In this document: positions 1-64,000 of the stretch, piece after piece
Numbering within the stretch: the first letter of the stretch is position 1
How the letters are laid out: the number at the start of each line of letters is the position of its first letter
DNA from: a virus
Length of the DNA: 64,000 nucleotides
Strand: one strand, 5' to 3'
Virus record (IMG/VR): IMGVR_UViG_3300027770_000057
Coordinates: 1 to 64,000 of that record
The notes under the pieces: model-generated
What the model was told of the DNA's origin: nothing
Seen by the model: only the letters and a program-made list of their open reading frames with translations
The model's database searches: none
Program-made: the position numbers and the translations under genes

Positions 1-37
1 CGGTGGTATGCAACAAGGAATGAATCCGCCTTCTTAG
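1..37 (+). CDS. C-terminal end of an upstream gene (partial)
   Basis: The window opens inside a + strand reading frame that ends at a TAG at 35-37. The visible tail is Gly/Met/Gln-rich (GGMQQGMNPPS). Nothing can be said about function from 11 residues. Confidence 0.4.
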   Translation, partial: GGMQQGMNPPS

Positions 38-46
38 TATTAAAAA

Positions 47-190
47 ATGAAAATAGTAAAAACAAAAAAGTCAGATTCACTATTTAAACATAAACCAGAT
101 AAAATTATATTTTATACTGATTTAAAACCTAGAATTCCATTGGTTTTTTTTAATAGAAAAAATAATAATGATAAAAAAAATTCTAATTAA
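47..190 (+). CDS. Small basic hypothetical protein, 47 aa
   Basis: A short ATG-started frame follows the partial upstream gene by 9 bp and overlaps the start of the protease gene by 23 bp. The product is Lys/Asn-rich with a middle segment (KIIFYTDLKPRIPLVFF) that looks like a folded strand rather than noise. No Shine-Dalgarno sequence is visible. It fills the space ahead of the protease and would be translationally coupled to it. The family is not recognised. Confidence 0.35.
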   Translation: MKIVKTKKSDSLFKHKPDKIIFYTDLKPRIPLVFFNRKNNNDKKNSN

Positions 191-947
191 TTTTGGCTTT
201 ATGTATTTGTTTTTATTTGTTTTAAATTTTTTACATGCTATAAATATTGACTTGCAAAATAAATGTTTGTTGCCATCAGTAAAACTACTTTCCTATGCTA
301 AAAAAAGCATAGGAAGTGGTGTTATTATTAAATCATATCTTATGAAAGATAAAAGTTATTCAAATATTGTAATTTCTTGTAATCATGTTACTAAAAACAA
401 TAAAATTATTATAGAACTTACGAATATAAATAACAAAGTTGAATGTTATTACAGTACAGTTATATATGAAAATCAAATCAATGATATTTCTATAATTCAA
501 TTTAGAACAGATGAAAAACAAGCTGTAGCAGAAATTGATTTTAAAAATGATATTTTTATAGCTGATGATATAATTAGTGTTGGATATGGATTATCTAATT
601 TGCCAAAATTAGGATATGGAAAGATAATTACTCAAAAACAAAACGATAAGTTATTCAAAGGTACATTTTTTACTAATATACCTATGGTCATGGGAGACTC
701 TGGTGGCCCAATATACAAAGATAATAAATTAATCGCTATATCTCAAGCAATTAGAGTTATAGAATGGAACGAAACTATATTACCATTTCCTAACATATCT
801 GTAATAATACCAATTAATAAATTAATAGAGATAAATAAAGAAGAATCTGGCAAACTAAGGTTTATTATAGAAGAAAAAAGTAGCCCGCCAATGTTTCCTC
901 ATTTATTTTTACAAATGCAAGAATTTGATAAGATTTTAATTAAATAA
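168..947 (+). CDS. Exported trypsin-like serine protease
   Basis: This 259-residue protein has a typical signal peptide or membrane anchor (residues 1-24: Lys-Lys then a hydrophobic run ending in LHA). The rest reads as a chymotrypsin/HtrA-type (S1-like) protease: His73 in SCNHV, Asp106 in NDISII, and the nucleophile Ser178 in GDSGGP, with correct order and spacing for the triad. No PDZ domain follows. The likely site of action is the host periplasm or outer surface. Its substrate could be a host envelope protein or a phage protein, and the sequence does not decide. It opens a short + strand run of three genes. Family assignment is firm, role is not. Confidence 0.85.
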   Translation: MIKKILINFGFMYLFLFVLNFLHAINIDLQNKCLLPSVKLLSYAKKSIGSGVIIKSYLMKDKSYSNIVISCNHVTKNNKIIIELTNINNKVECYYSTVIYENQINDISIIQFRTDEKQAVAEIDFKNDIFIADDIISVGYGLSNLPKLGYGKIITQKQNDKLFKGTFFTNIPMVMGDSGGPIYKDNKLIAISQAIRVIEWNETILPFPNISVIIPINKLIEINKEESGKLRFIIEEKSSPPMFPHLFLQMQEFDKILIK

Positions 948-980
948 AACTATAATAATTAATATTATGGAGTTTAAAAT

Positions 981-1196
981 TTGATACAAAAAGATTGCTT
1001 TTTTTACATAGATACATCTTTAGATAAAGACAAACAAAAAATACAATCTATTTGCGTTGAATGTTATAATAAAAATTTCAAGGAAAAAAATTGTTGGTTT
1101 TGGAATGGTAAGAATTTAGGATATGGGCCTTGGGATATAAACTGTGATATTTGCAATTGTTTTATAAATGAAATTTACAGGAGTAAAATTGATTAA
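981..1196 (+). CDS. Small Cys-rich putative zinc-binding protein, 71 aa
   Basis: The frame starts at a TTG at 981. A GGAG about 10 bp upstream (968-971) supports it, while the nearby ATG at 967 runs into a stop after four codons. Two CxxC pairs (ICVECY and CDICNC) suggest one bound zinc. The WFWNGKN and GYGPWDINC segments are aromatic-rich. Small two-CxxC proteins of this kind are common phage accessory proteins of unknown function. The stop codon overlaps the preferred TTG start of the next gene, so the two are probably coupled. Confidence 0.55.
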   Translation: MIQKDCFFYIDTSLDKDKQKIQSICVECYNKNFKEKNCWFWNGKNLGYGPWDINCDICNCFINEIYRSKID

Positions 1197-1836
1197 AGAT
1201 TTGTACAATGTAAAATCAAAAGAAATAAAAATACCAAGCGAAGTTTTAGATAAAATATTTAAATCATTAGAAGCAGATTTTTTTGTTGAAATTAATGTTA
1301 AAAAAACTAGCATTATTAAATATTTAAATAAAAAAAACAATAACTTAATTCATTTTTTAAAACCAGAAGATGCTGAAATATTTAGAGAAATTAGGGATAA
1401 TTTAAAAGAATTTATCAATGAAGTAAAAAGTTTAAAAATAGACAAGAAAAAGATTGATGAATTAAGTGATAGAGAAGCTTTGATTTTTAATTTTATAAAA
1501 ACTAGTCAAGATAACGATAATATATCTATTAAGAAATTTAAAAGTGATGCTGAAGTCTTGTCTAAAGATTTAAAAGATTTTTTTATATCAAATAAAAAAT
1601 CATTAGATATTGTAAAAGGCTTTAATGAACCAACCAATGTAATTTTAATTCACTTGAATTCATTAAGCTATCAATCATTTTTTAAAATTCATGGAAATTT
1701 TTTAATGTTTAATAAAGCAAAAATATTATTAATCGGAGATGATATTTCTGCTAATATAAATTTCTTTAAAAAATATGAATTTAAACCATTGTATAAAAAT
1801 CTTACTAAGAATACTATTTGGTCTAAAAATGTTTAA
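1189..1836 (+). CDS. Hypothetical protein, 215 aa
   Basis: An ATG exists at 1168, but an AGGAG at 1179-1183 sits correctly ahead of an in-frame TTG at 1189, which I take as the start. It overlaps the stop of the preceding Cys-rich gene. The product is Lys-rich, with a helical middle (residues about 50-110) and a C-terminal alpha/beta-looking part (NVILIHLNSLSYQSFF, AKILLIGDDI). I do not recognise the family. The 3' end overlaps the convergent minus-strand gene by 4 bp. Confidence 0.6.
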   Translation: MIKDLYNVKSKEIKIPSEVLDKIFKSLEADFFVEINVKKTSIIKYLNKKNNNLIHFLKPEDAEIFREIRDNLKEFINEVKSLKIDKKKIDELSDREALIFNFIKTSQDNDNISIKKFKSDAEVLSKDLKDFFISNKKSLDIVKGFNEPTNVILIHLNSLSYQSFFKIHGNFLMFNKAKILLIGDDISANINFFKKYEFKPLYKNLTKNTIWSKNV

Positions 1837-2144
1837 ATATAACCTAATTTTTCAGCTGCCATTACTTCTGGTGCTGTAACATATCTGCCAACCATTTCAG
1901 ATACACATTTTAAAAAATGCTTTGCTATATCTTCTTTAATTTGTTTCCCAAGGCCCATTCTATGTGCTTCGTAAAAAGCAGACATATCTATGGAATAATC
2001 AAGAATTATTCCATCAATCATAATTTGTTTTTCAAAGCTGCCATTTGGATGATGAATATATCCAACTTTAAAGCTTTTCTTTCCTTCTGGTATGTTCTGA
2101 TTAACCAGAAGATTTAAATTTCTAATTGGCTCTTCTTTTTCCAT
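1833..2144 (-). CDS. Conserved-looking hypothetical protein, 103 aa
   Basis: A compact protein with a predicted beta-rich N-terminal half (VGYIHHPNGSFEKQIMIDG) and a helical C-terminal half (MSAFYEAHRMGLGKQIKEDIAKHFLKC) ending in AAEKLGYI. There are no signal or membrane segments. It is the last gene of a minus-strand run from 5435 down to 1833. Composition resembles small T4-like phage proteins of unknown function. No catalytic motif is visible. Confidence 0.6.
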   Translation of the reverse strand: MEKEEPIRNLNLLVNQNIPEGKKSFKVGYIHHPNGSFEKQIMIDGIILDYSIDMSAFYEAHRMGLGKQIKEDIAKHFLKCVSEMVGRYVTAPEVMAAEKLGYI

Positions 2145-2170
2145 GTATTATTATAATAATGTGTATAAAT

Positions 2171-2800
2171 TTATTTTAATATTTTATATAATTTTACATC
2201 TTCAGAATAATAAGACTTGACTCTTTCAATGATATCTTCTGATAGTTTTGGCTTTTCAAACTTTCCTTCATTGACTTTTTCCATTGGCCAATTTAATTCT
2301 GCATCTTTGCATAATTTTTCTAAGTCATCAGGAAACAAATAAAGTTTAGTAATTGGTTTTATCAAATAAGATTGCGTAAGAAAATGAGTGTTTTTTCTTA
2401 AATTTATACTTGTTTTTTCCAATACAACATTTTCATCGTTCTCAAGTGCTTTAATTGCTTTTTCAGGAGCTATTTCAAGATAAGCTACTGTAGAAGCAAA
2501 TCTAACTATTGGATCACGAACAGGCAATAAAACAACTGTATCTGGATCTTTTGAATAAGGACAAATGTTTTGCCAAAAAGCTATTGAATCTAATTTTTCA
2601 TTTTTTAACATTTTTTGAAAAGATTCTGGCAAACTATCTTTAAAATTTTGTGAAAACCTTGACCAAATTCTTTCGTGATCATCTAAAGCTTTTTTTAATT
2701 CTTCAGGATAATACTGTTTTACAATAGCACACGCCAAAGTGGATGAACCAACTTTGGCGTTAAATGCAATATGACATTTAGGTAATTTAAAATATCTCAT
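2171..2800 (-). CDS. Sulfotransferase-like protein (A)
   Basis: A 209-residue protein with the two hallmarks of PAPS-dependent sulfotransferases: a P-loop-like 5'-phosphosulfate motif near the N-terminus (NAKVGSSTLA, residues about 14-23) and a 3'-phosphate motif (PVRDPIVRFAS, about 94-104). The family transfers a sulfuryl group from PAPS to a hydroxyl of a sugar or other acceptor. It is shorter than typical members but keeps both cofactor motifs. The acceptor is unknown. It is one of three such genes here (others at 20223 and 56809). The start codon lies inside a 13-bp hairpin and has no clear Shine-Dalgarno sequence. Confidence 0.7.
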   Translation of the reverse strand: MRYFKLPKCHIAFNAKVGSSTLACAIVKQYYPEELKKALDDHERIWSRFSQNFKDSLPESFQKMLKNEKLDSIAFWQNICPYSKDPDTVVLLPVRDPIVRFASTVAYLEIAPEKAIKALENDENVVLEKTSINLRKNTHFLTQSYLIKPITKLYLFPDDLEKLCKDAELNWPMEKVNEGKFEKPKLSEDIIERVKSYYSEDVKLYKILK

Positions 2801-2829
2801 AAAATATATTAGTTAATTTATGAGATATT
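2791..2829 (-). terminator. Hairpin between repeat protein and sulfotransferase A
   Basis: Positions 2791-2803 pair perfectly with 2817-2829 (13 bp, 13-nt loop). On the minus strand this lies just after the stop of the heptad-repeat gene and includes the ATG of sulfotransferase A. It may terminate or attenuate transcription, or mask the start codon. Confidence 0.5.
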
Positions 2830-2836
2830 TTTAAAA

Positions 2837-3187
2837 TTATACTGCTGGAGCAGGAGTTGTTGCTTCTGGAACAGGGGTTGTTGCTTCTGGAACAGGAGTT
2901 GTTGCTTCTGGAACAGGAGTTGTTGCTTCTGGAACAGGAGTTGTTGCTTCTGGAACAGGAGTTGTTGCTTCTGGAACAGGAGTTGTTGCTTCTGGAACAG
3001 GAGTTGTAGTTGGAATTGTACCAATTACTTCAATTTCTGCTTTAGGATTACCTTCTTTGTATTTATCAATACATAATTGTAAACCGCCAGCATCTTCAAT
3101 TATTGAATTACTCCAAATACTCATAACAATGTCATCTTTATTAGTAACTACTACTCTTGTTTCTTCAATTTTAACTTTAATCTTCAT
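2837..3187 (-). CDS. Protein with Thr/Pro heptad-repeat tail, 116 aa
   Basis: Residues 1-55 form a small alpha/beta domain (MKIKVKIEETRVVVTNKDD..., then AGGLQLCIDKYKEG). The C-terminal half is seven copies of TTPVPEA plus a degenerate eighth (TTPAPAV). Such Thr/Pro/Glu tails are extended and flexible, and resemble O-glycosylated linkers. The start overlaps the stop of the GNAT-like gene by 4 bp (ATGA type), so the two are coupled. Function is unknown. A small virion decoration or linker protein is possible. Confidence 0.7.
   Translation of the reverse strand: MKIKVKIEETRVVVTNKDDIVMSIWSNSIIEDAGGLQLCIDKYKEGNPKAEIEVIGTIPTTTPVPEATTPVPEATTPVPEATTPVPEATTPVPEATTPVPEATTPVPEATTPAPAV
2840..3009 (-). 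repeat. 21-bp tandem repeat encoding TTPVPEA
   Basis: About eight head-to-tail 21-bp units, nearly identical at DNA level, encode the Thr/Pro heptads. The near identity suggests recent expansion by slippage or unequal recombination, so copy number probably varies between relatives. Confidence 0.9.
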
Positions 3188-3567
3188 TTTGGACTCCTTT
3201 TAACATGATGTTTGCCATCTATTTCTGTTATTTCACAACCAAATTTTTTGTACCATTTTAATAATTTTTCTTGGTTCATTCCCAAAAAAAACTTATCTTT
3301 TTTTGTAACAGAAGGCCCAACTAATGTTGGATAAGCTATTCCTAACATTGTAATTTTATTTTTATCTGCTAAATTACATAAAAACTTGCAAGTTTTATTT
3401 GCCTCAAAAGGATTGAATGAAATTATTTTTATTAATTTAAAAGTACTTTCATTAATCATTTTGCATCTTAGAAGAGTTTCCCCATGTTTCAAATGATGTC
3501 CACATGGGGATGTATTTTTATTTAACTCTTCCCAAAAAGAATTATCAATAGGTGTAATAATATTCAC
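3184..3567 (-). CDS. GNAT-like acetyltransferase-type protein, 127 aa
   Basis: The C-terminal half resembles the end of the GNAT fold: a helix and strand (CKFLCNLADKNKITMLGIAYP) followed by NQEKLLKWYKKFGCEI, which matches the usual last GNAT motif (helix, Tyr, then [KR]-x-G-[FC]). The acetyl-CoA-binding V-x-G-x-G loop is not clear and the protein is short, so catalysis is uncertain. It is coupled to the heptad-repeat gene downstream. GNAT-like proteins are frequent in T4-like phages, with mostly unknown substrates. Confidence 0.45.
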   Translation of the reverse strand: MNIITPIDNSFWEELNKNTSPCGHHLKHGETLLRCKMINESTFKLIKIISFNPFEANKTCKFLCNLADKNKITMLGIAYPTLVGPSVTKKDKFFLGMNQEKLLKWYKKFGCEITEIDGKHHVKRSPK

Positions 3568-3578
3568 CTATAATGAAA

Positions 3579-3938
3579 TTAATTATCATAGTCGCCATCA
3601 ACAAACTTACCATTTGCATCTTTGATAACTAAGAAATCAACATCTCTTTTCTTGTTTCCTGAAATGGTAAAGCTAGTTACAAGACCATCACCATTTACAT
3701 TTTTATAAAGACCCCAAGCTTTGCCAGCAGTAACAATAGTTAATTTTTCTGGAACATCCCAAACATATTCAGGAAGTTCAACATTGGCTTCTCCATTATT
3801 ACCTTCTTCAATATAAACAGTTCCACTATAAACAACATGTGGATCTAAAATAGAAACATATTGTGTTCTATTGTTTAATGGCCCTTTGTTAGGCTCTCCT
3901 GCACCATTGCCAACACCTGTAACACTTGAAGCACCCAT
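3579..3938 (-). CDS. MGAS-family protein 1, 119 aa
   Basis: The N-terminus MGASSVTGVGNGAGEPNKGP is the signature of a local four-member family (others at 4052-4585, 4656-5066, 5100-5435). The remainder is beta-rich and acidic (VNVELPEYVWDVPEKLTIV-type strands, FTISGNKKRDVDFLVIKDANG). There is no signal peptide or membrane segment. A good Shine-Dalgarno sequence (AAGGAGAA) precedes the ATG. The Gly/Ser N-terminus with a variable beta domain suggests a small virion surface or fibre-tip protein, but this is inference. Confidence 0.65.
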   Translation of the reverse strand: MGASSVTGVGNGAGEPNKGPLNNRTQYVSILDPHVVYSGTVYIEEGNNGEANVELPEYVWDVPEKLTIVTAGKAWGLYKNVNGDGLVTSFTISGNKKRDVDFLVIKDANGKFVDGDYDN

Positions 3939-4014
3939 AATATTCTCCTTTTTATAATTGTTAAAATAAACAATTCTTATACTATCTATTAATTTTAAAA
4001 AATATCTTACAAAT

Positions 4015-4042
4015 AAATATACTCATGTAGATGAGTATATTT
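4015..4042 (-). terminator. Hairpin terminator after MGAS protein 2
   Basis: A perfect 12-bp stem (4015-4026 with 4031-4042) with a GTAG loop lies 10 bp past the stop of the gene ending at 4052. The arm is AT-rich, so strength is uncertain. Confidence 0.55.
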
Positions 4043-4051
4043 ATTAAGATA

Positions 4052-4585
4052 CTAAAGTGCAGCTATTGCTGTTTTAAAAGCAGCAAAATCAGCACAGCTA
4101 GAAACTAAAGTCTTTAAATCAGATATTTTAATCCAAATATTATTGTTATTAAAATCTTTAATATCTCCGCCATCTGGTAATGTCATAATGCCATTATCAT
4201 GAAATCTCCAGTTGTTATTATCAACATCAATGTTTACTTGATGTTCATCGCTAGCACTATCTCCACCATCAAGATTATCATCAAGGCTGTGATTGCCTAC
4301 AGTAATACTTACAGCAGGACCATAATTTTCTTCCATGTCTCTTTGACCACCCCACCATAATCCTAAATATTCTGTATTACTTGAAGCCCAAATTACTGAT
4401 TCTTGATCAAGAGATTCCTGATCTGATGCCCATAGTGTTCCAACTAAAAGATCACCAGTAAAGGCAGTAAGGTCTACTATGTTTGATAAATTCCTTACAT
4501 TTTCTGGTTTAATATTATTTTGAATTCTTGGAAAAGAATTCTCCACTGCTCCACTACCTGTACCTTCTGTTGATGTTGCTCCCAT
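4052..4585 (-). CDS. MGAS-family protein 2, 177 aa
   Basis: The frame is open from 4651, but the family N-terminus (MGATSTEGTGSGA) and a GGAAA Shine-Dalgarno sequence place the start at 4585. This is the longest member. It contains a beta-rich centre (LTAFTGDLLVGTLWAS, YLGLWWGG) and an Asp/Asn-rich stretch (DDNLDGGDSASDEHQVNIDVDNNNW) that could bind metal ions. The C-terminus is helical (LKTLVSSCADFAAFKTAIAAL). Function is unknown and a virion role is inferred from family context. Confidence 0.65.
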   Translation of the reverse strand: MGATSTEGTGSGAVENSFPRIQNNIKPENVRNLSNIVDLTAFTGDLLVGTLWASDQESLDQESVIWASSNTEYLGLWWGGQRDMEENYGPAVSITVGNHSLDDNLDGGDSASDEHQVNIDVDNNNWRFHDNGIMTLPDGGDIKDFNNNNIWIKISDLKTLVSSCADFAAFKTAIAAL

Positions 4586-4603
4586 AATTATTTTCCTTTC
4601 TAT

Positions 4604-4642
4604 AAAAAAAATATTACAGGGTTTTATAAACCCTGTAATATT
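4604..4642 (-). terminator. Rho-independent terminator after MGAS protein 3
   Basis: A 12-bp stem (4610-4621 with 4631-4642, including a GGG/CCC base) is followed on the minus strand by a T-run (complement of the A-run at 4604-4610). It sits between the stop at 4656 and the ribosome binding site of MGAS protein 2. Confidence 0.75.
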
Positions 4643-4655
4643 AAGTTGCATTACA

Positions 4656-5066
4656 TTAAATTACATTAAGACCATACTTAACAACTTGATACATGAATAC
4701 TCTTTCATCATTATCGCCTGTATGAAGATTGAAGCCACCGAATCCACTATCCCAACCTTCATCAGCATTGTTGCCGTTGGCATCAAGCTTTTCGATATGT
4801 GGTGGATAGTTATTACGACCATCACTATTAGTAAAGTCAGATTGCATAGCAAAAACGCCATACTTTTCTGGACCTTCTGGAAATTCTGGTAGCCTCACAA
4901 TAACTTGCCAATTGCCAGAACCTGTAGTATCTGGCTCTGTGGTACATTCTCCACATGCTACCACAACACAACCAGCACCTATTGGAGCAAAATAATCACG
5001 ACCATTGTGTGGCCCTTTGGTAAAAGCTGCACCAACGCCTGTACCAGTAACACTTGAAGCACCCAT
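4656..5066 (-). CDS. MGAS-family protein 3, 136 aa
   Basis: It starts with MGASSVTGTGVGAAFTKGP. A hydrophobic small-residue and Cys segment (IGAGCVVVACGECTTEP) and further beta strands (WQVIVRLPEFP, KYGVFAMQSDF, ERVFMYQVVKYGLNVI) follow. The layout of N-terminal signature, one strand ending in LPE, then variable C-terminus matches MGAS protein 1. The 46 bp from codon 2-4 into the leader are identical to those of MGAS protein 4, showing recent tandem duplication. Confidence 0.65.
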   Translation of the reverse strand: MGASSVTGTGVGAAFTKGPHNGRDYFAPIGAGCVVVACGECTTEPDTTGSGNWQVIVRLPEFPEGPEKYGVFAMQSDFTNSDGRNNYPPHIEKLDANGNNADEGWDSGFGGFNLHTGDNDERVFMYQVVKYGLNVI

Positions 5067-5101
5067 AATAAGTTCCTTTCTAAAAAACTTAATTTTTAAT
5101 T
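5056..5101 (-). repeat. 46-bp direct repeat (copy 1): MGAS start and leader
   Basis: It is identical to 5425-5470. It contains the first codons, the ATG, the AAGGAA ribosome binding site and the AT-rich leader, ending within the stop codon of the upstream gene. It marks a duplicated gene-plus-leader unit. Confidence 0.9.
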
Positions 5102-5435
5102 ACAATCCTATTCCTTTATAAACTACCATATAGTTTACAACATCACTTCCACTTGCATATACAGTAAATTTCCAATTTGCATCAACTGCGGAAGCAGAAG
5201 TAGCAGCAGGACTAGAAGCATCAGTATTAGTTACTAATACAATCCATTCTGTATTATCATCACTTAATTGTGGTAATTGAACAACTTTTGAACCGCCTGA
5301 ACATGTTACAGAATTAGCTGCACCAATATAAGGCCCAATTAAGTGTGAAACTCCAAGAGTTTGACGACCACTAGCACCTTTGTTTGATGATTCAGCAGAT
5401 CCTACACCTTTACCGCTAACACTAGAAGCACCCAT
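5100..5435 (-). CDS. MGAS-family protein 4, 111 aa
   Basis: The N-terminus is MGASSVSGKGVGSAESSNKG, followed by a compact Ser/Ala-rich beta domain (KVVQLPQLSDDNTEWIVLVTNTDAS, WKFTVYASGSDVVNYMVVYKG). The QLPQLSDDN strand aligns with the VRLPEFP and VELPEYV strands of its paralogues, so the proteins share a fold beyond the signature. It is the first gene of the four-gene minus-strand set. Function is unknown. Confidence 0.65.
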   Translation of the reverse strand: MGASSVSGKGVGSAESSNKGASGRQTLGVSHLIGPYIGAANSVTCSGGSKVVQLPQLSDDNTEWIVLVTNTDASSPAATSASAVDANWKFTVYASGSDVVNYMVVYKGIGL

Positions 5436-5470
5436 AATAAGTTCCTTTCTAAAAAACTTAATTTTTAATT
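5425..5470 (-). repeat. 46-bp direct repeat (copy 2): MGAS start and leader
   Basis: Identical to 5056-5101. It carries the start codon and ribosome binding site of MGAS protein 4. Confidence 0.9.
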
Positions 5471-5516
5471 TAATTAAAGTCTAATTTATATATTTTTAAT
5501 TTAAATTAATTATTTA

Positions 5517-5544
5517 TTTTTTGGTTAGAATTCCTACCAAAAAA
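5517..5544. terminator. Bidirectional terminator-like hairpin
   Basis: TTTTTTGG(T)TAG at 5517-5528 pairs with CTACCAAAAAA at 5534-5544 with one bulged base. A/T-tracts on both sides suit termination in either direction. It separates the MGAS genes from the + strand LAGLIDADG gene and from minus-strand transcription coming from the acyl carrier protein gene. Confidence 0.6.
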
Positions 5545-5555
5545 GTAAATAATAT

Positions 5556-6146
5556 ATGATTCAAAAATGGCAATACTTTGAAAGTAATTTAACTTTAAGT
5601 GAAAGAGAATCACAAATTATAACAGGTACATTGCTTGGAACATCTTCTATTGTATTTCCTGATAAATCTAAGAATCCACATCTTTTAATGAGATCTCCTA
5701 AGAAAGATCCAATTTGGATTAGATGTAAAGCTTTTGAATTAAAAAAACTATCTAGACCTAAATCTTTTATAGAAGATAAATATTATTATAGGTGGAATTC
5801 ATCATCGACAGAATTATTAAAAAATCATTATAATATTTTTTATAAAAAAGGAACCAAACAAATATCTTTTAAATTATTAGAATCATTAAAACCATTATCT
5901 ATAGCTTGTTGGTTTTTAGATAAAGGATTTATCAATGAATATGAATGTGGATTAAAATTAAATACATCTAATAAATCACTTGAAAATATATTAAATTTTT
6001 TTAAATTATTAGACATTCCTTTATTTAAAAAACAAAACTATTACATTTTTAAAGAAAAGAAAAATGTAAATTCTTTTTTTAATATAATAAAAAATCATAT
6101 ACCAATTGAAATAAAAAAGAATATATTAATACATTTGGAATTTTAA
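5556..6146 (+). CDS. Degenerate LAGLIDADG homing-endonuclease-like protein
   Basis: A 196-residue protein with the layout of a free-standing two-motif LAGLIDADG endonuclease: a first helix motif ITGTLLGTSS (residues about 21-30), a basic DNA-reading segment (HLLMRSPKKDPIWIR, KYYYRWNSSS), then LKPLSIACWFLDKG and GLKLNTSNKS. In active enzymes position 8 of each motif is an acidic metal ligand. Here these positions are Thr and Lys, so cleavage is unlikely. The rest is not interrupted, which argues for a retained DNA-binding role or recent inactivation. No Shine-Dalgarno sequence precedes the ATG. The end overlaps the convergent acyl carrier protein gene. Confidence 0.7.
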   Translation: MIQKWQYFESNLTLSERESQIITGTLLGTSSIVFPDKSKNPHLLMRSPKKDPIWIRCKAFELKKLSRPKSFIEDKYYYRWNSSSTELLKNHYNIFYKKGTKQISFKLLESLKPLSIACWFLDKGFINEYECGLKLNTSNKSLENILNFFKLLDIPLFKKQNYYIFKEKKNVNSFFNIIKNHIPIEIKKNILIHLEF

Positions 6147-6377
6147 GACATTATCATATAAATCTTTTAAAGTTATGCCTGTATTTAAATTATTATAAAT
6201 AGTATCGTCAACTTTAATTTTAAATTTAATCTCAATATCAAAAATAAGTTGCATCATATCCAAGGAATCAACTTTTAAATCAAAGATTTTTGTAATTTCG
6301 TTTATTTCATCTACAGAACATGAATCTGCTAAAGATTCACAGATAACTTCTTTGAATGTTTCAAAATTTAGTTCCAT
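6126..6377 (-). CDS. Acyl carrier protein
   Basis: An 83-residue protein with the acyl carrier protein signature: an acidic helical bundle with the phosphopantetheine attachment site DSLDMMQLIFDIEIKF, modified residue Ser38. Length and the downstream helix (KVDDTIYNNLNTGITLKDLYDNV) match the family. A carrier protein needs a host or phage phosphopantetheinyl transferase and partner enzymes. No ketosynthase or acyltransferase gene is visible in the window. It could divert host fatty-acid or envelope-lipid synthesis. The GGAGAA upstream supports the start. Confidence 0.85.
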   Translation of the reverse strand: MELNFETFKEVICESLADSCSVDEINEITKIFDLKVDSLDMMQLIFDIEIKFKIKVDDTIYNNLNTGITLKDLYDNVLKFQMY

Positions 6378-6490
6378 GATATTCTCCGAATATGTATCAT
6401 AACTTTAATTATATTATTAATAATCATATTATGTGTCAAGTAAAAATTATTTATTGTTAAACTTTATAATTTTTTTTTATATATTTCTTT

Positions 6491-8041
6491 TTAAAGCGGT
6501 TCCTCACAATCTAAGAGTTGATTTTCTAATTCTTGAATTTCTTCATTTAATGTTTGAATCATATTAAGAAGTTGGTTTATATCGCCTTCTAACTCATCAT
6601 CTTTATCTTCGGCCTCACTTCTTTTTTCTCGCAGAGGTTTTAAGATAGAATTATAATATTCAAGTTCATCAAGCGTATATTGCGTAGTTTCTTTTTTTGT
6701 ATTTTTTAAGTTATCAGCAAGGCTACGCACAGAAGCTATTCCATCGTTACCAATTCCATAGGCTGTATAATCAGGATTATTCATAATGTCACCAATAGCT
6801 CTAAATCGCTCTTCGTTGTCTTCCTTATATTGCGATATTCTTAGCAGATCATATGGGTCTAGAATTTCGTTAGAATATATTTTTTGCAATTCTATATTGT
6901 TAAATTTTATGGAATTGTTTGCGAATTCATATTGTCTTACAAGGTCTATAATATTGGACACAATACCATATAATCTATCAATTTCATCTTGTATTTGTTC
7001 ATTATATTCATTATTAGAATCACTATTAGGATCATCTTCTATTAATTGGTTTATTTTATCATTTAATTCGTCATATTCTTTTTGAGTGTCATTTAAATAT
7101 TTTTGAGGTTCTTCTCGTTCTTTTGTTTTATCAGCAATACTTGTTTCCTTATTTAGTACTTGGATTTCTTTTTCTCTTATGTTTTCTCTTATTGTATCAC
7201 AATTTGGTCGTTGTGTTGTTGTACTTGTTGTTGTACTTGTTGTTGTACTTGTTGTTGTACTTGTTGTTGTACTTGTTGTTGTACTTGTTGTTGTACTTGT
7301 TGTTGTACTTGTTGTAGTCGTTGTAGTCGTTGTAGTTGGTGCTTCTGTTGTTGTAGGTGCTTCTGTTGTAGAACCATCACCGTCAAAAGAAAATATTGTT
7401 CTTGTTCTTGTTCTTGCTATTGTTCTTGCTCTTGTTGTGGTAGGTGCTTCTGTTGTGGTAGGTGCTTCTGTTGTTGTAGGTGTACTTTTTGTATGGCCAT
7501 TACCGTCAAAAGAAAACATTGGTTTTGTTTTTATTTTATTTAAAGTAGAATTATTTAAATTTTTTATTGTTCTTTTAGATTGATTAATTCTGTCAAGTTC
7601 TACATAAGTATTTGTTAATTTATTTATACTAACTTTTGTTTTTTTTAATTTTTCTATTAGCTCTAATGTATTTTCTGTATTTTCTAGAAGATTATTCTCT
7701 GTTTTTTTGAATTTACTTTGCAATGATGTAATTTTATTAGAAAATAAATTGTTTTTATCAATTGCAATATTTTTTTTATCTTTAACTAATTTTAAGTTTT
7801 GTTCAGTTGGATTATCAATATAATCATTAATAGTTTTTATTAATTCATCTGCTGAAACATTATTTCTTCTAAATGAATTTTTGCTATTATCAAATGATTG
7901 CTTGGTTTTTTTAAAACTTAAAGTACTTTTTTTTATATTATTTAAAAGTTTATTAGATTTTTCTATAGATTCTGTTGTATTTGATTTTATCAAATTAACA
8001 AATTGTCTTGCTTCTTTAATTTTAGATTTTATTTTTTTCAT
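6491..8041 (-). CDS. Long coiled-coil protein with Thr-rich hinge, 516 aa
   Basis: Residues 1-165 and about 285-516 are heptad-like helices rich in Lys, Glu, Asn and Gln. They flank a low-complexity hinge of EAPTTT and TTTS units (about 175-280) that contains two copies of a FSFDG(N/D)G motif. The shape, two coiled coils joined by a flexible Thr linker, suits a fibre or whisker. It lies just downstream of the major capsid gene but after a terminator, with its own AT-rich upstream region. No enzyme motif is seen. Function is unknown and a virion fibre is inferred. Confidence 0.65.
   Translation of the reverse strand: MKKIKSKIKEARQFVNLIKSNTTESIEKSNKLLNNIKKSTLSFKKTKQSFDNSKNSFRRNNVSADELIKTINDYIDNPTEQNLKLVKDKKNIAIDKNNLFSNKITSLQSKFKKTENNLLENTENTLELIEKLKKTKVSINKLTNTYVELDRINQSKRTIKNLNNSTLNKIKTKPMFSFDGNGHTKSTPTTTEAPTTTEAPTTTRARTIARTRTRTIFSFDGDGSTTEAPTTTEAPTTTTTTTTTSTTTSTTTSTTTSTTTSTTTSTTTSTTTSTTTQRPNCDTIRENIREKEIQVLNKETSIADKTKEREEPQKYLNDTQKEYDELNDKINQLIEDDPNSDSNNEYNEQIQDEIDRLYGIVSNIIDLVRQYEFANNSIKFNNIELQKIYSNEILDPYDLLRISQYKEDNEERFRAIGDIMNNPDYTAYGIGNDGIASVRSLADNLKNTKKETTQYTLDELEYYNSILKPLREKRSEAEDKDDELEGDINQLLNMIQTLNEEIQELENQLLDCEEPL
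7208..7375 (-). repeat. 12-bp tandem repeat encoding TTTS hinge
   Basis: A run of near-identical 12-bp units (Thr-Thr-Thr-Ser on the minus strand) continues into ACC/ACA Thr codons and EAPTTT units. It is in frame with the coiled-coil gene and likely to vary in length by slippage. Confidence 0.85.
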
Positions 8042-8159
8042 ATATTATATATACTTTTATTTATTTTTTCAAAGAAGTTTATGAACTAAACATAAGCTTG
8101 GATGATGTTTTAAATAATTCTGAAATAATTACACTTTTTAATAGCAAATAATATTAAAT

Positions 8160-8191
8160 AAAAAAACCCACTTAGTTTAACACTAAGTGGG
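8160..8191 (-). terminator. Rho-independent terminator of the head operon
   Basis: CCCACTTAG (8167-8175) pairs with CTAAGTGGG (8183-8191) around a 7-nt loop. On the minus strand it is followed by a T-run (complement of 8160-8166). It lies about 50 bp past the major capsid stop and is the clearest terminator in the head region. Confidence 0.9.
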
Positions 8192-8243
8192 GATTTTTTA
8201 TTATTCTAAAGTTTTATGTTAGCTTAAGAATATAGTGTAAAAA

Positions 8244-9674
8244 TCAAATAATAAAATTTGCAATGGAAAGGCGAGCATAAAACTTCGAACCTTCACGCAA
8301 TAGTTTCTTACCATAACGGGTAAGAATACCACGCCTTGGGCAGAAGCTTTCAGGATCAAGAACAGTAGGAGTCTGGGTGAGTGGAACATATGGGCAATAG
8401 AAATATCCACTGTCCATGTAACTGTCGCCCTTATAACCCATTAAGATCTGATTAGATTGGAATAATGGATCTTTGTATATTCTCCAACGATTGTTGATAG
8501 TACCAACATACTGTACACCTAAAGAAGAGGTGAAAGTTTCACTTGGTGCAGGTGCGAAACCAGCAGTTGCGGTTTCAAAGATTGAAGCAACTTCAGGGGA
8601 AGTTACTAACCAATTTGCACCACCACGCAAAGTTTTGCGATGGATAACATTGGAAACCTCAACTACTTTAACATAGAGGGATTCGTATTTTTCTTTAACC
8701 GTATCACCTAAAGCAGTGCTGTAATCCCAAGCTGCTACAGTTCCAGCATTCAAGCGAAGATCTTGAAGAATTTCACGATCAATTTCAAGATTGATTTCTT
8801 GAGCAAGAACAGCAGTCAATTCAGCTTCAGCGTCAAGATTGTGTTGGCTACGAAGATCTTGTTGAGCTTCATAAGACCATACTGCCTTCAATTTACGAGT
8901 TTTTGCAACGATTTCTTCACTTTCAATTACAAGATTGATTTCGGGAAGATCTTGATTGCATTCCATGTTATACTGGTAATTGATAACAACACTAGAAGCA
9001 CCCAATGCGTTATTCGTAGTTAATGAAATTAAGCCAGTAGTATTATCAACGCTACCGCTAACAACCTTATCAGTAGGAGTACCAATATCAGTTGCACTAA
9101 AGCTATTAGAAGCACTAAAGTTGAAAGTCTGGATAGCAACACCGCCATCATAAACGGTTCCAGTGAAGGTTCCAGCTAAGATTGGAGTATGTTCAGCTAC
9201 GAAAGTTAAACTAGTAGTTGCACCAGCATCGCTGTGAGATTCGTTTTGAACGAATTGGCTACTATAGTAAACATCAAGATTTGAAGTACCATCAGCTAAT
9301 TGTTGCAAGCTATTTGCATCATCGCCTGGAAATCCACCATTATTAGATGCACCACGAATTGCACCTTTATTGGATGAATAACGAAAACGGAGATAATACA
9401 CAAGACCAGTAGGCCCTAAAAGAGGTTGTACTGAAACAATCTTGTTAGCAATTAGTTGAGGATAAATCCTGCGTACTAAAGGAATACTGATTCGTTTGAA
9501 CTGAGCAACATCTGAAGTGTCAGTTGAAATTTCGTTAATAAGTCTTTGATTTTCTAAGAGAACTGCTGTAGAAGAGCGAGTGTTAGGATCGGTAATGCCA
9601 TCAAGGATGCCAGTAGTACCCCAACGAGAAACAAGCTCTTTACTCTCAGTTAAAAATTTTGCATTTGCGTTCAT
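8244..9674 (-). CDS. Major capsid protein (T4 gp23-like)
   Basis: A 476-residue HK97-fold capsid protein of the T4 gp23 type. The N-terminal part contains VAQFKRISIPLVRRIYPQLI and VQPLLGPTGLVYYLRFRYS, which closely follow the gp23 family pattern. A beta-rich Thr/Ser insertion domain lies at about 165-245, and the C-terminal part has GANWLVTSPEVASIFE and the YCPYVPLTQT segment. The N-terminus (KFLTESKELVSRWG) probably includes a propeptide for the prohead protease. The order scaffold-protease-MCP is standard for T4-like phages. A GAAAGG ribosome binding site supports the ATG. Confidence 0.95.
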   Translation of the reverse strand: MNANAKFLTESKELVSRWGTTGILDGITDPNTRSSTAVLLENQRLINEISTDTSDVAQFKRISIPLVRRIYPQLIANKIVSVQPLLGPTGLVYYLRFRYSSNKGAIRGASNNGGFPGDDANSLQQLADGTSNLDVYYSSQFVQNESHSDAGATTSLTFVAEHTPILAGTFTGTVYDGGVAIQTFNFSASNSFSATDIGTPTDKVVSGSVDNTTGLISLTTNNALGASSVVINYQYNMECNQDLPEINLVIESEEIVAKTRKLKAVWSYEAQQDLRSQHNLDAEAELTAVLAQEINLEIDREILQDLRLNAGTVAAWDYSTALGDTVKEKYESLYVKVVEVSNVIHRKTLRGGANWLVTSPEVASIFETATAGFAPAPSETFTSSLGVQYVGTINNRWRIYKDPLFQSNQILMGYKGDSYMDSGYFYCPYVPLTQTPTVLDPESFCPRRGILTRYGKKLLREGSKFYARLSIANFII

Positions 9675-9699
9675 TGTAAAAAAACCTTTCGTTTAAAAT

Positions 9700-10614
9700 T
9701 TAGTTGCTTTTCTTCACACCAGAAAGAACTAATAATTCGTTGTTTACACCGTTCCCAGAGTTATATTCCGCAATAACCTGAACATTATCGGTGTTGATAT
9801 GTCCTCTCCCCGATGCATTCTTTACTTTTTCAACTCTTTCATTCTGCTCAGATATAATCTGGGCTTTTTTAACTTTAGAATTTTTAGATTCTAATGTATA
9901 ATTATTTCTAGATTCATTTACCATACTATTAAACTTTTTAACGGTTTCATTAAGTTTGGTATTTTCAGTAGAAAGTCTAATGCTGCGAGCTTCTAGGATT
10001 CTAAGTTGACCACGAAGTTCTTCAACATTTTTATTGGATTCATTAATTTTATTAGTTGTAACAAAAGATATATCTTCATTTTTGATATAATCAGAAGTAA
10101 GATCAACGATTTTGTTAAGAACAACTTTATGTTCAACTAAAGATGGATCGCTAAGAATATCAGTTTTTGCTTGTTCATAAATTTCAGAACCTTTTTGTTG
10201 AAGGAATTGATCTACCTTTTCAACAATATATTCTTTCATTTCTGCCAATTTAGAATCGTATTCTTCATACAAAGAAGTTTCGATGTCTTTATTTTTGCTG
10301 CGTTCATTAAGAAGCATTTGATATGCTTCTTCGTAACCTTCATCAAGAGAGTTATCGAATTCATCTTTTTGAGACTCTAAGCGATTGCGAAGGTCAGTGA
10401 TAATTTCATAAGCTTCTTGATAACCCTTATAAGCAGTTTTTTCTGCTTTTTCTAAATCGGTAGTAAGCTGTTGATAAGCTTCCTCTAAATTAGAATTATA
10501 TTCTTTTTCTATTTCTTCCTTAGCTGAGGATAGCATTTCCTTAACAGCCGAGGCAACTTCAACTAATTGATCCTGTGGGATCAAGTTTTTCAATGATTCA
10601 GTAATTTTGTCCAT
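9700..10614 (-). CDS. Prohead core scaffold protein (gp22-like)
   Basis: A 304-residue, almost wholly helical, highly charged protein (Glu/Lys coiled coils, repeated EEAYQQL / YQEAYEII / YEEAYQML motifs at residues 43-115). Position between the prohead protease and the major capsid gene, the coiled-coil makeup and the size identify the internal scaffold, degraded by the protease during maturation. The three similar EAYQ helices suggest internal repetition. Identification rests on position and character, not on a specific motif. Confidence 0.8.
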   Translation of the reverse strand: MDKITESLKNLIPQDQLVEVASAVKEMLSSAKEEIEKEYNSNLEEAYQQLTTDLEKAEKTAYKGYQEAYEIITDLRNRLESQKDEFDNSLDEGYEEAYQMLLNERSKNKDIETSLYEEYDSKLAEMKEYIVEKVDQFLQQKGSEIYEQAKTDILSDPSLVEHKVVLNKIVDLTSDYIKNEDISFVTTNKINESNKNVEELRGQLRILEARSIRLSTENTKLNETVKKFNSMVNESRNNYTLESKNSKVKKAQIISEQNERVEKVKNASGRGHINTDNVQVIAEYNSGNGVNNELLVLSGVKKSN

Positions 10615-10618
10615 TATC

Positions 10619-11284
10619 CTAACCTCTCTCTTTTAAGCTGGAAGTATGTGATTTAATAATTCCGCCAATGCAAGCAATTAAAGCGTTTTTATTTACTTTA
10701 TTATTTATGCTTGTATCATTATTTTTTTGAGAAATAATAGAATTATTTTCAGGAAAGTTTTGAAAGCCTTCCTTTGTTGCAACGATTTTTTCTTGAAAAG
10801 CACCATTTGTACTTGGATCTGCAACAATATCAAAAGTGATAAGTTTATAGCCTTCGCTAATAACTAAAACACCACTTTCGTTATTTTTTCCATTTCCAAC
10901 GCCACGGCTGCTGATGCCTACTCTTACACCATCGTTGATAAGTGCTCTAAGAGTTCTACCATAGGGTGTATTAAGGATTTCTCCTTCACCCATTAAAGCA
11001 TTGCCTTCCCACCATAATTTAGTAATTAAGTGAGATGCATGTTCAAAGTGAATAATAGAATCGGTTGGATGATCTAACTCTCCAACTAATCCTCTAGCTT
11101 TTATAATTTCATTTAAAGAATCTACATTGTTCTTTAAAACAGTTTCAGGGTATAACCTGCCATTTTTATTAGCTTCGTTACAAGCTTGGAATTTGCCACG
11201 AAATTTTACAACTCCGTTACTTCCCTCATTAAGCGTGAGGTTAACTCCATTATTAAGGCAAGAATCTATTAATAACATACTCAT
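10619..11284 (-). CDS. Prohead maturation protease (gp21-like)
   Basis: A 221-residue serine protease of the herpesvirus/T4 gp21 type. Visible motifs are FRGKFQACNEANKNGRLYP near the N-terminus, GLVGELDHP with candidate catalytic His72, GEGEILNTPYGR, and VRVGISSRGVG with candidate nucleophile Ser125 or Ser126, followed by FDIVADPST. It processes scaffold and capsid proteins inside the prohead. It ends 4 bp before the scaffold start, and the tight spacing implies coupled expression. The C-terminal 50 residues are Asn/Lys/Ser-rich and probably self-cleaved. Confidence 0.92.
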   Translation of the reverse strand: MSMLLIDSCLNNGVNLTLNEGSNGVVKFRGKFQACNEANKNGRLYPETVLKNNVDSLNEIIKARGLVGELDHPTDSIIHFEHASHLITKLWWEGNALMGEGEILNTPYGRTLRALINDGVRVGISSRGVGNGKNNESGVLVISEGYKLITFDIVADPSTNGAFQEKIVATKEGFQNFPENNSIISQKNNDTSINNKVNKNALIACIGGIIKSHTSSLKERG

Positions 11285-11304
11285 ATTACCTCCTTAATAA
11301 TTGG

Positions 11305-13002
11305 TTATTTGTCACTATTGTGTAGGTGCATAAAGCTTTGATCCAAAGTCATTCCATTTTTTGGAATATAAGGATTGCTTAGGTTTGGCCAAGTATCACT
11401 TCCTTGATTAGTAGCTAAACCATCACCTTCTGTAGTGTTTGGATCTTTATCATTTACTTGAGGAATAACATCCTTAAGAACATAAGGATTATTCAAGGCT
11501 GGGAAAATATCTTTACCAGCAGAAGTATATGCAGATTTTGCAGAGTTATCTATGCCAATTTTATTACCATCAGAAGTTACAACACCTTTATAATCACCGT
11601 TATATTTGCTTGGGAAAGCTTCAATTTTAGCTTTCTTAGCAAGAATAGGATGATCGCCATTTAAAGAATTGTGTGGTTTGTCATAATTACCAATAGTATT
11701 GCTTGACATTGCAATATTTGAAGCTTCTGTTAAAGACTTAATTAAATTATTACCAGCTTCTAAAACATTATAATTTAATTCACTATCACCAGAAATAACA
11801 AGCTTAAGATCTTCAAGACCTTCGGAAATTTTTGCTTTTGCTAACTTATTTCCATTGTTTCTTGAAATAACATTATATACTTCATCGAGTATTTTATATG
11901 CATCTACAAAAGATTGAAATTCACGATTGTATTGATCATCAAGACCTGGTAATACTTTTTCGCAAGTTTTACGATAAGCATTATAATCTTCTGTATATTC
12001 TTGGCCATTAATCTTGAATACTTTATTAACACTGTCTGCGTAAGCATTATGTGCAGTTCTTAAAATGCCTTCTGCCATAAAGTTACAAGTTTGATCATCA
12101 TAATTATTACTATCAGATGCTTCTAATGATTCTTTTATCATGTTAGCTAGTTCATTTTGGTTTAAGAAAACTAAACTTGGCCAAGCACCAACAATATTTT
12201 CAAGAGTAGTTTCTACTTCTTTAACATCTGAAACAGCGTTTGCTCTACGCAAATCATTAATAGCTCTTAAAAAATTATTTTCTTTAACAAGTTTTTTAGC
12301 ATTAGATCTTTGATAAGTAACCTCAGAGCTTGGAGTTTTCCAATTAAATGAAAGTATTTTTCCTTCATTTCTTAATTTCAAACGAGGTAGTTTTACAGAA
12401 ACAACATTGTTACTATTATCGTGGGATAAAGAAACATTATTAAATAAAGGATTTCCTTTTTTGAAATTTAAGAATTCTTGTATGTTTTCAGACATTGCTT
12501 TGAATTCTTCAATTTTAGATTTTCTGAAAAGCATTTTTACACTATCAAATTCAGAAGGTTTGTTATAGCTAGATTCATTAATTTTATTGGCTTTTTTATT
12601 CTTACCAAGTCCTTCTTTGAATACTTTTTTGTTAATTGGCATGTGTATATAGTTTTCAAACATTTCACTAGCAAGGTTTTTTTTATCTTCTAGAATTGCT
12701 TCAACCATATTGGTAATAAACTTTTTATTAGCAACTCTTTCAGATTCTTCATTAACGACTAATTCCTTAATATTATCTAACAAAAGATTGTTATTATCTA
12801 AGTTATAAGTTGCGTGAATGTAAGTATCTTGTGGAGTAACAAAAGTTACTTCCGTTTCGTTAAGACAATGAACCTTTAAAGATTCAAGCCTTAGCCTTTT
12901 AGCTAAAATATCGCAAGATTCATTAATTTCTTTCATAGCGACATTAATAGATTTTTTTTCAATTTCATTAATAACATTGATATCAATAAGTTTTCTCTTC
13001 AT
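11305..13002 (-). CDS. Head-operon protein of unknown function, 565 aa
   Basis: This large protein lies between the portal and the prohead protease, where T4-like phages carry small core proteins. It begins with a helical segment (residues 1-50), has many Asn/Lys/Glu helices and a C-terminal 120 residues rich in Pro/Asn/Gly with two similar motifs (FPALNNPYVLKDVIP and WPNLSNPYIPKNGMT). The paired NPY motifs may be docking or cleavage sites. A role in the prohead core or as an internal virion protein is inferred from position only. Confidence 0.6.
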   Translation of the reverse strand: MKRKLIDINVINEIEKKSINVAMKEINESCDILAKRLRLESLKVHCLNETEVTFVTPQDTYIHATYNLDNNNLLLDNIKELVVNEESERVANKKFITNMVEAILEDKKNLASEMFENYIHMPINKKVFKEGLGKNKKANKINESSYNKPSEFDSVKMLFRKSKIEEFKAMSENIQEFLNFKKGNPLFNNVSLSHDNSNNVVSVKLPRLKLRNEGKILSFNWKTPSSEVTYQRSNAKKLVKENNFLRAINDLRRANAVSDVKEVETTLENIVGAWPSLVFLNQNELANMIKESLEASDSNNYDDQTCNFMAEGILRTAHNAYADSVNKVFKINGQEYTEDYNAYRKTCEKVLPGLDDQYNREFQSFVDAYKILDEVYNVISRNNGNKLAKAKISEGLEDLKLVISGDSELNYNVLEAGNNLIKSLTEASNIAMSSNTIGNYDKPHNSLNGDHPILAKKAKIEAFPSKYNGDYKGVVTSDGNKIGIDNSAKSAYTSAGKDIFPALNNPYVLKDVIPQVNDKDPNTTEGDGLATNQGSDTWPNLSNPYIPKNGMTLDQSFMHLHNSDK

Positions 13003-13216
13003 CTTTATGCTCCCTAATTAGGTTTCAACAAAATATTTATTGAATCACTTCTCAATTTTTATTTTTTTATAGATTGTGTTACAATCTTTTGTTCTCATGA
13101 GAAACAAATTTAGCTTTTTACTAAAACTAAAAATAAAATAAAATTTATGAACTTTTTTATATGTTCACATATTACATAGTTATGTATGCATAAGTTTTGA
13201 AAATTAAAGGAAAAAG
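13003..13216. other. Non-coding gap with small inverted repeats
   Basis: This 214-bp gap separates the minus-strand 565-aa gene from a + strand gene. It holds a 7-bp stem around 13071-13087 (AGATTGT/ACAATCT) and an imperfect palindrome around 13089-13108 (TTTGTTCTCATGAGAAACAAA-like). Both could be operator or processing sites. No small gene was found. Confidence 0.4.
13034..13041 (-). promoter_or_regulatory. Possible late-promoter-like AATAAATA
   Basis: On the minus strand AATAAATA lies about 32 nt ahead of the 565-aa gene. It differs by one base from the T4 late -10 element TATAAATA. In so AT-rich a genome this match is weak alone. The similar spacing ahead of the terminase gene is the main support. 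Confidence 0.3.
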
Positions 13217-13516
13217 ATGTATTCTTTTAAAAAATTTATAAAAATCAAAGAAGCGTATCAAGTAGATATTGAATATGATTATGTAACTGAATTGGATGAT
13301 ATAATTAATGCTGCTAAGATATTTATCATTAAAAACCCTAAAAAAATGAAAGAATTTCTTGAAAAGGAAAGTAAGAATGATGAGGAATTAAAGAATTTAT
13401 ATCAATTTAAATTTTTAGATAAAAGTAACCAACTTAATAATATTAAAAAACCTAATACTCCACTTGGGTATTTTGCTGGATATGATTTTTTGCAAAAAAT
13501 TGATTCTCCAATATGA
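13217..13516 (+). CDS. Hypothetical protein, 99 aa (antisense insertion in head operon)
   Basis: A + strand gene inside the otherwise minus-strand head operon, with a GGAAAAAG ribosome binding site 6 bp before the ATG. The product is Lys/Asp/Glu-rich and helical (ELDDIINAAKIFIIKNPKKMKEFLEKESKND), ending in NTPLGYFAGYDFLQK. The opening MYSFKKFIKIKEAY resembles the F-x-x-[FY]-[IL]-x-E start common in T4-like phage accessory proteins. Function is unknown. Opposite orientation suggests an independently acquired gene. Confidence 0.6.
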   Translation: MYSFKKFIKIKEAYQVDIEYDYVTELDDIINAAKIFIIKNPKKMKEFLEKESKNDEELKNLYQFKFLDKSNQLNNIKKPNTPLGYFAGYDFLQKIDSPI

Positions 13517-13564
13517 TAAAAGTTATCAATACTGTATATTGTGTTTAATAAATAAAATTAATTA

Positions 13565-16093
13565 TTAAAAATTTTCTTCTGAATGATCAATATCTTCATG
13601 ATCTTGCTCAGAAGCATAGTCTTCAATATTCATATCGTATTTTTCTAAATCTTCTTTGCTTGGTTCCGCTAAAAGCGAACCAGATTGTTTTGAACTTGTA
13701 GGAGGAGTAGTACCGCCTAATTCTCCACCTGTATCAGGACTTGGAGAAGTTTCGCCACTTTCTGGTGGCTGTAATAATGTATTTGGGCCTTCAGGGGTTG
13801 CTCCAATTTCAGGATTTTCCTTAGAATCTGTTCCTTCGGCAGGAATACCTACACCAAGAAGCTGAGGATTTTGAGTAATAATTTGCATCTTAGCATCTTC
13901 AAGTTTTTGAAGTTTCATTCTTGCTACAATTTCTTCAGTCTCATCAGGAGTATACTTCATCCACTTGTTTAGAATGTCATAATCAGAAAGCATAAGAGAA
14001 CTCTTTAGAGATGTGGCATTTGTAATTCTAGCTGCCATAACATCTGCTCTGCTAAGTTCTCTCCAATCTGATGGAGGAGTCATTTTTATAGTTAAATCTA
14101 AATATGATTCTTTGGGATAACCTTTTAACCTTAAATGTCTATCAGCAATTTCCCATAAGCCATCTTCGAAGCAAGATTGAAATCTTTCAATTAATCTTGC
14201 AAATCTAACATCTTGAGCACTTAATGAAATTTTTGTAATATTTACATCTTCAACATTAAAATAATTTTTAGGAAAATTAAGTGCTGTGAATAATTTATTT
14301 CTAAAGTACAAGCAATCATCTACCTCACCTAAGTTTTGAGCACCAGGTAATGTTTCAATTTTAGTATTGCTATTTGGTCTTATTGGTAGCCAATAATCTT
14401 CGTCTTGCGAAGGAGCATGCCATTTTTCATCTACACTATTTGCACCAGATGAGTAACGCATTTGCGTTTTTCTTTTTCTAAATTGATCTTTCATTCTTTC
14501 GATAAATGATTCTGCTTTAAATGGAGGCAAAGTACCAACATCTATGTAAAAAACCCTGCGTTCTGGTGCTCTACTTAGTCTGTAAACAAGCATTGCATCT
14601 TCACATAGTCTTACTTGTTGTGCAGGTCCTCTGGCAGCTTCAACAACTGAAACACCATAAGGATAAAAGCTTTTCCTATCTTCTCCAATTCTGATGTGAA
14701 TTATTTGTTCTGGTGCAAATCTTATTGCTGTAGAATTTATCATTTGCGTATCAGTAGTAGCTACTATTGGAGAAGAAATTAAAGATGTGTAATCTGGCCC
14801 TTCTTTGCTTTGTTGAAACTCAACTATTTTACCTTTTGTAGTTTCTATTCGATACATAGAATCAACTGGCAACCTTGCAATTTTATAAATTCCCTCTGTA
14901 GGATTTTCTTGATTAATTACAATTTCCCAAAACAAATCTCCATAAACTAAAAGATTTTTAAAATCTCCCCAAACTGTACGATTTAAATTAAGCATGCTTC
15001 TGTGATAAAGCAAAAATTTTAATTCTGATTTAATATCTTCATTTTCACAAGAAATTGTAAAAATATTACCATCTGTATCTCTTTGGCAATTATGAACAAT
15101 AATTGAATCTGTTGCGAAGTTATGATGGTTTTCAACTGTCATATCATATACTTCCTGTACAGATCCTTTTTCTACAGCCATTACAACTCTTCTGTCTTTA
15201 TAAGTTTTTAAATACTTCATTTCTTTTACAGAAAATCCATTTTTGCTAAGTCTATATTTTGTAGTTCTCCAATCAACTTTAGTTAAGGTTGCAACATCTT
15301 TGCATTTTAATCCAAGGCTTATAAGTTTCGTTGTTTCGTTTATTTTTTCATATTTATTTAAATCTTTTTCAGCTTTAAATTCTTCAATAAATTGTCTTTC
15401 GTGAATCCATCCCTTTTGGTGGGTGTATATTCTTGGAAATTGATTTATTTTTGATTTTGTTAAATCTTGATTTGCTTTTAATCTATAAAATGGCATTAAT
15501 TGATCATGAAATTTTAAGTCGCCAGCTTGTTTCCAAGTTCCATTTTTCATTAAAATACGATGATCAGCAGTACATTCAATGTGTTCACCATTATCAAAAT
15601 ATACCTTTACTGTTTCTGCTGTTTTTGTAATTCTTACATCGTAAGCCCAACTTAAGGCATAATCTTCTTTTTCAAAATCATAACAATAAACTAAAAATTT
15701 CTGATTTTTCTTTATTTCATATAATTCTTTTATAGTTTTTTGACCAAAAGGCGTTGATATTTTTGTATCGCCAGCCAAGCAAGCTTCATCTGTATAAACA
15801 TTTATTACAGATTCAATTTCTGGCATAGATCTTAATCTATCATATTCCTTATATCTACTCATTCTATTTGAAATCGTAGAAAGATCTATAAAATCATTGC
15901 TTTCTCTTAGTCTTACCAACCTTTGATCTTGATTTCCATAAAATCCACCGTCTGGTGAAATAGAAGGAACTGAATCTGGATTTTGAATACCAGCACCAAC
16001 AATATCTCTCGTAGAAATCTTTTTAGAGATTGGATCATCTGAGAAAGCGTAAGTAAAAGTCTTGTAAAAATTAGCCCAAATTGGTGAAGGCAT
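13565..16093 (-). CDS. Portal vertex protein (gp20-like) containing an intein
   Basis: Of 842 residues, about 611 form the portal and 231 an intein (Cys105-Asn335). The N-extein has DRLRSMPEIESVINVYTDEA, the conserved portal region. The C-extein has YRLSRAPERRVFYIDVGTLPP and MKDQFRKRKTQMRYSSGANSV, typical of T4-like portals, and an acidic Pro/Gly-rich C-terminus. The portal dodecamer nucleates the prohead, docks terminase and passes DNA. Protein splicing is required to restore the YTDEA-CQRD junction. It lies downstream of terminase in the minus-strand head operon. Confidence 0.95.
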   Translation of the reverse strand: MPSPIWANFYKTFTYAFSDDPISKKISTRDIVGAGIQNPDSVPSISPDGGFYGNQDQRLVRLRESNDFIDLSTISNRMSRYKEYDRLRSMPEIESVINVYTDEACLAGDTKISTPFGQKTIKELYEIKKNQKFLVYCYDFEKEDYALSWAYDVRITKTAETVKVYFDNGEHIECTADHRILMKNGTWKQAGDLKFHDQLMPFYRLKANQDLTKSKINQFPRIYTHQKGWIHERQFIEEFKAEKDLNKYEKINETTKLISLGLKCKDVATLTKVDWRTTKYRLSKNGFSVKEMKYLKTYKDRRVVMAVEKGSVQEVYDMTVENHHNFATDSIIVHNCQRDTDGNIFTISCENEDIKSELKFLLYHRSMLNLNRTVWGDFKNLLVYGDLFWEIVINQENPTEGIYKIARLPVDSMYRIETTKGKIVEFQQSKEGPDYTSLISSPIVATTDTQMINSTAIRFAPEQIIHIRIGEDRKSFYPYGVSVVEAARGPAQQVRLCEDAMLVYRLSRAPERRVFYIDVGTLPPFKAESFIERMKDQFRKRKTQMRYSSGANSVDEKWHAPSQDEDYWLPIRPNSNTKIETLPGAQNLGEVDDCLYFRNKLFTALNFPKNYFNVEDVNITKISLSAQDVRFARLIERFQSCFEDGLWEIADRHLRLKGYPKESYLDLTIKMTPPSDWRELSRADVMAARITNATSLKSSLMLSDYDILNKWMKYTPDETEEIVARMKLQKLEDAKMQIITQNPQLLGVGIPAEGTDSKENPEIGATPEGPNTLLQPPESGETSPSPDTGGELGGTTPPTSSKQSGSLLAEPSKEDLEKYDMNIEDYASEQDHEDIDHSEENF
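15089..15781 (-). other. Intein in the portal protein (231 aa)
   Basis: The splice motifs are complete. Block A starts CLAGDTKISTPFG, block B is CTADHRIL (Thr175, His178), and block F/G is YDMTVENHHNFAT then IIVHN, with Cys336 as +1 residue. All nucleophiles for standard class 1 splicing (Cys1, terminal His-Asn, Cys+1) are present. The 100 residues between blocks B and F carry no LAGLIDADG motif. They contain HQKGWIHERQF and a helix-turn-helix-like stretch (KCKDVATLTKVDWRTTKYRLSKNG), possibly remains of an HNH-type homing endonuclease with its DNA-binding part. Confidence 0.95.
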
Positions 16094-16139
16094 ATAATTC
16101 CTTTGAATCTTTATATTATTATTATTATAATAGTTATAA

Positions 16140-16754
16140 ATGTTAAGTTTAAAATTATTACAAAAGAAAGCTATTTTACTTGCAAGCCATTATGGTTGTG
16201 AGGTCTTTAATTTATATAACAATTTAATTAATATCAATAGAATCAACGGATTTTTGAGGAAAAGTCCTAAAAGAATTAGTGATTACGATGATCCAGCATG
16301 TTCTTATTTATTTTCAAATAAACATTTATATCCAAAAAAAGACAAGATATATTTAGATGTTTTGTTATTTAATTACCAAATAAGCTGTAAAGAATTATTT
16401 AAAAATCAGAGTTTAGAATTTTTATTCTATTTAGGAAATGGAATTTCTACAGTAGAAAAAATTGTACAAACTACTGGATTGGAAAAAGAAGCTGCAAGAA
16501 GATATTATTGTTTTAGATTAAGAAGGCTTTGCGAAATGATAGAAAAGCTTCCAAATTGTTATGTTTTCATCGAAGGAATTTCTAAACTTGAAAATTTAAG
16601 TATTTATCTTAACGAAAAGTATAAAATTATACCTGATGTTAAATTAAATTATTCTATAAAAATTGAAAGTCAAGGAATTCCTGAAAATTGCTTTGAAAGA
16701 TATTATGCTTTTATACAGCACTGCGATGAGAAAAAATTTCTTAAAATAATTTAA
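16140..16754 (+). CDS. Hypothetical protein with HTH-like segment, 204 aa
   Basis: A + strand gene between the portal and the 105-aa gene, opposite to its neighbours. It is basic and aromatic-rich, with a possible helix-turn-helix (GISTVEKIVQTTGLEKEAARRYYCFRLRRL split as residues about 101-130), so it may bind DNA. No catalytic motif is visible. The end overlaps the convergent gene at 16751 by 4 bp. It could be a homing-type or regulatory moron, but the family is not recognised. Confidence 0.55.
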   Translation: MLSLKLLQKKAILLASHYGCEVFNLYNNLININRINGFLRKSPKRISDYDDPACSYLFSNKHLYPKKDKIYLDVLLFNYQISCKELFKNQSLEFLFYLGNGISTVEKIVQTTGLEKEAARRYYCFRLRRLCEMIEKLPNCYVFIEGISKLENLSIYLNEKYKIIPDVKLNYSIKIESQGIPENCFERYYAFIQHCDEKKFLKII

Positions 16755-17068
16755 TCGATCAGAATTGTTATTGGGTTGTTTTCTTGAGAATTAGTAGGAT
16801 TTTTAATTTTTTTAATGTTTTTTTCTTGTTCTTTAATCATATTATCAAGATTATTTACAATTGTTTTTAATTGATAATCATTAAGTTGCACAGCTAAATT
16901 ATTGGAAATATTATTTTGTTCTCTTTTATCTCTTTTTTTTTCAACTTTTTCAACAATAGAAAGTGCAGACCTAAGAATTGGTTTAATATTTTCAAAAACA
17001 AAGTCATTAGGTGTATTCTGCAAAGCCAATAATAAATGTTTTTTTAAAATACTAGTATTATGTTTCAT
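16751..17068 (-). CDS. Small helical head-operon protein, 105 aa
   Basis: Mostly helical and highly charged (ALSIVEKVEKKRDKREQNN, KTIVNNLDNMIKEQEKNIKKIKN), with an Asn/Pro C-terminus. It lies 1 bp after the 273-aa gene in the terminase-portal stretch. Its position and coiled-coil character would allow a packaging accessory role such as a small terminase subunit or a neck factor, but no sequence motif proves this. Confidence 0.55.
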   Translation of the reverse strand: MKHNTSILKKHLLLALQNTPNDFVFENIKPILRSALSIVEKVEKKRDKREQNNISNNLAVQLNDYQLKTIVNNLDNMIKEQEKNIKKIKNPTNSQENNPITILID

Positions 17069-17069
17069 G

Positions 17070-17891
17070 TTATTTCCTTATAAAGTCAAATATTTGAAAT
17101 TTATTATCAAAAATAGAAAAAGCATTTTTGTCGTCAGATACAACTTCATTTTTCCTGCATTTTACCTGAATATTATTTTTAAAAGGCCTAATACTTAATT
17201 TTTCATTTTCTAAAAACGCACATTTTAAAAACAACATATTTTTCTTAACTTCATCTATGTTTTTTATATGTTCAAAACTTACAAATAAATTAATTAAAGA
17301 TTTATCTTTATTTCTATTTTCAAAAAATTCATTAAATTCTTTGTTTTTACAATTTAAAATATTTATTTTTTTATTTTCAAAATTAATATTCAATTCAAAT
17401 TCTTCTTTTTTATTTGTAATTTTAAATTTATTTATAGGTAAAAAACAATCATAATCTTTAGATGTTATTTCAAAATAATCATCTTTATTAGTTGATATTA
17501 GCATCTCAGAAATTAATAATTTTGCATAATTAGCATTTTTAAATGTTTGATTGCTTAATTCATCTGCATAGCTTTCAAAAAAATCATTTATGCAATTGTC
17601 ATCAGCGTATATTTTTAAAAAATCTGGTATTGCATTTTCTTTATAATAATTTCTACATTCTACTAAAAATTCATTTTTATTTTTATTAATATTTCTATTA
17701 AATAATGAAATTTCTTTCAAACTTAATTTGTCTAGATTGTAATCAATAAAATTTTTATCAATTAAACAATTTTTAATCCATTCCGATGAAAACATATTAT
17801 TTCTTAATGCTTTTTTATATTCATTAAGTTTTATTTTTATACTTAGCTTAGTTTCTTTTTTAAGTAAGCTTTCTTTAAAAGATATTACCAT
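17070..17891 (-). CDS. Head-operon protein of unknown function, 273 aa
   Basis: It overlaps the end of the terminase gene by 7 bp and precedes the 105-aa gene by 1 bp, so it belongs to the packaging operon. It is Asn/Lys/Phe-rich, with an N-terminal helical half (KLSIKIKLNEYKKALRNNMFSSEWIKNCL) and a C-terminal beta-like half (KEEFELNINFENKKINILNC, LINLFVSFEHIKN). No known motif is seen. A neck or tail-completion protein is possible by position. Confidence 0.55.
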   Translation of the reverse strand: MVISFKESLLKKETKLSIKIKLNEYKKALRNNMFSSEWIKNCLIDKNFIDYNLDKLSLKEISLFNRNINKNKNEFLVECRNYYKENAIPDFLKIYADDNCINDFFESYADELSNQTFKNANYAKLLISEMLISTNKDDYFEITSKDYDCFLPINKFKITNKKEEFELNINFENKKINILNCKNKEFNEFFENRNKDKSLINLFVSFEHIKNIDEVKKNMLFLKCAFLENEKLSIRPFKNNIQVKCRKNEVVSDDKNAFSIFDNKFQIFDFIRK

Positions 17892-19669
17892 CCAAACTCC
17901 TTAAGCATGTCATTGTTTTTTCTGTACTTTTCTATTAATAAAGTCTTTGCTTCTTCGTTTAATTTACTGCCTTCAAACTTATCTTCTTTATAATTATTGC
18001 CATAATCTGATATATTTAATCTTAACTCTCTTTTAAGTTCTTCTAATGTTTGATTTTTAATCACAGCTAAATTATTTGGATCTGTAGAATTATTATCTCC
18101 AACATTAAATGAAGCTATATCTCTAAAAATTTGTTCTCTTGCGTATAAAGCTATAGATAAAGACATTATAGCATCATCATGCTTTCCTTTTTGTGCTTGG
18201 GCTTTTTTACTTACTGTATTATATTCAAATGTTTTAATCTCTTTGGAAAATCTTGTGGAATTAATTTTAATTTGACTATTATAAATTTTTTGTTGTAAGT
18301 TTTGTAAAATTACTGTTCGATTTTTAATCGTAATTTTAATACCAGGCTTTATATTGTTTTTAGTTTGATTGTCATAGTACAAATTTTCATAATAATAATC
18401 ATGTTGTAGAGCATTTAATATTGCACCTCCTGTGGACATATCTTCAATTACCAACAAAGCATTATTGTAAAAAGAGCCTATTTCTTTACAGACTTGAGAA
18501 AATTCATGGGTTGGAATATTATTACTATAAAATTCAGCTACTTGCTCTAAGGTATTTTGATTTATTATTTGTATACATGAATTATCTCCGTGATCTCCAA
18601 TTCCTTCGGCTGAATCTACACCAGCTATATATTCTTGTCCATTTTGCGGTTCTTTCCATATCCATAAAGAACCTTTAGAATCTTCTTCTTCTAATTCATC
18701 GTTCCGATTTGCAAATTGAGGAAATAATTTTTTTAATGGTGGTGATTCTCTAGTGTATTTATCTATCTCAGTCAACTTATTAGAAGCAATATAAGTTTCT
18801 CCAGAACCTAAAAACACCCTTAGCACTTCTTGTAAAAACCCTCTTTCTCCAAGTTGAGATTTTTGTTCTTTTACCCATTGTGGATTTAGTTTATCATTAT
18901 AATCAGGATGTTCCCAATAATCTAAATCAATAACATTAAACATGTTTTTCTTTTCATTTGCAGCATTATAAGTTTCTTCGTACCAGTTACCAACACCGTT
19001 TACAGTAGAAATTATAACACAGCTTCCACCTGTACTTAAAACAGGCCACATAGCTTTCCAATGAGTTTCCATATCTGGGATAAATGCAGCTTCATCAATT
19101 ATTAATAATGTTGTTGCTTTACCACGGGCAGCTTCAGGCGAATAAAACATTAAATTGCCACCAGTTTCAGAAAATTGCTTTAAATGATCATTCCATTTTC
19201 CTTCTTTTTTTGGCTTCAACCATTCTGGTAAATTTTCTGCTGCTCTGTCTACCATCATACCAATAACAGTTGCTTCACGATCAGTTTTTGATAAAAGCAT
19301 GACTTGTTGATCTAACCTAAACATACATCGCCACATTCCCCAAAGCAAAGTAGTGGTCGTTAATCCTCCTTGACGGAATTTACTAATAATATTAAATCTT
19401 TTTCTCTCGTAATCTTTAATACATTTTACTTGATAAGTAAACATAATAAATGGTATCAAGCCTTTTGTTGGATGTAGTATTTTTACATATTTATGACAAA
19501 AATAAGAGAAACTTTTAGTGCATTTTACAATTTCTTCTTGTTGTTTTCTTACATCATAAGTATTTAATTCAGCTACGGTTTCATTTGGATTAATTTCAAA
19601 TTGATAGTTATCAAAATGATAGAAGCTTTGATTGTATTTACTGTAATAAAAATTTTTATAATTTGCCAT
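17885..19669 (-). CDS. Terminase large subunit (gp17-like)
   Basis: A full-length 594-residue packaging motor. The N-terminal ATPase has a Walker A variant SKFRQGGLTTTT (about 96-107), a Walker B LLIIDEAAF (Asp192, Glu193) and a coupling motif IISTVNGVGNWY. The C-terminal RNase H-like nuclease has AGVDSAEGIGDHGDNS (Asp352), LLVIEDMSTGGAIL (Glu409, Asp410) and GKHDDAIMSLSIAL. These are the gp17 metal ligands. It docks on the portal encoded downstream and cuts concatemeric DNA. It is the first gene of the head operon, with a TATAAATA about 29 nt upstream. Confidence 0.96.
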   Translation of the reverse strand: MANYKNFYYSKYNQSFYHFDNYQFEINPNETVAELNTYDVRKQQEEIVKCTKSFSYFCHKYVKILHPTKGLIPFIMFTYQVKCIKDYERKRFNIISKFRQGGLTTTTLLWGMWRCMFRLDQQVMLLSKTDREATVIGMMVDRAAENLPEWLKPKKEGKWNDHLKQFSETGGNLMFYSPEAARGKATTLLIIDEAAFIPDMETHWKAMWPVLSTGGSCVIISTVNGVGNWYEETYNAANEKKNMFNVIDLDYWEHPDYNDKLNPQWVKEQKSQLGERGFLQEVLRVFLGSGETYIASNKLTEIDKYTRESPPLKKLFPQFANRNDELEEEDSKGSLWIWKEPQNGQEYIAGVDSAEGIGDHGDNSCIQIINQNTLEQVAEFYSNNIPTHEFSQVCKEIGSFYNNALLVIEDMSTGGAILNALQHDYYYENLYYDNQTKNNIKPGIKITIKNRTVILQNLQQKIYNSQIKINSTRFSKEIKTFEYNTVSKKAQAQKGKHDDAIMSLSIALYAREQIFRDIASFNVGDNNSTDPNNLAVIKNQTLEELKRELRLNISDYGNNYKEDKFEGSKLNEEAKTLLIEKYRKNNDMLKEFGW

Positions 19670-19697
19670 TGGTTTCTCTTGTTTTATATACTATGTT

Positions 19698-19705
19698 TAT
19701 TTATA
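19698..19705 (-). promoter_or_regulatory. T4-late-type promoter element ahead of terminase
   Basis: The minus strand carries an exact TATAAATA about 29 nt ahead of the terminase ATG, at the head of the late packaging/capsid operon. Exact match plus position make it the best late promoter candidate, though such 8-mers also arise by chance in this AT-rich DNA. Confidence 0.45.
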
Positions 19706-19740
19706 ATATTATTGTTATTATTTAATAAAAAGGAGATAAT

Positions 19741-20178
19741 ATGAATTTAGAAACATTAATTCAAAATTTAAAAGAAGATTTAAAAAACGAAAGAAAGCAT
19801 ATGCTTTTTTATTTAACAAACGCAAGTACTGTAATAGGACTTTGTAGATTTGAAATAAAAGAGTTTTTATTAGAAGAAGCTGCTAGTGAGATGAAACATG
19901 TTGAACAATTTCAAAATTTAATTTTAGGATTAAATGGTGAAATTAATGATTGTGAGCATAATCACTTTGATGTATTTAAAGATGCTGGTGAAATATTAAC
20001 ATATGCTTACAAGATGGAAACTGAAGTAGTTTATAACTACACAAGAAGAATTAAAGAAGCACAAGAATTAAATGACTCTAATGGATTATGGATTGAAATA
20101 TTCTTAGAAAGTCAAATTGCTAAGAGCAGAGAAGATATAGATAACATTAAACAGGTATTGGCAGGTATTAAACAATAG
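19741..20178 (+). CDS. Ferritin-like (bacterioferritin-type) four-helix protein
   Basis: A 145-residue helical protein that follows bacterioferritin register: Glu17 on helix A, Glu50-x-x-His53 on helix B in a SEMKH motif (with Met51 at the usual haem-ligand position), and Glu93 on helix C. The expected helix-D ligands (Glu-x-x-His) are replaced in ESQIAKSRED, so the diiron site looks incomplete. It may store or sense iron, or the fold may be reused. An AAAAGGAG Shine-Dalgarno sequence precedes the ATG. It is divergent from terminase. Confidence 0.65.
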   Translation: MNLETLIQNLKEDLKNERKHMLFYLTNASTVIGLCRFEIKEFLLEEAASEMKHVEQFQNLILGLNGEINDCEHNHFDVFKDAGEILTYAYKMETEVVYNYTRRIKEAQELNDSNGLWIEIFLESQIAKSREDIDNIKQVLAGIKQ

Positions 20179-20222
20179 TAAAAATACTTATTAATAATTT
20201 TTATATTATTAATAAATATTAC

Positions 20223-20906
20223 ATGCCAATATCAACACCCAAAAAATTAGTATTTGTTCATGTGCCAAAAACTGGTGGCCAAACAATTTTGAAGTATTTA
20301 AAATTTGAAAGAAAAATCAGAGCTTTTTACGGTAGAACAAAACATGTTTTTGAAAATACTAAATACGGTAAAAAAACAATTTCTGGTATTGAATATAGCC
20401 ATTATACTTTAAGCCTTTTTAAAAAATATTTAAATTACAAAGAATTTAAATATTCTTTTTCTTTTGTAAGAAATCCATTTGAAAGATTAGTTTCAGAGTT
20501 TCATTGGAGAATAAGAGCAAGAATCTCGTGTTGGCCTCTCCAAGATATAGAGCTTAAACCAAGTAACTTTGAAATGTTTGTACATAAATTATCAGAATAT
20601 AAACTTAGTTATTCTGAAAAAGATCTTATCTTGGAATCTCATTATTACCCACAGACTAAATTTGTTTATTTAGATTCATATTTTGAAAATAATAATAAAA
20701 ATGCAAAGGTTTCATTTATTGGTAGATTTGAAAATTTAGAAGAAGATTTAAAAAAAATAGGATCTATTTATAATATTGATCGTATAATTCCTTGGCGAAA
20801 TTCCACATCACATGAAGACTATAAAAGTTTCTATAACAAAACTACTAAAAAGCTAGTTGAGAAAATTTATGAAACTGACTTAAATAATTTTAATTATATT
20901 TTTTGA
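20223..20906 (+). CDS. Sulfotransferase family 2-like protein (B)
   Basis: A 227-residue protein with clear carbohydrate-sulfotransferase motifs: VFVHVPKTGGQTILKYL (5'-phosphosulfate loop, about residues 10-26) and SFVRNPFERLVSEFHWR (3'-phosphate motif, about 80-96). A later FIGRFENLEEDLKKI segment is also typical of Sulfotransfer_2 proteins, and the C-terminus has YETDLNNFNY, a normal ending of the family. Expected reaction: PAPS-dependent sulfation of a sugar hydroxyl. No Shine-Dalgarno sequence is visible and the ATG is preceded by AATAAATATTAC. It is much closer to standard enzymes than copy A. Confidence 0.88.
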   Translation: MPISTPKKLVFVHVPKTGGQTILKYLKFERKIRAFYGRTKHVFENTKYGKKTISGIEYSHYTLSLFKKYLNYKEFKYSFSFVRNPFERLVSEFHWRIRARISCWPLQDIELKPSNFEMFVHKLSEYKLSYSEKDLILESHYYPQTKFVYLDSYFENNNKNAKVSFIGRFENLEEDLKKIGSIYNIDRIIPWRNSTSHEDYKSFYNKTTKKLVEKIYETDLNNFNYIF

Positions 20907-20922
20907 AAATTATGTTACTTAT

Positions 20923-20930
20923 TATAAATA
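20923..20930 (+). promoter_or_regulatory. T4-late-type TATAAATA ahead of Thr-tailed virion protein
   Basis: An exact TATAAATA lies about 46 nt ahead of the ATG at 20976, in the short gap after sulfotransferase B. This suits late expression of a virion protein on the + strand. Chance occurrence cannot be excluded. Confidence 0.4.
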
Positions 20931-20975
20931 AAATTAAGAAAACTATATCAGTTAAAATATAAGAAAGCAGAAGTT

Positions 20976-21848
20976 ATGGCATTTTTTCAAAATCCGTTTG
21001 AGTTTACATTTAATGGTTCTTTATTTGGGATTGGCCCTCAATACAATATTTCCTATGGAATAGGGGCAAATAGAAATAAATCTAATTATATTACTTTGTA
21101 TAATCTTGAACCTTATGATTTGTCTCAAGGAGCAGAATTAATTTTTAATGTTGCAATTGATCCAGACATGCTTCACTTTGGTTCTTTTTCTGTTACTATA
21201 ACAGGATTAGATCTTACTGCTATTACAGCTGCTGAAGTTGCTGCATCTTTAAATTCGAATGTTAATTTTAGTCAATATTTTACTGCGAAAACTATTAAAT
21301 TTGCTGCGAGCGATATTAATAGTACAGTTTTAATGGTTGCTAAAAATAGAATGTTCTTTAGATGTTATGTTTCTAATGCAAGTGCATGCTTTCCTTTAGC
21401 TATAAATAAATATGCACCAGTTAAAGAGCTTCCAGATCTTTTTCAACAATATGCTGTTAAAAATATTTTTAACTATTTAAGCTATGGATCTCAAAGAATA
21501 ATTTATCTAGATCCTTCTTCTCCTGATGATGCTAAGGTTATTACTAATGCTGGATTTGATCCTGATAATCCAACTCCTGATTGGAAGCTCCTTGCTAGTG
21601 CATCTCCTCTTTATACATTTACTAAAACAGTTTATAATTCTGAAGATTCTTCCATTTATTGTAAATTAGTTTATCACGCTGGTGCTATTGCTGGTCAAAT
21701 GTGTAAGAAAATTATTTATGAATATGATGAAAGTGAAAATGTCATTGGAGTATGTGAAATACCTTATATTTTAAAAAATGATGATTTAATATATCCAGCA
21801 ACTACAACTACAACTACAACTACAACTACAACTACTCCTACTCCTTAA
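20976..21848 (+). CDS. Putative virion protein with poly-Thr tail, 290 aa
   Basis: It starts MAFFQNPFEFTFNGSLFGIGPQYN and continues as a beta-rich, Asn/Tyr-rich protein (NYITLYNLEPYDLSQGAELIFNV, FGSFSVTITGLDLTAITAA), ending in a run of 13 Thr and Pro-Thr-Pro. No signal peptide is present. Composition and the flexible Thr tail resemble small tail or neck appendage proteins. The gene follows sulfotransferase B on the same strand with a possible late promoter between. The family is not recognised. Confidence 0.6.
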   Translation: MAFFQNPFEFTFNGSLFGIGPQYNISYGIGANRNKSNYITLYNLEPYDLSQGAELIFNVAIDPDMLHFGSFSVTITGLDLTAITAAEVAASLNSNVNFSQYFTAKTIKFAASDINSTVLMVAKNRMFFRCYVSNASACFPLAINKYAPVKELPDLFQQYAVKNIFNYLSYGSQRIIYLDPSSPDDAKVITNAGFDPDNPTPDWKLLASASPLYTFTKTVYNSEDSSIYCKLVYHAGAIAGQMCKKIIYEYDESENVIGVCEIPYILKNDDLIYPATTTTTTTTTTTTPTP

Positions 21849-21859
21849 TTTATAGAAGA

Positions 21860-22417
21860 TTAAATAAAATCATTCCCCCAATTTTTTCTTATTTCATTAA
21901 TAAGTCTTTCTTTATTCTTTTCTTTTACTAATTGATTTTCTTCAATTATTTTTTTATTTTTTTCAATTATTATTTTCTTTGAATGATGATATAAAGATTC
22001 TATTGTAGGTTCCCAATTTCCATCTGGATTATAAACAATTAAATTACTTGATTCTTCGTGATATTTTAAGTATCCTTTATAATAAAGTTTTATTTCAGAA
22101 TCAGAATTTAAATATTTAATTTCTAATCCATTTCCATATCTTAAACCATCGTACCATAAACCAATTTGATAGGACACATTGTTTTCTGAAAATGTTTTAA
22201 CTTCATCATCTTCTTTATCGTAAAATCCATCGTTTATATCTAGTAAATTTTCTGTTTCCGAACCTTCGTTATCATAAATAATAGGATCTCCAAGAGCTTG
22301 ACAAATTAACGCTAGCTTGCCTTGTGTTCCCATTAAATCTTTATTGATAGCTTCTACTATTCTTTGTTGTTTTATTTTATTATTTATGTCCATACGGATA
22401 TCTATAATTAGAGACAT
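21860..22417 (-). CDS. Hypothetical protein, 185 aa
   Basis: It contains a central aromatic/Gly segment (SYQIGLWYDGLRYGNGLEIKYLN) and strand pairs (EIKLYYKGYLKYHEESSNLIVYNPDG), then a long Lys/Glu helix at the C-terminus (residues about 145-180). No Shine-Dalgarno sequence is apparent at either Met1 or Met9. It is convergent with the Thr-tailed gene and divergent from the metalloprotease. The function is not recognised. Confidence 0.55.
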   Translation of the reverse strand: MSLIIDIRMDINNKIKQQRIVEAINKDLMGTQGKLALICQALGDPIIYDNEGSETENLLDINDGFYDKEDDEVKTFSENNVSYQIGLWYDGLRYGNGLEIKYLNSDSEIKLYYKGYLKYHEESSNLIVYNPDGNWEPTIESLYHHSKKIIIEKNKKIIEENQLVKEKNKERLINEIRKNWGNDFI

Positions 22418-22443
22418 TTTTTATTTTAACAAAAGGAGTAGTT

Positions 22444-24042
22444 ATGTTTGATTTAATAAAGTCTATAATTGATAATATTTTTGTTTTAGTTGGATTTAAA
22501 AAATCAAAAAAAGAAACTTGTCTTTTCAATAACAAACCAACAGTTCAATTGCTTAATGATCCAACAACACCAAGACTAAAAATTTCTAAAGTTATTATTC
22601 CAGCAAATTTTTTAAACTTTACTGTTAAAGGATTTAATTCAACAGGAAATATTTTATTGAGTGAATCTTGGCAAAAAGAAAATGTTTATGCAAACATTAA
22701 TGGTGCATTGGCTTACCTTAAACAATATTTTCCTCAGAATGTTAATAAATGGGCAGCAGTAAACAGTTTGACTGTTGATACTAGAGCAGGTAATGATGCA
22801 AATGCATATTACGATAGAAGGAATTTAAAGTTTTTTTATTTTAATGCCAATAAAAAAACTATTTATACATGTGATTCTGCTGATGTTGTAGTACATGAAT
22901 TAGGCCATGCTATATTAGATTCTATCAGACCAGATTTTTGGAATTTAGCAGCATTTGAAATTGGTGCATTTCATGAATCTTTTGGTGATTTAACTTCATT
23001 ATTAACTTGCCTTAGTTATGATCTATGTTTAAATTCTGTTTTAAAAGATACTAATAATGATTTGAGTAAATCAAATTTTGTAAGTAAACTTGCAGAACAA
23101 TTTGGTGTTTCATTAAAAATTGGTAATTCATTAAGAAATGCCTTGAATGATTATAATTATGTTGATCCAAAAACATTGCCTTATGATGGCAATGGATTGA
23201 TTCAAGAAATTCATAGTTTTTCTCAAGTATGGACAGGAACATTTTATGATTTGCTAGTTGAATTTTTTAATTTGTATGGTAAAAATTATGCTGCTTTAGT
23301 TAAAGCTAGAGATTTATCAGCAGAATTTTTGTATAATGCAATTCAAAACACACCATCAAATCCTAATTTTTTCAAAGCTTTAGCAACTAATTATATTTCA
23401 TACGATTTAACAAAATATAATTCTCAATATAATTCTATTTTAATAAAAGTTTTTACAAAAAGAAATTTAATTTCTGCTTCTTTATCTGATTCTTTGACAA
23501 ATAATAAATTTAATATTATGAACGAGGGAAACAATATATTATTTAAAGAAGAAAAATTTGTTTCTTTAGATGCTAAAGAATTCGATATAAATATTGATGA
23601 ATTCAATGTTCAAATTGCAGCCGATACTTACAAGCCAAAAAACAATTCGTTTAACATGCTTTCTATTGAAAATAATATAGATGAATCTTTAGAAGCAGCA
23701 AAATTATTTGTTAGATATTTAAAAAACAAAGATAGTATTGGCAATAATAAAAATCAATCTTGGGAAATTGATTCAAAAACAAATTTATTGACAAGAAAAT
23801 TTTCTTGTTATGGTGATTTGGGATTTATTAACAATTGCACAATTGAAGGTCAGCCAGAGTTTGGCAAGTGTTGGAAAGCAGAAAATAATTCTGGTTGTTG
23901 TCCTTTTGGTTGTAAAACAACCACAGAATCATCAATTCCAGAAAAACCTGTATGTAGCATAAGCTATAACAGCTGCAATAAAAGTTCTTATATTAGCTGC
24001 AACGGAACAGTTAATAGTGTTTGTAATTGTAAAACAAGATAA
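22444..24042 (+). CDS. Zinc metalloprotease (gluzincin, HELGH) with Cys-rich tail
   Basis: A 532-residue protein with a zinc site HELGH (residues 151-155) and a third ligand Glu178 in GAFHESFGD, the thermolysin (M4)-like arrangement. The SADVVVHELGHAILD and ESFGDLTSLL context agrees. The N-terminus is weakly hydrophobic (IKSIIDNIFVLVGF) but not a clean signal peptide. The last 80 residues hold about 14 Cys in GKCWKAENNSGCCPFGC and SCNKSSYISCNG segments, suggesting a disulfide-rich binding module used outside the cytoplasm. AAAGGAG supports the ATG. It could degrade host surface protein or mature virion parts. Confidence 0.8.
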   Translation: MFDLIKSIIDNIFVLVGFKKSKKETCLFNNKPTVQLLNDPTTPRLKISKVIIPANFLNFTVKGFNSTGNILLSESWQKENVYANINGALAYLKQYFPQNVNKWAAVNSLTVDTRAGNDANAYYDRRNLKFFYFNANKKTIYTCDSADVVVHELGHAILDSIRPDFWNLAAFEIGAFHESFGDLTSLLTCLSYDLCLNSVLKDTNNDLSKSNFVSKLAEQFGVSLKIGNSLRNALNDYNYVDPKTLPYDGNGLIQEIHSFSQVWTGTFYDLLVEFFNLYGKNYAALVKARDLSAEFLYNAIQNTPSNPNFFKALATNYISYDLTKYNSQYNSILIKVFTKRNLISASLSDSLTNNKFNIMNEGNNILFKEEKFVSLDAKEFDINIDEFNVQIAADTYKPKNNSFNMLSIENNIDESLEAAKLFVRYLKNKDSIGNNKNQSWEIDSKTNLLTRKFSCYGDLGFINNCTIEGQPEFGKCWKAENNSGCCPFGCKTTTESSIPEKPVCSISYNSCNKSSYISCNGTVNSVCNCKTR

Positions 24043-24062
24043 AAACTCTTAGAAAGGATTAT

Positions 24063-24185
24063 ATGTTCGATGAAATACTTTTTTTCTGTGCTGGTTTACT
24101 TGTTGGTTGGAATTTAATACCGCAACCAACTTGGGTTAAATTACTTTATGATAAAATAATGTCAAAATTATTTCAAAATTCATAA
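24063..24185 (+). CDS. Small membrane protein, 40 aa
   Basis: A short gene with a GAAAGGA ribosome binding site directly after the metalloprotease. Residues 4-19 form one hydrophobic segment (ILFFCAGLLVGWNLIP), followed by QPTWVKLLYDKIM. The pattern of Gly-rich helix, GWN, then QPxWVK looks like a small membrane protein recurrent in aquatic T4-like phages (from general knowledge, not checked). It could be a membrane-active or regulatory peptide. Confidence 0.6.
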   Translation: MFDEILFFCAGLLVGWNLIPQPTWVKLLYDKIMSKLFQNS

Positions 24186-24208
24186 TTTATTTAAATTGAT
24201 CAATATAT

Positions 24209-24244
24209 AACAAAAGAAATTTATTTAAATAAATTTCTTTTGTT
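24209..24244 (+). terminator. Perfect 18-bp palindrome, probable terminator
   Basis: AACAAAAGAAATTTATTT (24209-24226) is followed at once by its exact complement (24227-24244), ending in TTCTTTTGTT. It lies between the small membrane protein and the acidic protein gene and could terminate transcription in either direction, or serve as a binding site. Confidence 0.6.
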
Positions 24245-24295
24245 ATTTTGTGTTTTAAAATATAATAAATTATGTTTTCTAAAAGGGAGGAAATT

Positions 24296-24712
<417 letters not shown>

Positions 24713-24768
24713 ACAAGAAGCATATAGAAACTATTAAAAAAGGCGGTGTACAAATTAAAACTATCATT

Positions 24769-26046
24769 GTGATTGGTGCTGGAATTTCTGGATTATCAGC
24801 AGCTAAAAGCTTGAAAACAAAAGGTTATAATGTTACTGTTCTTGAAGCTAAAAATTATATTGGCGGAAGAATTAAAACACATGATTTTAATGGTATAAAA
24901 TTAGAAATGGGAGCTTCTTGGGTACATGGACAAATTGGTAATCCTGTAGGAAAAATTGTTAAAAAACAAGGAGGAAGGCTTGTTCTTTCAGATTATAAAC
25001 CTCATATTTACTATAATAAAAAAAATAAAAAATTTAATTTTAAAAAAGGAATTCTTAAGAAATTTTATGATAATTTAAAAGCTATTAAAAAAGACAAAGT
25101 TGACCAATCAATACTTAATGCTTGGAATACTTTTGTAAAAGAATCATTAAAAAATTCAAAAAAATATACTCCTTCACTTATTGGCGATTTATTTCAAACC
25201 ATTATATATGATTTTCAAGCTGAGGTTGGAGGTGATTTATCAGAAATTTCTGCTCAACAATGGGATGAAGATGGCGAACTTGAAGGAGGAGATCACTTAG
25301 TTTTAAAAGGATATGAAAGAGTAACTGAATTTTTAGCTAATGGTTTAAATATAATCTTGAATACACCAATTAAAAAAATTGAAGATAATAAAAAATCTGT
25401 TAAGGTAACAACAGTAGGAGGCACTGAATACATTGCGGATTATGTTGTTGTTTCAGTGTCTTTAGGAGTGTTAAAAAGCAACTCTATTACTTTCATTCCT
25501 GCTTTACCTAAAAACAAGAAAATTGCTATAGATACAATTAAAATGAGTAATTTTTTAAAAACTTGGTTAGTTTTTGAAAAAGATTTTTGGAGCAACGCAC
25601 AAGATATACAGTTTTTTACAAATCATTTATTTTTAGATTTTTTTAACCCTTTATCAGTATCAGCTAATCACTCGGCATCTTTTAAAAATCCAATTTTATT
25701 GGCAATGCATGGAGGAAAACAAGCTGAAAAGGTTAGAGGACTTACAAGTGATCAGATCTCACAAAAAGTTTATAATGTACTTGAAAAAGTTTATGGTGGA
25801 AAAACAACAAAACCTACTGTGCATCAGAGTTCATGGCATAACGATCAATATACATTAGGAAGTTATTCGTTTATTCCAGTTGGAGGCAATATAAGCATGT
25901 ATGATGATATGGCCAAACCATATGGAAAAATTTATTTTGCTGGGGAGCATACATTTGGTAGATTTCATGCAACAACACATGGTGCATTTTGGTCTGGTAA
26001 AAGAGCAGCAATCGAAATAGATTCTAGAATTTCTTCAATCATTTAA
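24769..26046 (+). CDS. Flavin-containing amine oxidase
   Basis: The 425-residue product starts, as annotated from GTG, with IGAGISGLSAAKSLKTKGYNVTVLEAKNYIGGRIKT, the FAD dinucleotide-binding fold. It has MGASWVHGQIGNP and ends with KIYFAGEHTFGRFHATTHGAFWSGKRAA, the amine-oxidase FAD C-terminal motif. The family oxidises amines or polyamines, releasing H2O2 and an aldehyde. The GTG has no Shine-Dalgarno sequence and removes part of the first beta strand. An in-frame ATT at 24754, preceded by AAAGGCGG, would restore KTIIVIGAG and is the likely true start. No in-frame ATG, GTG or TTG lies between the upstream stop and 24769. Confidence 0.85.
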   Translation: MIGAGISGLSAAKSLKTKGYNVTVLEAKNYIGGRIKTHDFNGIKLEMGASWVHGQIGNPVGKIVKKQGGRLVLSDYKPHIYYNKKNKKFNFKKGILKKFYDNLKAIKKDKVDQSILNAWNTFVKESLKNSKKYTPSLIGDLFQTIIYDFQAEVGGDLSEISAQQWDEDGELEGGDHLVLKGYERVTEFLANGLNIILNTPIKKIEDNKKSVKVTTVGGTEYIADYVVVSVSLGVLKSNSITFIPALPKNKKIAIDTIKMSNFLKTWLVFEKDFWSNAQDIQFFTNHLFLDFFNPLSVSANHSASFKNPILLAMHGGKQAEKVRGLTSDQISQKVYNVLEKVYGGKTTKPTVHQSSWHNDQYTLGSYSFIPVGGNISMYDDMAKPYGKIYFAGEHTFGRFHATTHGAFWSGKRAAIEIDSRISSII

Positions 26047-26517
26047 TTTTAATTGAATGTTTTTAACCATAGATATTCTTATGCTTTTTAAATTTAATAT
26101 TCCAATAGCCTTGTCTTTAAAAAAACCATTCGAATGTAAATGTTGAATCATGTAAAACAAATAATTAGGATCAATTTTATTAGATGTAACTTTTATTCCA
26201 ATTTTTTCTTTATCAAAATGTTTATTTGGTTTTCCTACTTCTTCAACAGAACCTTTTCTTGTTATCCAAAAATTAGCTTCTGGTAAATTAACTTTAACAT
26301 TTGCTATATCTGAAAATTTTAAAATTTCATTATTTTCTAGCTTGTAAAATTTAGGTTTGGGTTTTCTTTTTCTAATACCAGTTGGTGGCAAGTTACTGAA
26401 ATCATAATTTAATCCAGGTCCACCTAAACCATTAATCCAACTTGAAATTGCTTGATTGCTAACACCATCTTGATTGTTTGTCGCAATTTCGTTTAAAAAT
26501 TTTAAAAATGATTTCAT
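26035..26517 (-). CDS. HsdS-specificity-like protein, 160 aa
   Basis: The start at 26517 gives MKSFLKFLNEIATNN, the F-x-x-[FY]-L-x-E opening common in T4-like phage proteins. The longer frame to 26550 would overlap the divergent gene. The C-terminal half resembles half of a type I restriction specificity subunit: FWITRKGSVEEVGKP, GIKVTSNKIDPNYLFYMIQHLH, then LNLKSIRISMVKNIQLKL. No methyltransferase or restriction subunit is nearby. It may bind DNA, or redirect or inhibit a host enzyme. The assignment is tentative. Confidence 0.5.
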   Translation of the reverse strand: MKSFLKFLNEIATNNQDGVSNQAISSWINGLGGPGLNYDFSNLPPTGIRKRKPKPKFYKLENNEILKFSDIANVKVNLPEANFWITRKGSVEEVGKPNKHFDKEKIGIKVTSNKIDPNYLFYMIQHLHSNGFFKDKAIGILNLKSIRISMVKNIQLKLND

Positions 26518-26539
26518 AATATTACTAATATATATCATT

Positions 26540-27046
26540 ATGAACAACAAAAATACTTGGAATGGCGTTTTAATTATTGATGAATTTATCGTATACAGAG
26601 ATAAAAAAATAATTTATAAAGAAAATAATATTAATAATATTTTTCATTCTAGTGGGCAGTTTTATTTTTTGAAAATATTATTTAAGCATTTAAGTGCTCC
26701 TAATAATTATTATTTAGGACTGGATAACAGAAGTGTTGTTACCTTAGAAAACACTCTTGAATCTATTGAAGGTGAACCAGTAGGAAAAGGATATATAAGA
26801 CAATCTGTTTCTTCTAATAATTTTCAATTAAATCAAGGACAAAATGGAAACTATAGAGTTGTTGGCCCAACAGTAACATTTAACGCAACTACTAACAAAT
26901 GGGGTCCTGTTAAAAATATATTTCTTACAAATTCTTCTTCGGGAACCGATGGACATTTAATTTCTTCTGCTAATTTAGCTGAATCTATAACTTTAAATCC
27001 TCCAGATTCAGCAACATTGAAATTTGCCTTTGCTTTTTCTAATTAG
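26540..27046 (+). CDS. Putative virion or fibre protein, 168 aa
   Basis: The ATG at 26540 is chosen because an upstream extension (from 26474) would be hydrophobic noise overlapping the divergent gene. The C-terminal 110 residues are beta-rich and regular (NYYLGLDNRSVVTLENTLESIEGEPVGKGYIRQSVSS, then NYRVVGPTVTF, GPVKNIFLTNSSSGTDG, ESITLNPPDSATLKFAF), in the style of receptor-binding or tail-fibre-associated domains of aquatic phages. A structural role is inferred. No signal peptide is present. Confidence 0.6.
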   Translation: MNNKNTWNGVLIIDEFIVYRDKKIIYKENNINNIFHSSGQFYFLKILFKHLSAPNNYYLGLDNRSVVTLENTLESIEGEPVGKGYIRQSVSSNNFQLNQGQNGNYRVVGPTVTFNATTNKWGPVKNIFLTNSSSGTDGHLISSANLAESITLNPPDSATLKFAFAFSN

Positions 27047-27434
27047 ATTTTAAATAAAAAGAACTTAATAATTCTTTTTTGTTTATAAACTTAATATAAT
27101 GTATGAATTTAACATTTGTATTTTTATTTAAATCATAAGTATTTAATGAACTAAAAAAATTATTTTTTTCTAAAGTTTTTTTATTTTTTAAATTAATTGA
27201 ATAACAATTATTTTCACAAGATATTGTTTTTTCTTTTTTATCAAATAAAATTTTATATTTTGTAAATATTTCTTCAATATTATTTTTGTGCTTTTCATTT
27301 ATAAATGAAGATTCAAAAAAAGATCCATATGCTTCAAAGCTTTGTTGTTTTTTAATTAAAGCTAACTTTTCTTCTTCAATTACAATTGTGTGACAAATTA
27401 AATATAATTTTGATTCAGGTTTTTTAACTTTCAA
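27039..27434 (-). CDS. Hypothetical protein, 131 aa
   Basis: A Lys/Asn-rich alpha/beta protein (SKLYLICHTIVIEEEKLALIKK, NIEEIFTKYKILFDKKEKTISCE) that starts 3 bp after the nuclease stop, so probably cotranscribed with it. The 3' end overlaps the convergent virion-like gene by 8 bp. No recognised motif. Confidence 0.5.
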   Translation of the reverse strand: MKVKKPESKLYLICHTIVIEEEKLALIKKQQSFEAYGSFFESSFINEKHKNNIEEIFTKYKILFDKKEKTISCENNCYSINLKNKKTLEKNNFFSSLNTYDLNKNTNVKFIHYIKFINKKELLSSFYLKSN

Positions 27435-27436
27435 GA

Positions 27437-28207
27437 TTATCCTTTTTTAAAAAATGGACAGATATCATTATAATCGCACCTTCTGCAATGTTCTCCGACA
27501 TTTCCATGTACTTCGTCTGGATCTTTATTTATGATTTTTTTGTAAGTTTCAATTAAAGTTTTTTTGCAATTTTGTAAAGTTTCTTCGCTAAAGCTTACTG
27601 ATATTAATTCACATCCATCAAGATAAAACAAAGCTAAAACAATATTTTCTGCTTTTATATTAAACAATTCTTTTACAACTAAAGCATAAGTTTGCATTTG
27701 CAAATCGCTTTTAATTGTAAATTTATTTTTTCTATAAGGCCCTTTTTTAGTTGTTTTATAATCAATAATAAATATCTTATCGTTTTTTTTAATTAATCTA
27801 TCTATGAATCCATATGCAGTTATATTATTAGGTGGATCTAAATCAAGTTTGAATTCAAATTCTAAATCACCATCAAATCCTAAGTATTCAGTTATATTTT
27901 TAATGGCTCTTACATGATCGCCTATTTTTCTTTGATAGGCAATTGGCAAGCTAATTTTTGATTTATTATCAGAATCTCTCTGTATAGCAATATTTCCTTC
28001 TATTATATTTTTAATATAATGTTCTAAAGTATTGCTGCCTTTTGATTCGACATATAATTCGGCCCCTTTATGAATAATTTGACCGTATGTAAAATAAATT
28101 TGTTGCGGTTTATTTGAAACTACATTAAGATGATATCGGTATTTATACTGCTGTTCGCATAAATCCCAACACTGTTTTCTACTTACGCTTAAATGTGAAA
28201 TTTTCAT
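27437..28207 (-). CDS. PD-(D/E)XK nuclease, Cas4/RecB-like with Cys cluster
   Basis: The start at 28207 gives MKISHLSVSRKQCWDLCEQQYKYRY, the normal family start. Nuclease motifs are AYGFIDRL (Asp136), FIIDYKTTKKG (Asp149-x-Lys151) and LQMQTYALV (Gln172, Tyr174), as in RecB/AddB/Cas4 exonucleases. C-terminal Cys241, Cys244 and Cys250 (CRRCDYNDIC) with Cys13 or Cys17 can form a 4Fe-4S cluster. The likely role is single-strand exonuclease activity in phage recombination or replication. It is divergent from the primase gene over a 28-bp gap. Confidence 0.85.
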   Translation of the reverse strand: MKISHLSVSRKQCWDLCEQQYKYRYHLNVVSNKPQQIYFTYGQIIHKGAELYVESKGSNTLEHYIKNIIEGNIAIQRDSDNKSKISLPIAYQRKIGDHVRAIKNITEYLGFDGDLEFEFKLDLDPPNNITAYGFIDRLIKKNDKIFIIDYKTTKKGPYRKNKFTIKSDLQMQTYALVVKELFNIKAENIVLALFYLDGCELISVSFSEETLQNCKKTLIETYKKIINKDPDEVHGNVGEHCRRCDYNDICPFFKKG

Positions 28208-28235
28208 ACTGTATTTTACACTATTGGAAATAATT

Positions 28236-29237
28236 ATGCAAATTAGTTTTGATGCTTTTAAAGATTGGGCAGATAAAAGATTTTCCAACATCTTAATAAA
28301 AGGCAATGAAATTAGATTAAATTCTATTTTTTCTGAAGATAAAAGTCATCATATGTGGTGTAATCCTTATGGTGGCAAAAAAACTATAGATTATGGGGTT
28401 TATCATTGTTTTAAAACAGATAAAAAAGGAACTTTGATTGGTTTGGTTATGGAAGTAGATAAGTGTGATTTTTATACCGCATTAAGGATTTTAAAAGGCG
28501 ATGCAAGGGTAAGTAATAAACCATTGAATAAAATATTAGATTTTTATGATAATAAAATTTATTCTAAAGTAAGAAAAATTAATTTCCCAGAACATTGTTT
28601 TAAAATTGATGAATTTTCAAATGATAAAATTCATCAAAATGCAATCGAATATTTAAATAAAAGAAAAATTGATTTTAAAGATTTTTATGTTTGTTTGAAT
28701 GGAAATTACAATAATAGAATTATTATACCTTATTTTAATGAAATGAAAGAATTAATTTATTTCAATTCTAGAGCGTTGCATGAAACAAAATTAAGATATT
28801 TAGGGCCACCAAAAACAATTGGCGTAGGCAAAGAAGATATTCTTTATTTCCCAAGCATTCCAACATCAAAGAAAGTTTACCTTACAGAAGGCGAATTTGA
28901 TGCTTATTCGTTAAAAACATGTGGGTTTAATAGTGCAGCTTGTGGAGGTAAAAATTTATCTGATATTCAAGCATCTATGTTATCTACTTTTAAAATTTGT
29001 CTTTGTTTAGATTTAGATAATGCAGGTACTACCGCTTTGAAAAGCATGAAAAATAAGTTAGATGCTTTTAATTCTTCTGGATCAAAAAATAGAATTACTA
29101 TAATTAGACCAGCAGAAGGGTATAAAGATTGGAATGAAATGCTTGTTAAGTTCAACATAGATGTTGTAAATGCATATATTGAAAAACACGAAAAATTATT
29201 TTCTTTAAGTGACTTTGGAGGCTTCAATGAATTCTGA
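28236..29237 (+). CDS. DNA primase (zinc-binding + TOPRIM)
   Basis: The start at ATG 28236, with GGAAA just upstream, is preferred to the TTG at 28224. An N-terminal zinc-type segment (MWCNPYGGKKTIDYGVYHCFK, Cys42, His57, Cys58) is followed by a TOPRIM domain: YLTEGEFDAYSL (Glu218), GGKNLSD and CLCLDLDNAG (Asp259, Asp261). This is the DnaG-type layout without an attached helicase, as in T4 gp61. It makes RNA primers for lagging-strand synthesis. The stop overlaps the next gene by 11 bp. Confidence 0.85.
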   Translation: MQISFDAFKDWADKRFSNILIKGNEIRLNSIFSEDKSHHMWCNPYGGKKTIDYGVYHCFKTDKKGTLIGLVMEVDKCDFYTALRILKGDARVSNKPLNKILDFYDNKIYSKVRKINFPEHCFKIDEFSNDKIHQNAIEYLNKRKIDFKDFYVCLNGNYNNRIIIPYFNEMKELIYFNSRALHETKLRYLGPPKTIGVGKEDILYFPSIPTSKKVYLTEGEFDAYSLKTCGFNSAACGGKNLSDIQASMLSTFKICLCLDLDNAGTTALKSMKNKLDAFNSSGSKNRITIIRPAEGYKDWNEMLVKFNIDVVNAYIEKHEKLFSLSDFGGFNEF

Positions 29238-29526
29238 TATTAAAAAAATATTTTTAAATAAAATTTGTACCATAATATTAAAACCAATTAATAGAAACTT
29301 TAACGAAGAACAAAACATTAATTATTTTGTTGGATCTGTTATTGATATTAACGAAGAAGGAATCTTAATGGAACACCCAGAAAATAAATGTAAAAGTTTT
29401 TTTTATAAAAATTCTATTATTGGTTTGGCAGAAGAATTAGTTGTTTATAAAAAAGATGAAGTAAAAAATAAGAATTTTAATCCTTATGAAAACATAGATG
29501 ATTTGACGGATGTTATTAAAAAATAA
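29227..29526 (+). CDS. Small protein, possible Sm/SH3-like barrel, 99 aa
   Basis: A GGAGG in the primase coding end sets the start at ATG 29227, coupled to primase translation. The strand pattern (KICTIILKPIN, YFVGSVIDINEEGILMEHPEN, CKSFFYKNSIIGLAEELVVY) resembles a small beta-barrel of the Sm/SH3 kind, which often binds RNA or DNA. Homology is not established. Its coupling to the primase suggests a replication accessory. Confidence 0.5.
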   Translation: MNSDIKKIFLNKICTIILKPINRNFNEEQNINYFVGSVIDINEEGILMEHPENKCKSFFYKNSIIGLAEELVVYKKDEVKNKNFNPYENIDDLTDVIKK

Positions 29527-29528
29527 TA

Positions 29529-30338
29529 TTAAATATCTGGTATACCAAGACATCCAATTGTTATTCTTGATAGAAAAATATCAAGATCTTTTTTGTTATA
29601 ACTGTCAATGTTTTCTTCTATGCATCTATAAAGATCATCAACTTTATTCTCTTTGATAGTTAAAATTATTTTTTTATTTAAAAGTTCTTCAAATTTAGTA
29701 ATTTGATTTTTAATATCAACTACAAAATCTTTTCTATCAAGATTATTTAACAAGTCTGATATTTTTTCTTTTATTTCTTTAATTTTTTCAACTAAATATA
29801 AATCTGGTTTAGTAGCTTCTTCTGGTTCTTCTGGTTCTTCTGGTTCTTCTGGCTTGCTTGGTTCTGCTAGTTCAGAAGAAGGTTCTACAGTAACTTTTTT
29901 TGCTGCTTCGTATCTTTTTTCGTTTTTTAAAACATTAATAATTACATTTAAAGTATTTTCAATTTCATTTATTTTATCTGATATTTCTTGAACCATTTTA
30001 TCTCGACTCAATTCAATTGAATAATAATTAGATTGATTCCAAGTTTTTATAGCATCATAAATTAAATTATATGTTTTTTCATCAAGACAAAAATCAGGAA
30101 TGTTGTTGTAAACTGGCTTCTTTTTTCCAAATAATTTTTCTAATACAGTTTTTTTTTCAGAATCAACATCTGGATTCTGTGTTTTTATTTCAGATTTGCA
30201 TTTCTCTTTTAAATCATTTAGAAATTTATTATAAGACGGAAAATTGTCATCAACAAAACTTCTTGTTTTGCCAATAAATTCTCTTTTTAATTCTTTCAAA
30301 GTTGAAACAAGATTATATAACTGTCTTAAGTTTGCCAT
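29529..30338 (-). CDS. Helical protein with Glu-Pro linker, 269 aa
   Basis: Two helical parts (residues 1-130 and about 180-269) are joined by a linker with EPEEPEEPEE repeats. The N-terminal helices (LRQLYNLVSTLKELKREFIGKTRSFVDDNF) and the C-terminal helices (IKEIKEKISDLLNNLDRKDFVVDIKNQITKFEELL) look like coiled coils. No enzyme motif. It is the last gene of the minus-strand run with the actin-like gene and may be a structural or partner protein. Function is unknown. Confidence 0.55.
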   Translation of the reverse strand: MANLRQLYNLVSTLKELKREFIGKTRSFVDDNFPSYNKFLNDLKEKCKSEIKTQNPDVDSEKKTVLEKLFGKKKPVYNNIPDFCLDEKTYNLIYDAIKTWNQSNYYSIELSRDKMVQEISDKINEIENTLNVIINVLKNEKRYEAAKKVTVEPSSELAEPSKPEEPEEPEEPEEATKPDLYLVEKIKEIKEKISDLLNNLDRKDFVVDIKNQITKFEELLNKKIILTIKENKVDDLYRCIEENIDSYNKKDLDIFLSRITIGCLGIPDI

Positions 30339-30341
30339 GTA

Positions 30342-30809
30342 CTATATATTATTTTTTTTTAAAAAGCTTCCGATTTTTTTCAAAGACATTATTTTTGAAT
30401 CGAAATCATGAAAATCACTATTTGTATACTGTATGTTTAATTCATTGAATTGAGATTCTTCTTCGTTTGAAACAACATCAAAATAAAAACTTTTTCCTAT
30501 TTTGCTTATTAATTTAAACTTATGCATTAAAAGATATGCAGCAACTCCTAAATCAGTAACAAAGCAGTCTGAGTTGCTTTTAATATTAAAATCTTGTAAT
30601 TTTTTAAGTCCCATTAAACAATGATCAAAGTAATGAAATTCACTTAATAGATAGCTAACAATTAATTCATCAAATTTAAGTTCATCATTTTCATTAATTT
30701 CAAAAAAAAATATTTTTTCTTTTTTACCTAATAAATTAAACTTATTCATTAGCAAATAAGCTGAAATTCCTAAATCTGCTTGTGATTTAACTATTTTATT
30801 ATTTATCAT
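30342..30809 (-). CDS. Duplicated DUF5659-like protein, 155 aa
   Basis: Two about 70-residue repeats align well: DLGISAYLLMNKFNLLGKKEKIFFFEI with DLGVAAYLLMHKFKLISKIGKSFYFDV, each followed by an ...FNELNIQYTNSDFHDFD-type segment and ending LKKL / LKKI. The pattern (DLxxAAYLLM, then a FxFD strand and a polar tail) resembles DUF5659, a small family known from phages and bacteria. It overlaps the actin-like gene by 4 bp, which suggests coupling. The function is unknown. Confidence 0.65.
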   Translation of the reverse strand: MINNKIVKSQADLGISAYLLMNKFNLLGKKEKIFFFEINENDELKFDELIVSYLLSEFHYFDHCLMGLKKLQDFNIKSNSDCFVTDLGVAAYLLMHKFKLISKIGKSFYFDVVSNEEESQFNELNIQYTNSDFHDFDSKIMSLKKIGSFLKKNNI

Positions 30810-31816
30810 GATAAGGATGCCTCTGCTGCAATATAACAGCCTCTAGTTACACTAAACAAAGGATCAGGTGGCATTATTACATTTCCAATTGGAATGCTTA
30901 AATCGGCACTTTTAATTGTTTGTTCAAATATTTCTTTAAATCCATCTATACTTGCAGTTCCACCAGCTACAACAAAATCAATTGGTTCAGCAATTCTTAC
31001 TGATTTACCAGCATTTGCTAATCCATTCTTAATACCGACTACAGTTTTTTCAATCATCAACTTATATTGAGTTTGTATTGCTCTTTCAATCAAGTTTGTT
31101 GGTTCTTTTATTAGACTAACTTTCATTTTTTCTTTATTTATGAAAGTTGGGCTTTCGCCAGTAGCCTTTGCAGCTTGTTTATCAATCCAATCTCCTGAAT
31201 TTACTATTGCAAATTGAAAAATTGGATTTCCATACATTGCAAAACAAACATTAACCATGCCCCCACCGCAACTACAACTTATACCTGTAAAATTTTTATT
31301 TCCTAATTCAGCATAGACTAATGCTAATGCTTCATTTATTGGTCTAGATTCTAATTTTGATCCATTGTTAGATTCATAAGCATTAAAAATAGCTTGTAAT
31401 ACCTTGCTGTGATAATCAGCATCTGTTTCTAAGTTAATTGCATTTGCTGGCACACAATAATACAAAAGAGAATTTTCTTGAATATCACCAATTAAACTAT
31501 GTATCATAATGCTTAAAATTTGAAATGCATCTTTTTCTTTAGGATTCACACATCCATCACACATCGGTCTTTTTAATTCTAAGCTAGGTAAAGTATAAGC
31601 CATGTTTACAGCAGATTCGCCTAATGCATATGCTACCTTTCCTTTTTCAATTAATGGAACGCCTGCATTTTTCATCATGTTGAAAACGAATCTGTTTTCT
31701 AAAGGTAGCTCTAAGAAAGCATTAATTTCTTTTTTGTATGAAAACTCTTCTTTGTTTTTCTTGCTACAAATTAAAGTATATGTGCCAACATCGAATCCAA
31801 TAATTGATTTTGCCAT
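30806..31816 (-). CDS. Actin-like ATPase (ParM/MreB-type fold)
   Basis: A 336-residue protein with the actin/Hsp70 nucleotide-binding pattern: phosphate-1 loop GFDVGTYTLICSKK (Asp9), phosphate-2-like loop SCSCGGGMVNVCFAMYG and adenosine motif DFVVAGGTASIDGFKEIF. A CxxC (MCDGCV) occurs at about residues 85-90. Known phage actin-like proteins form filaments or segregate and position phage DNA. It could also be a non-polymerising sensor. It ends within the DUF5659-like gene and follows a small protein by 9 bp. Confidence 0.75.
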   Translation of the reverse strand: MAKSIIGFDVGTYTLICSKKNKEEFSYKKEINAFLELPLENRFVFNMMKNAGVPLIEKGKVAYALGESAVNMAYTLPSLELKRPMCDGCVNPKEKDAFQILSIMIHSLIGDIQENSLLYYCVPANAINLETDADYHSKVLQAIFNAYESNNGSKLESRPINEALALVYAELGNKNFTGISCSCGGGMVNVCFAMYGNPIFQFAIVNSGDWIDKQAAKATGESPTFINKEKMKVSLIKEPTNLIERAIQTQYKLMIEKTVVGIKNGLANAGKSVRIAEPIDFVVAGGTASIDGFKEIFEQTIKSADLSIPIGNVIMPPDPLFSVTRGCYIAAEASLS

Positions 31817-31825
31817 GACTTCCTT

Positions 31826-32068
31826 TTATTTACCAAAGTTTAAATTGTTTGTCTTTGTGGATTTAAAATCAGGTATCTCCCACATAGGATTTTCTTCTTT
31901 TTCTTTAGTATCATTAGTTAAATTTATAATAGTGTTTTGTGGAGAATTTTGAGAATTAAAATTAGGCATACCAGTAAAATTGATATTTACATCTAGTGTT
32001 ATATGAAGAGAACACTCTCCATCTTTTGTAACTACTTTCACTTTATTGTTGTCTATTTTGTAAACCAT
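31826..32068 (-). CDS. Small protein ahead of the actin-like gene, 80 aa
   Basis: The start at 32068, just after the GT9 stop at 32073, gives MVYKIDNNKVKVVTKDGECSLHITLDVNINF, a beta-rich domain followed by a disordered Asn/Thr/Glu tail. The longer frame (to 32122) would overlap the glycosyltransferase gene. By position, 9 bp before the actin-like gene, it could be its partner or DNA adaptor, but no DNA-binding motif is evident. Confidence 0.5.
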   Translation of the reverse strand: MVYKIDNNKVKVVTKDGECSLHITLDVNINFTGMPNFNSQNSPQNTIINLTNDTKEKEENPMWEIPDFKSTKTNNLNFGK

Positions 32069-32072
32069 AGTA

Positions 32073-33038
32073 TTAAAAATATTTATTAATAAGCTCTTCG
32101 ATTTTTCCAACGAATTCTTCATTAGTTAATTCAGAAACACAAGGTTTATTACTTATTACATTTGTTTTAGTACAAGCACCATAATTCCAGCAAGGGCCAC
32201 AATCCCAATTACCATTTTTCCTATGTCTTTGTAAAACAATTGTATTTTTATAATACTTGCAATATACATATCCATCTACATAGCTAAAAATTGCTAAATT
32301 TGGTTTATTTAACCCACCAGAGCAGTGTAAATGTCCTGTATCTACAGTTATTGTTGCTTTTGATAAGTAATGGGCAGCAATTACATCATCAAAAGAATTT
32401 AAGCATAAAAATGGATATCCTTTTCCTATTAAACTTAAATTAATTTGATTATGTAAAATTATACAATTAATTTTCCTCTGATATAAATACTTCAATATAA
32501 ATTCAATTTGACCAACTAATAAATCTTTAGCTGGTTGAGCAGAAAAAGGGCATAATAATACAACAGGAGCTTTATTAAATATTATAAATTTTTCAATATA
32601 AGAGTTTACTTTGATTATCGATTCTTCTCTTGGAGACAAATACATATTATGATTCTCAGGGTAGACACCACAATGTTCAGCCCATATGTCACTTCTGTGA
32701 GTAACACAATTAACTAAATATTTCCATTCGTGTCTAATGCAAGCATTTTTTAAATCAAATACTTTTATAAAATCATTTTTATTTATTGATCCTGAATCTG
32801 AAATTTCATCTATAAAAGGATGGGATCCTATAGAGTGATAAGCTTTTGGAATTGACCAATTAATATAAAAATGAGGATATTTTTTCTTTATATCTTCAAA
32901 CATCATTCTCATCATTAGAATGTCACCAAACCCACCCATTTCTCTCAAAAATAATATTTTTTTTCTTTTATTATAATATTCATCAATTTTATTTATGTAA
33001 ATATCATTGTTTGGTTTTTTAATTAAACATTTAAGCAT
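32073..33038 (-). CDS. GT9-like (heptosyltransferase-type) glycosyltransferase
   Basis: A 321-residue GT-B enzyme. FLREMGGFGDILMMRMMFEDIKKKYP is the GT9 N-terminal motif, and a later VVLLCPFSAQPAKDL and ATITVDTGHLHCSGGLNKPNLAIF match the nucleotide-sugar-binding half. A Cys-rich C-terminal part (WDCGPCWNYGACTKTN) may bind zinc. GT9 enzymes add heptose or related sugars to lipopolysaccharide core or to other acceptors. In a phage, host LPS modification or virion glycosylation are the two options. Confidence 0.8.
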   Translation of the reverse strand: MLKCLIKKPNNDIYINKIDEYYNKRKKILFLREMGGFGDILMMRMMFEDIKKKYPHFYINWSIPKAYHSIGSHPFIDEISDSGSINKNDFIKVFDLKNACIRHEWKYLVNCVTHRSDIWAEHCGVYPENHNMYLSPREESIIKVNSYIEKFIIFNKAPVVLLCPFSAQPAKDLLVGQIEFILKYLYQRKINCIILHNQINLSLIGKGYPFLCLNSFDDVIAAHYLSKATITVDTGHLHCSGGLNKPNLAIFSYVDGYVYCKYYKNTIVLQRHRKNGNWDCGPCWNYGACTKTNVISNKPCVSELTNEEFVGKIEELINKYF

Positions 33039-33051
33039 AACTTATTATAAT

Positions 33052-33083
33052 AAAAAAAGTCATCTTGTTAAAGATGACTTTTT
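33052..33083 (-). terminator. Rho-independent terminator
   Basis: A perfect 13-bp stem (33054-33066 with 33071-33083, loop GTTA) is flanked by A- and T-tracts, so it can act on both strands. It follows the 188-aa virion-like gene and precedes the glycosyltransferase gene. Confidence 0.85.
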
Positions 33084-33107
33084 ATTTTTTAAAGTTTTAT
33101 ATGCTTT

Positions 33108-33674
33108 TTAGGTATAGCAAATACTTTTTACGCCAGCAATAATTTGAATAGAAGCAGATCCTGCACCAGCAGCAGAGAAACCAAGACTAGTAATTTGCAA
33201 ATCGCCATGATTAAAAGTTTGGGTAGAAGTTGAACCAATTGTGAACTGTGCAGATGGTAATCCGTTTAGTTCGCAAACAACATCATCTTCACCATTGTTT
33301 GTTATTTGAATAAATGATGCAAATGAATTATAAAGAGTTAAATAATTAATAGCTTCTACAATAGAAGTTGTAACAGTAGTGACATTAGTTACTACTGGGA
33401 AACTATTTTCACTTGGATCATTACTGTATACAGATCCATCATCGGTTACAGTTTCAACAATAGCATCTTCATAAGATGCTTGAGGATAAGCAAATTTTTT
33501 CCAATAGTTACAATCAGTAAAAGTTTCACCATCCATTAATTCTCTGTAAATCCCATTAGGGCCAGCAACATACATTCCTCTTTGAACAGAAGGATTTATT
33601 TGTGATCCATTAGAAGGATTAATGTCTAATTTTCCTTGATCTATATTATTAAGGGCTACTTTAAATTCACTCAT
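33108..33674 (-). CDS. Putative virion protein, 188 aa
   Basis: Beta-rich with Ser/Thr/Asn-rich composition. It begins with MSEFKVALNNIDQGKLD and continues VQRGMYVAGPNGIYRELMDGETFTDCNYWKKF, then VTNVTTVTTSIVEAINYLTLYNSF and a Gly/Ala/Ser-rich C-terminal beta region. AAAGGAG precedes the ATG, and a strong terminator follows the stop, giving an isolated transcription unit typical of an abundant structural protein (perhaps a head or tail decoration). The family is not recognised. Confidence 0.6.
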   Translation of the reverse strand: MSEFKVALNNIDQGKLDINPSNGSQINPSVQRGMYVAGPNGIYRELMDGETFTDCNYWKKFAYPQASYEDAIVETVTDDGSVYSNDPSENSFPVVTNVTTVTTSIVEAINYLTLYNSFASFIQITNNGEDDVVCELNGLPSAQFTIGSTSTQTFNHGDLQITSLGFSAAGAGSASIQIIAGVKSICYT

Positions 33675-33731
33675 TTTTTCTCCTTTAAGATTTATATTGT
33701 ATTCTTACAATTATCTAATCTATATATAAAG

Positions 33732-34337
33732 CTAAGAGCTAAAAATGATATTTTCTGGGAAGATTTTCTTATAAATATCTTTACAATAGCTGTCTTCTAC
33801 TAGAATTGTTTCTAACCCTCTGTATGCTCCTAGATATAATTCTGGGGATTCTAGACCAGCAATGCATCCTAATTCGTTTACATTGTAATCCTCATTAACT
33901 ATTTCATATCCTTTACTTATAATAAACTCTTTTAGATTTTTAAGCTTGTTTGAATTTAAAGTTGTCCTTCTAGTTGATTCTATTATTAAACATTTTTTTG
34001 ATAAATTTTTTACTAGAGGCTCTTTCTTTACAACTAAATTAATATTCGTATCAAGAATCAACGATGTCAATGGATGAACCTTGAAGTTTTCTTTACAATC
34101 ATAAATACAACCAAACTTTTTCTTGTTGTTTATTAAGAAATCAAAATCAATAATGTTTTTTTGTTTATTAAAATTTCCAGATACTGATTTGTTGAATCCA
34201 TAAAATATTTTCAACTCTGGGAAATATTCTTCTAGTTTTTTTCTAATTAACAAAAGAATTATTGGTATTTCTAAGTTGTGACTTAGATATGATATGCAGT
34301 AATTATTGTAAATCATATTATAATTTTCAATTATCAT
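33732..34337 (-). CDS. Hypothetical protein with GT-like C-terminus, 201 aa
   Basis: Met at 34337 is taken as start. Met at 34316 is equally possible, and neither has a Shine-Dalgarno sequence. The N-terminal helix (PIILLLIRKKLEEYFPELKIFYG) and the C-terminal part (GCIAGLESPELYLGAYRGLETILVEDS) recall GT-B glycosyltransferase ends, where a Gly-Ala loop binds the nucleotide sugar. The middle is not convincing. A sugar-related role next to the other glycan genes is a hypothesis. Confidence 0.45.
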   Translation of the reverse strand: MIIENYNMIYNNYCISYLSHNLEIPIILLLIRKKLEEYFPELKIFYGFNKSVSGNFNKQKNIIDFDFLINNKKKFGCIYDCKENFKVHPLTSLILDTNINLVVKKEPLVKNLSKKCLIIESTRRTTLNSNKLKNLKEFIISKGYEIVNEDYNVNELGCIAGLESPELYLGAYRGLETILVEDSYCKDIYKKIFPENIIFSS

Positions 34338-34352
34338 GTATATATTTATTAT

Positions 34353-34514
34353 ATGGATGAAAAACAAAAAACAACTGATATTTTAATTGAAAGCAAAGAA
34401 GGTTTACAAGAATTAATGAATAATTTTGATAATAAAGAAGAAGCATTAATTAAATTACTTGAAATTATTAAAGAAAAGGGGAAATTAGATGAAGCATTTT
34501 TTATACCTTTGTAA
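34353..34514 (+). CDS. Small helical protein, 53 aa
   Basis: An ATG-started frame with Glu/Lys-rich helix composition (TTDILIESKEGLQELMNNFDNKEEALIKLLEIIKEKGK). It overlaps the next gene by 26 bp, so the pair could be coupled. No Shine-Dalgarno sequence. The regular helical sequence supports it as real. Confidence 0.5.
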   Translation: MDEKQKTTDILIESKEGLQELMNNFDNKEEALIKLLEIIKEKGKLDEAFFIPL

Positions 34515-34836
34515 AAGGGATAAAAAAGGGGTTATCCTCCTTTTAACTTTAAATGGCGGGAAAATACCAATAACATACCTTAACGATTTTGATAATATTG
34601 GATTGCCAGATAATATAAAACAAAAATGTGAAAGATATTATGATTCTTTAAGATTTAATTGGCAAATTGTCGTTGAGTCAAATGATAACTTTGATATAAT
34701 TAAAAAGAATCTTCATAAGAATGGTTATAAAAATATACAATTTGATAATGCTCCTTTGTTTTTCAACTTAGAATCAAATAAATTGAATATTTTAGAAAAA
34801 TTACCAAAAAAGATGTTGCAAAAAAAAATTATTTGA
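34489..34836 (+). CDS. Hypothetical protein, 115 aa
   Basis: AAAAGGGGAAATTAG gives a clear ribosome binding site 7-10 bp before the ATG, inside the end of the 53-aa gene. The protein is basic and alpha/beta (HFLYLCKRDKKGVILLLTLNGGKIPITYL, then RFNWQIVVESNDNFDIIKKNLHKNGYK). It does not match a family known to me. Confidence 0.55.
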   Translation: MKHFLYLCKRDKKGVILLLTLNGGKIPITYLNDFDNIGLPDNIKQKCERYYDSLRFNWQIVVESNDNFDIIKKNLHKNGYKNIQFDNAPLFFNLESNKLNILEKLPKKMLQKKII

Positions 34837-34898
34837 TTAAACTTAAAATTGTGTTGCTTGTTAAATTTATTTTGCTGTGTTTAAACACGGAGGTATTT

Positions 34899-35468
34899 AT
34901 GAACGGTGTTAAGAATTGGTTGGCATACGCTGGGTTGGCTTGCGTTACAGGCTTTGCAATTTTTCAAAATTATCAAATTAATAAATTGCAAATGATTAAT
35001 CAAATTACTTTTGAAGCTCGCCATCTTACTGATGATAGCTTTAAAGAGTTATTCATGATAACAATGGGTAACATTCGTGATAACCAAATGGAAAACATCA
35101 AAAGCACTGGTAAGGTAGAAGGAATGCTGGCTGTTATTTCAAATCAAAAACCACAAGACAGTGAAACATCTGCATTATGGCATGCTGGATATTACAGAGG
35201 CATTGATCAAAGCCAAGATATGGCTGCAATTTCTTATGAGACTGGATATCATGCTGCTTTAGATGATATTAGTTGTCCTATAAACAAAAGACCAAACTCT
35301 GAAACCATAAAAGCTAAGAGTCCTTATAACAAAGATTCTTTAGATTCAGAACAAGATAATAAAATCAAGCCTGTTTCTAATAATTCTAATGAAGGTAATA
35401 AGCCAAAAATTACTACCAGTCCTGAACAAAAAATTGCTCCTGTTAAAGATAAGCCTAATAATAATTAA
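34899..35468 (+). CDS. Membrane-anchored protein with disordered tail, 189 aa
   Basis: A GGAGG at 34886-34890 sets the ATG at 34899, and the upstream extension is discarded. Residues 5-22 (KNWLAYAGLACVTGFAIF) form one membrane anchor, a helical domain follows (FKELFMITMGNIRDNQMENIKSTGKVEGML, YYRGIDQSQDMAAISYETGYHAAL), then a Lys/Pro/Asn/Ser tail (from about 130). It probably sits in the inner membrane with its bulk outside. It could be a host-takeover, superinfection-exclusion or lysis-related protein, and nothing selects between these. Confidence 0.6.
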   Translation: MNGVKNWLAYAGLACVTGFAIFQNYQINKLQMINQITFEARHLTDDSFKELFMITMGNIRDNQMENIKSTGKVEGMLAVISNQKPQDSETSALWHAGYYRGIDQSQDMAAISYETGYHAALDDISCPINKRPNSETIKAKSPYNKDSLDSEQDNKIKPVSNNSNEGNKPKITTSPEQKIAPVKDKPNNN

Positions 35469-35488
35469 GGTATTAGTATGTAATTTTT

Positions 35489-35525
35489 AAAAAAGCACCA
35501 TCATTATTAATTTTGGTGCTTTTTT
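35489..35525. terminator. Bidirectional Rho-independent terminator
   Basis: AAAAAAGCACCA (35489-35500) pairs with TGGTGCTTTTTT (35514-35525) around a 13-nt loop, with A/T tracts on both sides. It ends both the + strand membrane-protein gene and the convergent minus-strand gene, whose last codons (to 35507) lie in it. Confidence 0.9.
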
Positions 35526-35800
35526 AAATTTTCTTTTTCTATCAGAAATTTGCCTTTTTTAGTTTCAATGATGATTAATCCTTCAGTTGAAATTTCTGCG
35601 ATCCTTCCTCCATGCTTTCTGAAATATTTAGCCATTTCATAATCATCATTATTTGAATCTACACTTTCAATAACTTCTAATAAATTAGAAAAGCTTATTT
35701 TAGAATAAACTTTAACTCCTATAATATTATTATTATTTGTGTCTTGATCGTTTCCCAGCCATTTTTGAAATCCATCTATTGAAAGATAATTTTTACTCAT
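35507..35800 (-). CDS. Hypothetical protein, 97 aa
   Basis: It contains INGFQKWLGND-like N-terminal residues, then a beta segment (IIGVKVYSKISFSNLLEVIESVD), a helix (DDYEMAKYFRKHGGRIAEI) and a final strand pair (GLIIIETKKGKFLIEKENL). Its start overlaps the end of the MptE-like gene by 4 bp (ATGA). The last codons run into the terminator stem. The function is unknown. Confidence 0.55.
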   Translation of the reverse strand: MSKNYLSIDGFQKWLGNDQDTNNNNIIGVKVYSKISFSNLLEVIESVDSNNDDYEMAKYFRKHGGRIAEISTEGLIIIETKKGKFLIEKENLKKHQN

Positions 35801-36705
35801 AATTTTAAATATTCTATTAGACTTTCTTTGTTTATATATGTAGCAAAATTAAAAGTTTTTTCTAAACCATGGTGAAAAATATTTAAATTATTATTTTTTT
35901 TCTTTAACCAGAATACCATAGAGTCAATAATTGATTCCGATAATTTATTTTGTTGATATTGATAATGCAATTCATTGTTGTGTAAAATAGTTGCAGGTCT
36001 TTCTTTTTCAAAAGCCTCAGAACAATAAAGTAAAAATATATTTTTTGCATTACAATAATAACAATAATTAATTGCAGCACAAATTGGATTTCTATAATCA
36101 TCTAAATGTTTTGAATCATCATTTTTAACACTTGGATTGTAGTTTTCTAATGGAGTTGGATTGTAAAAATTTATATTTTTATATTTATAATAATCAATAA
36201 ATTTATTATAAACCCTAGTGCTTAATAAACAATTTGGATAAAATTTATTACTAATATTGTTTAAGCATTCTTGAAAAGGATTGTTTTCAACAAACAAATC
36301 AGGTAAAACTTTTATATTATTCCATTTTTTCAAAGAGTTATTAGTTAAAATAATAAATTTTTTATTAATGTTTATTTTTTCTAAAATGTTTTCTATGTTA
36401 TTAAAACCAAAACCATCTGAGACTATTATTACATTTTTTTGACTTAAATCTTTTGGTTCAAATCTTGGAATGTTTGAACCAATGTTTTTATTATCATTTT
36501 CAATGAAGAATTTTATTTCATCATCTTTATAAAGTTTATTAATATCAATTGGTCTTGCATGTGGCAAAGTAAAATTTCTTACCCATATATTTTTTTCTAC
36601 ATAAATATATTGATTGCCATTTTTATGATTTTTTATTGTTAAATTTTTATCTTTATTTTCTAGGAGGACACGGTATGATTGCAAAACAGGGGAGGTCTTC
36701 GGCAT
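35797..36705 (-). CDS. MptE/DUF115-like protein, 302 aa
   Basis: A GGAG followed by ATGAAAATG favours the second ATG (36705), which lies inside the last 53 bp of the fibre gene in another frame. The core (NVIIVSDGFGFNNIENIL, KKFIILTNNSLKKW, LPDLFVENNPFQECL, then NPICAAINYCYYCNAKNIFLLYCSEAFEKERPATI) matches the Rossmann-like layout of MptE/DUF115 proteins, which appear in glycan and flagellin-glycosylation clusters and in phages. It could bind a nucleotide-activated sugar. The assignment is moderate. Confidence 0.55.
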   Translation of the reverse strand: MPKTSPVLQSYRVLLENKDKNLTIKNHKNGNQYIYVEKNIWVRNFTLPHARPIDINKLYKDDEIKFFIENDNKNIGSNIPRFEPKDLSQKNVIIVSDGFGFNNIENILEKININKKFIILTNNSLKKWNNIKVLPDLFVENNPFQECLNNISNKFYPNCLLSTRVYNKFIDYYKYKNINFYNPTPLENYNPSVKNDDSKHLDDYRNPICAAINYCYYCNAKNIFLLYCSEAFEKERPATILHNNELHYQYQQNKLSESIIDSMVFWLKKKNNNLNIFHHGLEKTFNFATYINKESLIEYLKL

Positions 36706-39700
36706 TTTCATCTCCAGTTAATTTCTTGTAATCAATCTCAACTTTTACTTCTATAGGTGATCCCTTGTAAACCATTTCAATCTCTGGATTGTCAGGCATA
36801 CTTAATTTTATTTCACTTGGAATTGAACCAATAAGTTCAATGTAATCTGGTATGCCTGTTACACTTATACTTGTTGGCATGTTTTCAAAGTCAACTTTAA
36901 TAGTTTTAGGAATTTCAATATCACTATGTAACTTAATAATTGAAGGTAAATTTTCACTGTTAATTTTAATAAATTCTGGAATTGAACCAGCATCAATGTT
37001 AATTTTTTCTGGTATGTTATGATTAATGTTAATTTCATTAGGTATTTGTTGATTAAATATTACATTAATATCTTTAATTTCTGGAACAATAACTGAAATA
37101 TATTCTGGTATATCATGCAAAACCATAATATCGTTAATTTCAGGAACAACAAGCTTAATTTCATCTGGAATACCAACAAAATCATAATTAACTTCCATTC
37201 CTAATTCATCGTAGTAACCTTGTCCATTGTCACTAGGAGAAATATTTGTTTTCCCAGAGTTTAAAGCTGCTGACACAGCATTCGAAGGACATACAACTCT
37301 TACTATACATGAAACAATAGGAGGAGTTCCCCAATCAACAGAAATTCTTGGTGGTCTACCATAATCTAAACTTATATTTGGAGGATTATCAAATTTAATA
37401 ATTAATGATGGTGGTTTTCCAAAAGGTATTGGTGCAAATGATGGTGGCTTATCAAATCCAACTTTTGAAAATGAAGGAGGCGTATCAAAACTTACTTTTC
37501 CAAGTGAAGGTTTATCAAATCCAACTTTTGGAAACGAAGGTATATTTTCAAAACTTACCACAATCTTTGGCACTGGCCCAAAACTTATAAATCCAAATGA
37601 TGGAGGTTCACAGAAGCTTATACATTCAAATGATGGAGGAGAACCAAAACTTATTAAAAAATTAGATGGTGTACAAAAACTAATACATGGAATCTTTACA
37701 CAAACACTTATGCAAGGCATCACAGAAGGAATTAAAAAGCTAATTGGTGGTATTAATGGTATATTGGAAACAAAACTAATTGGTGGTATTTTTGGCGGGG
37801 GACAAATGCTAATACAACTAATAATAGGAACATTACAAAAACTTATACAGGGAGGAGTTGACCAACTTACAATTAAAGATGGAGCCTTTTCAAATCTTAT
37901 TTTTTCAAAGCTTGGTGGCTTTTCAAAACTAATAATATTTGGCAATGAAGGTATATTGCAGAAACTTATACATTTAGGAAAACTTGGTACATTAATAAAA
38001 CTAATAGGTGTAAAACTTGGTGCATCACAAAAACTAACGCATGGAAACGATGGTGGCTTACAGAAGCTTATGCATGGAAACGATGGTGCTTTTGTAAAAC
38101 TAATAATATTTGGCAGTGAAGGTACATTGCAGAAACTTATACATTGAGGGAAGCTTGGCACATTACAGAAGCTTATACATGCAAACGATGGTGCTTTTGC
38201 AAAGCTAATAATATTTGGCAGTGAAGGTACATTGCAGAAACTTATACATTGAGGGAAGCTTGGCACATTACAGAAGCTTATACATGCAAACGATGGTGCT
38301 TTTGCAAAACTAATAATATTTGGCAATGAAGGTATATTGCAGAAACTTATACATTGAGGGAAGCTTGGCACATTACAGAAGCTTATACATGCAAATGATG
38401 GTGCTTTTGCAAAACTAATAACATTTGGCAATGAAGGTATATTGCAGAAACTTATACACTTAGGAAAACTTGGAACATTACAGAAGCTTATGCATGTAAA
38501 CGATGGTGCTTTTGCAAAACTAATAACATTTGGTAGTGAAGGTACATTGCAGAAACTTATGCACTTAGGAAAACTTGGTACATTACGGAAACTTATAGCA
38601 CTTGGTATACTTGGTAAGTTAACAAAACTTATAGATTTTGGTAAACTTGGTAAGTTAACAAAACTTATAGACTTGGGTAAACTTGGTACATTTACAAAAC
38701 TTATAGACTTGGGTAAACTTGGTACATTTACAAAACTTATAGTGCAAAAACTTGGCACATTAACAAAACTTATAGTGCAAAAACTTGGCACATTAACAAA
38801 ACTAATTGCTGGAAAACTTGGTGGTTTTTTAAAACTAATTGCTGGAAAACTTGGGGTTCTATCAAAACTAATCTTTGGAAAAGATGGTGGCTTTGCAAAA
38901 CTAATAACTTTAGGGAAACTTGGTACATTAACAAAACTTATAGACTTAGGGAAACTTGGCAGATTAACAAAACTTATAGATTTAGGGAAGCTTGGCACAT
39001 TAACAAAACTTATAGACTTAGGAAAACTTGGTACATTTACAAAACTTATAGATTTAGGGAAACTTGGGACATTAACAAAACTTATAGATTTAGGGAAACT
39101 TGGTACATTAACAAAACTTATAGCTCTACAAAAGCTTGGTATATTAACAAAACTAATCGGTGGAAACGATGGTGGCTTCGTAAAACTAATTGGTGCAAAA
39201 GATGGTGGTCTTGTAAAACTCAACTTTGGAAAACTTGGCGGTCTATCAAAGCTTATCTTTATAAACGATGGCGGTCTATCAAAACTTATCTTTGGAAAAG
39301 ATGGCGGTCTATCAAAACTAATCTTTGGAAAGCTTGGTGGTCTATCAAAACTAATCTTTGGAAAAGATGCTGGCTTTCCAAAGCTAATCTTTGGAAAACT
39401 TGGTGGTTTATCAAAACTAATCTTTGGAAAAGATGGCGGTCTTGCAAAACTCAACTTTGGAAAACTTGGTGGTTTATCAAAACTAATCTTTGGAAAAGAT
39501 GGCGGTCTTGTAAAACTCAATTTTGGAAAAGATGGTATTGTAAAACTAATTGGTGGAAAAGTTGGTGGTCTTGTAAAACTAATTGGTGCAAAACTTGGTG
39601 GTTTTCCAATGCTTATTTCTGGGAACTTTGGAGGACAAATACTAATACAAAATTTTGGAGGACAAATACTAATACAAAAACTTGGAGGAAATAATTTAAT

Positions 39701-40900
39701 TCCATCATTTGGATTAAATTTAATATTTATAACAGATGGAATACAAGGAAAAAAACAACTAATTGGTGGAATATTAGATGGAGGAATAATCGTTATTACA
39801 CTTGGAATATAATTTCCAATTGGTGGAATAACTACACTAATAATGCTAGGTATTGGTTCGGTAGGAATAATTAGTATTGTAGATGGAACATTAATAGGAC
39901 TAAATTCAATTAATGACGGAATAGTATTTAGTGGGCCAAAATTAATTTGACTTGGTATTGGAGGAACAACTGATATGATAGAAGGTATATTTATATTTGG
40001 AATACCAATATCAAAATTAGGAAATATTATAGGTGGAAGATTAATTATTGCATCTGGAACTTGAGGAATTGTAATATCTAAAGGAGGTAAGGCAGGACAT
40101 TCAGGAATTTGAATAAATACTGGCTCTGGTGCTACTGGCAAAGTAGGTTCATTTGCATTATTTCTTATCGTTGGAGTTTGAACTATATTACAGTTATTTG
40201 TTTCTACATTAACAACTGGATCTATTTGAACAGATGTTGCATATAAATGCGTACCAGTTAATTCATTTGTAGTAGAAGTTCCATCGCCAAAATCAATTTT
40301 AAAATTTTTATAACCACCTATAATTTTTAAATTGTAACTTATAACAGTTCCGCTATTTGGATCTTTGCTTAATGTAATGACAGAAAAATTTACATCTGGA
40401 CATCCATAATCATCAAATATAGGAGGTGTATTGAATAAGTTTCTTATTTTCCAATCTAAAGTTTTTTGATCCTCATCAAAATCAATTCCAATAAAATTTT
40501 CAATATTTACAATTGCTTGAGCTAATTGATTGTGATGCTCAGCTACAACAAGACCTCTAATTGATACACCAGCTAAGTTATAGCGAGTTGGCTTGCCACC
40601 TATATTCCTGATACAGTCTTTTAAAGCTACAACTTTTCCTGTTTGATAATCTTTATCAACTCTTCTGTAATAAAGAAGTTCACCTTCTATAGTTGCAAAT
40701 CCATTATCTGGCCAAGGATCTTCAATTAAATTAGTATTTTTATAACCTTCAATATAAATTATTTCAGACCAAGCTTCATTATCTACAACAAGAAATGACT
40801 CGGTAGTATTATGTACCTTGTATAAAGTATAATCAGAATCTATTCCTAAAGGATAGATTGGTTGTGGTATGAAGTTTTGTTCTTTGTCTATACTTTCCAA
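36653..40900 (-). CDS. Giant proline-periodic repeat fibre protein, 1415 aa
   Basis: Residues 1-150 are a domain shared with the next two upstream genes (signature LVVAEHHNQLAQAIVNIENFIG at 118-138). A PKD-like domain follows (about 168-245, IDFGDGTSTT). From about 275 to 1390 the protein is repeats of 11-13 residues with the form P-S-[FI]-P-x-[I]-S-F, changing slowly along the chain (PPSFPKISFDR, VPSFPKSISFVN, IPEKINID types). The repeats suit a long beta-structured fibre with one strand per unit. It is probably a tail fibre or surface whisker. It is the last gene of the PKD set. Confidence 0.75.
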   Translation of the reverse strand: MESIDKEQNFIPQPIYPLGIDSDYTLYKVHNTTESFLVVDNEAWSEIIYIEGYKNTNLIEDPWPDNGFATIEGELLYYRRVDKDYQTGKVVALKDCIRNIGGKPTRYNLAGVSIRGLVVAEHHNQLAQAIVNIENFIGIDFDEDQKTLDWKIRNLFNTPPIFDDYGCPDVNFSVITLSKDPNSGTVISYNLKIIGGYKNFKIDFGDGTSTTNELTGTHLYATSVQIDPVVNVETNNCNIVQTPTIRNNANEPTLPVAPEPVFIQIPECPALPPLDITIPQVPDAIINLPPIIFPNFDIGIPNINIPSIISVVPPIPSQINFGPLNTIPSLIEFSPINVPSTILIIPTEPIPSIISVVIPPIGNYIPSVITIIPPSNIPPISCFFPCIPSVINIKFNPNDGIKLFPPSFCISICPPKFCISICPPKFPEISIGKPPSFAPISFTRPPTFPPISFTIPSFPKLSFTRPPSFPKISFDKPPSFPKLSFARPPSFPKISFDKPPSFPKISFGKPASFPKISFDRPPSFPKISFDRPPSFPKISFDRPPSFIKISFDRPPSFPKLSFTRPPSFAPISFTKPPSFPPISFVNIPSFCRAISFVNVPSFPKSISFVNVPSFPKSISFVNVPSFPKSISFVNVPSFPKSISFVNLPSFPKSISFVNVPSFPKVISFAKPPSFPKISFDRTPSFPAISFKKPPSFPAISFVNVPSFCTISFVNVPSFCTISFVNVPSLPKSISFVNVPSLPKSISFVNLPSLPKSISFVNLPSIPSAISFRNVPSFPKCISFCNVPSLPNVISFAKAPSFTCISFCNVPSFPKCISFCNIPSLPNVISFAKAPSFACISFCNVPSFPQCISFCNIPSLPNIISFAKAPSFACISFCNVPSFPQCISFCNVPSLPNIISFAKAPSFACISFCNVPSFPQCISFCNVPSLPNIISFTKAPSFPCISFCKPPSFPCVSFCDAPSFTPISFINVPSFPKCISFCNIPSLPNIISFEKPPSFEKIRFEKAPSLIVSWSTPPCISFCNVPIISCISICPPPKIPPISFVSNIPLIPPISFLIPSVMPCISVCVKIPCISFCTPSNFLISFGSPPSFECISFCEPPSFGFISFGPVPKIVVSFENIPSFPKVGFDKPSLGKVSFDTPPSFSKVGFDKPPSFAPIPFGKPPSLIIKFDNPPNISLDYGRPPRISVDWGTPPIVSCIVRVVCPSNAVSAALNSGKTNISPSDNGQGYYDELGMEVNYDFVGIPDEIKLVVPEINDIMVLHDIPEYISVIVPEIKDINVIFNQQIPNEININHNIPEKINIDAGSIPEFIKINSENLPSIIKLHSDIEIPKTIKVDFENMPTSISVTGIPDYIELIGSIPSEIKLSMPDNPEIEMVYKGSPIEVKVEIDYKKLTGDENAEDLPCFAIIPCPPRK
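37363..39640 (-). repeat. 33-36-bp coding repeat array
   Basis: Some 65 units of 33 or 36 bp encode the ISF-PSFPK periods of the fibre. Units within local blocks are nearly identical in DNA (for example 100-bp blocks around 38130-38430), showing repeated recent duplication and homogenisation. Confidence 0.9.
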
Positions 40901-40918
40901 TTATTTACTTTCTTCTAA

Positions 40919-40951
40919 CAATAAAGTATATATTAATAAAGTATATATTAA
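40919..40951. repeat. Short direct repeat in intergenic gap
   Basis: A 15-bp AATAAAGTATATATT unit occurs twice in tandem in the 47-bp gap ahead of the fibre gene, overlapping the end of the PKD gene. It may be part of a promoter or only slippage. Confidence 0.5.
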
Positions 40952-43188
40952 TAAATTCCCATAAACCATTGCTTTAATATTGGTCTTTGATATAATTTAC
41001 TAAAAGTAAGTTCTAAATTATTGAATTTAACCATACTGTTTTGACTGTAATCATAACTTAAGTACGCAAAATGATCATAATTTGATGTTCCTATTAGTGA
41101 ATTTGATTCTTTATCAAAGCCAGAAGTTGTTTTATCTTGTAAGCTTCTAAAGCTTAAGCTGCTGTTATTACCAGCAACATACCATGTGTTTGAACTATCT
41201 TCGTAAATTGAAATATTACTTGAATTATTAAAAAAGAATAATCCATTACTCATTGTCAAAAATTGACCTTCTTTATAATTAGAATTTGGTAAATCTTGTA
41301 ATTTTTTAATTGCTATAAAAGGATTACTTGTGCTTCCTATTGTACAATATAAGCTAGAAATTAATATTTCGGTTCCAATTAAAGTATTTCTTAAAAAATA
41401 CCCAGTTTCATTTTTCCAAGTCGATCTATACAAAGAAAAATTACCTGTTATTGTTTTACCACTTTGATTATAAACAGATTCATTTTGTTTCAAGTCAATA
41501 GCGTTTGCTTGAAATGCATGATCGTTAAAGTCATTAATAGAAACGGTTTTTGAAGCTAAGTTATAAGTTTGTAATTTAGTTTTTGTTGGTGAAATATAAG
41601 CACCATAACCAGAGCTTGTCATACCAAGCATAAAATACGCATTAGATTGTGTGTTTAGAAACAACCAATTATAAGGTCTTTGAAAAGAATTTTCTGTTTT
41701 GTATGTTTTTTCAAATCCATTAAATGTTTTTACATATACTTGCTCGGTGTTTGGTTGATTTTCTTTACTTCTACCAGATGCCCAGAATAAAAATGAATCA
41801 CCTCCATCGCCACTTGTTGATAAGCCAGAAGAACAAAATCCTATATTTCTTTTAAATTCATATTTTTGCACTTCAGAGTTTGGTTCATTTTCTAAAAAAT
41901 CGTCATTTGTATTTAATTTTAAAGAATTAGATTGTGGGGCTTTATAGGTTTCAGATATTAAACCAAATTCAGCAGCTTGAACTTCATCTGTACCAGCTAT
42001 TATATTGTTTAATTTTTCTTTATATAGCCAATGCCATAAATTAACATTTTCTACAATGTCTATAACATTTTTTTTATTAGTTATTCTGAAAGATCCTGAT
42101 TCTGTATCGCATCTAATAATAGCATTGTATACACCACCAGTCTCAAAAAGAGCATTAGTAGATTTTGAATTTGCATGAGATATGTCATCTGATAATTCCC
42201 AAGCATATAAAACTACAGGATCTATTGGTTTTCCTTGACTGTTTACTTCTTCTCCTGAAAAAGTCTTACCAGTTTCTTGATTTATACCATTTGGAATTTT
42301 TAAATACAAAACACTATTTGCAGAAGCTCTTATTTTTGAATTTAAGTCACCAGAAGTAATTTGATTTCCTTTTGGATCAAAAGAAATAACTGCTTCATCT
42401 GGTGCTGGATATCTTGAATTAATTAAATTTTTAAAAGTTAATTCATCTTCACCAAATTTATTAATTATTTTAAAGGTAACAGTATAATTACCAGGTGTTT
42501 CATAAGTTTTTTCAATAGTTTGATTAGTGTTAGTAGTTTCTTTTGAATTATTTAAATATTCAAATGTTCTTATATCTCCATCTCCAAAATTCCAAATTGT
42601 TTTAATATTATTATTTGCATTATCTGTTGCTAATCTAAAACTTAAATCAGTAAAGGTTATTTTTAGAGGTATGATTCCTTCTCTTATGTCTGCTTGGAAC
42701 CATGCTTTTGGTTTTAAGGCAATTCTCCTCAAATAATTAATTCTTGCTTCTACTGAACCAGTTTTTGGAATATTTACTCTATCATTTCTTACACCAGTAA
42801 ATTTTTCAATTTCAATTAATGCATCTTTAATATTATTATGATGTTCTGCAACTACATTCAAAGTAATGTTTGTTACTTTTCCTAGTTTTTTTACATCTGG
42901 GAAACCATCTAATAATTCAATATCTAAAAATGTTTGTGTTGCATTATCTTTTAAGCCATAATAGAAACTTATTCCTCTTTCATCTAAATCAGAACATTGG
43001 TCAGTCAATGTAATTATTCCACTTGCTGGGAAAAAAGACATTTCATCTGTAGTGGCGTTTGCATAAATGATTTTATCTTTTGGATTATAATCTTTTAGCA
43101 AAGGAATTCTTAATGAATCTTTAACAGAAAATAAATTTGTATCAGTATCTAAAATGTTTGGATATGTAATTTTTATTTGGTTTAGCAT
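40948..43188 (-). CDS. PKD-domain tail protein, 746 aa
   Basis: The N-terminal 150 residues are paralogous to the other two proteins of this set (VVAEHHNNIKDALIEIEKFTG at 112-132). At least one PKD domain follows (IWNFGDGDIRTFEY... TYETPGNYTVTFKIINKFGED) and a second degenerate one (VLYAWELSDD... GGVYNAIIRCDTESG). The C-terminal half is Ser/Asn-rich and resembles receptor-contacting sequence (LSTSGDGGDSFLFWASGRS). PKD domains in phage tails mediate protein or carbohydrate contacts. It is probably a baseplate-attached fibre. Confidence 0.75.
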   Translation of the reverse strand: MLNQIKITYPNILDTDTNLFSVKDSLRIPLLKDYNPKDKIIYANATTDEMSFFPASGIITLTDQCSDLDERGISFYYGLKDNATQTFLDIELLDGFPDVKKLGKVTNITLNVVAEHHNNIKDALIEIEKFTGVRNDRVNIPKTGSVEARINYLRRIALKPKAWFQADIREGIIPLKITFTDLSFRLATDNANNNIKTIWNFGDGDIRTFEYLNNSKETTNTNQTIEKTYETPGNYTVTFKIINKFGEDELTFKNLINSRYPAPDEAVISFDPKGNQITSGDLNSKIRASANSVLYLKIPNGINQETGKTFSGEEVNSQGKPIDPVVLYAWELSDDISHANSKSTNALFETGGVYNAIIRCDTESGSFRITNKKNVIDIVENVNLWHWLYKEKLNNIIAGTDEVQAAEFGLISETYKAPQSNSLKLNTNDDFLENEPNSEVQKYEFKRNIGFCSSGLSTSGDGGDSFLFWASGRSKENQPNTEQVYVKTFNGFEKTYKTENSFQRPYNWLFLNTQSNAYFMLGMTSSGYGAYISPTKTKLQTYNLASKTVSINDFNDHAFQANAIDLKQNESVYNQSGKTITGNFSLYRSTWKNETGYFLRNTLIGTEILISSLYCTIGSTSNPFIAIKKLQDLPNSNYKEGQFLTMSNGLFFFNNSSNISIYEDSSNTWYVAGNNSSLSFRSLQDKTTSGFDKESNSLIGTSNYDHFAYLSYDYSQNSMVKFNNLELTFSKLYQRPILKQWFMGIY

Positions 43189-43195
43189 ATTTGTT

Positions 43196-44221
43196 TTATC
43201 CTACTACTAATATATCTTGTAAAAATACTTTTTTAACATTTTGTGTTTCAAATGTGTCAATAATAAATGGTTTATATTCACCTGGCTCATCATAAATATG
43301 TTTTACCGTATGTATATTTGGATCACTTATAATTTTATCTTTGCCGTCACCAAAAACAAAAAATCTATTAAGTATATTGCCGTCAGTCTGATCTACAAAA
43401 TTATATTCAGTTGGATTTAAATTATTTTTCATTGCTGTTTTTTTAGATATTCCGCCAAACCTTGGCAAAATATAAAACAAAGGAATTCCATTTTCATTAT
43501 TTGAATTAATATAATTAGATTTTGTTACTATTCCTTGACCGCCTAATTCATTAATAACATTTAATTGAATAGTAAAAATTCCTTCACGAATGTAAGTGTG
43601 TTCTGGAGATTCTTCTATAGAAGTAGTATTATCTCCAAAATCCCAAAAATACTTACTATTATTTCCTATTGTAAAGTTCTTAAATTTAACTGTAAAAGGT
43701 GGTTTCCCAATTACTGGAAATCCTCTAAAGATAGGTTTTGGACTTAAAATATCATTTTCTAATGTCTTCAATATTCCATTCAAAGAATTTTCTAAAGGAA
43801 AGTCTTTTTCTCCAAGTTTATTTTCAATTTTTAAAACAGCATCTTTAACAGCATTATGATGTTCTGCAAAAACACCAGATGTTACAGTTGTTCCTTTTGG
43901 CCATACTGTAGCTCTTGTATTTTGAAATCCTCTGATAACATTGAGGATTGTATTTCCTTCTTTTTTAAAGTAATATATTAATTCACTAATGCCATCTTTA
44001 CTTGAAAGATTTCCTACTTTTAAAATTCCTTGAATTGGAAAGTTAGTAGCATCTTCTAAGTTAATTATTTTTGTATTAAGACTTATCCCAATTAGTAGTT
44101 TAGTCTCAGATAAATTCCTTGCCTCGTATAAGGTAGTAGAAGAATCTATAATTGTTGGAAAACCTGATAGATTCCCAGTTAAATAGTTTTCATCGTAAGA
44201 AGATGCTTTTTGAAAATACAT
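43196..44221 (-). CDS. PKD-domain tail protein, 341 aa
   Basis: The shortest of the three paralogues: N-terminal domain with VFAEHHNAVKDAVLKIENKLG (117-137), then two PKD domains (KYFWDFGDNTTSIEESPEHTYIREGIFTIQLNVIN and RFFVFGDGKDKIISDPNIHTVKHIYDEPGEYKP). It contains no large C-terminal domain, so it may be the core module on which the longer fibres are built. It ends 8 bp before the 746-aa gene in the same operon. A possible CATAAATA lies 17 nt upstream. Confidence 0.75.
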   Translation of the reverse strand: MYFQKASSYDENYLTGNLSGFPTIIDSSTTLYEARNLSETKLLIGISLNTKIINLEDATNFPIQGILKVGNLSSKDGISELIYYFKKEGNTILNVIRGFQNTRATVWPKGTTVTSGVFAEHHNAVKDAVLKIENKLGEKDFPLENSLNGILKTLENDILSPKPIFRGFPVIGKPPFTVKFKNFTIGNNSKYFWDFGDNTTSIEESPEHTYIREGIFTIQLNVINELGGQGIVTKSNYINSNNENGIPLFYILPRFGGISKKTAMKNNLNPTEYNFVDQTDGNILNRFFVFGDGKDKIISDPNIHTVKHIYDEPGEYKPFIIDTFETQNVKKVFLQDILVVG

Positions 44222-44246
44222 AATGTTCCTGTTTAAATATTTATGA

Positions 44247-44903
44247 TTATTGCATTAATTTATTTACTTCTTTGTTTTGGTTATTAGAAATATTATTTTG
44301 AATTTCATCTAATGCACTTGTAAGTTGTTTTTTTACAATAGAAATATCTGGTAATGCTAAAATTGTTTTACATAACTCTAAATCTGTAGGAATGTTAAGT
44401 AAAAATCTTAAATTCAAGTCATTCCCTAGCTTAGCTGACCAATATTGATTTTGAGATTCAACATCATCAAAAGATTTAAGTTTTTCTACCTTTTCAATTT
44501 CCATAAATGTTTTAACGAAAAAATCTAATTCTTCATTTACACTTTTTAATTTATCGTTGATTTTTTTAAAAACAAAATCTTTTCTATCATAATTTCTTAT
44601 CATTTTCTTTAATTTTATTTCTAATATCTTTCTTTTGTATGTACATGATTCTTTTTCAATTAAGGTTTTATATCTATCTATTTTTAAAGATAATATTTCA
44701 TAATTCTCTTCAGAAATTAAAATTTCTTCTTTGTAAGAATCTACTGTTTCTATTCTTGCGTTAATTTCTCTTGTGCATTGCCATAGCTTAGATTGTAAAG
44801 TAGGTTCTTTTCCTACTATGAAGTGATTTAATTGAAAAAATGAATGTCTTTCTTTTAAATCTGAATTATTAATAATTTCTTTTGCTTTTTCAATTAGTTC
44901 CAT
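44247..44903 (-). CDS. Coiled-coil protein, 218 aa
   Basis: AAAGGAAA sets the start at Met 44903 (MELIEKAKEIINN). It is a nearly pure helical protein, with long coiled coils at about 40-150 (LSLKIDRYKTLIEKESCTYKRKILEIKLKKMIR). No enzymatic motif. It sits between the GT-A-like gene and the PKD genes, and could be a fibre assembly chaperone or a stalk. Inference from position only. Confidence 0.6.
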   Translation of the reverse strand: MELIEKAKEIINNSDLKERHSFFQLNHFIVGKEPTLQSKLWQCTREINARIETVDSYKEEILISEENYEILSLKIDRYKTLIEKESCTYKRKILEIKLKKMIRNYDRKDFVFKKINDKLKSVNEELDFFVKTFMEIEKVEKLKSFDDVESQNQYWSAKLGNDLNLRFLLNIPTDLELCKTILALPDISIVKKQLTSALDEIQNNISNNQNKEVNKLMQ

Positions 44904-44911
44904 GTTTTCCT

Positions 44912-45436
44912 TTAAATTTTTATGCCTACAACAGCTTTTAATTTGCATCCTTCAATTGATGCATTATATCCCCATGATAATTTAATAATATCTAAATGGT
45001 TATCTTTTCCAAAACCACCTACTTTATTATAAGTGTTTTTATTTATTAATAAACCATTTAAAGGATTTTTTACAAATTCATAAATTCTATTTTTAACTGG
45101 GAAGATTATATCTTTTTCATTTAGAACAAAAATAGATAACTTTTTAATAAGATGCTTTGTTAAATATGTACCTGCTTGAACTAAAAAACACCATTCTGTT
45201 TTACAGTTTCTTAAAGCAATATCATAATTTTCTAAAATTTGAAAACTATCAGAATGATAAATATCATATTCCTGACCTTTGTTGTAATAATCAAATTTTA
45301 AATCATTAGTTATTAATATTTTTTTATAATTTGTATAAAAATCATAATAATGCCTTAGTGTTTCATTTATTTTATTTGTATCTCTATCAATTGCTACAAT
45401 TGCCATAGAAACATTAAGCTCTTTTGGCTCATACAT
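44912..45436 (-). CDS. GT-A/GT2-like glycosyltransferase domain, 174 aa
   Basis: The sequence follows the GT2 layout in short form: N-terminal strand SMAIVAIDRDTNKINETLRHYYDF, then ILITNDLKFDYYN, DIALRNCKTEWCFLVQAGTYLTKHLIKKL (in place of the usual DxD-containing segment) and a C-terminal YNKVGGFGKDNHLDIIKLSWG, which resembles the GGF-E/D-D motif of GT2 enzymes. The clear DxD is missing, so activity is uncertain. It is encoded between baseplate and fibre genes, which suggests the acceptor may be a tail protein. Confidence 0.55.
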   Translation of the reverse strand: MYEPKELNVSMAIVAIDRDTNKINETLRHYYDFYTNYKKILITNDLKFDYYNKGQEYDIYHSDSFQILENYDIALRNCKTEWCFLVQAGTYLTKHLIKKLSIFVLNEKDIIFPVKNRIYEFVKNPLNGLLINKNTYNKVGGFGKDNHLDIIKLSWGYNASIEGCKLKAVVGIKI

Positions 45437-45457
45437 AATAAAACCCTTTTAAATAAA

Positions 45458-46255
45458 CTATTCTGCCAAGGAAACATCAAAATCTATTTTAATTATGTCA
45501 TATTGTGAAATAGAATTCAATAATTGAAATGAAATTAAATCATCATTTAATGAAAATTTATTTTTATGCCATTTACTATTTGTATTTGGATTAGCTGGAG
45601 GAACAAAAACTTCGAAATCTGAAAATATCTGAACGCCATTTATGAAAACTCTTAAAGTATTATTCATTATCTGCTTAGATAAACTCGTAGTGTAGTTTTT
45701 ATAATCAGATCCTAAAAAAGATGGTTTAGGAGTTACACCATAATAATGAATATGGGCACTTTCTAAAGGATAATTTAAATCGGCAGTAAGATTATTAGGA
45801 GCATCAAATCTCCATTTTAACGATGAAGAATTTTTTAATTCTAATATTCCTGTTTGAAAGAAAATACCACTGCTAATACTTGGAATATTAATATTCAAAG
45901 ATAAATAATTTGCACCTTCTTGAATTTGAGCTAATTTATTTCTCTCGTCAAGCTTCATTCTTATGTAGCTTATTTCATTATAAATTCCATCTTCGTGATA
46001 ACCAATATTATGTAAAGAAATATCAACCGCAGTTGGCTTTAAATCTCCATTACTAGTTAAAGATTGATTTAATCTAGCAGCTAAGTCTATTCTTGAACCA
46101 ATTGAATTTTCTAAAACACCAGTGTTGAAATCAACTGCATCATTTAAAACTTCTTGTCTTTTAATTAATGCTGCAATAGGTAAATTATCATAAATATAAT
46201 GATAAGGCTGTAAAGCTTCATAAGATGGAACTGTGATATTATTAATATTTGGCAT
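45458..46255 (-). CDS. Baseplate/tail structural protein, 265 aa
   Basis: It begins MPNINNITVPSYEALQPYHYIYDNLPIAALIKRQEVLNDAVD, then helical DLAARLNQSLTSNG and beta-rich strands to the end (LRVFINGVQIFSDFEVFVPPAN). The middle SLHNIGYHEDGIYNEISYIRMK and the final receptor-like beta region are typical of proteins joining baseplate and fibres. It is in the minus-strand baseplate operon directly downstream of a gene at 46286. The specific family is not recognised. Confidence 0.65.
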   Translation of the reverse strand: MPNINNITVPSYEALQPYHYIYDNLPIAALIKRQEVLNDAVDFNTGVLENSIGSRIDLAARLNQSLTSNGDLKPTAVDISLHNIGYHEDGIYNEISYIRMKLDERNKLAQIQEGANYLSLNINIPSISSGIFFQTGILELKNSSSLKWRFDAPNNLTADLNYPLESAHIHYYGVTPKPSFLGSDYKNYTTSLSKQIMNNTLRVFINGVQIFSDFEVFVPPANPNTNSKWHKNKFSLNDDLISFQLLNSISQYDIIKIDFDVSLAE

Positions 46256-46285
46256 ATTTTTATATATATTTTAAAATTTATTTTA

Positions 46286-46789
46286 TCAAATAAAATTAAG
46301 ATTCCAATTCCAAGTAATCTGCATTTGATCCGTTTTGTTAATAGCACCAAAGGTTAACATACTGTACAAATCTCCTGTTCCCATAACTAATGCCATTTCG
46401 TTAATTGCATAACCATTAGCATCGTTATAAGTTAAAACAGAAGTGAAAATACCCTGAGTTTGATTAGTTGGATTAACTTGAGAAATAACAGGCTTAGTAG
46501 ACCTTGTTATTCCATAAAGACCGTTTCTGTTAGAGTCTACATAAAGCGGAACTCCACCTGATTCTCCACCATCGCCAAAAATCATTGATTTAATATAATA
46601 TTCAAAACTAGAAGCTATTTCACCTGCTTCGTTAGTGCATCCTTGTAAATTTCTAGTAAGCGATCTTACAAGGGCTTCTCTACCAGTCTTTAAAACTGTA
46701 TTTTTAAAGTGACTTTTAATAGTTGAACCGTTTTTAAATTCTATAATCATGTCTACATCGCCAGTTGTTTCAACTCTAGAATTATACAT
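46286..46789 (-). CDS. Baseplate-associated protein, 167 aa
   Basis: The start at Met 46789 is 1 bp before the stop of the large baseplate gene, giving MYNSRVETTGDVDMIIEFKNGSTIKSHFKNTVLKTGREALVRSLTRN. The C-terminal region (GIFTSVLTYNDANGYAINEMALVMGTGDLYSMLTFGAINKTDQMQITWNWNLNFI) is typical of proteins at the baseplate/fibre junction in T4-like phages of aquatic bacteria. It has beta-sandwich character. The tight coupling to its neighbour supports a tail role. Confidence 0.65.
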   Translation of the reverse strand: MYNSRVETTGDVDMIIEFKNGSTIKSHFKNTVLKTGREALVRSLTRNLQGCTNEAGEIASSFEYYIKSMIFGDGGESGGVPLYVDSNRNGLYGITRSTKPVISQVNPTNQTQGIFTSVLTYNDANGYAINEMALVMGTGDLYSMLTFGAINKTDQMQITWNWNLNFI

Positions 46790-46790
46790 T

Positions 46791-49700
46791 TTAAACCTGA
46801 CCTTTCGTATTGTTGCCATCTTTTGTTTCAATTGTAAAAGAAACATTTTCTTCTTGATTAATTATATCTGTTGGCCCATCTTTCTTTTGGCCGTTATTTA
46901 ATGCAATAACAGAATTATTTAAATTATCTAAATTTAAAGGAGAACTATCACATAGATAAATTTCATTATTTTGTTGATCTTTTCCAGACACCTGATTAGC
47001 TCCTCCTCTATTTAAATCATGAATTATTACATAATCACCAGTTGGCTTTAAGTAAATTTGTGGTATTCCATTTTCTCTAATGAATTCATCATAATTTAAA
47101 GTAATAGTATAAATAATATTTTCTTTTTTCTTAAATTGCTTACAATTTACAGAAATAGAAGTACCGCCACTAAGATATGTGCCTAAATCTAATGGAAGTC
47201 CTTCAATCTCTAAATAATTGACTGATAATTCATTAAAGTAACTTACAATTTTATAAAAAACATCATTTATAACTAAAATAAAATTTTCTTTAAAACTGTC
47301 ATTATCTAATGAACCAGATATGGTTGAATCTTCAAAAACAGGAAGTAATGATGGTTTTTCAATTATTATTTTATTGTAAGCTAAGTTACCAGTGTGCTCT
47401 TTAACAACCCTATCTAATATCTTACCACTTGTTCCTATTACATCACCGTTTTCCCAATTGCTAATATAAAATTCATTTTCGTTATATCCATAACCTAAAA
47501 CAACATATTGGGTGTCATCGTTTAAATAATAAAAATAATTTCCTATTTTTATTCTTTCAACTGCTTTGCCAAAATTGCCATCATTTCCTATTACTAATCC
47601 TTTATTTTCAGAAGTTAAACTTCCATTAGATGAAAAATATATTTTTTCATTGTTTTCATTTAATAAGTCATAGTTAATATCATCTATGGTTAAACCTTCT
47701 GATAATGAAGGTAAGGTAAAATCATTCTCTAGTACAATTGAACCATCAGGATTAACATCATAAATATTATAAATATTAAATGTGTTTGGATATACAATAT
47801 AATATTTTATTTTCCAACAATCATTTGATCTTTGGTTTTCTACATCTACAACAGTTGTAATATTGTTTTGTTTTTTTTCATTTATTATTAGTTCATCTTT
47901 AAATGTATAAATGCTTTCTTGCTTAATTGTAAAGTTTGTACCAGTGTAATTTATGTTGCTTAATCTATAAGCAAATTCAGATTGGTTTATAGGTTGAGAA
48001 ATTAATGCTTCTTCATATATTCTAATTAGATTTTTTTTAGGCTCAAAAACAGTATATTTACCAGTGTTTGAACTTGGATTTAATATTTCAAGCAAAGTAT
48101 TTACTCTTGAATTAATACCAAGTTCTGAAAAATCTACTAAAGGAGAAAATAGGTTTATTTCTTTGTTGTATCCTTTAACTGTTTCATTGCCAAGATTGTC
48201 CATTATTGCTAATGCATTACGATGAACAACTCTTTGTAATAATCCCAAAAACATATTTCTATTAAAAGCCATTTGAGCATTACCAGAAATAATAGTTTCT
48301 GTTAGCTTGTAAGTAATCAAAGCCTCTATTTTTTCTTCTGGCGGAAGAATCATAGTTTCAAAGAAACCAGAATAATTTAAACTATGTAAAATACTGTGAA
48401 ATGGCGTAAACTCTTTAAGTACATTGAAAACTTCTTGAATTCTTTCACTGTTTAAATTTTCAATTTCAACATCTAAATTGTAAAGCGTTGATAAATAACC
48501 ATTGCATGTATCTAAGAAATTCTTGTCAATATCACAAGGGTTTTCACTCTCTCTTAAAGAACCATTGTATTCATCCATGTTGTAAATGTTTTCAGAATAT
48601 GGAAATTCTGTTCTAATATCTCCGAAAACAATTGGATCATGAAATGCGTTTTTAAATGGTATAATTTCATTGATTAATACATCATCTTCTTCTATTACTT
48701 TGGCATTCCAATTTTTCAACGGATGAATTATATTTAAATCGTTTCTAAGGTCTGCAACAGGTAAACTCCTGATGTAATTTTCTATTATTTGCTCTGAATC
48801 ATATTCTACTTTTCTTATTTGATAAATTATTTTTATTGCTTCACCGTCTTTTAATGAAATTCCAATTAATATTAATGTGCTTTTATTATTACTTGTTTCT
48901 ATTTCAATGTTAGAAATAGGAATCTCTATAAAACTATTATTCTTAGCACGATAATACAAAACAAAATTTTCATCGTTAATTGGTAAGCTTATTTTAGAAA
49001 GATCAAATCTTATTTTATTACTATCTCCATAAAAAACATCAACCCAAGTGTATTTTGAGTAAATCTGATAAAGTTGAGTGTATTTTTTAAGTATTATACC
49101 AGCATCACCCAAAGCAGAATTTAATCCATTTAGCGTTCCTTTCATTTTGAAATTAGGAATAGCTTTTGCAATCTGTCTTCTCCATCTTATTGGATCATTT
49201 GATTTAAATTCTAAACGATATAAATTTCCCAGATAAGATAATAAATGCTCTGGTATTAAATTTGAATCAATTAAAGTAGCAATATTATTTGCTAAGTTCT
49301 CAGTATAAGAAAATGCATCTCCTACAGCATTATTAAACTTTTCTAATATTTCTGGACTTACATCCGTTGTACTTAAATAATTCTTGTAAAGATCAGGCAA
49401 ATATCTATTTAATAAATTTGTATACTTTTTTTCATTTGTTTCTAAATTCTTAGGAGAAATATAACTTGATGTATTTGACGATAAAGAAAAATAAATACTA
49501 GAAGAAAGTAATTGAGAAGATATATTTGGTCGCCAACTATAGGAAATAAAATAATCTCCCTCTCTTAAACCACTTTGCTCAAATTTAAATTTAAAATGAC
49601 CATTGACTATGTTGCTATCGTTATCGATAACTTTCTTAATTATAAATCCTTTTTTTTCTGGAGTCCAAACTGGATTTTCTGAAGATCCAAATTTTGCTAC

Positions 49701-50033
49701 AGCAATTAAATTATCAAATTCAACTTTGTTTAAAGATTTCTGAAGCAAATCCCTTTGTGCAATTTTTAATTTTTCTTTTAAATCTTGATTATTTGGATAT
49801 TCGTATGAAGCTTGTTTTAATTCTAGATACTTTACTTCTAAAGTAGGATCACTTATATTAATATTTCTGAAACTTGATTTATCATAAACAAAATTTCTTT
49901 CAACAAAATATACAGTAATTGATGTTACTTCATAAGGATCTGATTTAAAAACACAATTAGTATTTGGAGTATATAAATCAAATACTATTGTGTCGCTTAC
50001 TTTCGGATTTTTTGTGTAATATTTTTCTGCCAT
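46791..50033 (-). CDS. Baseplate wedge protein with P2 gpI-like domain, 1080 aa
   Basis: Residues about 215-330 carry the tail-protein-I signature: NRYLPDLYKNYLSTTDVSPEILEKFN, then LIPEHLLSYLGNLYRLEFKSNDPIRWRRQIAKAIPNFKMKGTLNGLNSALG. The large C-terminal part is beta-rich. In T4-like phages the matching wedge protein is gp7, of similar size (about 1000 residues), and P2 gpI is the small version. It forms the wedge with the gp6-like protein encoded 2 bp upstream. The N-terminus (DTIVFDLYTPNTNCVF) is specific to this phage. Confidence 0.8.
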   Translation of the reverse strand: MAEKYYTKNPKVSDTIVFDLYTPNTNCVFKSDPYEVTSITVYFVERNFVYDKSSFRNINISDPTLEVKYLELKQASYEYPNNQDLKEKLKIAQRDLLQKSLNKVEFDNLIAVAKFGSSENPVWTPEKKGFIIKKVIDNDSNIVNGHFKFKFEQSGLREGDYFISYSWRPNISSQLLSSSIYFSLSSNTSSYISPKNLETNEKKYTNLLNRYLPDLYKNYLSTTDVSPEILEKFNNAVGDAFSYTENLANNIATLIDSNLIPEHLLSYLGNLYRLEFKSNDPIRWRRQIAKAIPNFKMKGTLNGLNSALGDAGIILKKYTQLYQIYSKYTWVDVFYGDSNKIRFDLSKISLPINDENFVLYYRAKNNSFIEIPISNIEIETSNNKSTLILIGISLKDGEAIKIIYQIRKVEYDSEQIIENYIRSLPVADLRNDLNIIHPLKNWNAKVIEEDDVLINEIIPFKNAFHDPIVFGDIRTEFPYSENIYNMDEYNGSLRESENPCDIDKNFLDTCNGYLSTLYNLDVEIENLNSERIQEVFNVLKEFTPFHSILHSLNYSGFFETMILPPEEKIEALITYKLTETIISGNAQMAFNRNMFLGLLQRVVHRNALAIMDNLGNETVKGYNKEINLFSPLVDFSELGINSRVNTLLEILNPSSNTGKYTVFEPKKNLIRIYEEALISQPINQSEFAYRLSNINYTGTNFTIKQESIYTFKDELIINEKKQNNITTVVDVENQRSNDCWKIKYYIVYPNTFNIYNIYDVNPDGSIVLENDFTLPSLSEGLTIDDINYDLLNENNEKIYFSSNGSLTSENKGLVIGNDGNFGKAVERIKIGNYFYYLNDDTQYVVLGYGYNENEFYISNWENGDVIGTSGKILDRVVKEHTGNLAYNKIIIEKPSLLPVFEDSTISGSLDNDSFKENFILVINDVFYKIVSYFNELSVNYLEIEGLPLDLGTYLSGGTSISVNCKQFKKKENIIYTITLNYDEFIRENGIPQIYLKPTGDYVIIHDLNRGGANQVSGKDQQNNEIYLCDSSPLNLDNLNNSVIALNNGQKKDGPTDIINQEENVSFTIETKDGNNTKGQV

Positions 50034-50035
50034 AA

Positions 50036-51583
50036 TTAATTATACAAGAAGTTAATTGTTACGCTTTCTGGTCGAATAATTTCATAGTACTTTATTGCAA
50101 TTGTTTTAGCAAATGGAACTTCTACAGTACTGAAAACAATATCTATTGTTTTAATTTGTTTTAAATCTGACAAAGCTTGAATAATATCTGATTCTTGTAA
50201 AGCTTGACCATAATCCCAATTTGTTAAATTAAAATAAAAATCAATTTTACTCTCCATAGATGCTCTGATGTTGTCTTCGAATTTCTTGTAGAATTTATCT
50301 AAAGTAACATCAATTAAAACATTAACATCTACTACTTCTCCATCTCTAATACAAATATTATCAGTAAGCATTTTAATTTCATTCAAAGAATCAGTTAGTT
50401 CTTCTTTAAATTGACTGCTAGCCTTAGATAAACCACTATTGCCACTTCTAACTAATACAAATAAATCAATGATATTTGCAGCACATCCATAATTTCTTAA
50501 TGCAGCAAGTGCTTTTCCAGTTATACCATTGTAAACAGTAGCAAATTGATTTGCAAATGTTTTATAATCTTCTCCAGATACAGCACGATTTTGAGTTCTT
50601 AAATATAAAGGTATTTTACTTCTAATGTCTTCTATAGTATCACCTGAATAACCAAATTCTGCTTTTGTGTAATTAGTTAAACTAACAGTAATTATATTAA
50701 CGCTTCCTTCAATACTTACTATTGTTTGTGAATTTGCAAAATTTGTAACAATATCTCCGTTGGGACTTCCACCAGTACGATAAATTACATTAATATTAGT
50801 GCCAGAAGATGGAACTAATCCACCTTTGCCATTTCCAAAAATAAGATTTGCACTGTAATCAGGATTGTATTCTATTAAATATTCTTTGTTTGCCGATCCA
50901 GAAGTAAAAAAATCAACCTGATCCCATTCTTGCCCATCAACAACTACTCTTATAGAATCTGAAATAATTGATATTGCATCTAATTGTAATATTTGATTTA
51001 TTTCTCCATTAGAAATAAAAGTATTTTCTCTTGTAATACCAGCTACACCAACTATATTTGAATTAATTAATTGACCTGCTCTGATAACAATTGGTTCATT
51101 AAATATAGGCCTGTTTAAAGAATCAGCAGGATAAAGCTCAAACCTACTAGGAATTTGATTTGAAACAATATCAATATTAAAAGGTGTTTCTATTTTAACA
51201 TCAAAATCTTGAACAGAATTAATTCTTGCAGAAAACAATGCTTTTGAACCAATAGGAGGCTGAGGCTTTAATCCTGCTAGTTTTGCTAATCTAAATATAT
51301 TATCTAATTCTGTAACCGTATCAATAAATACTTCATTTGCAATTTGATCAATTTTAAAAGAAAGGGTATCTGCTAAAAATGCAAAATTTTCAATTAACAT
51401 TATAGCAAGACTAGATTCTACAAAATCGTTGAAATCATTACCAAACTTTTCTTTGATGAAGCTTACCAACCTAGATTTCATTGAATAAAAATCTTGATTT
51501 GTATAATTTAAAGAAACTATATTTGTTTGTTTTGGAGTTACTCCAATATCATAAGGTGTAATAATATCACATTTTTCTTGCAT
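50036..51583 (-). CDS. Baseplate wedge J-like protein (gp6-like)
   Basis: A 515-residue protein of the baseplate J/gp6 type. Its N-terminal helix region is YTNQDFYSMKSRLVSFIKEKFG, then FVESSLAIMLIENFAFLADTLSFKIDQIANEVFIDTVTELDNIFRLAKLAGLKP. A beta domain and the later GGSPNGDIV and SGEDYKTFANQF segments follow the family. It builds the ring of wedge dimers that controls contraction. It is encoded 3 bp after the gp25-like gene, the standard gp25-gp6 order. Confidence 0.92.
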   Translation of the reverse strand: MQEKCDIITPYDIGVTPKQTNIVSLNYTNQDFYSMKSRLVSFIKEKFGNDFNDFVESSLAIMLIENFAFLADTLSFKIDQIANEVFIDTVTELDNIFRLAKLAGLKPQPPIGSKALFSARINSVQDFDVKIETPFNIDIVSNQIPSRFELYPADSLNRPIFNEPIVIRAGQLINSNIVGVAGITRENTFISNGEINQILQLDAISIISDSIRVVVDGQEWDQVDFFTSGSANKEYLIEYNPDYSANLIFGNGKGGLVPSSGTNINVIYRTGGSPNGDIVTNFANSQTIVSIEGSVNIITVSLTNYTKAEFGYSGDTIEDIRSKIPLYLRTQNRAVSGEDYKTFANQFATVYNGITGKALAALRNYGCAANIIDLFVLVRSGNSGLSKASSQFKEELTDSLNEIKMLTDNICIRDGEVVDVNVLIDVTLDKFYKKFEDNIRASMESKIDFYFNLTNWDYGQALQESDIIQALSDLKQIKTIDIVFSTVEVPFAKTIAIKYYEIIRPESVTINFLYN

Positions 51584-51586
51584 TTT

Positions 51587-52012
51587 TTATAATTCTCCCC
51601 CTGTAGGTAATTGTATCGTCAACACCTCAACATAATCAATTTTTTGTGGATCAAAAAAGCTTATACTTATGCTTAATACATGATCATTTGAATTTAATTC
51701 ATTTGCATTTTCAGAACTGCTTTCACGACCATTTGTAATATCTATTTGAGAAATAACAATTCTTGGTTCCCAAGATTCTATGGAATTTGCTATAAGTCTT
51801 TTAGTCTCAGCTACTAACGCTGCATCATTAGGTGAAAACAATAACTTTCTTAAAGGAGTTCCATAACTTGGCAGCATTACTCTTTCTTTTGGATTAGTGA
51901 GTAATAATTGGATTAAATCAGATTTTAAAGTGGCTATTCCTTCTTGTGAAAATAAATATCCTAACGGACTTTTACTTATTGGATAAGGAATACCTTTTAA
52001 TACGAAACTCAT
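51587..52012 (-). CDS. Baseplate wedge protein gp25-like
   Basis: A 141-residue gp25/lysozyme-like wedge protein: YLFSQEGIATLKSDLIQLLLTNPKERVMLPSYGTPLRKLLFSPND, followed by the RLIANSIESWEPRIVISQIDI segment. This is a universal component of contractile tails that starts sheath assembly. Size equals the T4 family (about 130 residues). It lies between the gp5-like and gp6-like genes as in other contractile systems. Confidence 0.95.
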   Translation of the reverse strand: MSFVLKGIPYPISKSPLGYLFSQEGIATLKSDLIQLLLTNPKERVMLPSYGTPLRKLLFSPNDAALVAETKRLIANSIESWEPRIVISQIDITNGRESSSENANELNSNDHVLSISISFFDPQKIDYVEVLTIQLPTGGEL

Positions 52013-52039
52013 ACTATTATGTAGTAATTAAATATATTT

Positions 52040-54220
52040 TTAAACAACTAGATTGTTATTATTGTTGTTATTGTTGTTATTATTGTTATTTTCATCAGAA
52101 ACTGGATTAATTGCTGCTATTGATACAACTTTGGCATCGTCACTACAAGAACCAAATATTCTATCTGAAATTCTTAATTTTCCATCTTTGTAAACAATTA
52201 CAGGAGCAATACAGAAAGTATCTTCTTTTGTAGATTTAGTTTTACAATCTCCAAGTCCTGCAAGTAAGTAAATCCTTTTCTTTGATGCATTGAAAAAATA
52301 TTCATTTACACGATAATCATAATTGTCAGTTATGGATACTCTATCTTTTGTAACTAAACTTAATTTATCTGCTGGATTATTTTTAGAATTACCTACAATT
52401 TCATAAGTGCTATCATAACTGTATTGTAAATAATTTCCTCCAGCCCTTAAATAAACATAACCTCTTCCAATAGGCCTTTCTTGCATTTCTAAAACATGAG
52501 AACCACGCTCCTTGTTATCTTTTTGTGGTGCAGTTAACCTTAAAAATTGACTAGCTGTTTTTTCTTGATCGTTTCTGTCGCTCATGTAAAGTTCAAGGCC
52601 ATAACCACTTCTTAATTGAATATAAGCATTTGTTGCATTGCTCACAGGAAAATTATTCTCAGTCCTACATTCCATACTTTTTTGGAAAACGCCTTCATCA
52701 ATCATTTTAAATACATGATTACTAGTAGAATTCATGGTTATTCCACGATTTGAACCACCAGTGCCAGGACATTCAGATAAAGTTTCATCGCATAAAAATA
52801 TTTCATTGTTTAATGCAGATTTTATCCTTATTCCGTTATCAGCAGATCTTACTTTAGATGGTTGTTCATAATCAATCATTGAAATTGAATGACCTGTACA
52901 ACTCTTCCAATATGTTCTTCCTAAATACTTATCATTACATCCAAAATCAAAAGATTCTAAAGACCTTTGCCATTCAGGTGTTCCTCTAGGTTCTTCAACG
53001 CTATCATCCATAACAAAAGTATGACCAGATATAGAAAGAAGTTGTATTCCTGTTTGGGGAAGATCACATTTGTTATTCTGAGGTGTCTGTGGTCCTTTTA
53101 TTGGCCTACATTCATTTGCTGATTTAAAAAAAGGATTTGTTCCTTTTTGAGTATTTGCGTAAATAGTTCCTTCTGGAGTATCGGGATGACCACCAATTAC
53201 ATTTTCAGACTGCTTGCCACAACTTACTGGATTAGGGAAACCTTCTGGAGTTTCTTTTGAAAATGGTAAACCAGGTTCTATAATATCAGTTATATAATCA
53301 AATCCTTTTGGTTCTTGGAAAGCAGTATCACTTTGTGGCGTTAAAGCAGTAACATCTTCATTGATATTTGGTTCTTTCGCATCAACATAACAATTTGTAC
53401 TACCATCTCTGGTTCCATCTCCACATTGAGGATGTGCCCATTGACCAGCGTAGTGTAAATGATCATCTTTAAAAATCATCCAATTACCACACCCAGATAA
53501 AAGCTCCATCCTTTTCCACTTCCTATTGCATTTACCATCACCATCAACCATTTTAAGCATGTGTTTTTCAGGAGTTTTAAAACCATAAATATTTGGAAAA
53601 GTAGCTCTTTTTAATGCATCTAAATTATTATCTATATCTGTAATTGATGTAATGTCATATCCATTATAACTTTCAGTATTCCAAGGAGGTAAAACTTGCG
53701 AGCCATTGTTAGGGCCAACTAAATAATTATTTCTTTTTCTTTCATATAAAACATCGTATTCTTCAACTGGTATACCCCAAGCATGGCTTCCATCAGCACC
53801 TCTATCTCTTGTCCATGTTGTTCCAATATAATAAGCAGATTCTTTATTTCCATGCTCAAAAACTAAACAAACTGTTGATCCTGCTGGAGGAACCCATGAT
53901 GATCCAGAATCATCAAATCCTCCAAATGTACTAATTGGAAATGCCCATGGTAAAGCAGTTACTTCTATCGATTGATTATTTGCATTTCTTGGATTAACTA
54001 AAACTGGATTAAAATATCTTACTCTATTTTGCTTATAAATATCAAATGTATCTATTACAAGAGCAGTGTACATCCCAGTTATTTGCGTGTCTTGTTTTAC
54101 AGTATTAGAAGATTTGTTTAAGAATGTTTGAGGTATTTTGTTTACAGCTAAGCTTAATTCATTAATGTATTTTTCTAAAACTTTTAATTTGCTATCTAGA
54201 CTATTAATTTTATTGATCAT
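52040..54220 (-). CDS. Baseplate hub/spike protein (gp5/VgrG-like)
   Basis: A 726-residue protein with an N-terminal OB-fold of the gp5 type: ITGMYTALVIDTFDIYKQNRVRYFNPVLVN, then LPWAFPISTFGGFDDSGSSWVPPAGSTVCLVFEHGN and SAYYIGTTW. The C-terminal half is regular, beta-rich and Gly/Asn-rich, ending in 12 Asn (spike helix, then flexible end). No lysozyme domain is recognised. It forms the tail spike on the hub. The Asn codons form an AAC/AAT slippage tract. Confidence 0.85.
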   Translation of the reverse strand: MINKINSLDSKLKVLEKYINELSLAVNKIPQTFLNKSSNTVKQDTQITGMYTALVIDTFDIYKQNRVRYFNPVLVNPRNANNQSIEVTALPWAFPISTFGGFDDSGSSWVPPAGSTVCLVFEHGNKESAYYIGTTWTRDRGADGSHAWGIPVEEYDVLYERKRNNYLVGPNNGSQVLPPWNTESYNGYDITSITDIDNNLDALKRATFPNIYGFKTPEKHMLKMVDGDGKCNRKWKRMELLSGCGNWMIFKDDHLHYAGQWAHPQCGDGTRDGSTNCYVDAKEPNINEDVTALTPQSDTAFQEPKGFDYITDIIEPGLPFSKETPEGFPNPVSCGKQSENVIGGHPDTPEGTIYANTQKGTNPFFKSANECRPIKGPQTPQNNKCDLPQTGIQLLSISGHTFVMDDSVEEPRGTPEWQRSLESFDFGCNDKYLGRTYWKSCTGHSISMIDYEQPSKVRSADNGIRIKSALNNEIFLCDETLSECPGTGGSNRGITMNSTSNHVFKMIDEGVFQKSMECRTENNFPVSNATNAYIQLRSGYGLELYMSDRNDQEKTASQFLRLTAPQKDNKERGSHVLEMQERPIGRGYVYLRAGGNYLQYSYDSTYEIVGNSKNNPADKLSLVTKDRVSITDNYDYRVNEYFFNASKKRIYLLAGLGDCKTKSTKEDTFCIAPVIVYKDGKLRISDRIFGSCSDDAKVVSIAAINPVSDENNNNNNNNNNNNNLVV

Positions 54221-54236
54221 TTAAAATACCTTGCTA

Positions 54237-55934
54237 TCAAAACTTCATAATGTTTATGCTGTATAATTCTAATGTAGTAGTGTAAGATCCAGAATTAATT
54301 GTAGACCTGCAAGATTTTACTTGATAAACTTGAGATAATTCTTTATTACAAGCACTTTTAGCTAAAGATTCACATGCACCATTTTCATTTGTTGTTACTT
54401 TTACACAATATGGATCAATGAAAATAATTTTTATATATGGAGTCTTAAGCCAATTAACAGTATTGGCCCAGTAAGGGTCACCATGAATCTCAAGATCTGC
54501 TTTAATTGGCCCAACGATTGGTAAATTGTCTAAATCAACACCAGCTATTAAGTTTGCTTGTAATGTTTCAATTTTTATTGCAGCAATTCTAGAAGGAGGC
54601 GTATCATTCATTGTAGCTGGCGTTGGTGAAATATTTACACCTGGCCCATTGCTATAAGTACTTGTAACTGTTGGCTCTCCTGATTGACCAGTTTTTAAAT
54701 TTTTTAACCTTGAACAAGAAGGAATTTGAACAACACCTTGCCCAGTTCCAGATGGGCCTCCACCACCAGTTCCTGCTTTTAATTTTGGAGATTCATTATT
54801 TTCTGGATTAACTCTAGCTAATGGAGTGGCTTGAAATTGAGTGTTAAATTTTATTACTGGACTACAATCACCACCACCAACAATGTAAGTTGGTATATTA
54901 TCATAGTTAGTTTCTCCTTTCTCACCTAAACACCAATTTGGTTTCCTGTCTTCTATCATTAAAATTGATGGCTTACCTTTAGAACCATTATCATAAGCAA
55001 AATTAAATCCTTTTTTGCTATTTGTTTGAAATCCATTTAAAAGTTCTCTGTAATATTGAAAAAGAGACAATCTGTTTGGATTAAAAACATTAAAAACTCC
55101 ATTTTTCCCCCCTTGATCAGGCATGAATTCCCATTCCGTAATCTTTTGGTTAGGTTTTGTTGGAATTGTAACGAAAGCTACAGTTGTTAGACCATCTTCT
55201 TTTTTATTTTCACAATTAAATTTTGCAAATTTGTCTATTGCACCTTTTAATGCACCTTTTAATTTTTCGCTAAAAACAATGTTATCTAATCTAGATTCTT
55301 CAGTTTTTCCAAATCCATCAGTGAATTTAATAGAAACTTTATATACTCCAGCGTCTGATGAAACATTAACTGATTGCATTAGACCATAAATATATGGCCC
55401 AGATGTAGTTTCCTTACCGTCACTAATAATTTTGTAACTATTATTATTGTTACTAGTAGCTTTCTGCATTCCGTACTTATCTACAGAATCATTACATCCT
55501 CTTATAATCCAACCAATATCAATATAAGCTTTAGCTAATGAGGCATCTCCAGACTCATTTCCCATAATAAATTTATCCCACTTACAACCTTCTTTAGGCA
55601 CAATAGAAATTAATTTTTTAACATCATCAAAATCACAAGTAACAAGAGTTATATTTCCTTCAAAACTTGTACCAATAGTCATTTCAAAACTTTGAATATA
55701 TGAGTTGTTAAATTTATATTCATTGTTACCAGCTGTTGTAACATTTTGACCAAGTGGATCTGCTGTTGAATATGCTTTATCTCCCAAAACAAATAGAACA
55801 TAAGGAACATAAACACTGTTATCTTTTTTAGTAAAAGGTTCTTTTATTCCACCGCCATTTGTTATGTAATTGAATCCGCTACCGCTTGCACAGGCGTTTA
55901 AAACTTCAAAATTATTTTTGTTGTTACAAGGCAT
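54237..55934 (-). CDS. Baseplate hub protein, 565 aa (gp27-like by position)
   Basis: It lies between the gp53-like and the gp5-like genes, where the hub protein belongs. It has beta-rich segments in the N-terminal part (YIQSFEMTIGTSFEGNITLVTCDFDD, VSSDAGVYKVSIKFTDGFG), a helical middle (RLSLFQYYRELLNGFQTNSKKGFNF) and a Gly/Pro linker around 400-420. Several Cys residues are scattered. No specific motif proves gp27 homology, so the assignment rests on order and domain character. Confidence 0.65.
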   Translation of the reverse strand: MPCNNKNNFEVLNACASGSGFNYITNGGGIKEPFTKKDNSVYVPYVLFVLGDKAYSTADPLGQNVTTAGNNEYKFNNSYIQSFEMTIGTSFEGNITLVTCDFDDVKKLISIVPKEGCKWDKFIMGNESGDASLAKAYIDIGWIIRGCNDSVDKYGMQKATSNNNNSYKIISDGKETTSGPYIYGLMQSVNVSSDAGVYKVSIKFTDGFGKTEESRLDNIVFSEKLKGALKGAIDKFAKFNCENKKEDGLTTVAFVTIPTKPNQKITEWEFMPDQGGKNGVFNVFNPNRLSLFQYYRELLNGFQTNSKKGFNFAYDNGSKGKPSILMIEDRKPNWCLGEKGETNYDNIPTYIVGGGDCSPVIKFNTQFQATPLARVNPENNESPKLKAGTGGGGPSGTGQGVVQIPSCSRLKNLKTGQSGEPTVTSTYSNGPGVNISPTPATMNDTPPSRIAAIKIETLQANLIAGVDLDNLPIVGPIKADLEIHGDPYWANTVNWLKTPYIKIIFIDPYCVKVTTNENGACESLAKSACNKELSQVYQVKSCRSTINSGSYTTTLELYSINIMKF

Positions 55935-55935
55935 T

Positions 55936-56256
55936 TTATATAGTTCTAGGAACCCTTAAAGTAAGACCTGATTTAAATTCGTAAATATCTTTAATTCCAT
56001 TAAATTCCATTATGTACCACCAATAATCAACCGTTCCATAAGCTGCGTAAGAAACTAAATCAGGCCTGTATTCAGTAGAAGAATTTATTAATACAAATTT
56101 GTCATTTGAACTTGCTGGTATTGGTTTTCTTTTGTATGTTGAAAAAGTTAATTTATTATTATCACCATAATATAAAACTTTTGAATTTATATATCTACTT
56201 GAAAAATCAACAAACCTTTTTGTTGTAATGTCAGGATAAGAAATTTGATTTGCCAA
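55936..56256 (-). CDS. Baseplate wedge protein gp53-like
   Basis: A 106-residue protein whose C-terminal half is typical of gp53/LysM-like wedge proteins: YRPDLVSYAAYGTVDYWWYIMEFNGI, DIYEFKSGLTLRVPRTI. It binds neighbouring wedges to each other and to the hub. It begins 1 bp after the CIS-tube gene and ends 1 bp before the hub gene, within a tightly packed operon. Confidence 0.85.
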   Translation of the reverse strand: MANQISYPDITTKRFVDFSSRYINSKVLYYGDNNKLTFSTYKRKPIPASSNDKFVLINSSTEYRPDLVSYAAYGTVDYWWYIMEFNGIKDIYEFKSGLTLRVPRTI

Positions 56257-56257
56257 T

Positions 56258-56779
56258 TTATCCTCCTGTTTCTAATATGTTCTTAGAACCTGGTAAATTA
56301 AAAGTTGCATAAACTACTTCAAATGATAATTCAACATCAAATTTCATTGGTAAAAAAGTCGCTTCATCCCACATAACATCAACTGGAAATTTAACATTGT
56401 AACTTTTTAAAACTGCACATAAAGGATTATCTCCAAGGAGATATCCACATTTTATGGTTACTAATGGAGGTGGAACCATCACGGTACTAGTACCTGAATC
56501 AGGGTAAACTAAGCTTTCTAAAAATCTTAAATCATACAAATTGTACTGAGATTCTTCTTCGCTCTCAGCAAAAAAGTGAACACTCCAACTTATTGACCTT
56601 GTGTCACCATGAGAAAAAACTTTTAATGGTGCAGACCTACCGATGCCACTTTCGTCTGAATAATTAGCTTGTTTTTGATCACTAATATCAGGTAAAATTT
56701 TCATTTCTAAAGTTGTTTTACCTGATTTAATGTAGCAGTCTGTTAATCTTCTTAATTTACCGTTTACTGTTGCTTTCAA
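56258..56779 (-). CDS. CIS-tube/LysM-type tail-baseplate adaptor, 173 aa
   Basis: The sequence has the CIS_tube layout: N-terminal ATVNGKLRRLTDCYI and TTLEMKILPD, then SISWSVHFFAESEEES, LYDLRFLESLVYPDSG and VPPPLVTIKCGYLLGDNPLCAVLKSYNVKFPVDVMWDEATFLPMKFDVELSFEVV. These proteins join tube and baseplate in T4-like phages and contractile injection systems. It is the first gene of the baseplate operon in this window. The + strand sulfotransferase gene starts only 29 bp away in the opposite direction. Confidence 0.8.
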   Translation of the reverse strand: MKATVNGKLRRLTDCYIKSGKTTLEMKILPDISDQKQANYSDESGIGRSAPLKVFSHGDTRSISWSVHFFAESEEESQYNLYDLRFLESLVYPDSGTSTVMVPPPLVTIKCGYLLGDNPLCAVLKSYNVKFPVDVMWDEATFLPMKFDVELSFEVVYATFNLPGSKNILETGG

Positions 56780-56808
56780 TTTATTTCCTTTTATTATTAT
56801 TATATAGT

Positions 56809-57531
56809 ATGGAATTTACACAAACTAAATTAAAATTTATAGTTACTGGTACTGGTAGATGCGGAACATTGTATTTATCAAAATTATTATCTTTTTGTAA
56901 TACTTTTTGTGGTCATGAAACTATTTTTGATTATTCTTCATGGAACACAATTCTTCAGAGATTGTTTAATGATAAAAAACTAATTTTAAGTAAAATAGCA
57001 AAAGATACCTATGGAGATTACTTAGAAGATAAAAACATCGAAGCTGATTCTAGTTATATGGCAATGCCATACATACACCTTAATATATTCAATAGTTGTA
57101 ATTTTATTCATGTAATAAGACATCCAGAAAATGTTATTAATTCGTTTTGTCATTATTTAAATTATTTTTACGATGAATCTTTTTTTTCTTTAAAAGAATA
57201 TGATAAAAAATATTTAAATTTTATTTATAAAAATGTACCAGATATTAAAAAATATAAAAATCCTTATGATAGAGCAGCATATTTTTATCTCTATTGGAAT
57301 AATCAAATAGAAGAAAAATTAAAAAATAAAAATAAAATATTAATTAAAATTGAAGAAATTAAAAATAATAAATTATTAGAAGATTTTGTTGGAATTAAAG
57401 TACCTGATGATTTTGAAAAAATATCAACAAATAAAATTGAATATAAAAGATTTAAATTAAAAAATATAAAAAATATAAAAATAAGAAATGATATATTTAA
57501 TTTTTGTGAAAAACATGAATATAATTATTAA
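56809..57531 (+). CDS. Sulfotransferase-like protein (C)
   Basis: The start at ATG 56809 gives MEFTQTKLKFIVTGTGRCGTLYLSKLL, with the P-loop-like TGTGRCGT (about residues 13-20). The later FIHVIRHPENVINSFCHYL is the 3'-phosphate motif. This is the Sulfotransfer_1/3 subtype, differing from copy B. It is a complete 240-residue protein. It stands on the + strand between minus-strand baseplate and tape-measure genes, overlapping an HNH gene by 1 bp. The acceptor is unknown. Confidence 0.8.
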   Translation: MEFTQTKLKFIVTGTGRCGTLYLSKLLSFCNTFCGHETIFDYSSWNTILQRLFNDKKLILSKIAKDTYGDYLEDKNIEADSSYMAMPYIHLNIFNSCNFIHVIRHPENVINSFCHYLNYFYDESFFSLKEYDKKYLNFIYKNVPDIKKYKNPYDRAAYFYLYWNNQIEEKLKNKNKILIKIEEIKNNKLLEDFVGIKVPDDFEKISTNKIEYKRFKLKNIKNIKIRNDIFNFCEKHEYNY

Positions 57532-57815
57532 TGAGAATAAACAACAAGAAAAAATTTAAGAAATATATTAAATCTTGTTTTTTTTGCAATGAAAGTAACT
57601 TGAACTTACTTGATGTTCATAGAATTTATGAAGGTCATAAAGGAGGTGGATACTACCACGAAAATGTTTTAGTTATTTGTGCAAATTGCCACAGAAAAGT
57701 TCATGCAAGTGAAATTTATAATATTAAAAAATATAAATCTTATGGTGGTATTAGCTTGTTTCAAGTAATGTATTTTATTGAAGATAAAGAATATTTTAAG
57801 CCTTGTGATTATTAA
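57531..57815 (+). CDS. HNH endonuclease, 94 aa
   Basis: A compact HNH protein: Cys16-x-x-Cys19 and Cys50-x-x-Cys53 hold the structural zinc, with His30 (LDVHRI), Asn45 (HENVLVICANC) and His54/His58 (CHRKVH) completing the HNH core. The GHKGGGYYHENV loop is typical. Its start overlaps the sulfotransferase C stop (TAATG), and its end overlaps the convergent repeat gene by 4 bp. It may be a homing endonuclease that mobilised this two-gene island. Free-standing HNH genes are frequent in T4-like phages. Confidence 0.85.
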   Translation: MRINNKKKFKKYIKSCFFCNESNLNLLDVHRIYEGHKGGGYYHENVLVICANCHRKVHASEIYNIKKYKSYGGISLFQVMYFIEDKEYFKPCDY

Positions 57816-58420
57816 TCGCTTAATTTAAATGGAGCTTTTTTTCCTGCATTATTAAATTTTTCATTATCTGGTTTATCTTTTCTACCTTTTATATGTTTTA
57901 TGCTAAATGGCTTATCATCCATAGCATCGTTATGCTTTTCATTGTCTGGCTTATCTTTTCTACCTTTTATATGTTTTATGCTAAATGGATGCCCATCCAT
58001 AGCATCGTTATGTCTTTCATTGTTTTTTTTATGTTGCGTTGGTTTTAAATGACTTATATTAAAAAGACCACCATCTCCAGAAGCATTATGTTTCCAATTA
58101 TCAGTTGGTTTGCCATTGCCTTTTATGTGAGTTATTTTAAAAGGTGATTTTTCCCCAGCCTTATTGTGTATTTCATTATTATTGTTTGGTTGCTTTGGCT
58201 TTAAATGATTAATTTTAAAAGGATTTTTTTCGCCAATATTATTCCATAAACGATCATCTTTACTTATGTATAAAATTGCATCAGCAGAAGCTGGAATAAA
58301 ATAAGCTGGTGGCAGTAAACATAATCCACCATATCCACATGGATACAGAAGTGTCTTTCCAGCAGTTGCACCTTCTACTATTTTATTTTCTTCTTGTATT
58401 AGCCATTTTTTAAATGTCAT
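57812..58420 (-). CDS. Tandem-repeat putative virion protein, 202 aa
   Basis: The N-terminal 55 residues (MTFKKWLIQEENKIVEGATAGKTLLYPCGYG, then LLPPAYFIPASADAILYISKDDRLW) resemble virion proteins of aquatic T4-like phages. The rest is six copies of about 26 residues with the core HN-A-x4-PF-x-I-x-H-[IL]-K (PFSIKHIKG, LFNISHLKP types). Repeats 4 and 5 are nearly identical. The F-x-W-L-x-E opening is shared with other accessory proteins here. It is downstream of the tape measure in the tail block, so a tail or fibre role is likely. Confidence 0.65.
   Translation of the reverse strand: MTFKKWLIQEENKIVEGATAGKTLLYPCGYGGLCLLPPAYFIPASADAILYISKDDRLWNNIGEKNPFKINHLKPKQPNNNNEIHNKAGEKSPFKITHIKGNGKPTDNWKHNASGDGGLFNISHLKPTQHKKNNERHNDAMDGHPFSIKHIKGRKDKPDNEKHNDAMDDKPFSIKHIKGRKDKPDNEKFNNAGKKAPFKLSD
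57870..58025 (-). repeat. 78-bp tandem repeat in the virion gene
   Basis: Two almost identical 78-bp copies (about 57870-57947 and 57948-58025) encode adjacent PFSIKHIKGRKDKPDNE units. More diverged copies extend to about 58240. Confidence 0.85.
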
Positions 58421-58454
58421 GATGTATATATTGTTATTTTATATATTCTTACTG

Positions 58455-64000
<5,546 letters not shown>

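What the first reader, a model, noticed from the sequence alone, without database searches (positions are those of the whole stretch)
15089..15781. Complete splicing intein in a T4-like portal protein
Seen: Cys1, TADH block B, C-terminal VHN and Cys+1 are all present, and removal rejoins YTDEA to CQRD in the conserved portal core. Known: class 1 inteins need these residues, and phage inteins favour essential DNA-metabolism or packaging proteins. Inference: portal assembly is made conditional on splicing, so virion formation could depend on redox or temperature. The middle 100 residues lack a recognisable active endonuclease.
Basis: partly seen in the sequence, partly recalled or inferred. Interest (0 to 1): 0.75.

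Follow-up and report, generated by a model that had tools for sequence, protein, structure and literature searches.

The report
Clade-fixed splicing intein in phage portal
A self-splicing protein insert (intein) interrupts the portal protein of a large group of uncultured T4-like phages, and unlike most inteins it appears in every relative we could examine, is inherited with the gene, and keeps a conserved extra domain that is not a recognisable DNA-cutting enzyme.

Summary
Window 15089-15781 (-) encodes a 231-residue class 1 intein (Cys1, TxxH, HN, Cys+1) inside a T4 gp20-type portal protein. Pfam and TIGRFAM intein models hit above their cut-offs, and a high-confidence model (pLDDT 95) has the HINT fold. 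Related portals below 40% identity have the empty site exactly here.

The less expected result is its distribution. Of the 129 distinct portal sequences with at least 54% C-extein identity that cover the site, all 129 carry the intein. All 128 below 40% identity lack it, and nothing falls between. A junction scan of 2.9 million viral contigs found no emptied allele. Splicing residues are invariant in 100 of 100 nonredundant members and length is 228-235 aa. The intein tree follows the extein tree. The ~100-residue middle domain (beta-hairpin, helix, HTH-like helices, no endonuclease) has dN/dS 0.055, as low as the splicing domain. In contrast, a second, LAGLIDADG-bearing intein occupies another site in only 10 of 125 relatives.

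So this is an old, apparently immobile, vertically inherited intein on which portal maturation very probably depends. Redox or temperature control is not supported by any evidence here. Splicing itself was not tested.

The parts
13565..16093 (-). Precursor ORF, T4 gp20-type portal protein with intein, 842 aa
   Evidence: Portal_T4 PF07230 E=1.1e-74; phrog_213 portal E=1.3e-75; PDB gp20 3ja7 E=1e-29
15782..16093 (-). N-extein, portal residues 1-104, ends ...VYTDEA
   Evidence: Aligned with intein-free portals ending ...ADES; -3 Asp 99/100, -2 Glu 100/100
15089..15781 (-). Class 1 intein, 231 aa
   Evidence: PF14890, TIGR01445 and TIGR01443 above cut-offs; AlphaFold pLDDT 95.2; Foldseek HINT
15491..15781 (-). 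HINT N-terminal part, intein residues 1-97: Cys1, block B T71-x-D73-H74
   Evidence: C1, T71, D73, H74 invariant in 100/100
15185..15490 (-). Middle domain, intein residues 98-199; no recognisable endonuclease
   Evidence: dN/dS 0.055 (0.040-0.066); G124, W125, G182 invariant in 100, E128 and E187 in 99
15371..15433 (-). Beta-hairpin plus helix (residues 117-137), motif PRIxTxxxGWxHERQFxxEW
   Evidence: Secondary structure E117-120, E124-127, H128-137; conservation
15209..15358 (-). Helical, HTH-like part of the middle domain (residues 142-191)
   Evidence: Helices H142-155, H160-166, H171-180, H185-191; 7 of 51 members hit HTH_23, best E=1.7e-4
15089..15184 (-). HINT C-terminal part (residues 200-231), VYDMTVENHHNFA...VHN
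   Evidence: His230-Asn231 invariant in 100/100; TIGR01443
13565..15088 (-). C-extein starting at Cys+1 (CQRD...), portal core, tail and stop codon
   Evidence: Cys+1 and Gln+2 in 100/100; PDB gp20 match
14575..14576 (-). Empty site of the second, mobile intein (after portal residue 506, VYRL|SRAPER); occupied in 10 of 125 relatives

Best explanation
A cis-splicing class 1 intein entered the portal gene, most simply once, in the common ancestor of a large clade of T4-like, often jumbo, phages. It became fixed and has since been inherited vertically. After translation the HINT domain should carry out the standard pathway: N-S acyl shift at Cys1, transesterification by Cys+1, Asn231 cyclisation helped by His230, then S-N shift. 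This joins ...DEA to CQRD... and releases a 231-residue intein. With no intein-free alleles left to home into, mobility is lost and no catalytic endonuclease is recognisable. Precise deletion is rare, so the phage depends on splicing to make its portal ring. The middle domain (beta-hairpin, helix, HTH-like bundle, possibly the rest of an ancestral endonuclease's DNA-binding part) is kept by selection, most likely because it has become part of the fold and of splicing efficiency. Shown: presence, fold model, invariance, fixation among sampled relatives, mainly vertical descent, selection. Inferred: splicing activity, dependence on it, loss of mobility, and the reason the middle domain is kept.
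For: Intein models above cut-off. HINT fold at pLDDT 95. Clean empty sites in distant portals. 129/129 distinct portals with at least 54% C-extein identity carry it, 128/128 below 40% lack it, none between. No true emptied junction in 2.9 M contigs; the single pattern match is a chance match in a terminase-like frame, while 63% of inteined portals would match if emptied. Catalytic residues invariant in 100/100, length 228-235. 38 of 43 strongly supported extein splits recur in the intein tree, one strong conflict; Mantel r 0.73 against at most 0.13 in permutations. dN/dS: HINT-N 0.071, middle 0.055, HINT-C 0.045, C-extein 0.032. Internal control: the second, LAGLIDADG-bearing intein is sporadic, with 6 changes for 6 carriers on the extein tree.
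Against: No splicing or virion proteomics data. Nearest neighbours agree in only 61 of 99 rows, so some recombination between intein copies is possible. That the middle domain is structural is inference.
Confidence: 0.72

Rival explanations
1. Domesticated intein with a function: the conserved HTH-like middle domain, or the cysteine set, makes splicing conditional, or the excised intein acts as a DNA-binding protein released in step with portal synthesis.
For: Fixation without evident homing; middle domain dN/dS as low as the splicing domain; HTH-family hits in several members; invariant G124, W125, G182 and near-invariant E128, R129, E187; Cys33 in 95/100.
Against: The same pattern follows if the middle domain is simply needed for folding and splicing. 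No ligand, cysteine switch or operator was tested. HTH hits are weak (best Pfam E=1.7e-4, 7 of 51 members).
Confidence: 0.2
2. Still-mobile intein with an unrecognised type of homing endonuclease in the middle domain.
For: Middle domain is conserved and not decaying; its hairpin-helix could be a remnant or variant of a beta-beta-alpha nuclease; the top viral fold match and a close N-HINT relative, in Bacillus phage SP-15, carries a larger insert with an HNH-like stretch read by eye.
Against: No empty sites in the clade to home into; mainly vertical descent; no LAGLIDADG, HNH, GIY-YIG or PD-(D/E)XK family among those shown for 51 members; the only conserved His of the hairpin, H127, is Asn, Thr or Ser in 16 of 100.
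Confidence: 0.05
3. A HINT domain that cleaves but does not ligate, so that the portal is made as two chains.
For: Not excluded without biochemistry.
Against: All ligation residues, including Cys+1 and His-Asn, are invariant in 100/100, and distant homologues have a continuous portal across this site.
Confidence: 0.03

Closest known systems
Portal-protein inteins of cluster C1 mycobacteriophages (Kelley et al. 2016, PMC5050341)
   Same: Intein in a phage portal; Cys as initiating nucleophile.
   Different: Different phages, reported 6 times among 841 genomes, and discussed together with mobile, homing inteins. Here the host is a T4 gp20-type portal and the intein is fixed across a deep clade.
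HNH-type packaging-gene inteins of phages such as Bacillus phage SP-15 (SP15_022)
   Same: Close cultured N-HINT sequence (35% identity, hhalign probability 98.9%) and top BFVD fold match.
   Different: SP-15 has a larger insert with an HNH-like motif (read by eye); only the N-HINT part aligned, the middle domains did not.
Cyanobacterial DnaE split intein (discussed in PMC3403396)
   Same: Widespread, stable, non-homing intein kept by purifying selection on splicing; a precedent for a neutral ratchet.
   Different: Split and trans-splicing, in a cellular polymerase, without a large middle domain; this one is contiguous and viral.
Ssp/Npu DnaB mini-inteins (PDB 1mi8, 4o1r, 6frg)
   Same: Same HINT fold (Foldseek E down to 2.5e-9).
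   Different: About 140-160 residues in the solved forms; here an extra ordered ~100-residue domain.
LR756511, 595 kb uncultured huge phage
   Same: Same intein at the same site, 48.7% identity.
   Different: The record has no annotation; the main text of the huge-phage paper checked does not mention inteins.

Membership tests
Class 1 intein | Cys/Ser/Thr at position 1 | tested here: met
   Cys1 in 100/100
Class 1 intein | Block B TxxH | tested here: met
   T71, D73, H74 in 100/100
Class 1 intein | C-terminal His-Asn | tested here: met
   HN in 100/100
Class 1 intein | Cys/Ser/Thr at +1 of C-extein | tested here: met
   Cys+1 in 100/100
Class 1 intein | HINT fold | tested here: met
   Model pLDDT 95.2, Foldseek to solved inteins
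Class 1 intein | In-frame insertion in an otherwise continuous conserved protein | tested here: met
   Empty site in 128 portals
Class 1 intein | Protein splicing observed | not testable with these tools
   Needs expression or mass spectrometry
Homing (full-length) intein | Known homing endonuclease domain | tested here: not met
   No endonuclease family among the 25 shown for 51 members at E<=0.1 or in the window's intein
Homing (full-length) intein | Patchy distribution with empty alleles | tested here: not met
   129/129 occupied within the clade; no emptied junction
Mini-intein | HINT domain only, no large insert | tested here: not met
   Ordered ~100-residue middle domain, conserved and under selection
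T4 gp20 portal family | Portal_T4 profile match and T4-like head gene neighbourhood | tested here: met
   terminase, head maturation protease and major head protein nearby

The most novel reading that the evidence does not exclude
A viral intein that escaped the homing cycle by domestication: its conserved HTH-like insert gates splicing, or acts after excision, so that portal availability, the nucleation point of T4-like heads, is tied to a signal or to DNA across a whole clade of jumbo phages.
Probability: 0.15. Interest if true: 0.85.

Novelty: new variant of a known kind. Interest (0 to 1): 0.55.

Why it matters
Inteins usually show patchy occupancy. A structural gene in which every sampled clade member keeps the same apparently non-homing intein, with an inserted domain under strong selection, allows a direct test of whether inteins persist through function or only through a ratchet. 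The sporadic second intein in the same gene is a built-in control. If splicing is required, portal assembly in many jumbo phages depends on a protein-splicing step that standard annotation does not report.

Tried and rejected
Relic endonuclease under neutral decay: rejected, middle-domain dN/dS is 0.055. Recent mobile acquisition: rejected by fixation and tree congruence. Ascertainment bias from an intein-containing query: checked with C-extein-only searches, same result. L180 as a distant portal that acquired the intein horizontally (an outlier): rejected, its long branch comes from a partial second intein at the contig end. L243 as an emptied allele: rejected, chance match in a terminase-like frame. 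Shared middle domain with RtcB_rel_intein2 (NF052663 aligned over the whole intein): could not be settled, since the matches listed from 398 genomes were to the RtcB parts of the profile. Middle-domain-only fold without an alignment gave pLDDT 49 and was not used. Middle domain in other phage records: only LR756511. hhalign to the SP-15 intein aligned only the N-HINT part, so descent of the middle domain from an HNH endonuclease remains a suggestion.

Full report
What is there. The minus-strand ORF 13565-16093 encodes 842 residues. Residues 336-727 are a T4 gp20-type portal core (PF07230 E=1e-74; phrog_213; solved T4 gp20 E=1e-29), in a T4-like head module with terminase, head maturation protease and major head protein. 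Residues 105-335 (window 15089-15781) score above the curated cut-offs of PF14890, TIGR01445 and TIGR01443. AlphaFold, fed with 51 relatives, gives pLDDT 95.2 and pTM 0.89, and the listed Foldseek PDB matches are inteins or HINT-like domains. It is the only intein match in the 72.4 kb record.

Empty site. Intein-free T4-like portals align through the site without a gap...NIYADES|TLKN... in Mel-JY01 and ...DILADES|TLKS... in immuto, against ...NVYTDEA|CQRD.... By collinearity with the T4 gp20 match (query 368 to T4 137) the site is near T4 residue 104-105; this is an estimate.

Distribution. Searches were made with the whole protein, with the C-extein alone from three starting points, with an intein-free portal first, with the intein, and in GTDB genomes. 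Collapsed to distinct sequences, 129 portals with C-extein identity of at least 54% to the window all carry the intein; 128 portals below 40% all lack it; none lies between; 10 are cut off before the site. A degenerate pattern for the fused junction was scanned over all IMG/VR contigs: one match, in a terminase-like frame, not a portal, although 63 of 100 inteined portals would match if their intein were cleanly removed. The carriers include contigs of 223 to 527 kb and the 595 kb record LR756511, so many are jumbo or huge phages.

Conservation and descent. Among 100 nonredundant members (<97% identity), Cys1, T71, D73, H74, H230, N231 and Cys+1 are invariant and length is 228-235. In 12 independent close pairs dN/dS is 0.071 (HINT-N), 0.055 (middle; 95% interval 0.040-0.066), 0.045 (HINT-C), 0.032 (C-extein). 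A wider set including saturated pairs gave 0.125, 0.196, 0.101 and 0.115. Extein and intein distances correlate (Mantel r 0.73, permutation maximum 0.13), and 38 of 43 strongly supported extein splits appear in the intein tree with one strong conflict. This is mainly vertical inheritance; some exchange of intein copies is not excluded (nearest neighbours agree in 61 of 99). L180 is misplaced in the extein tree because its contig ends inside a second insertion.

Internal control. Ten of 125 scorable relatives carry a second insertion after window residue 506 (VYRL|TRAPER), 395-418 residues in the six full copies measured, beginning with Cys, ending His-Asn before Thr+1, with a LAGLIDADG_3 match above cut-off in the three examined. 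On the extein tree six carriers need six changes: a typical mobile intein. The first intein behaves in the opposite way in the same gene.

Middle domain. Residues 98-199 form a beta-hairpin, a helix and a helical bundle with motif PRIxTxxxGWxHERQFxxEW and later GFxxxE. No endonuclease family is among those found in 51 members. Several members hit HTH families weakly (best Pfam E=1.7e-4). The hairpin-helix could be the non-catalytic part of an HNH-type endonuclease, as in the larger SP-15 intein whose N-HINT is 35% identical, but the middle parts did not align, so this is a suggestion. Its selection level equals that of the splicing domain, so it is not a decaying relic.

Mechanism. Standard class 1 splicing is expected from the residues (established knowledge of inteins; not tested). 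Universal retention with invariant catalytic residues implies that unspliced portal is not functional (inference). The homing cycle predicts decay and loss once all sites are filled; persistence can come from a ratchet, as argued for the cyanobacterial DnaE intein (PMC3403396), or from acquired function. A review notes that removing the endonuclease domain can inactivate splicing of the M. jannaschii TFIIB intein (PMC7765530), a precedent for structural coupling. I favour a ratchet with a structurally coupled middle domain (0.72) over acquired regulation (0.20) or hidden homing (0.05). Redox or temperature control has no direct support.

Literature. Portal inteins are known in cluster C1 mycobacteriophages (PMC5050341). 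Inteins in other phages are well known (PMC7886860, PMC12363816). The main text of the huge-phage paper does not mention inteins (PMC7162821). I found no report of a clade-fixed intein in T4-like portals in the held open-access library; most subscription papers are not in it.

Limits. Each collection search returned only the best 80 loci of 550-600 verified relatives. Nearly all sequences are metagenomic. No biochemical evidence exists here.

Noticed in passing
L078, L079, L080, L221, L232, L237, L264, L267, L403, L180; insertion after window portal residue 506: A second intein in the portal gene, 395-418 aa in the six full copies measured, with a LAGLIDADG domain where scanned and sporadic distribution; in L180 it departs from the family after about 60 residues near the contig end.
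   Followed up: partly
L240/LR756511 record 444492-447146; G006 record 126986-128008; G017 record 89475-90482: Further intein matches in the same huge-phage records (two in one 1304-residue open frame of LR756511); host genes not identified.
   Followed up: no
L403 (RXKI01000042.1): A contig binned in a Neisseriaceae MAG carries a double-inteined T4-like portal, so this bin holds phage sequence; possibly a host hint.
   Followed up: no
window 16140-16754 (+): 204-residue ORF on the opposite strand between the portal and the terminase-side genes; only a weak match to a transcriptional-regulator PHROG (E=0.025).
   Followed up: no
window 20223-20906 and 22444-24042 (+): ORFs that look, by eye, like a sulfotransferase (KLVFVHVPKTGG) and a zinc metalloprotease (HELGH) near the packaging genes.
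   Followed up: no
window 21800-21848 (+): ORF 20976-21848 ends in a run of about 12 threonines.
   Followed up: no
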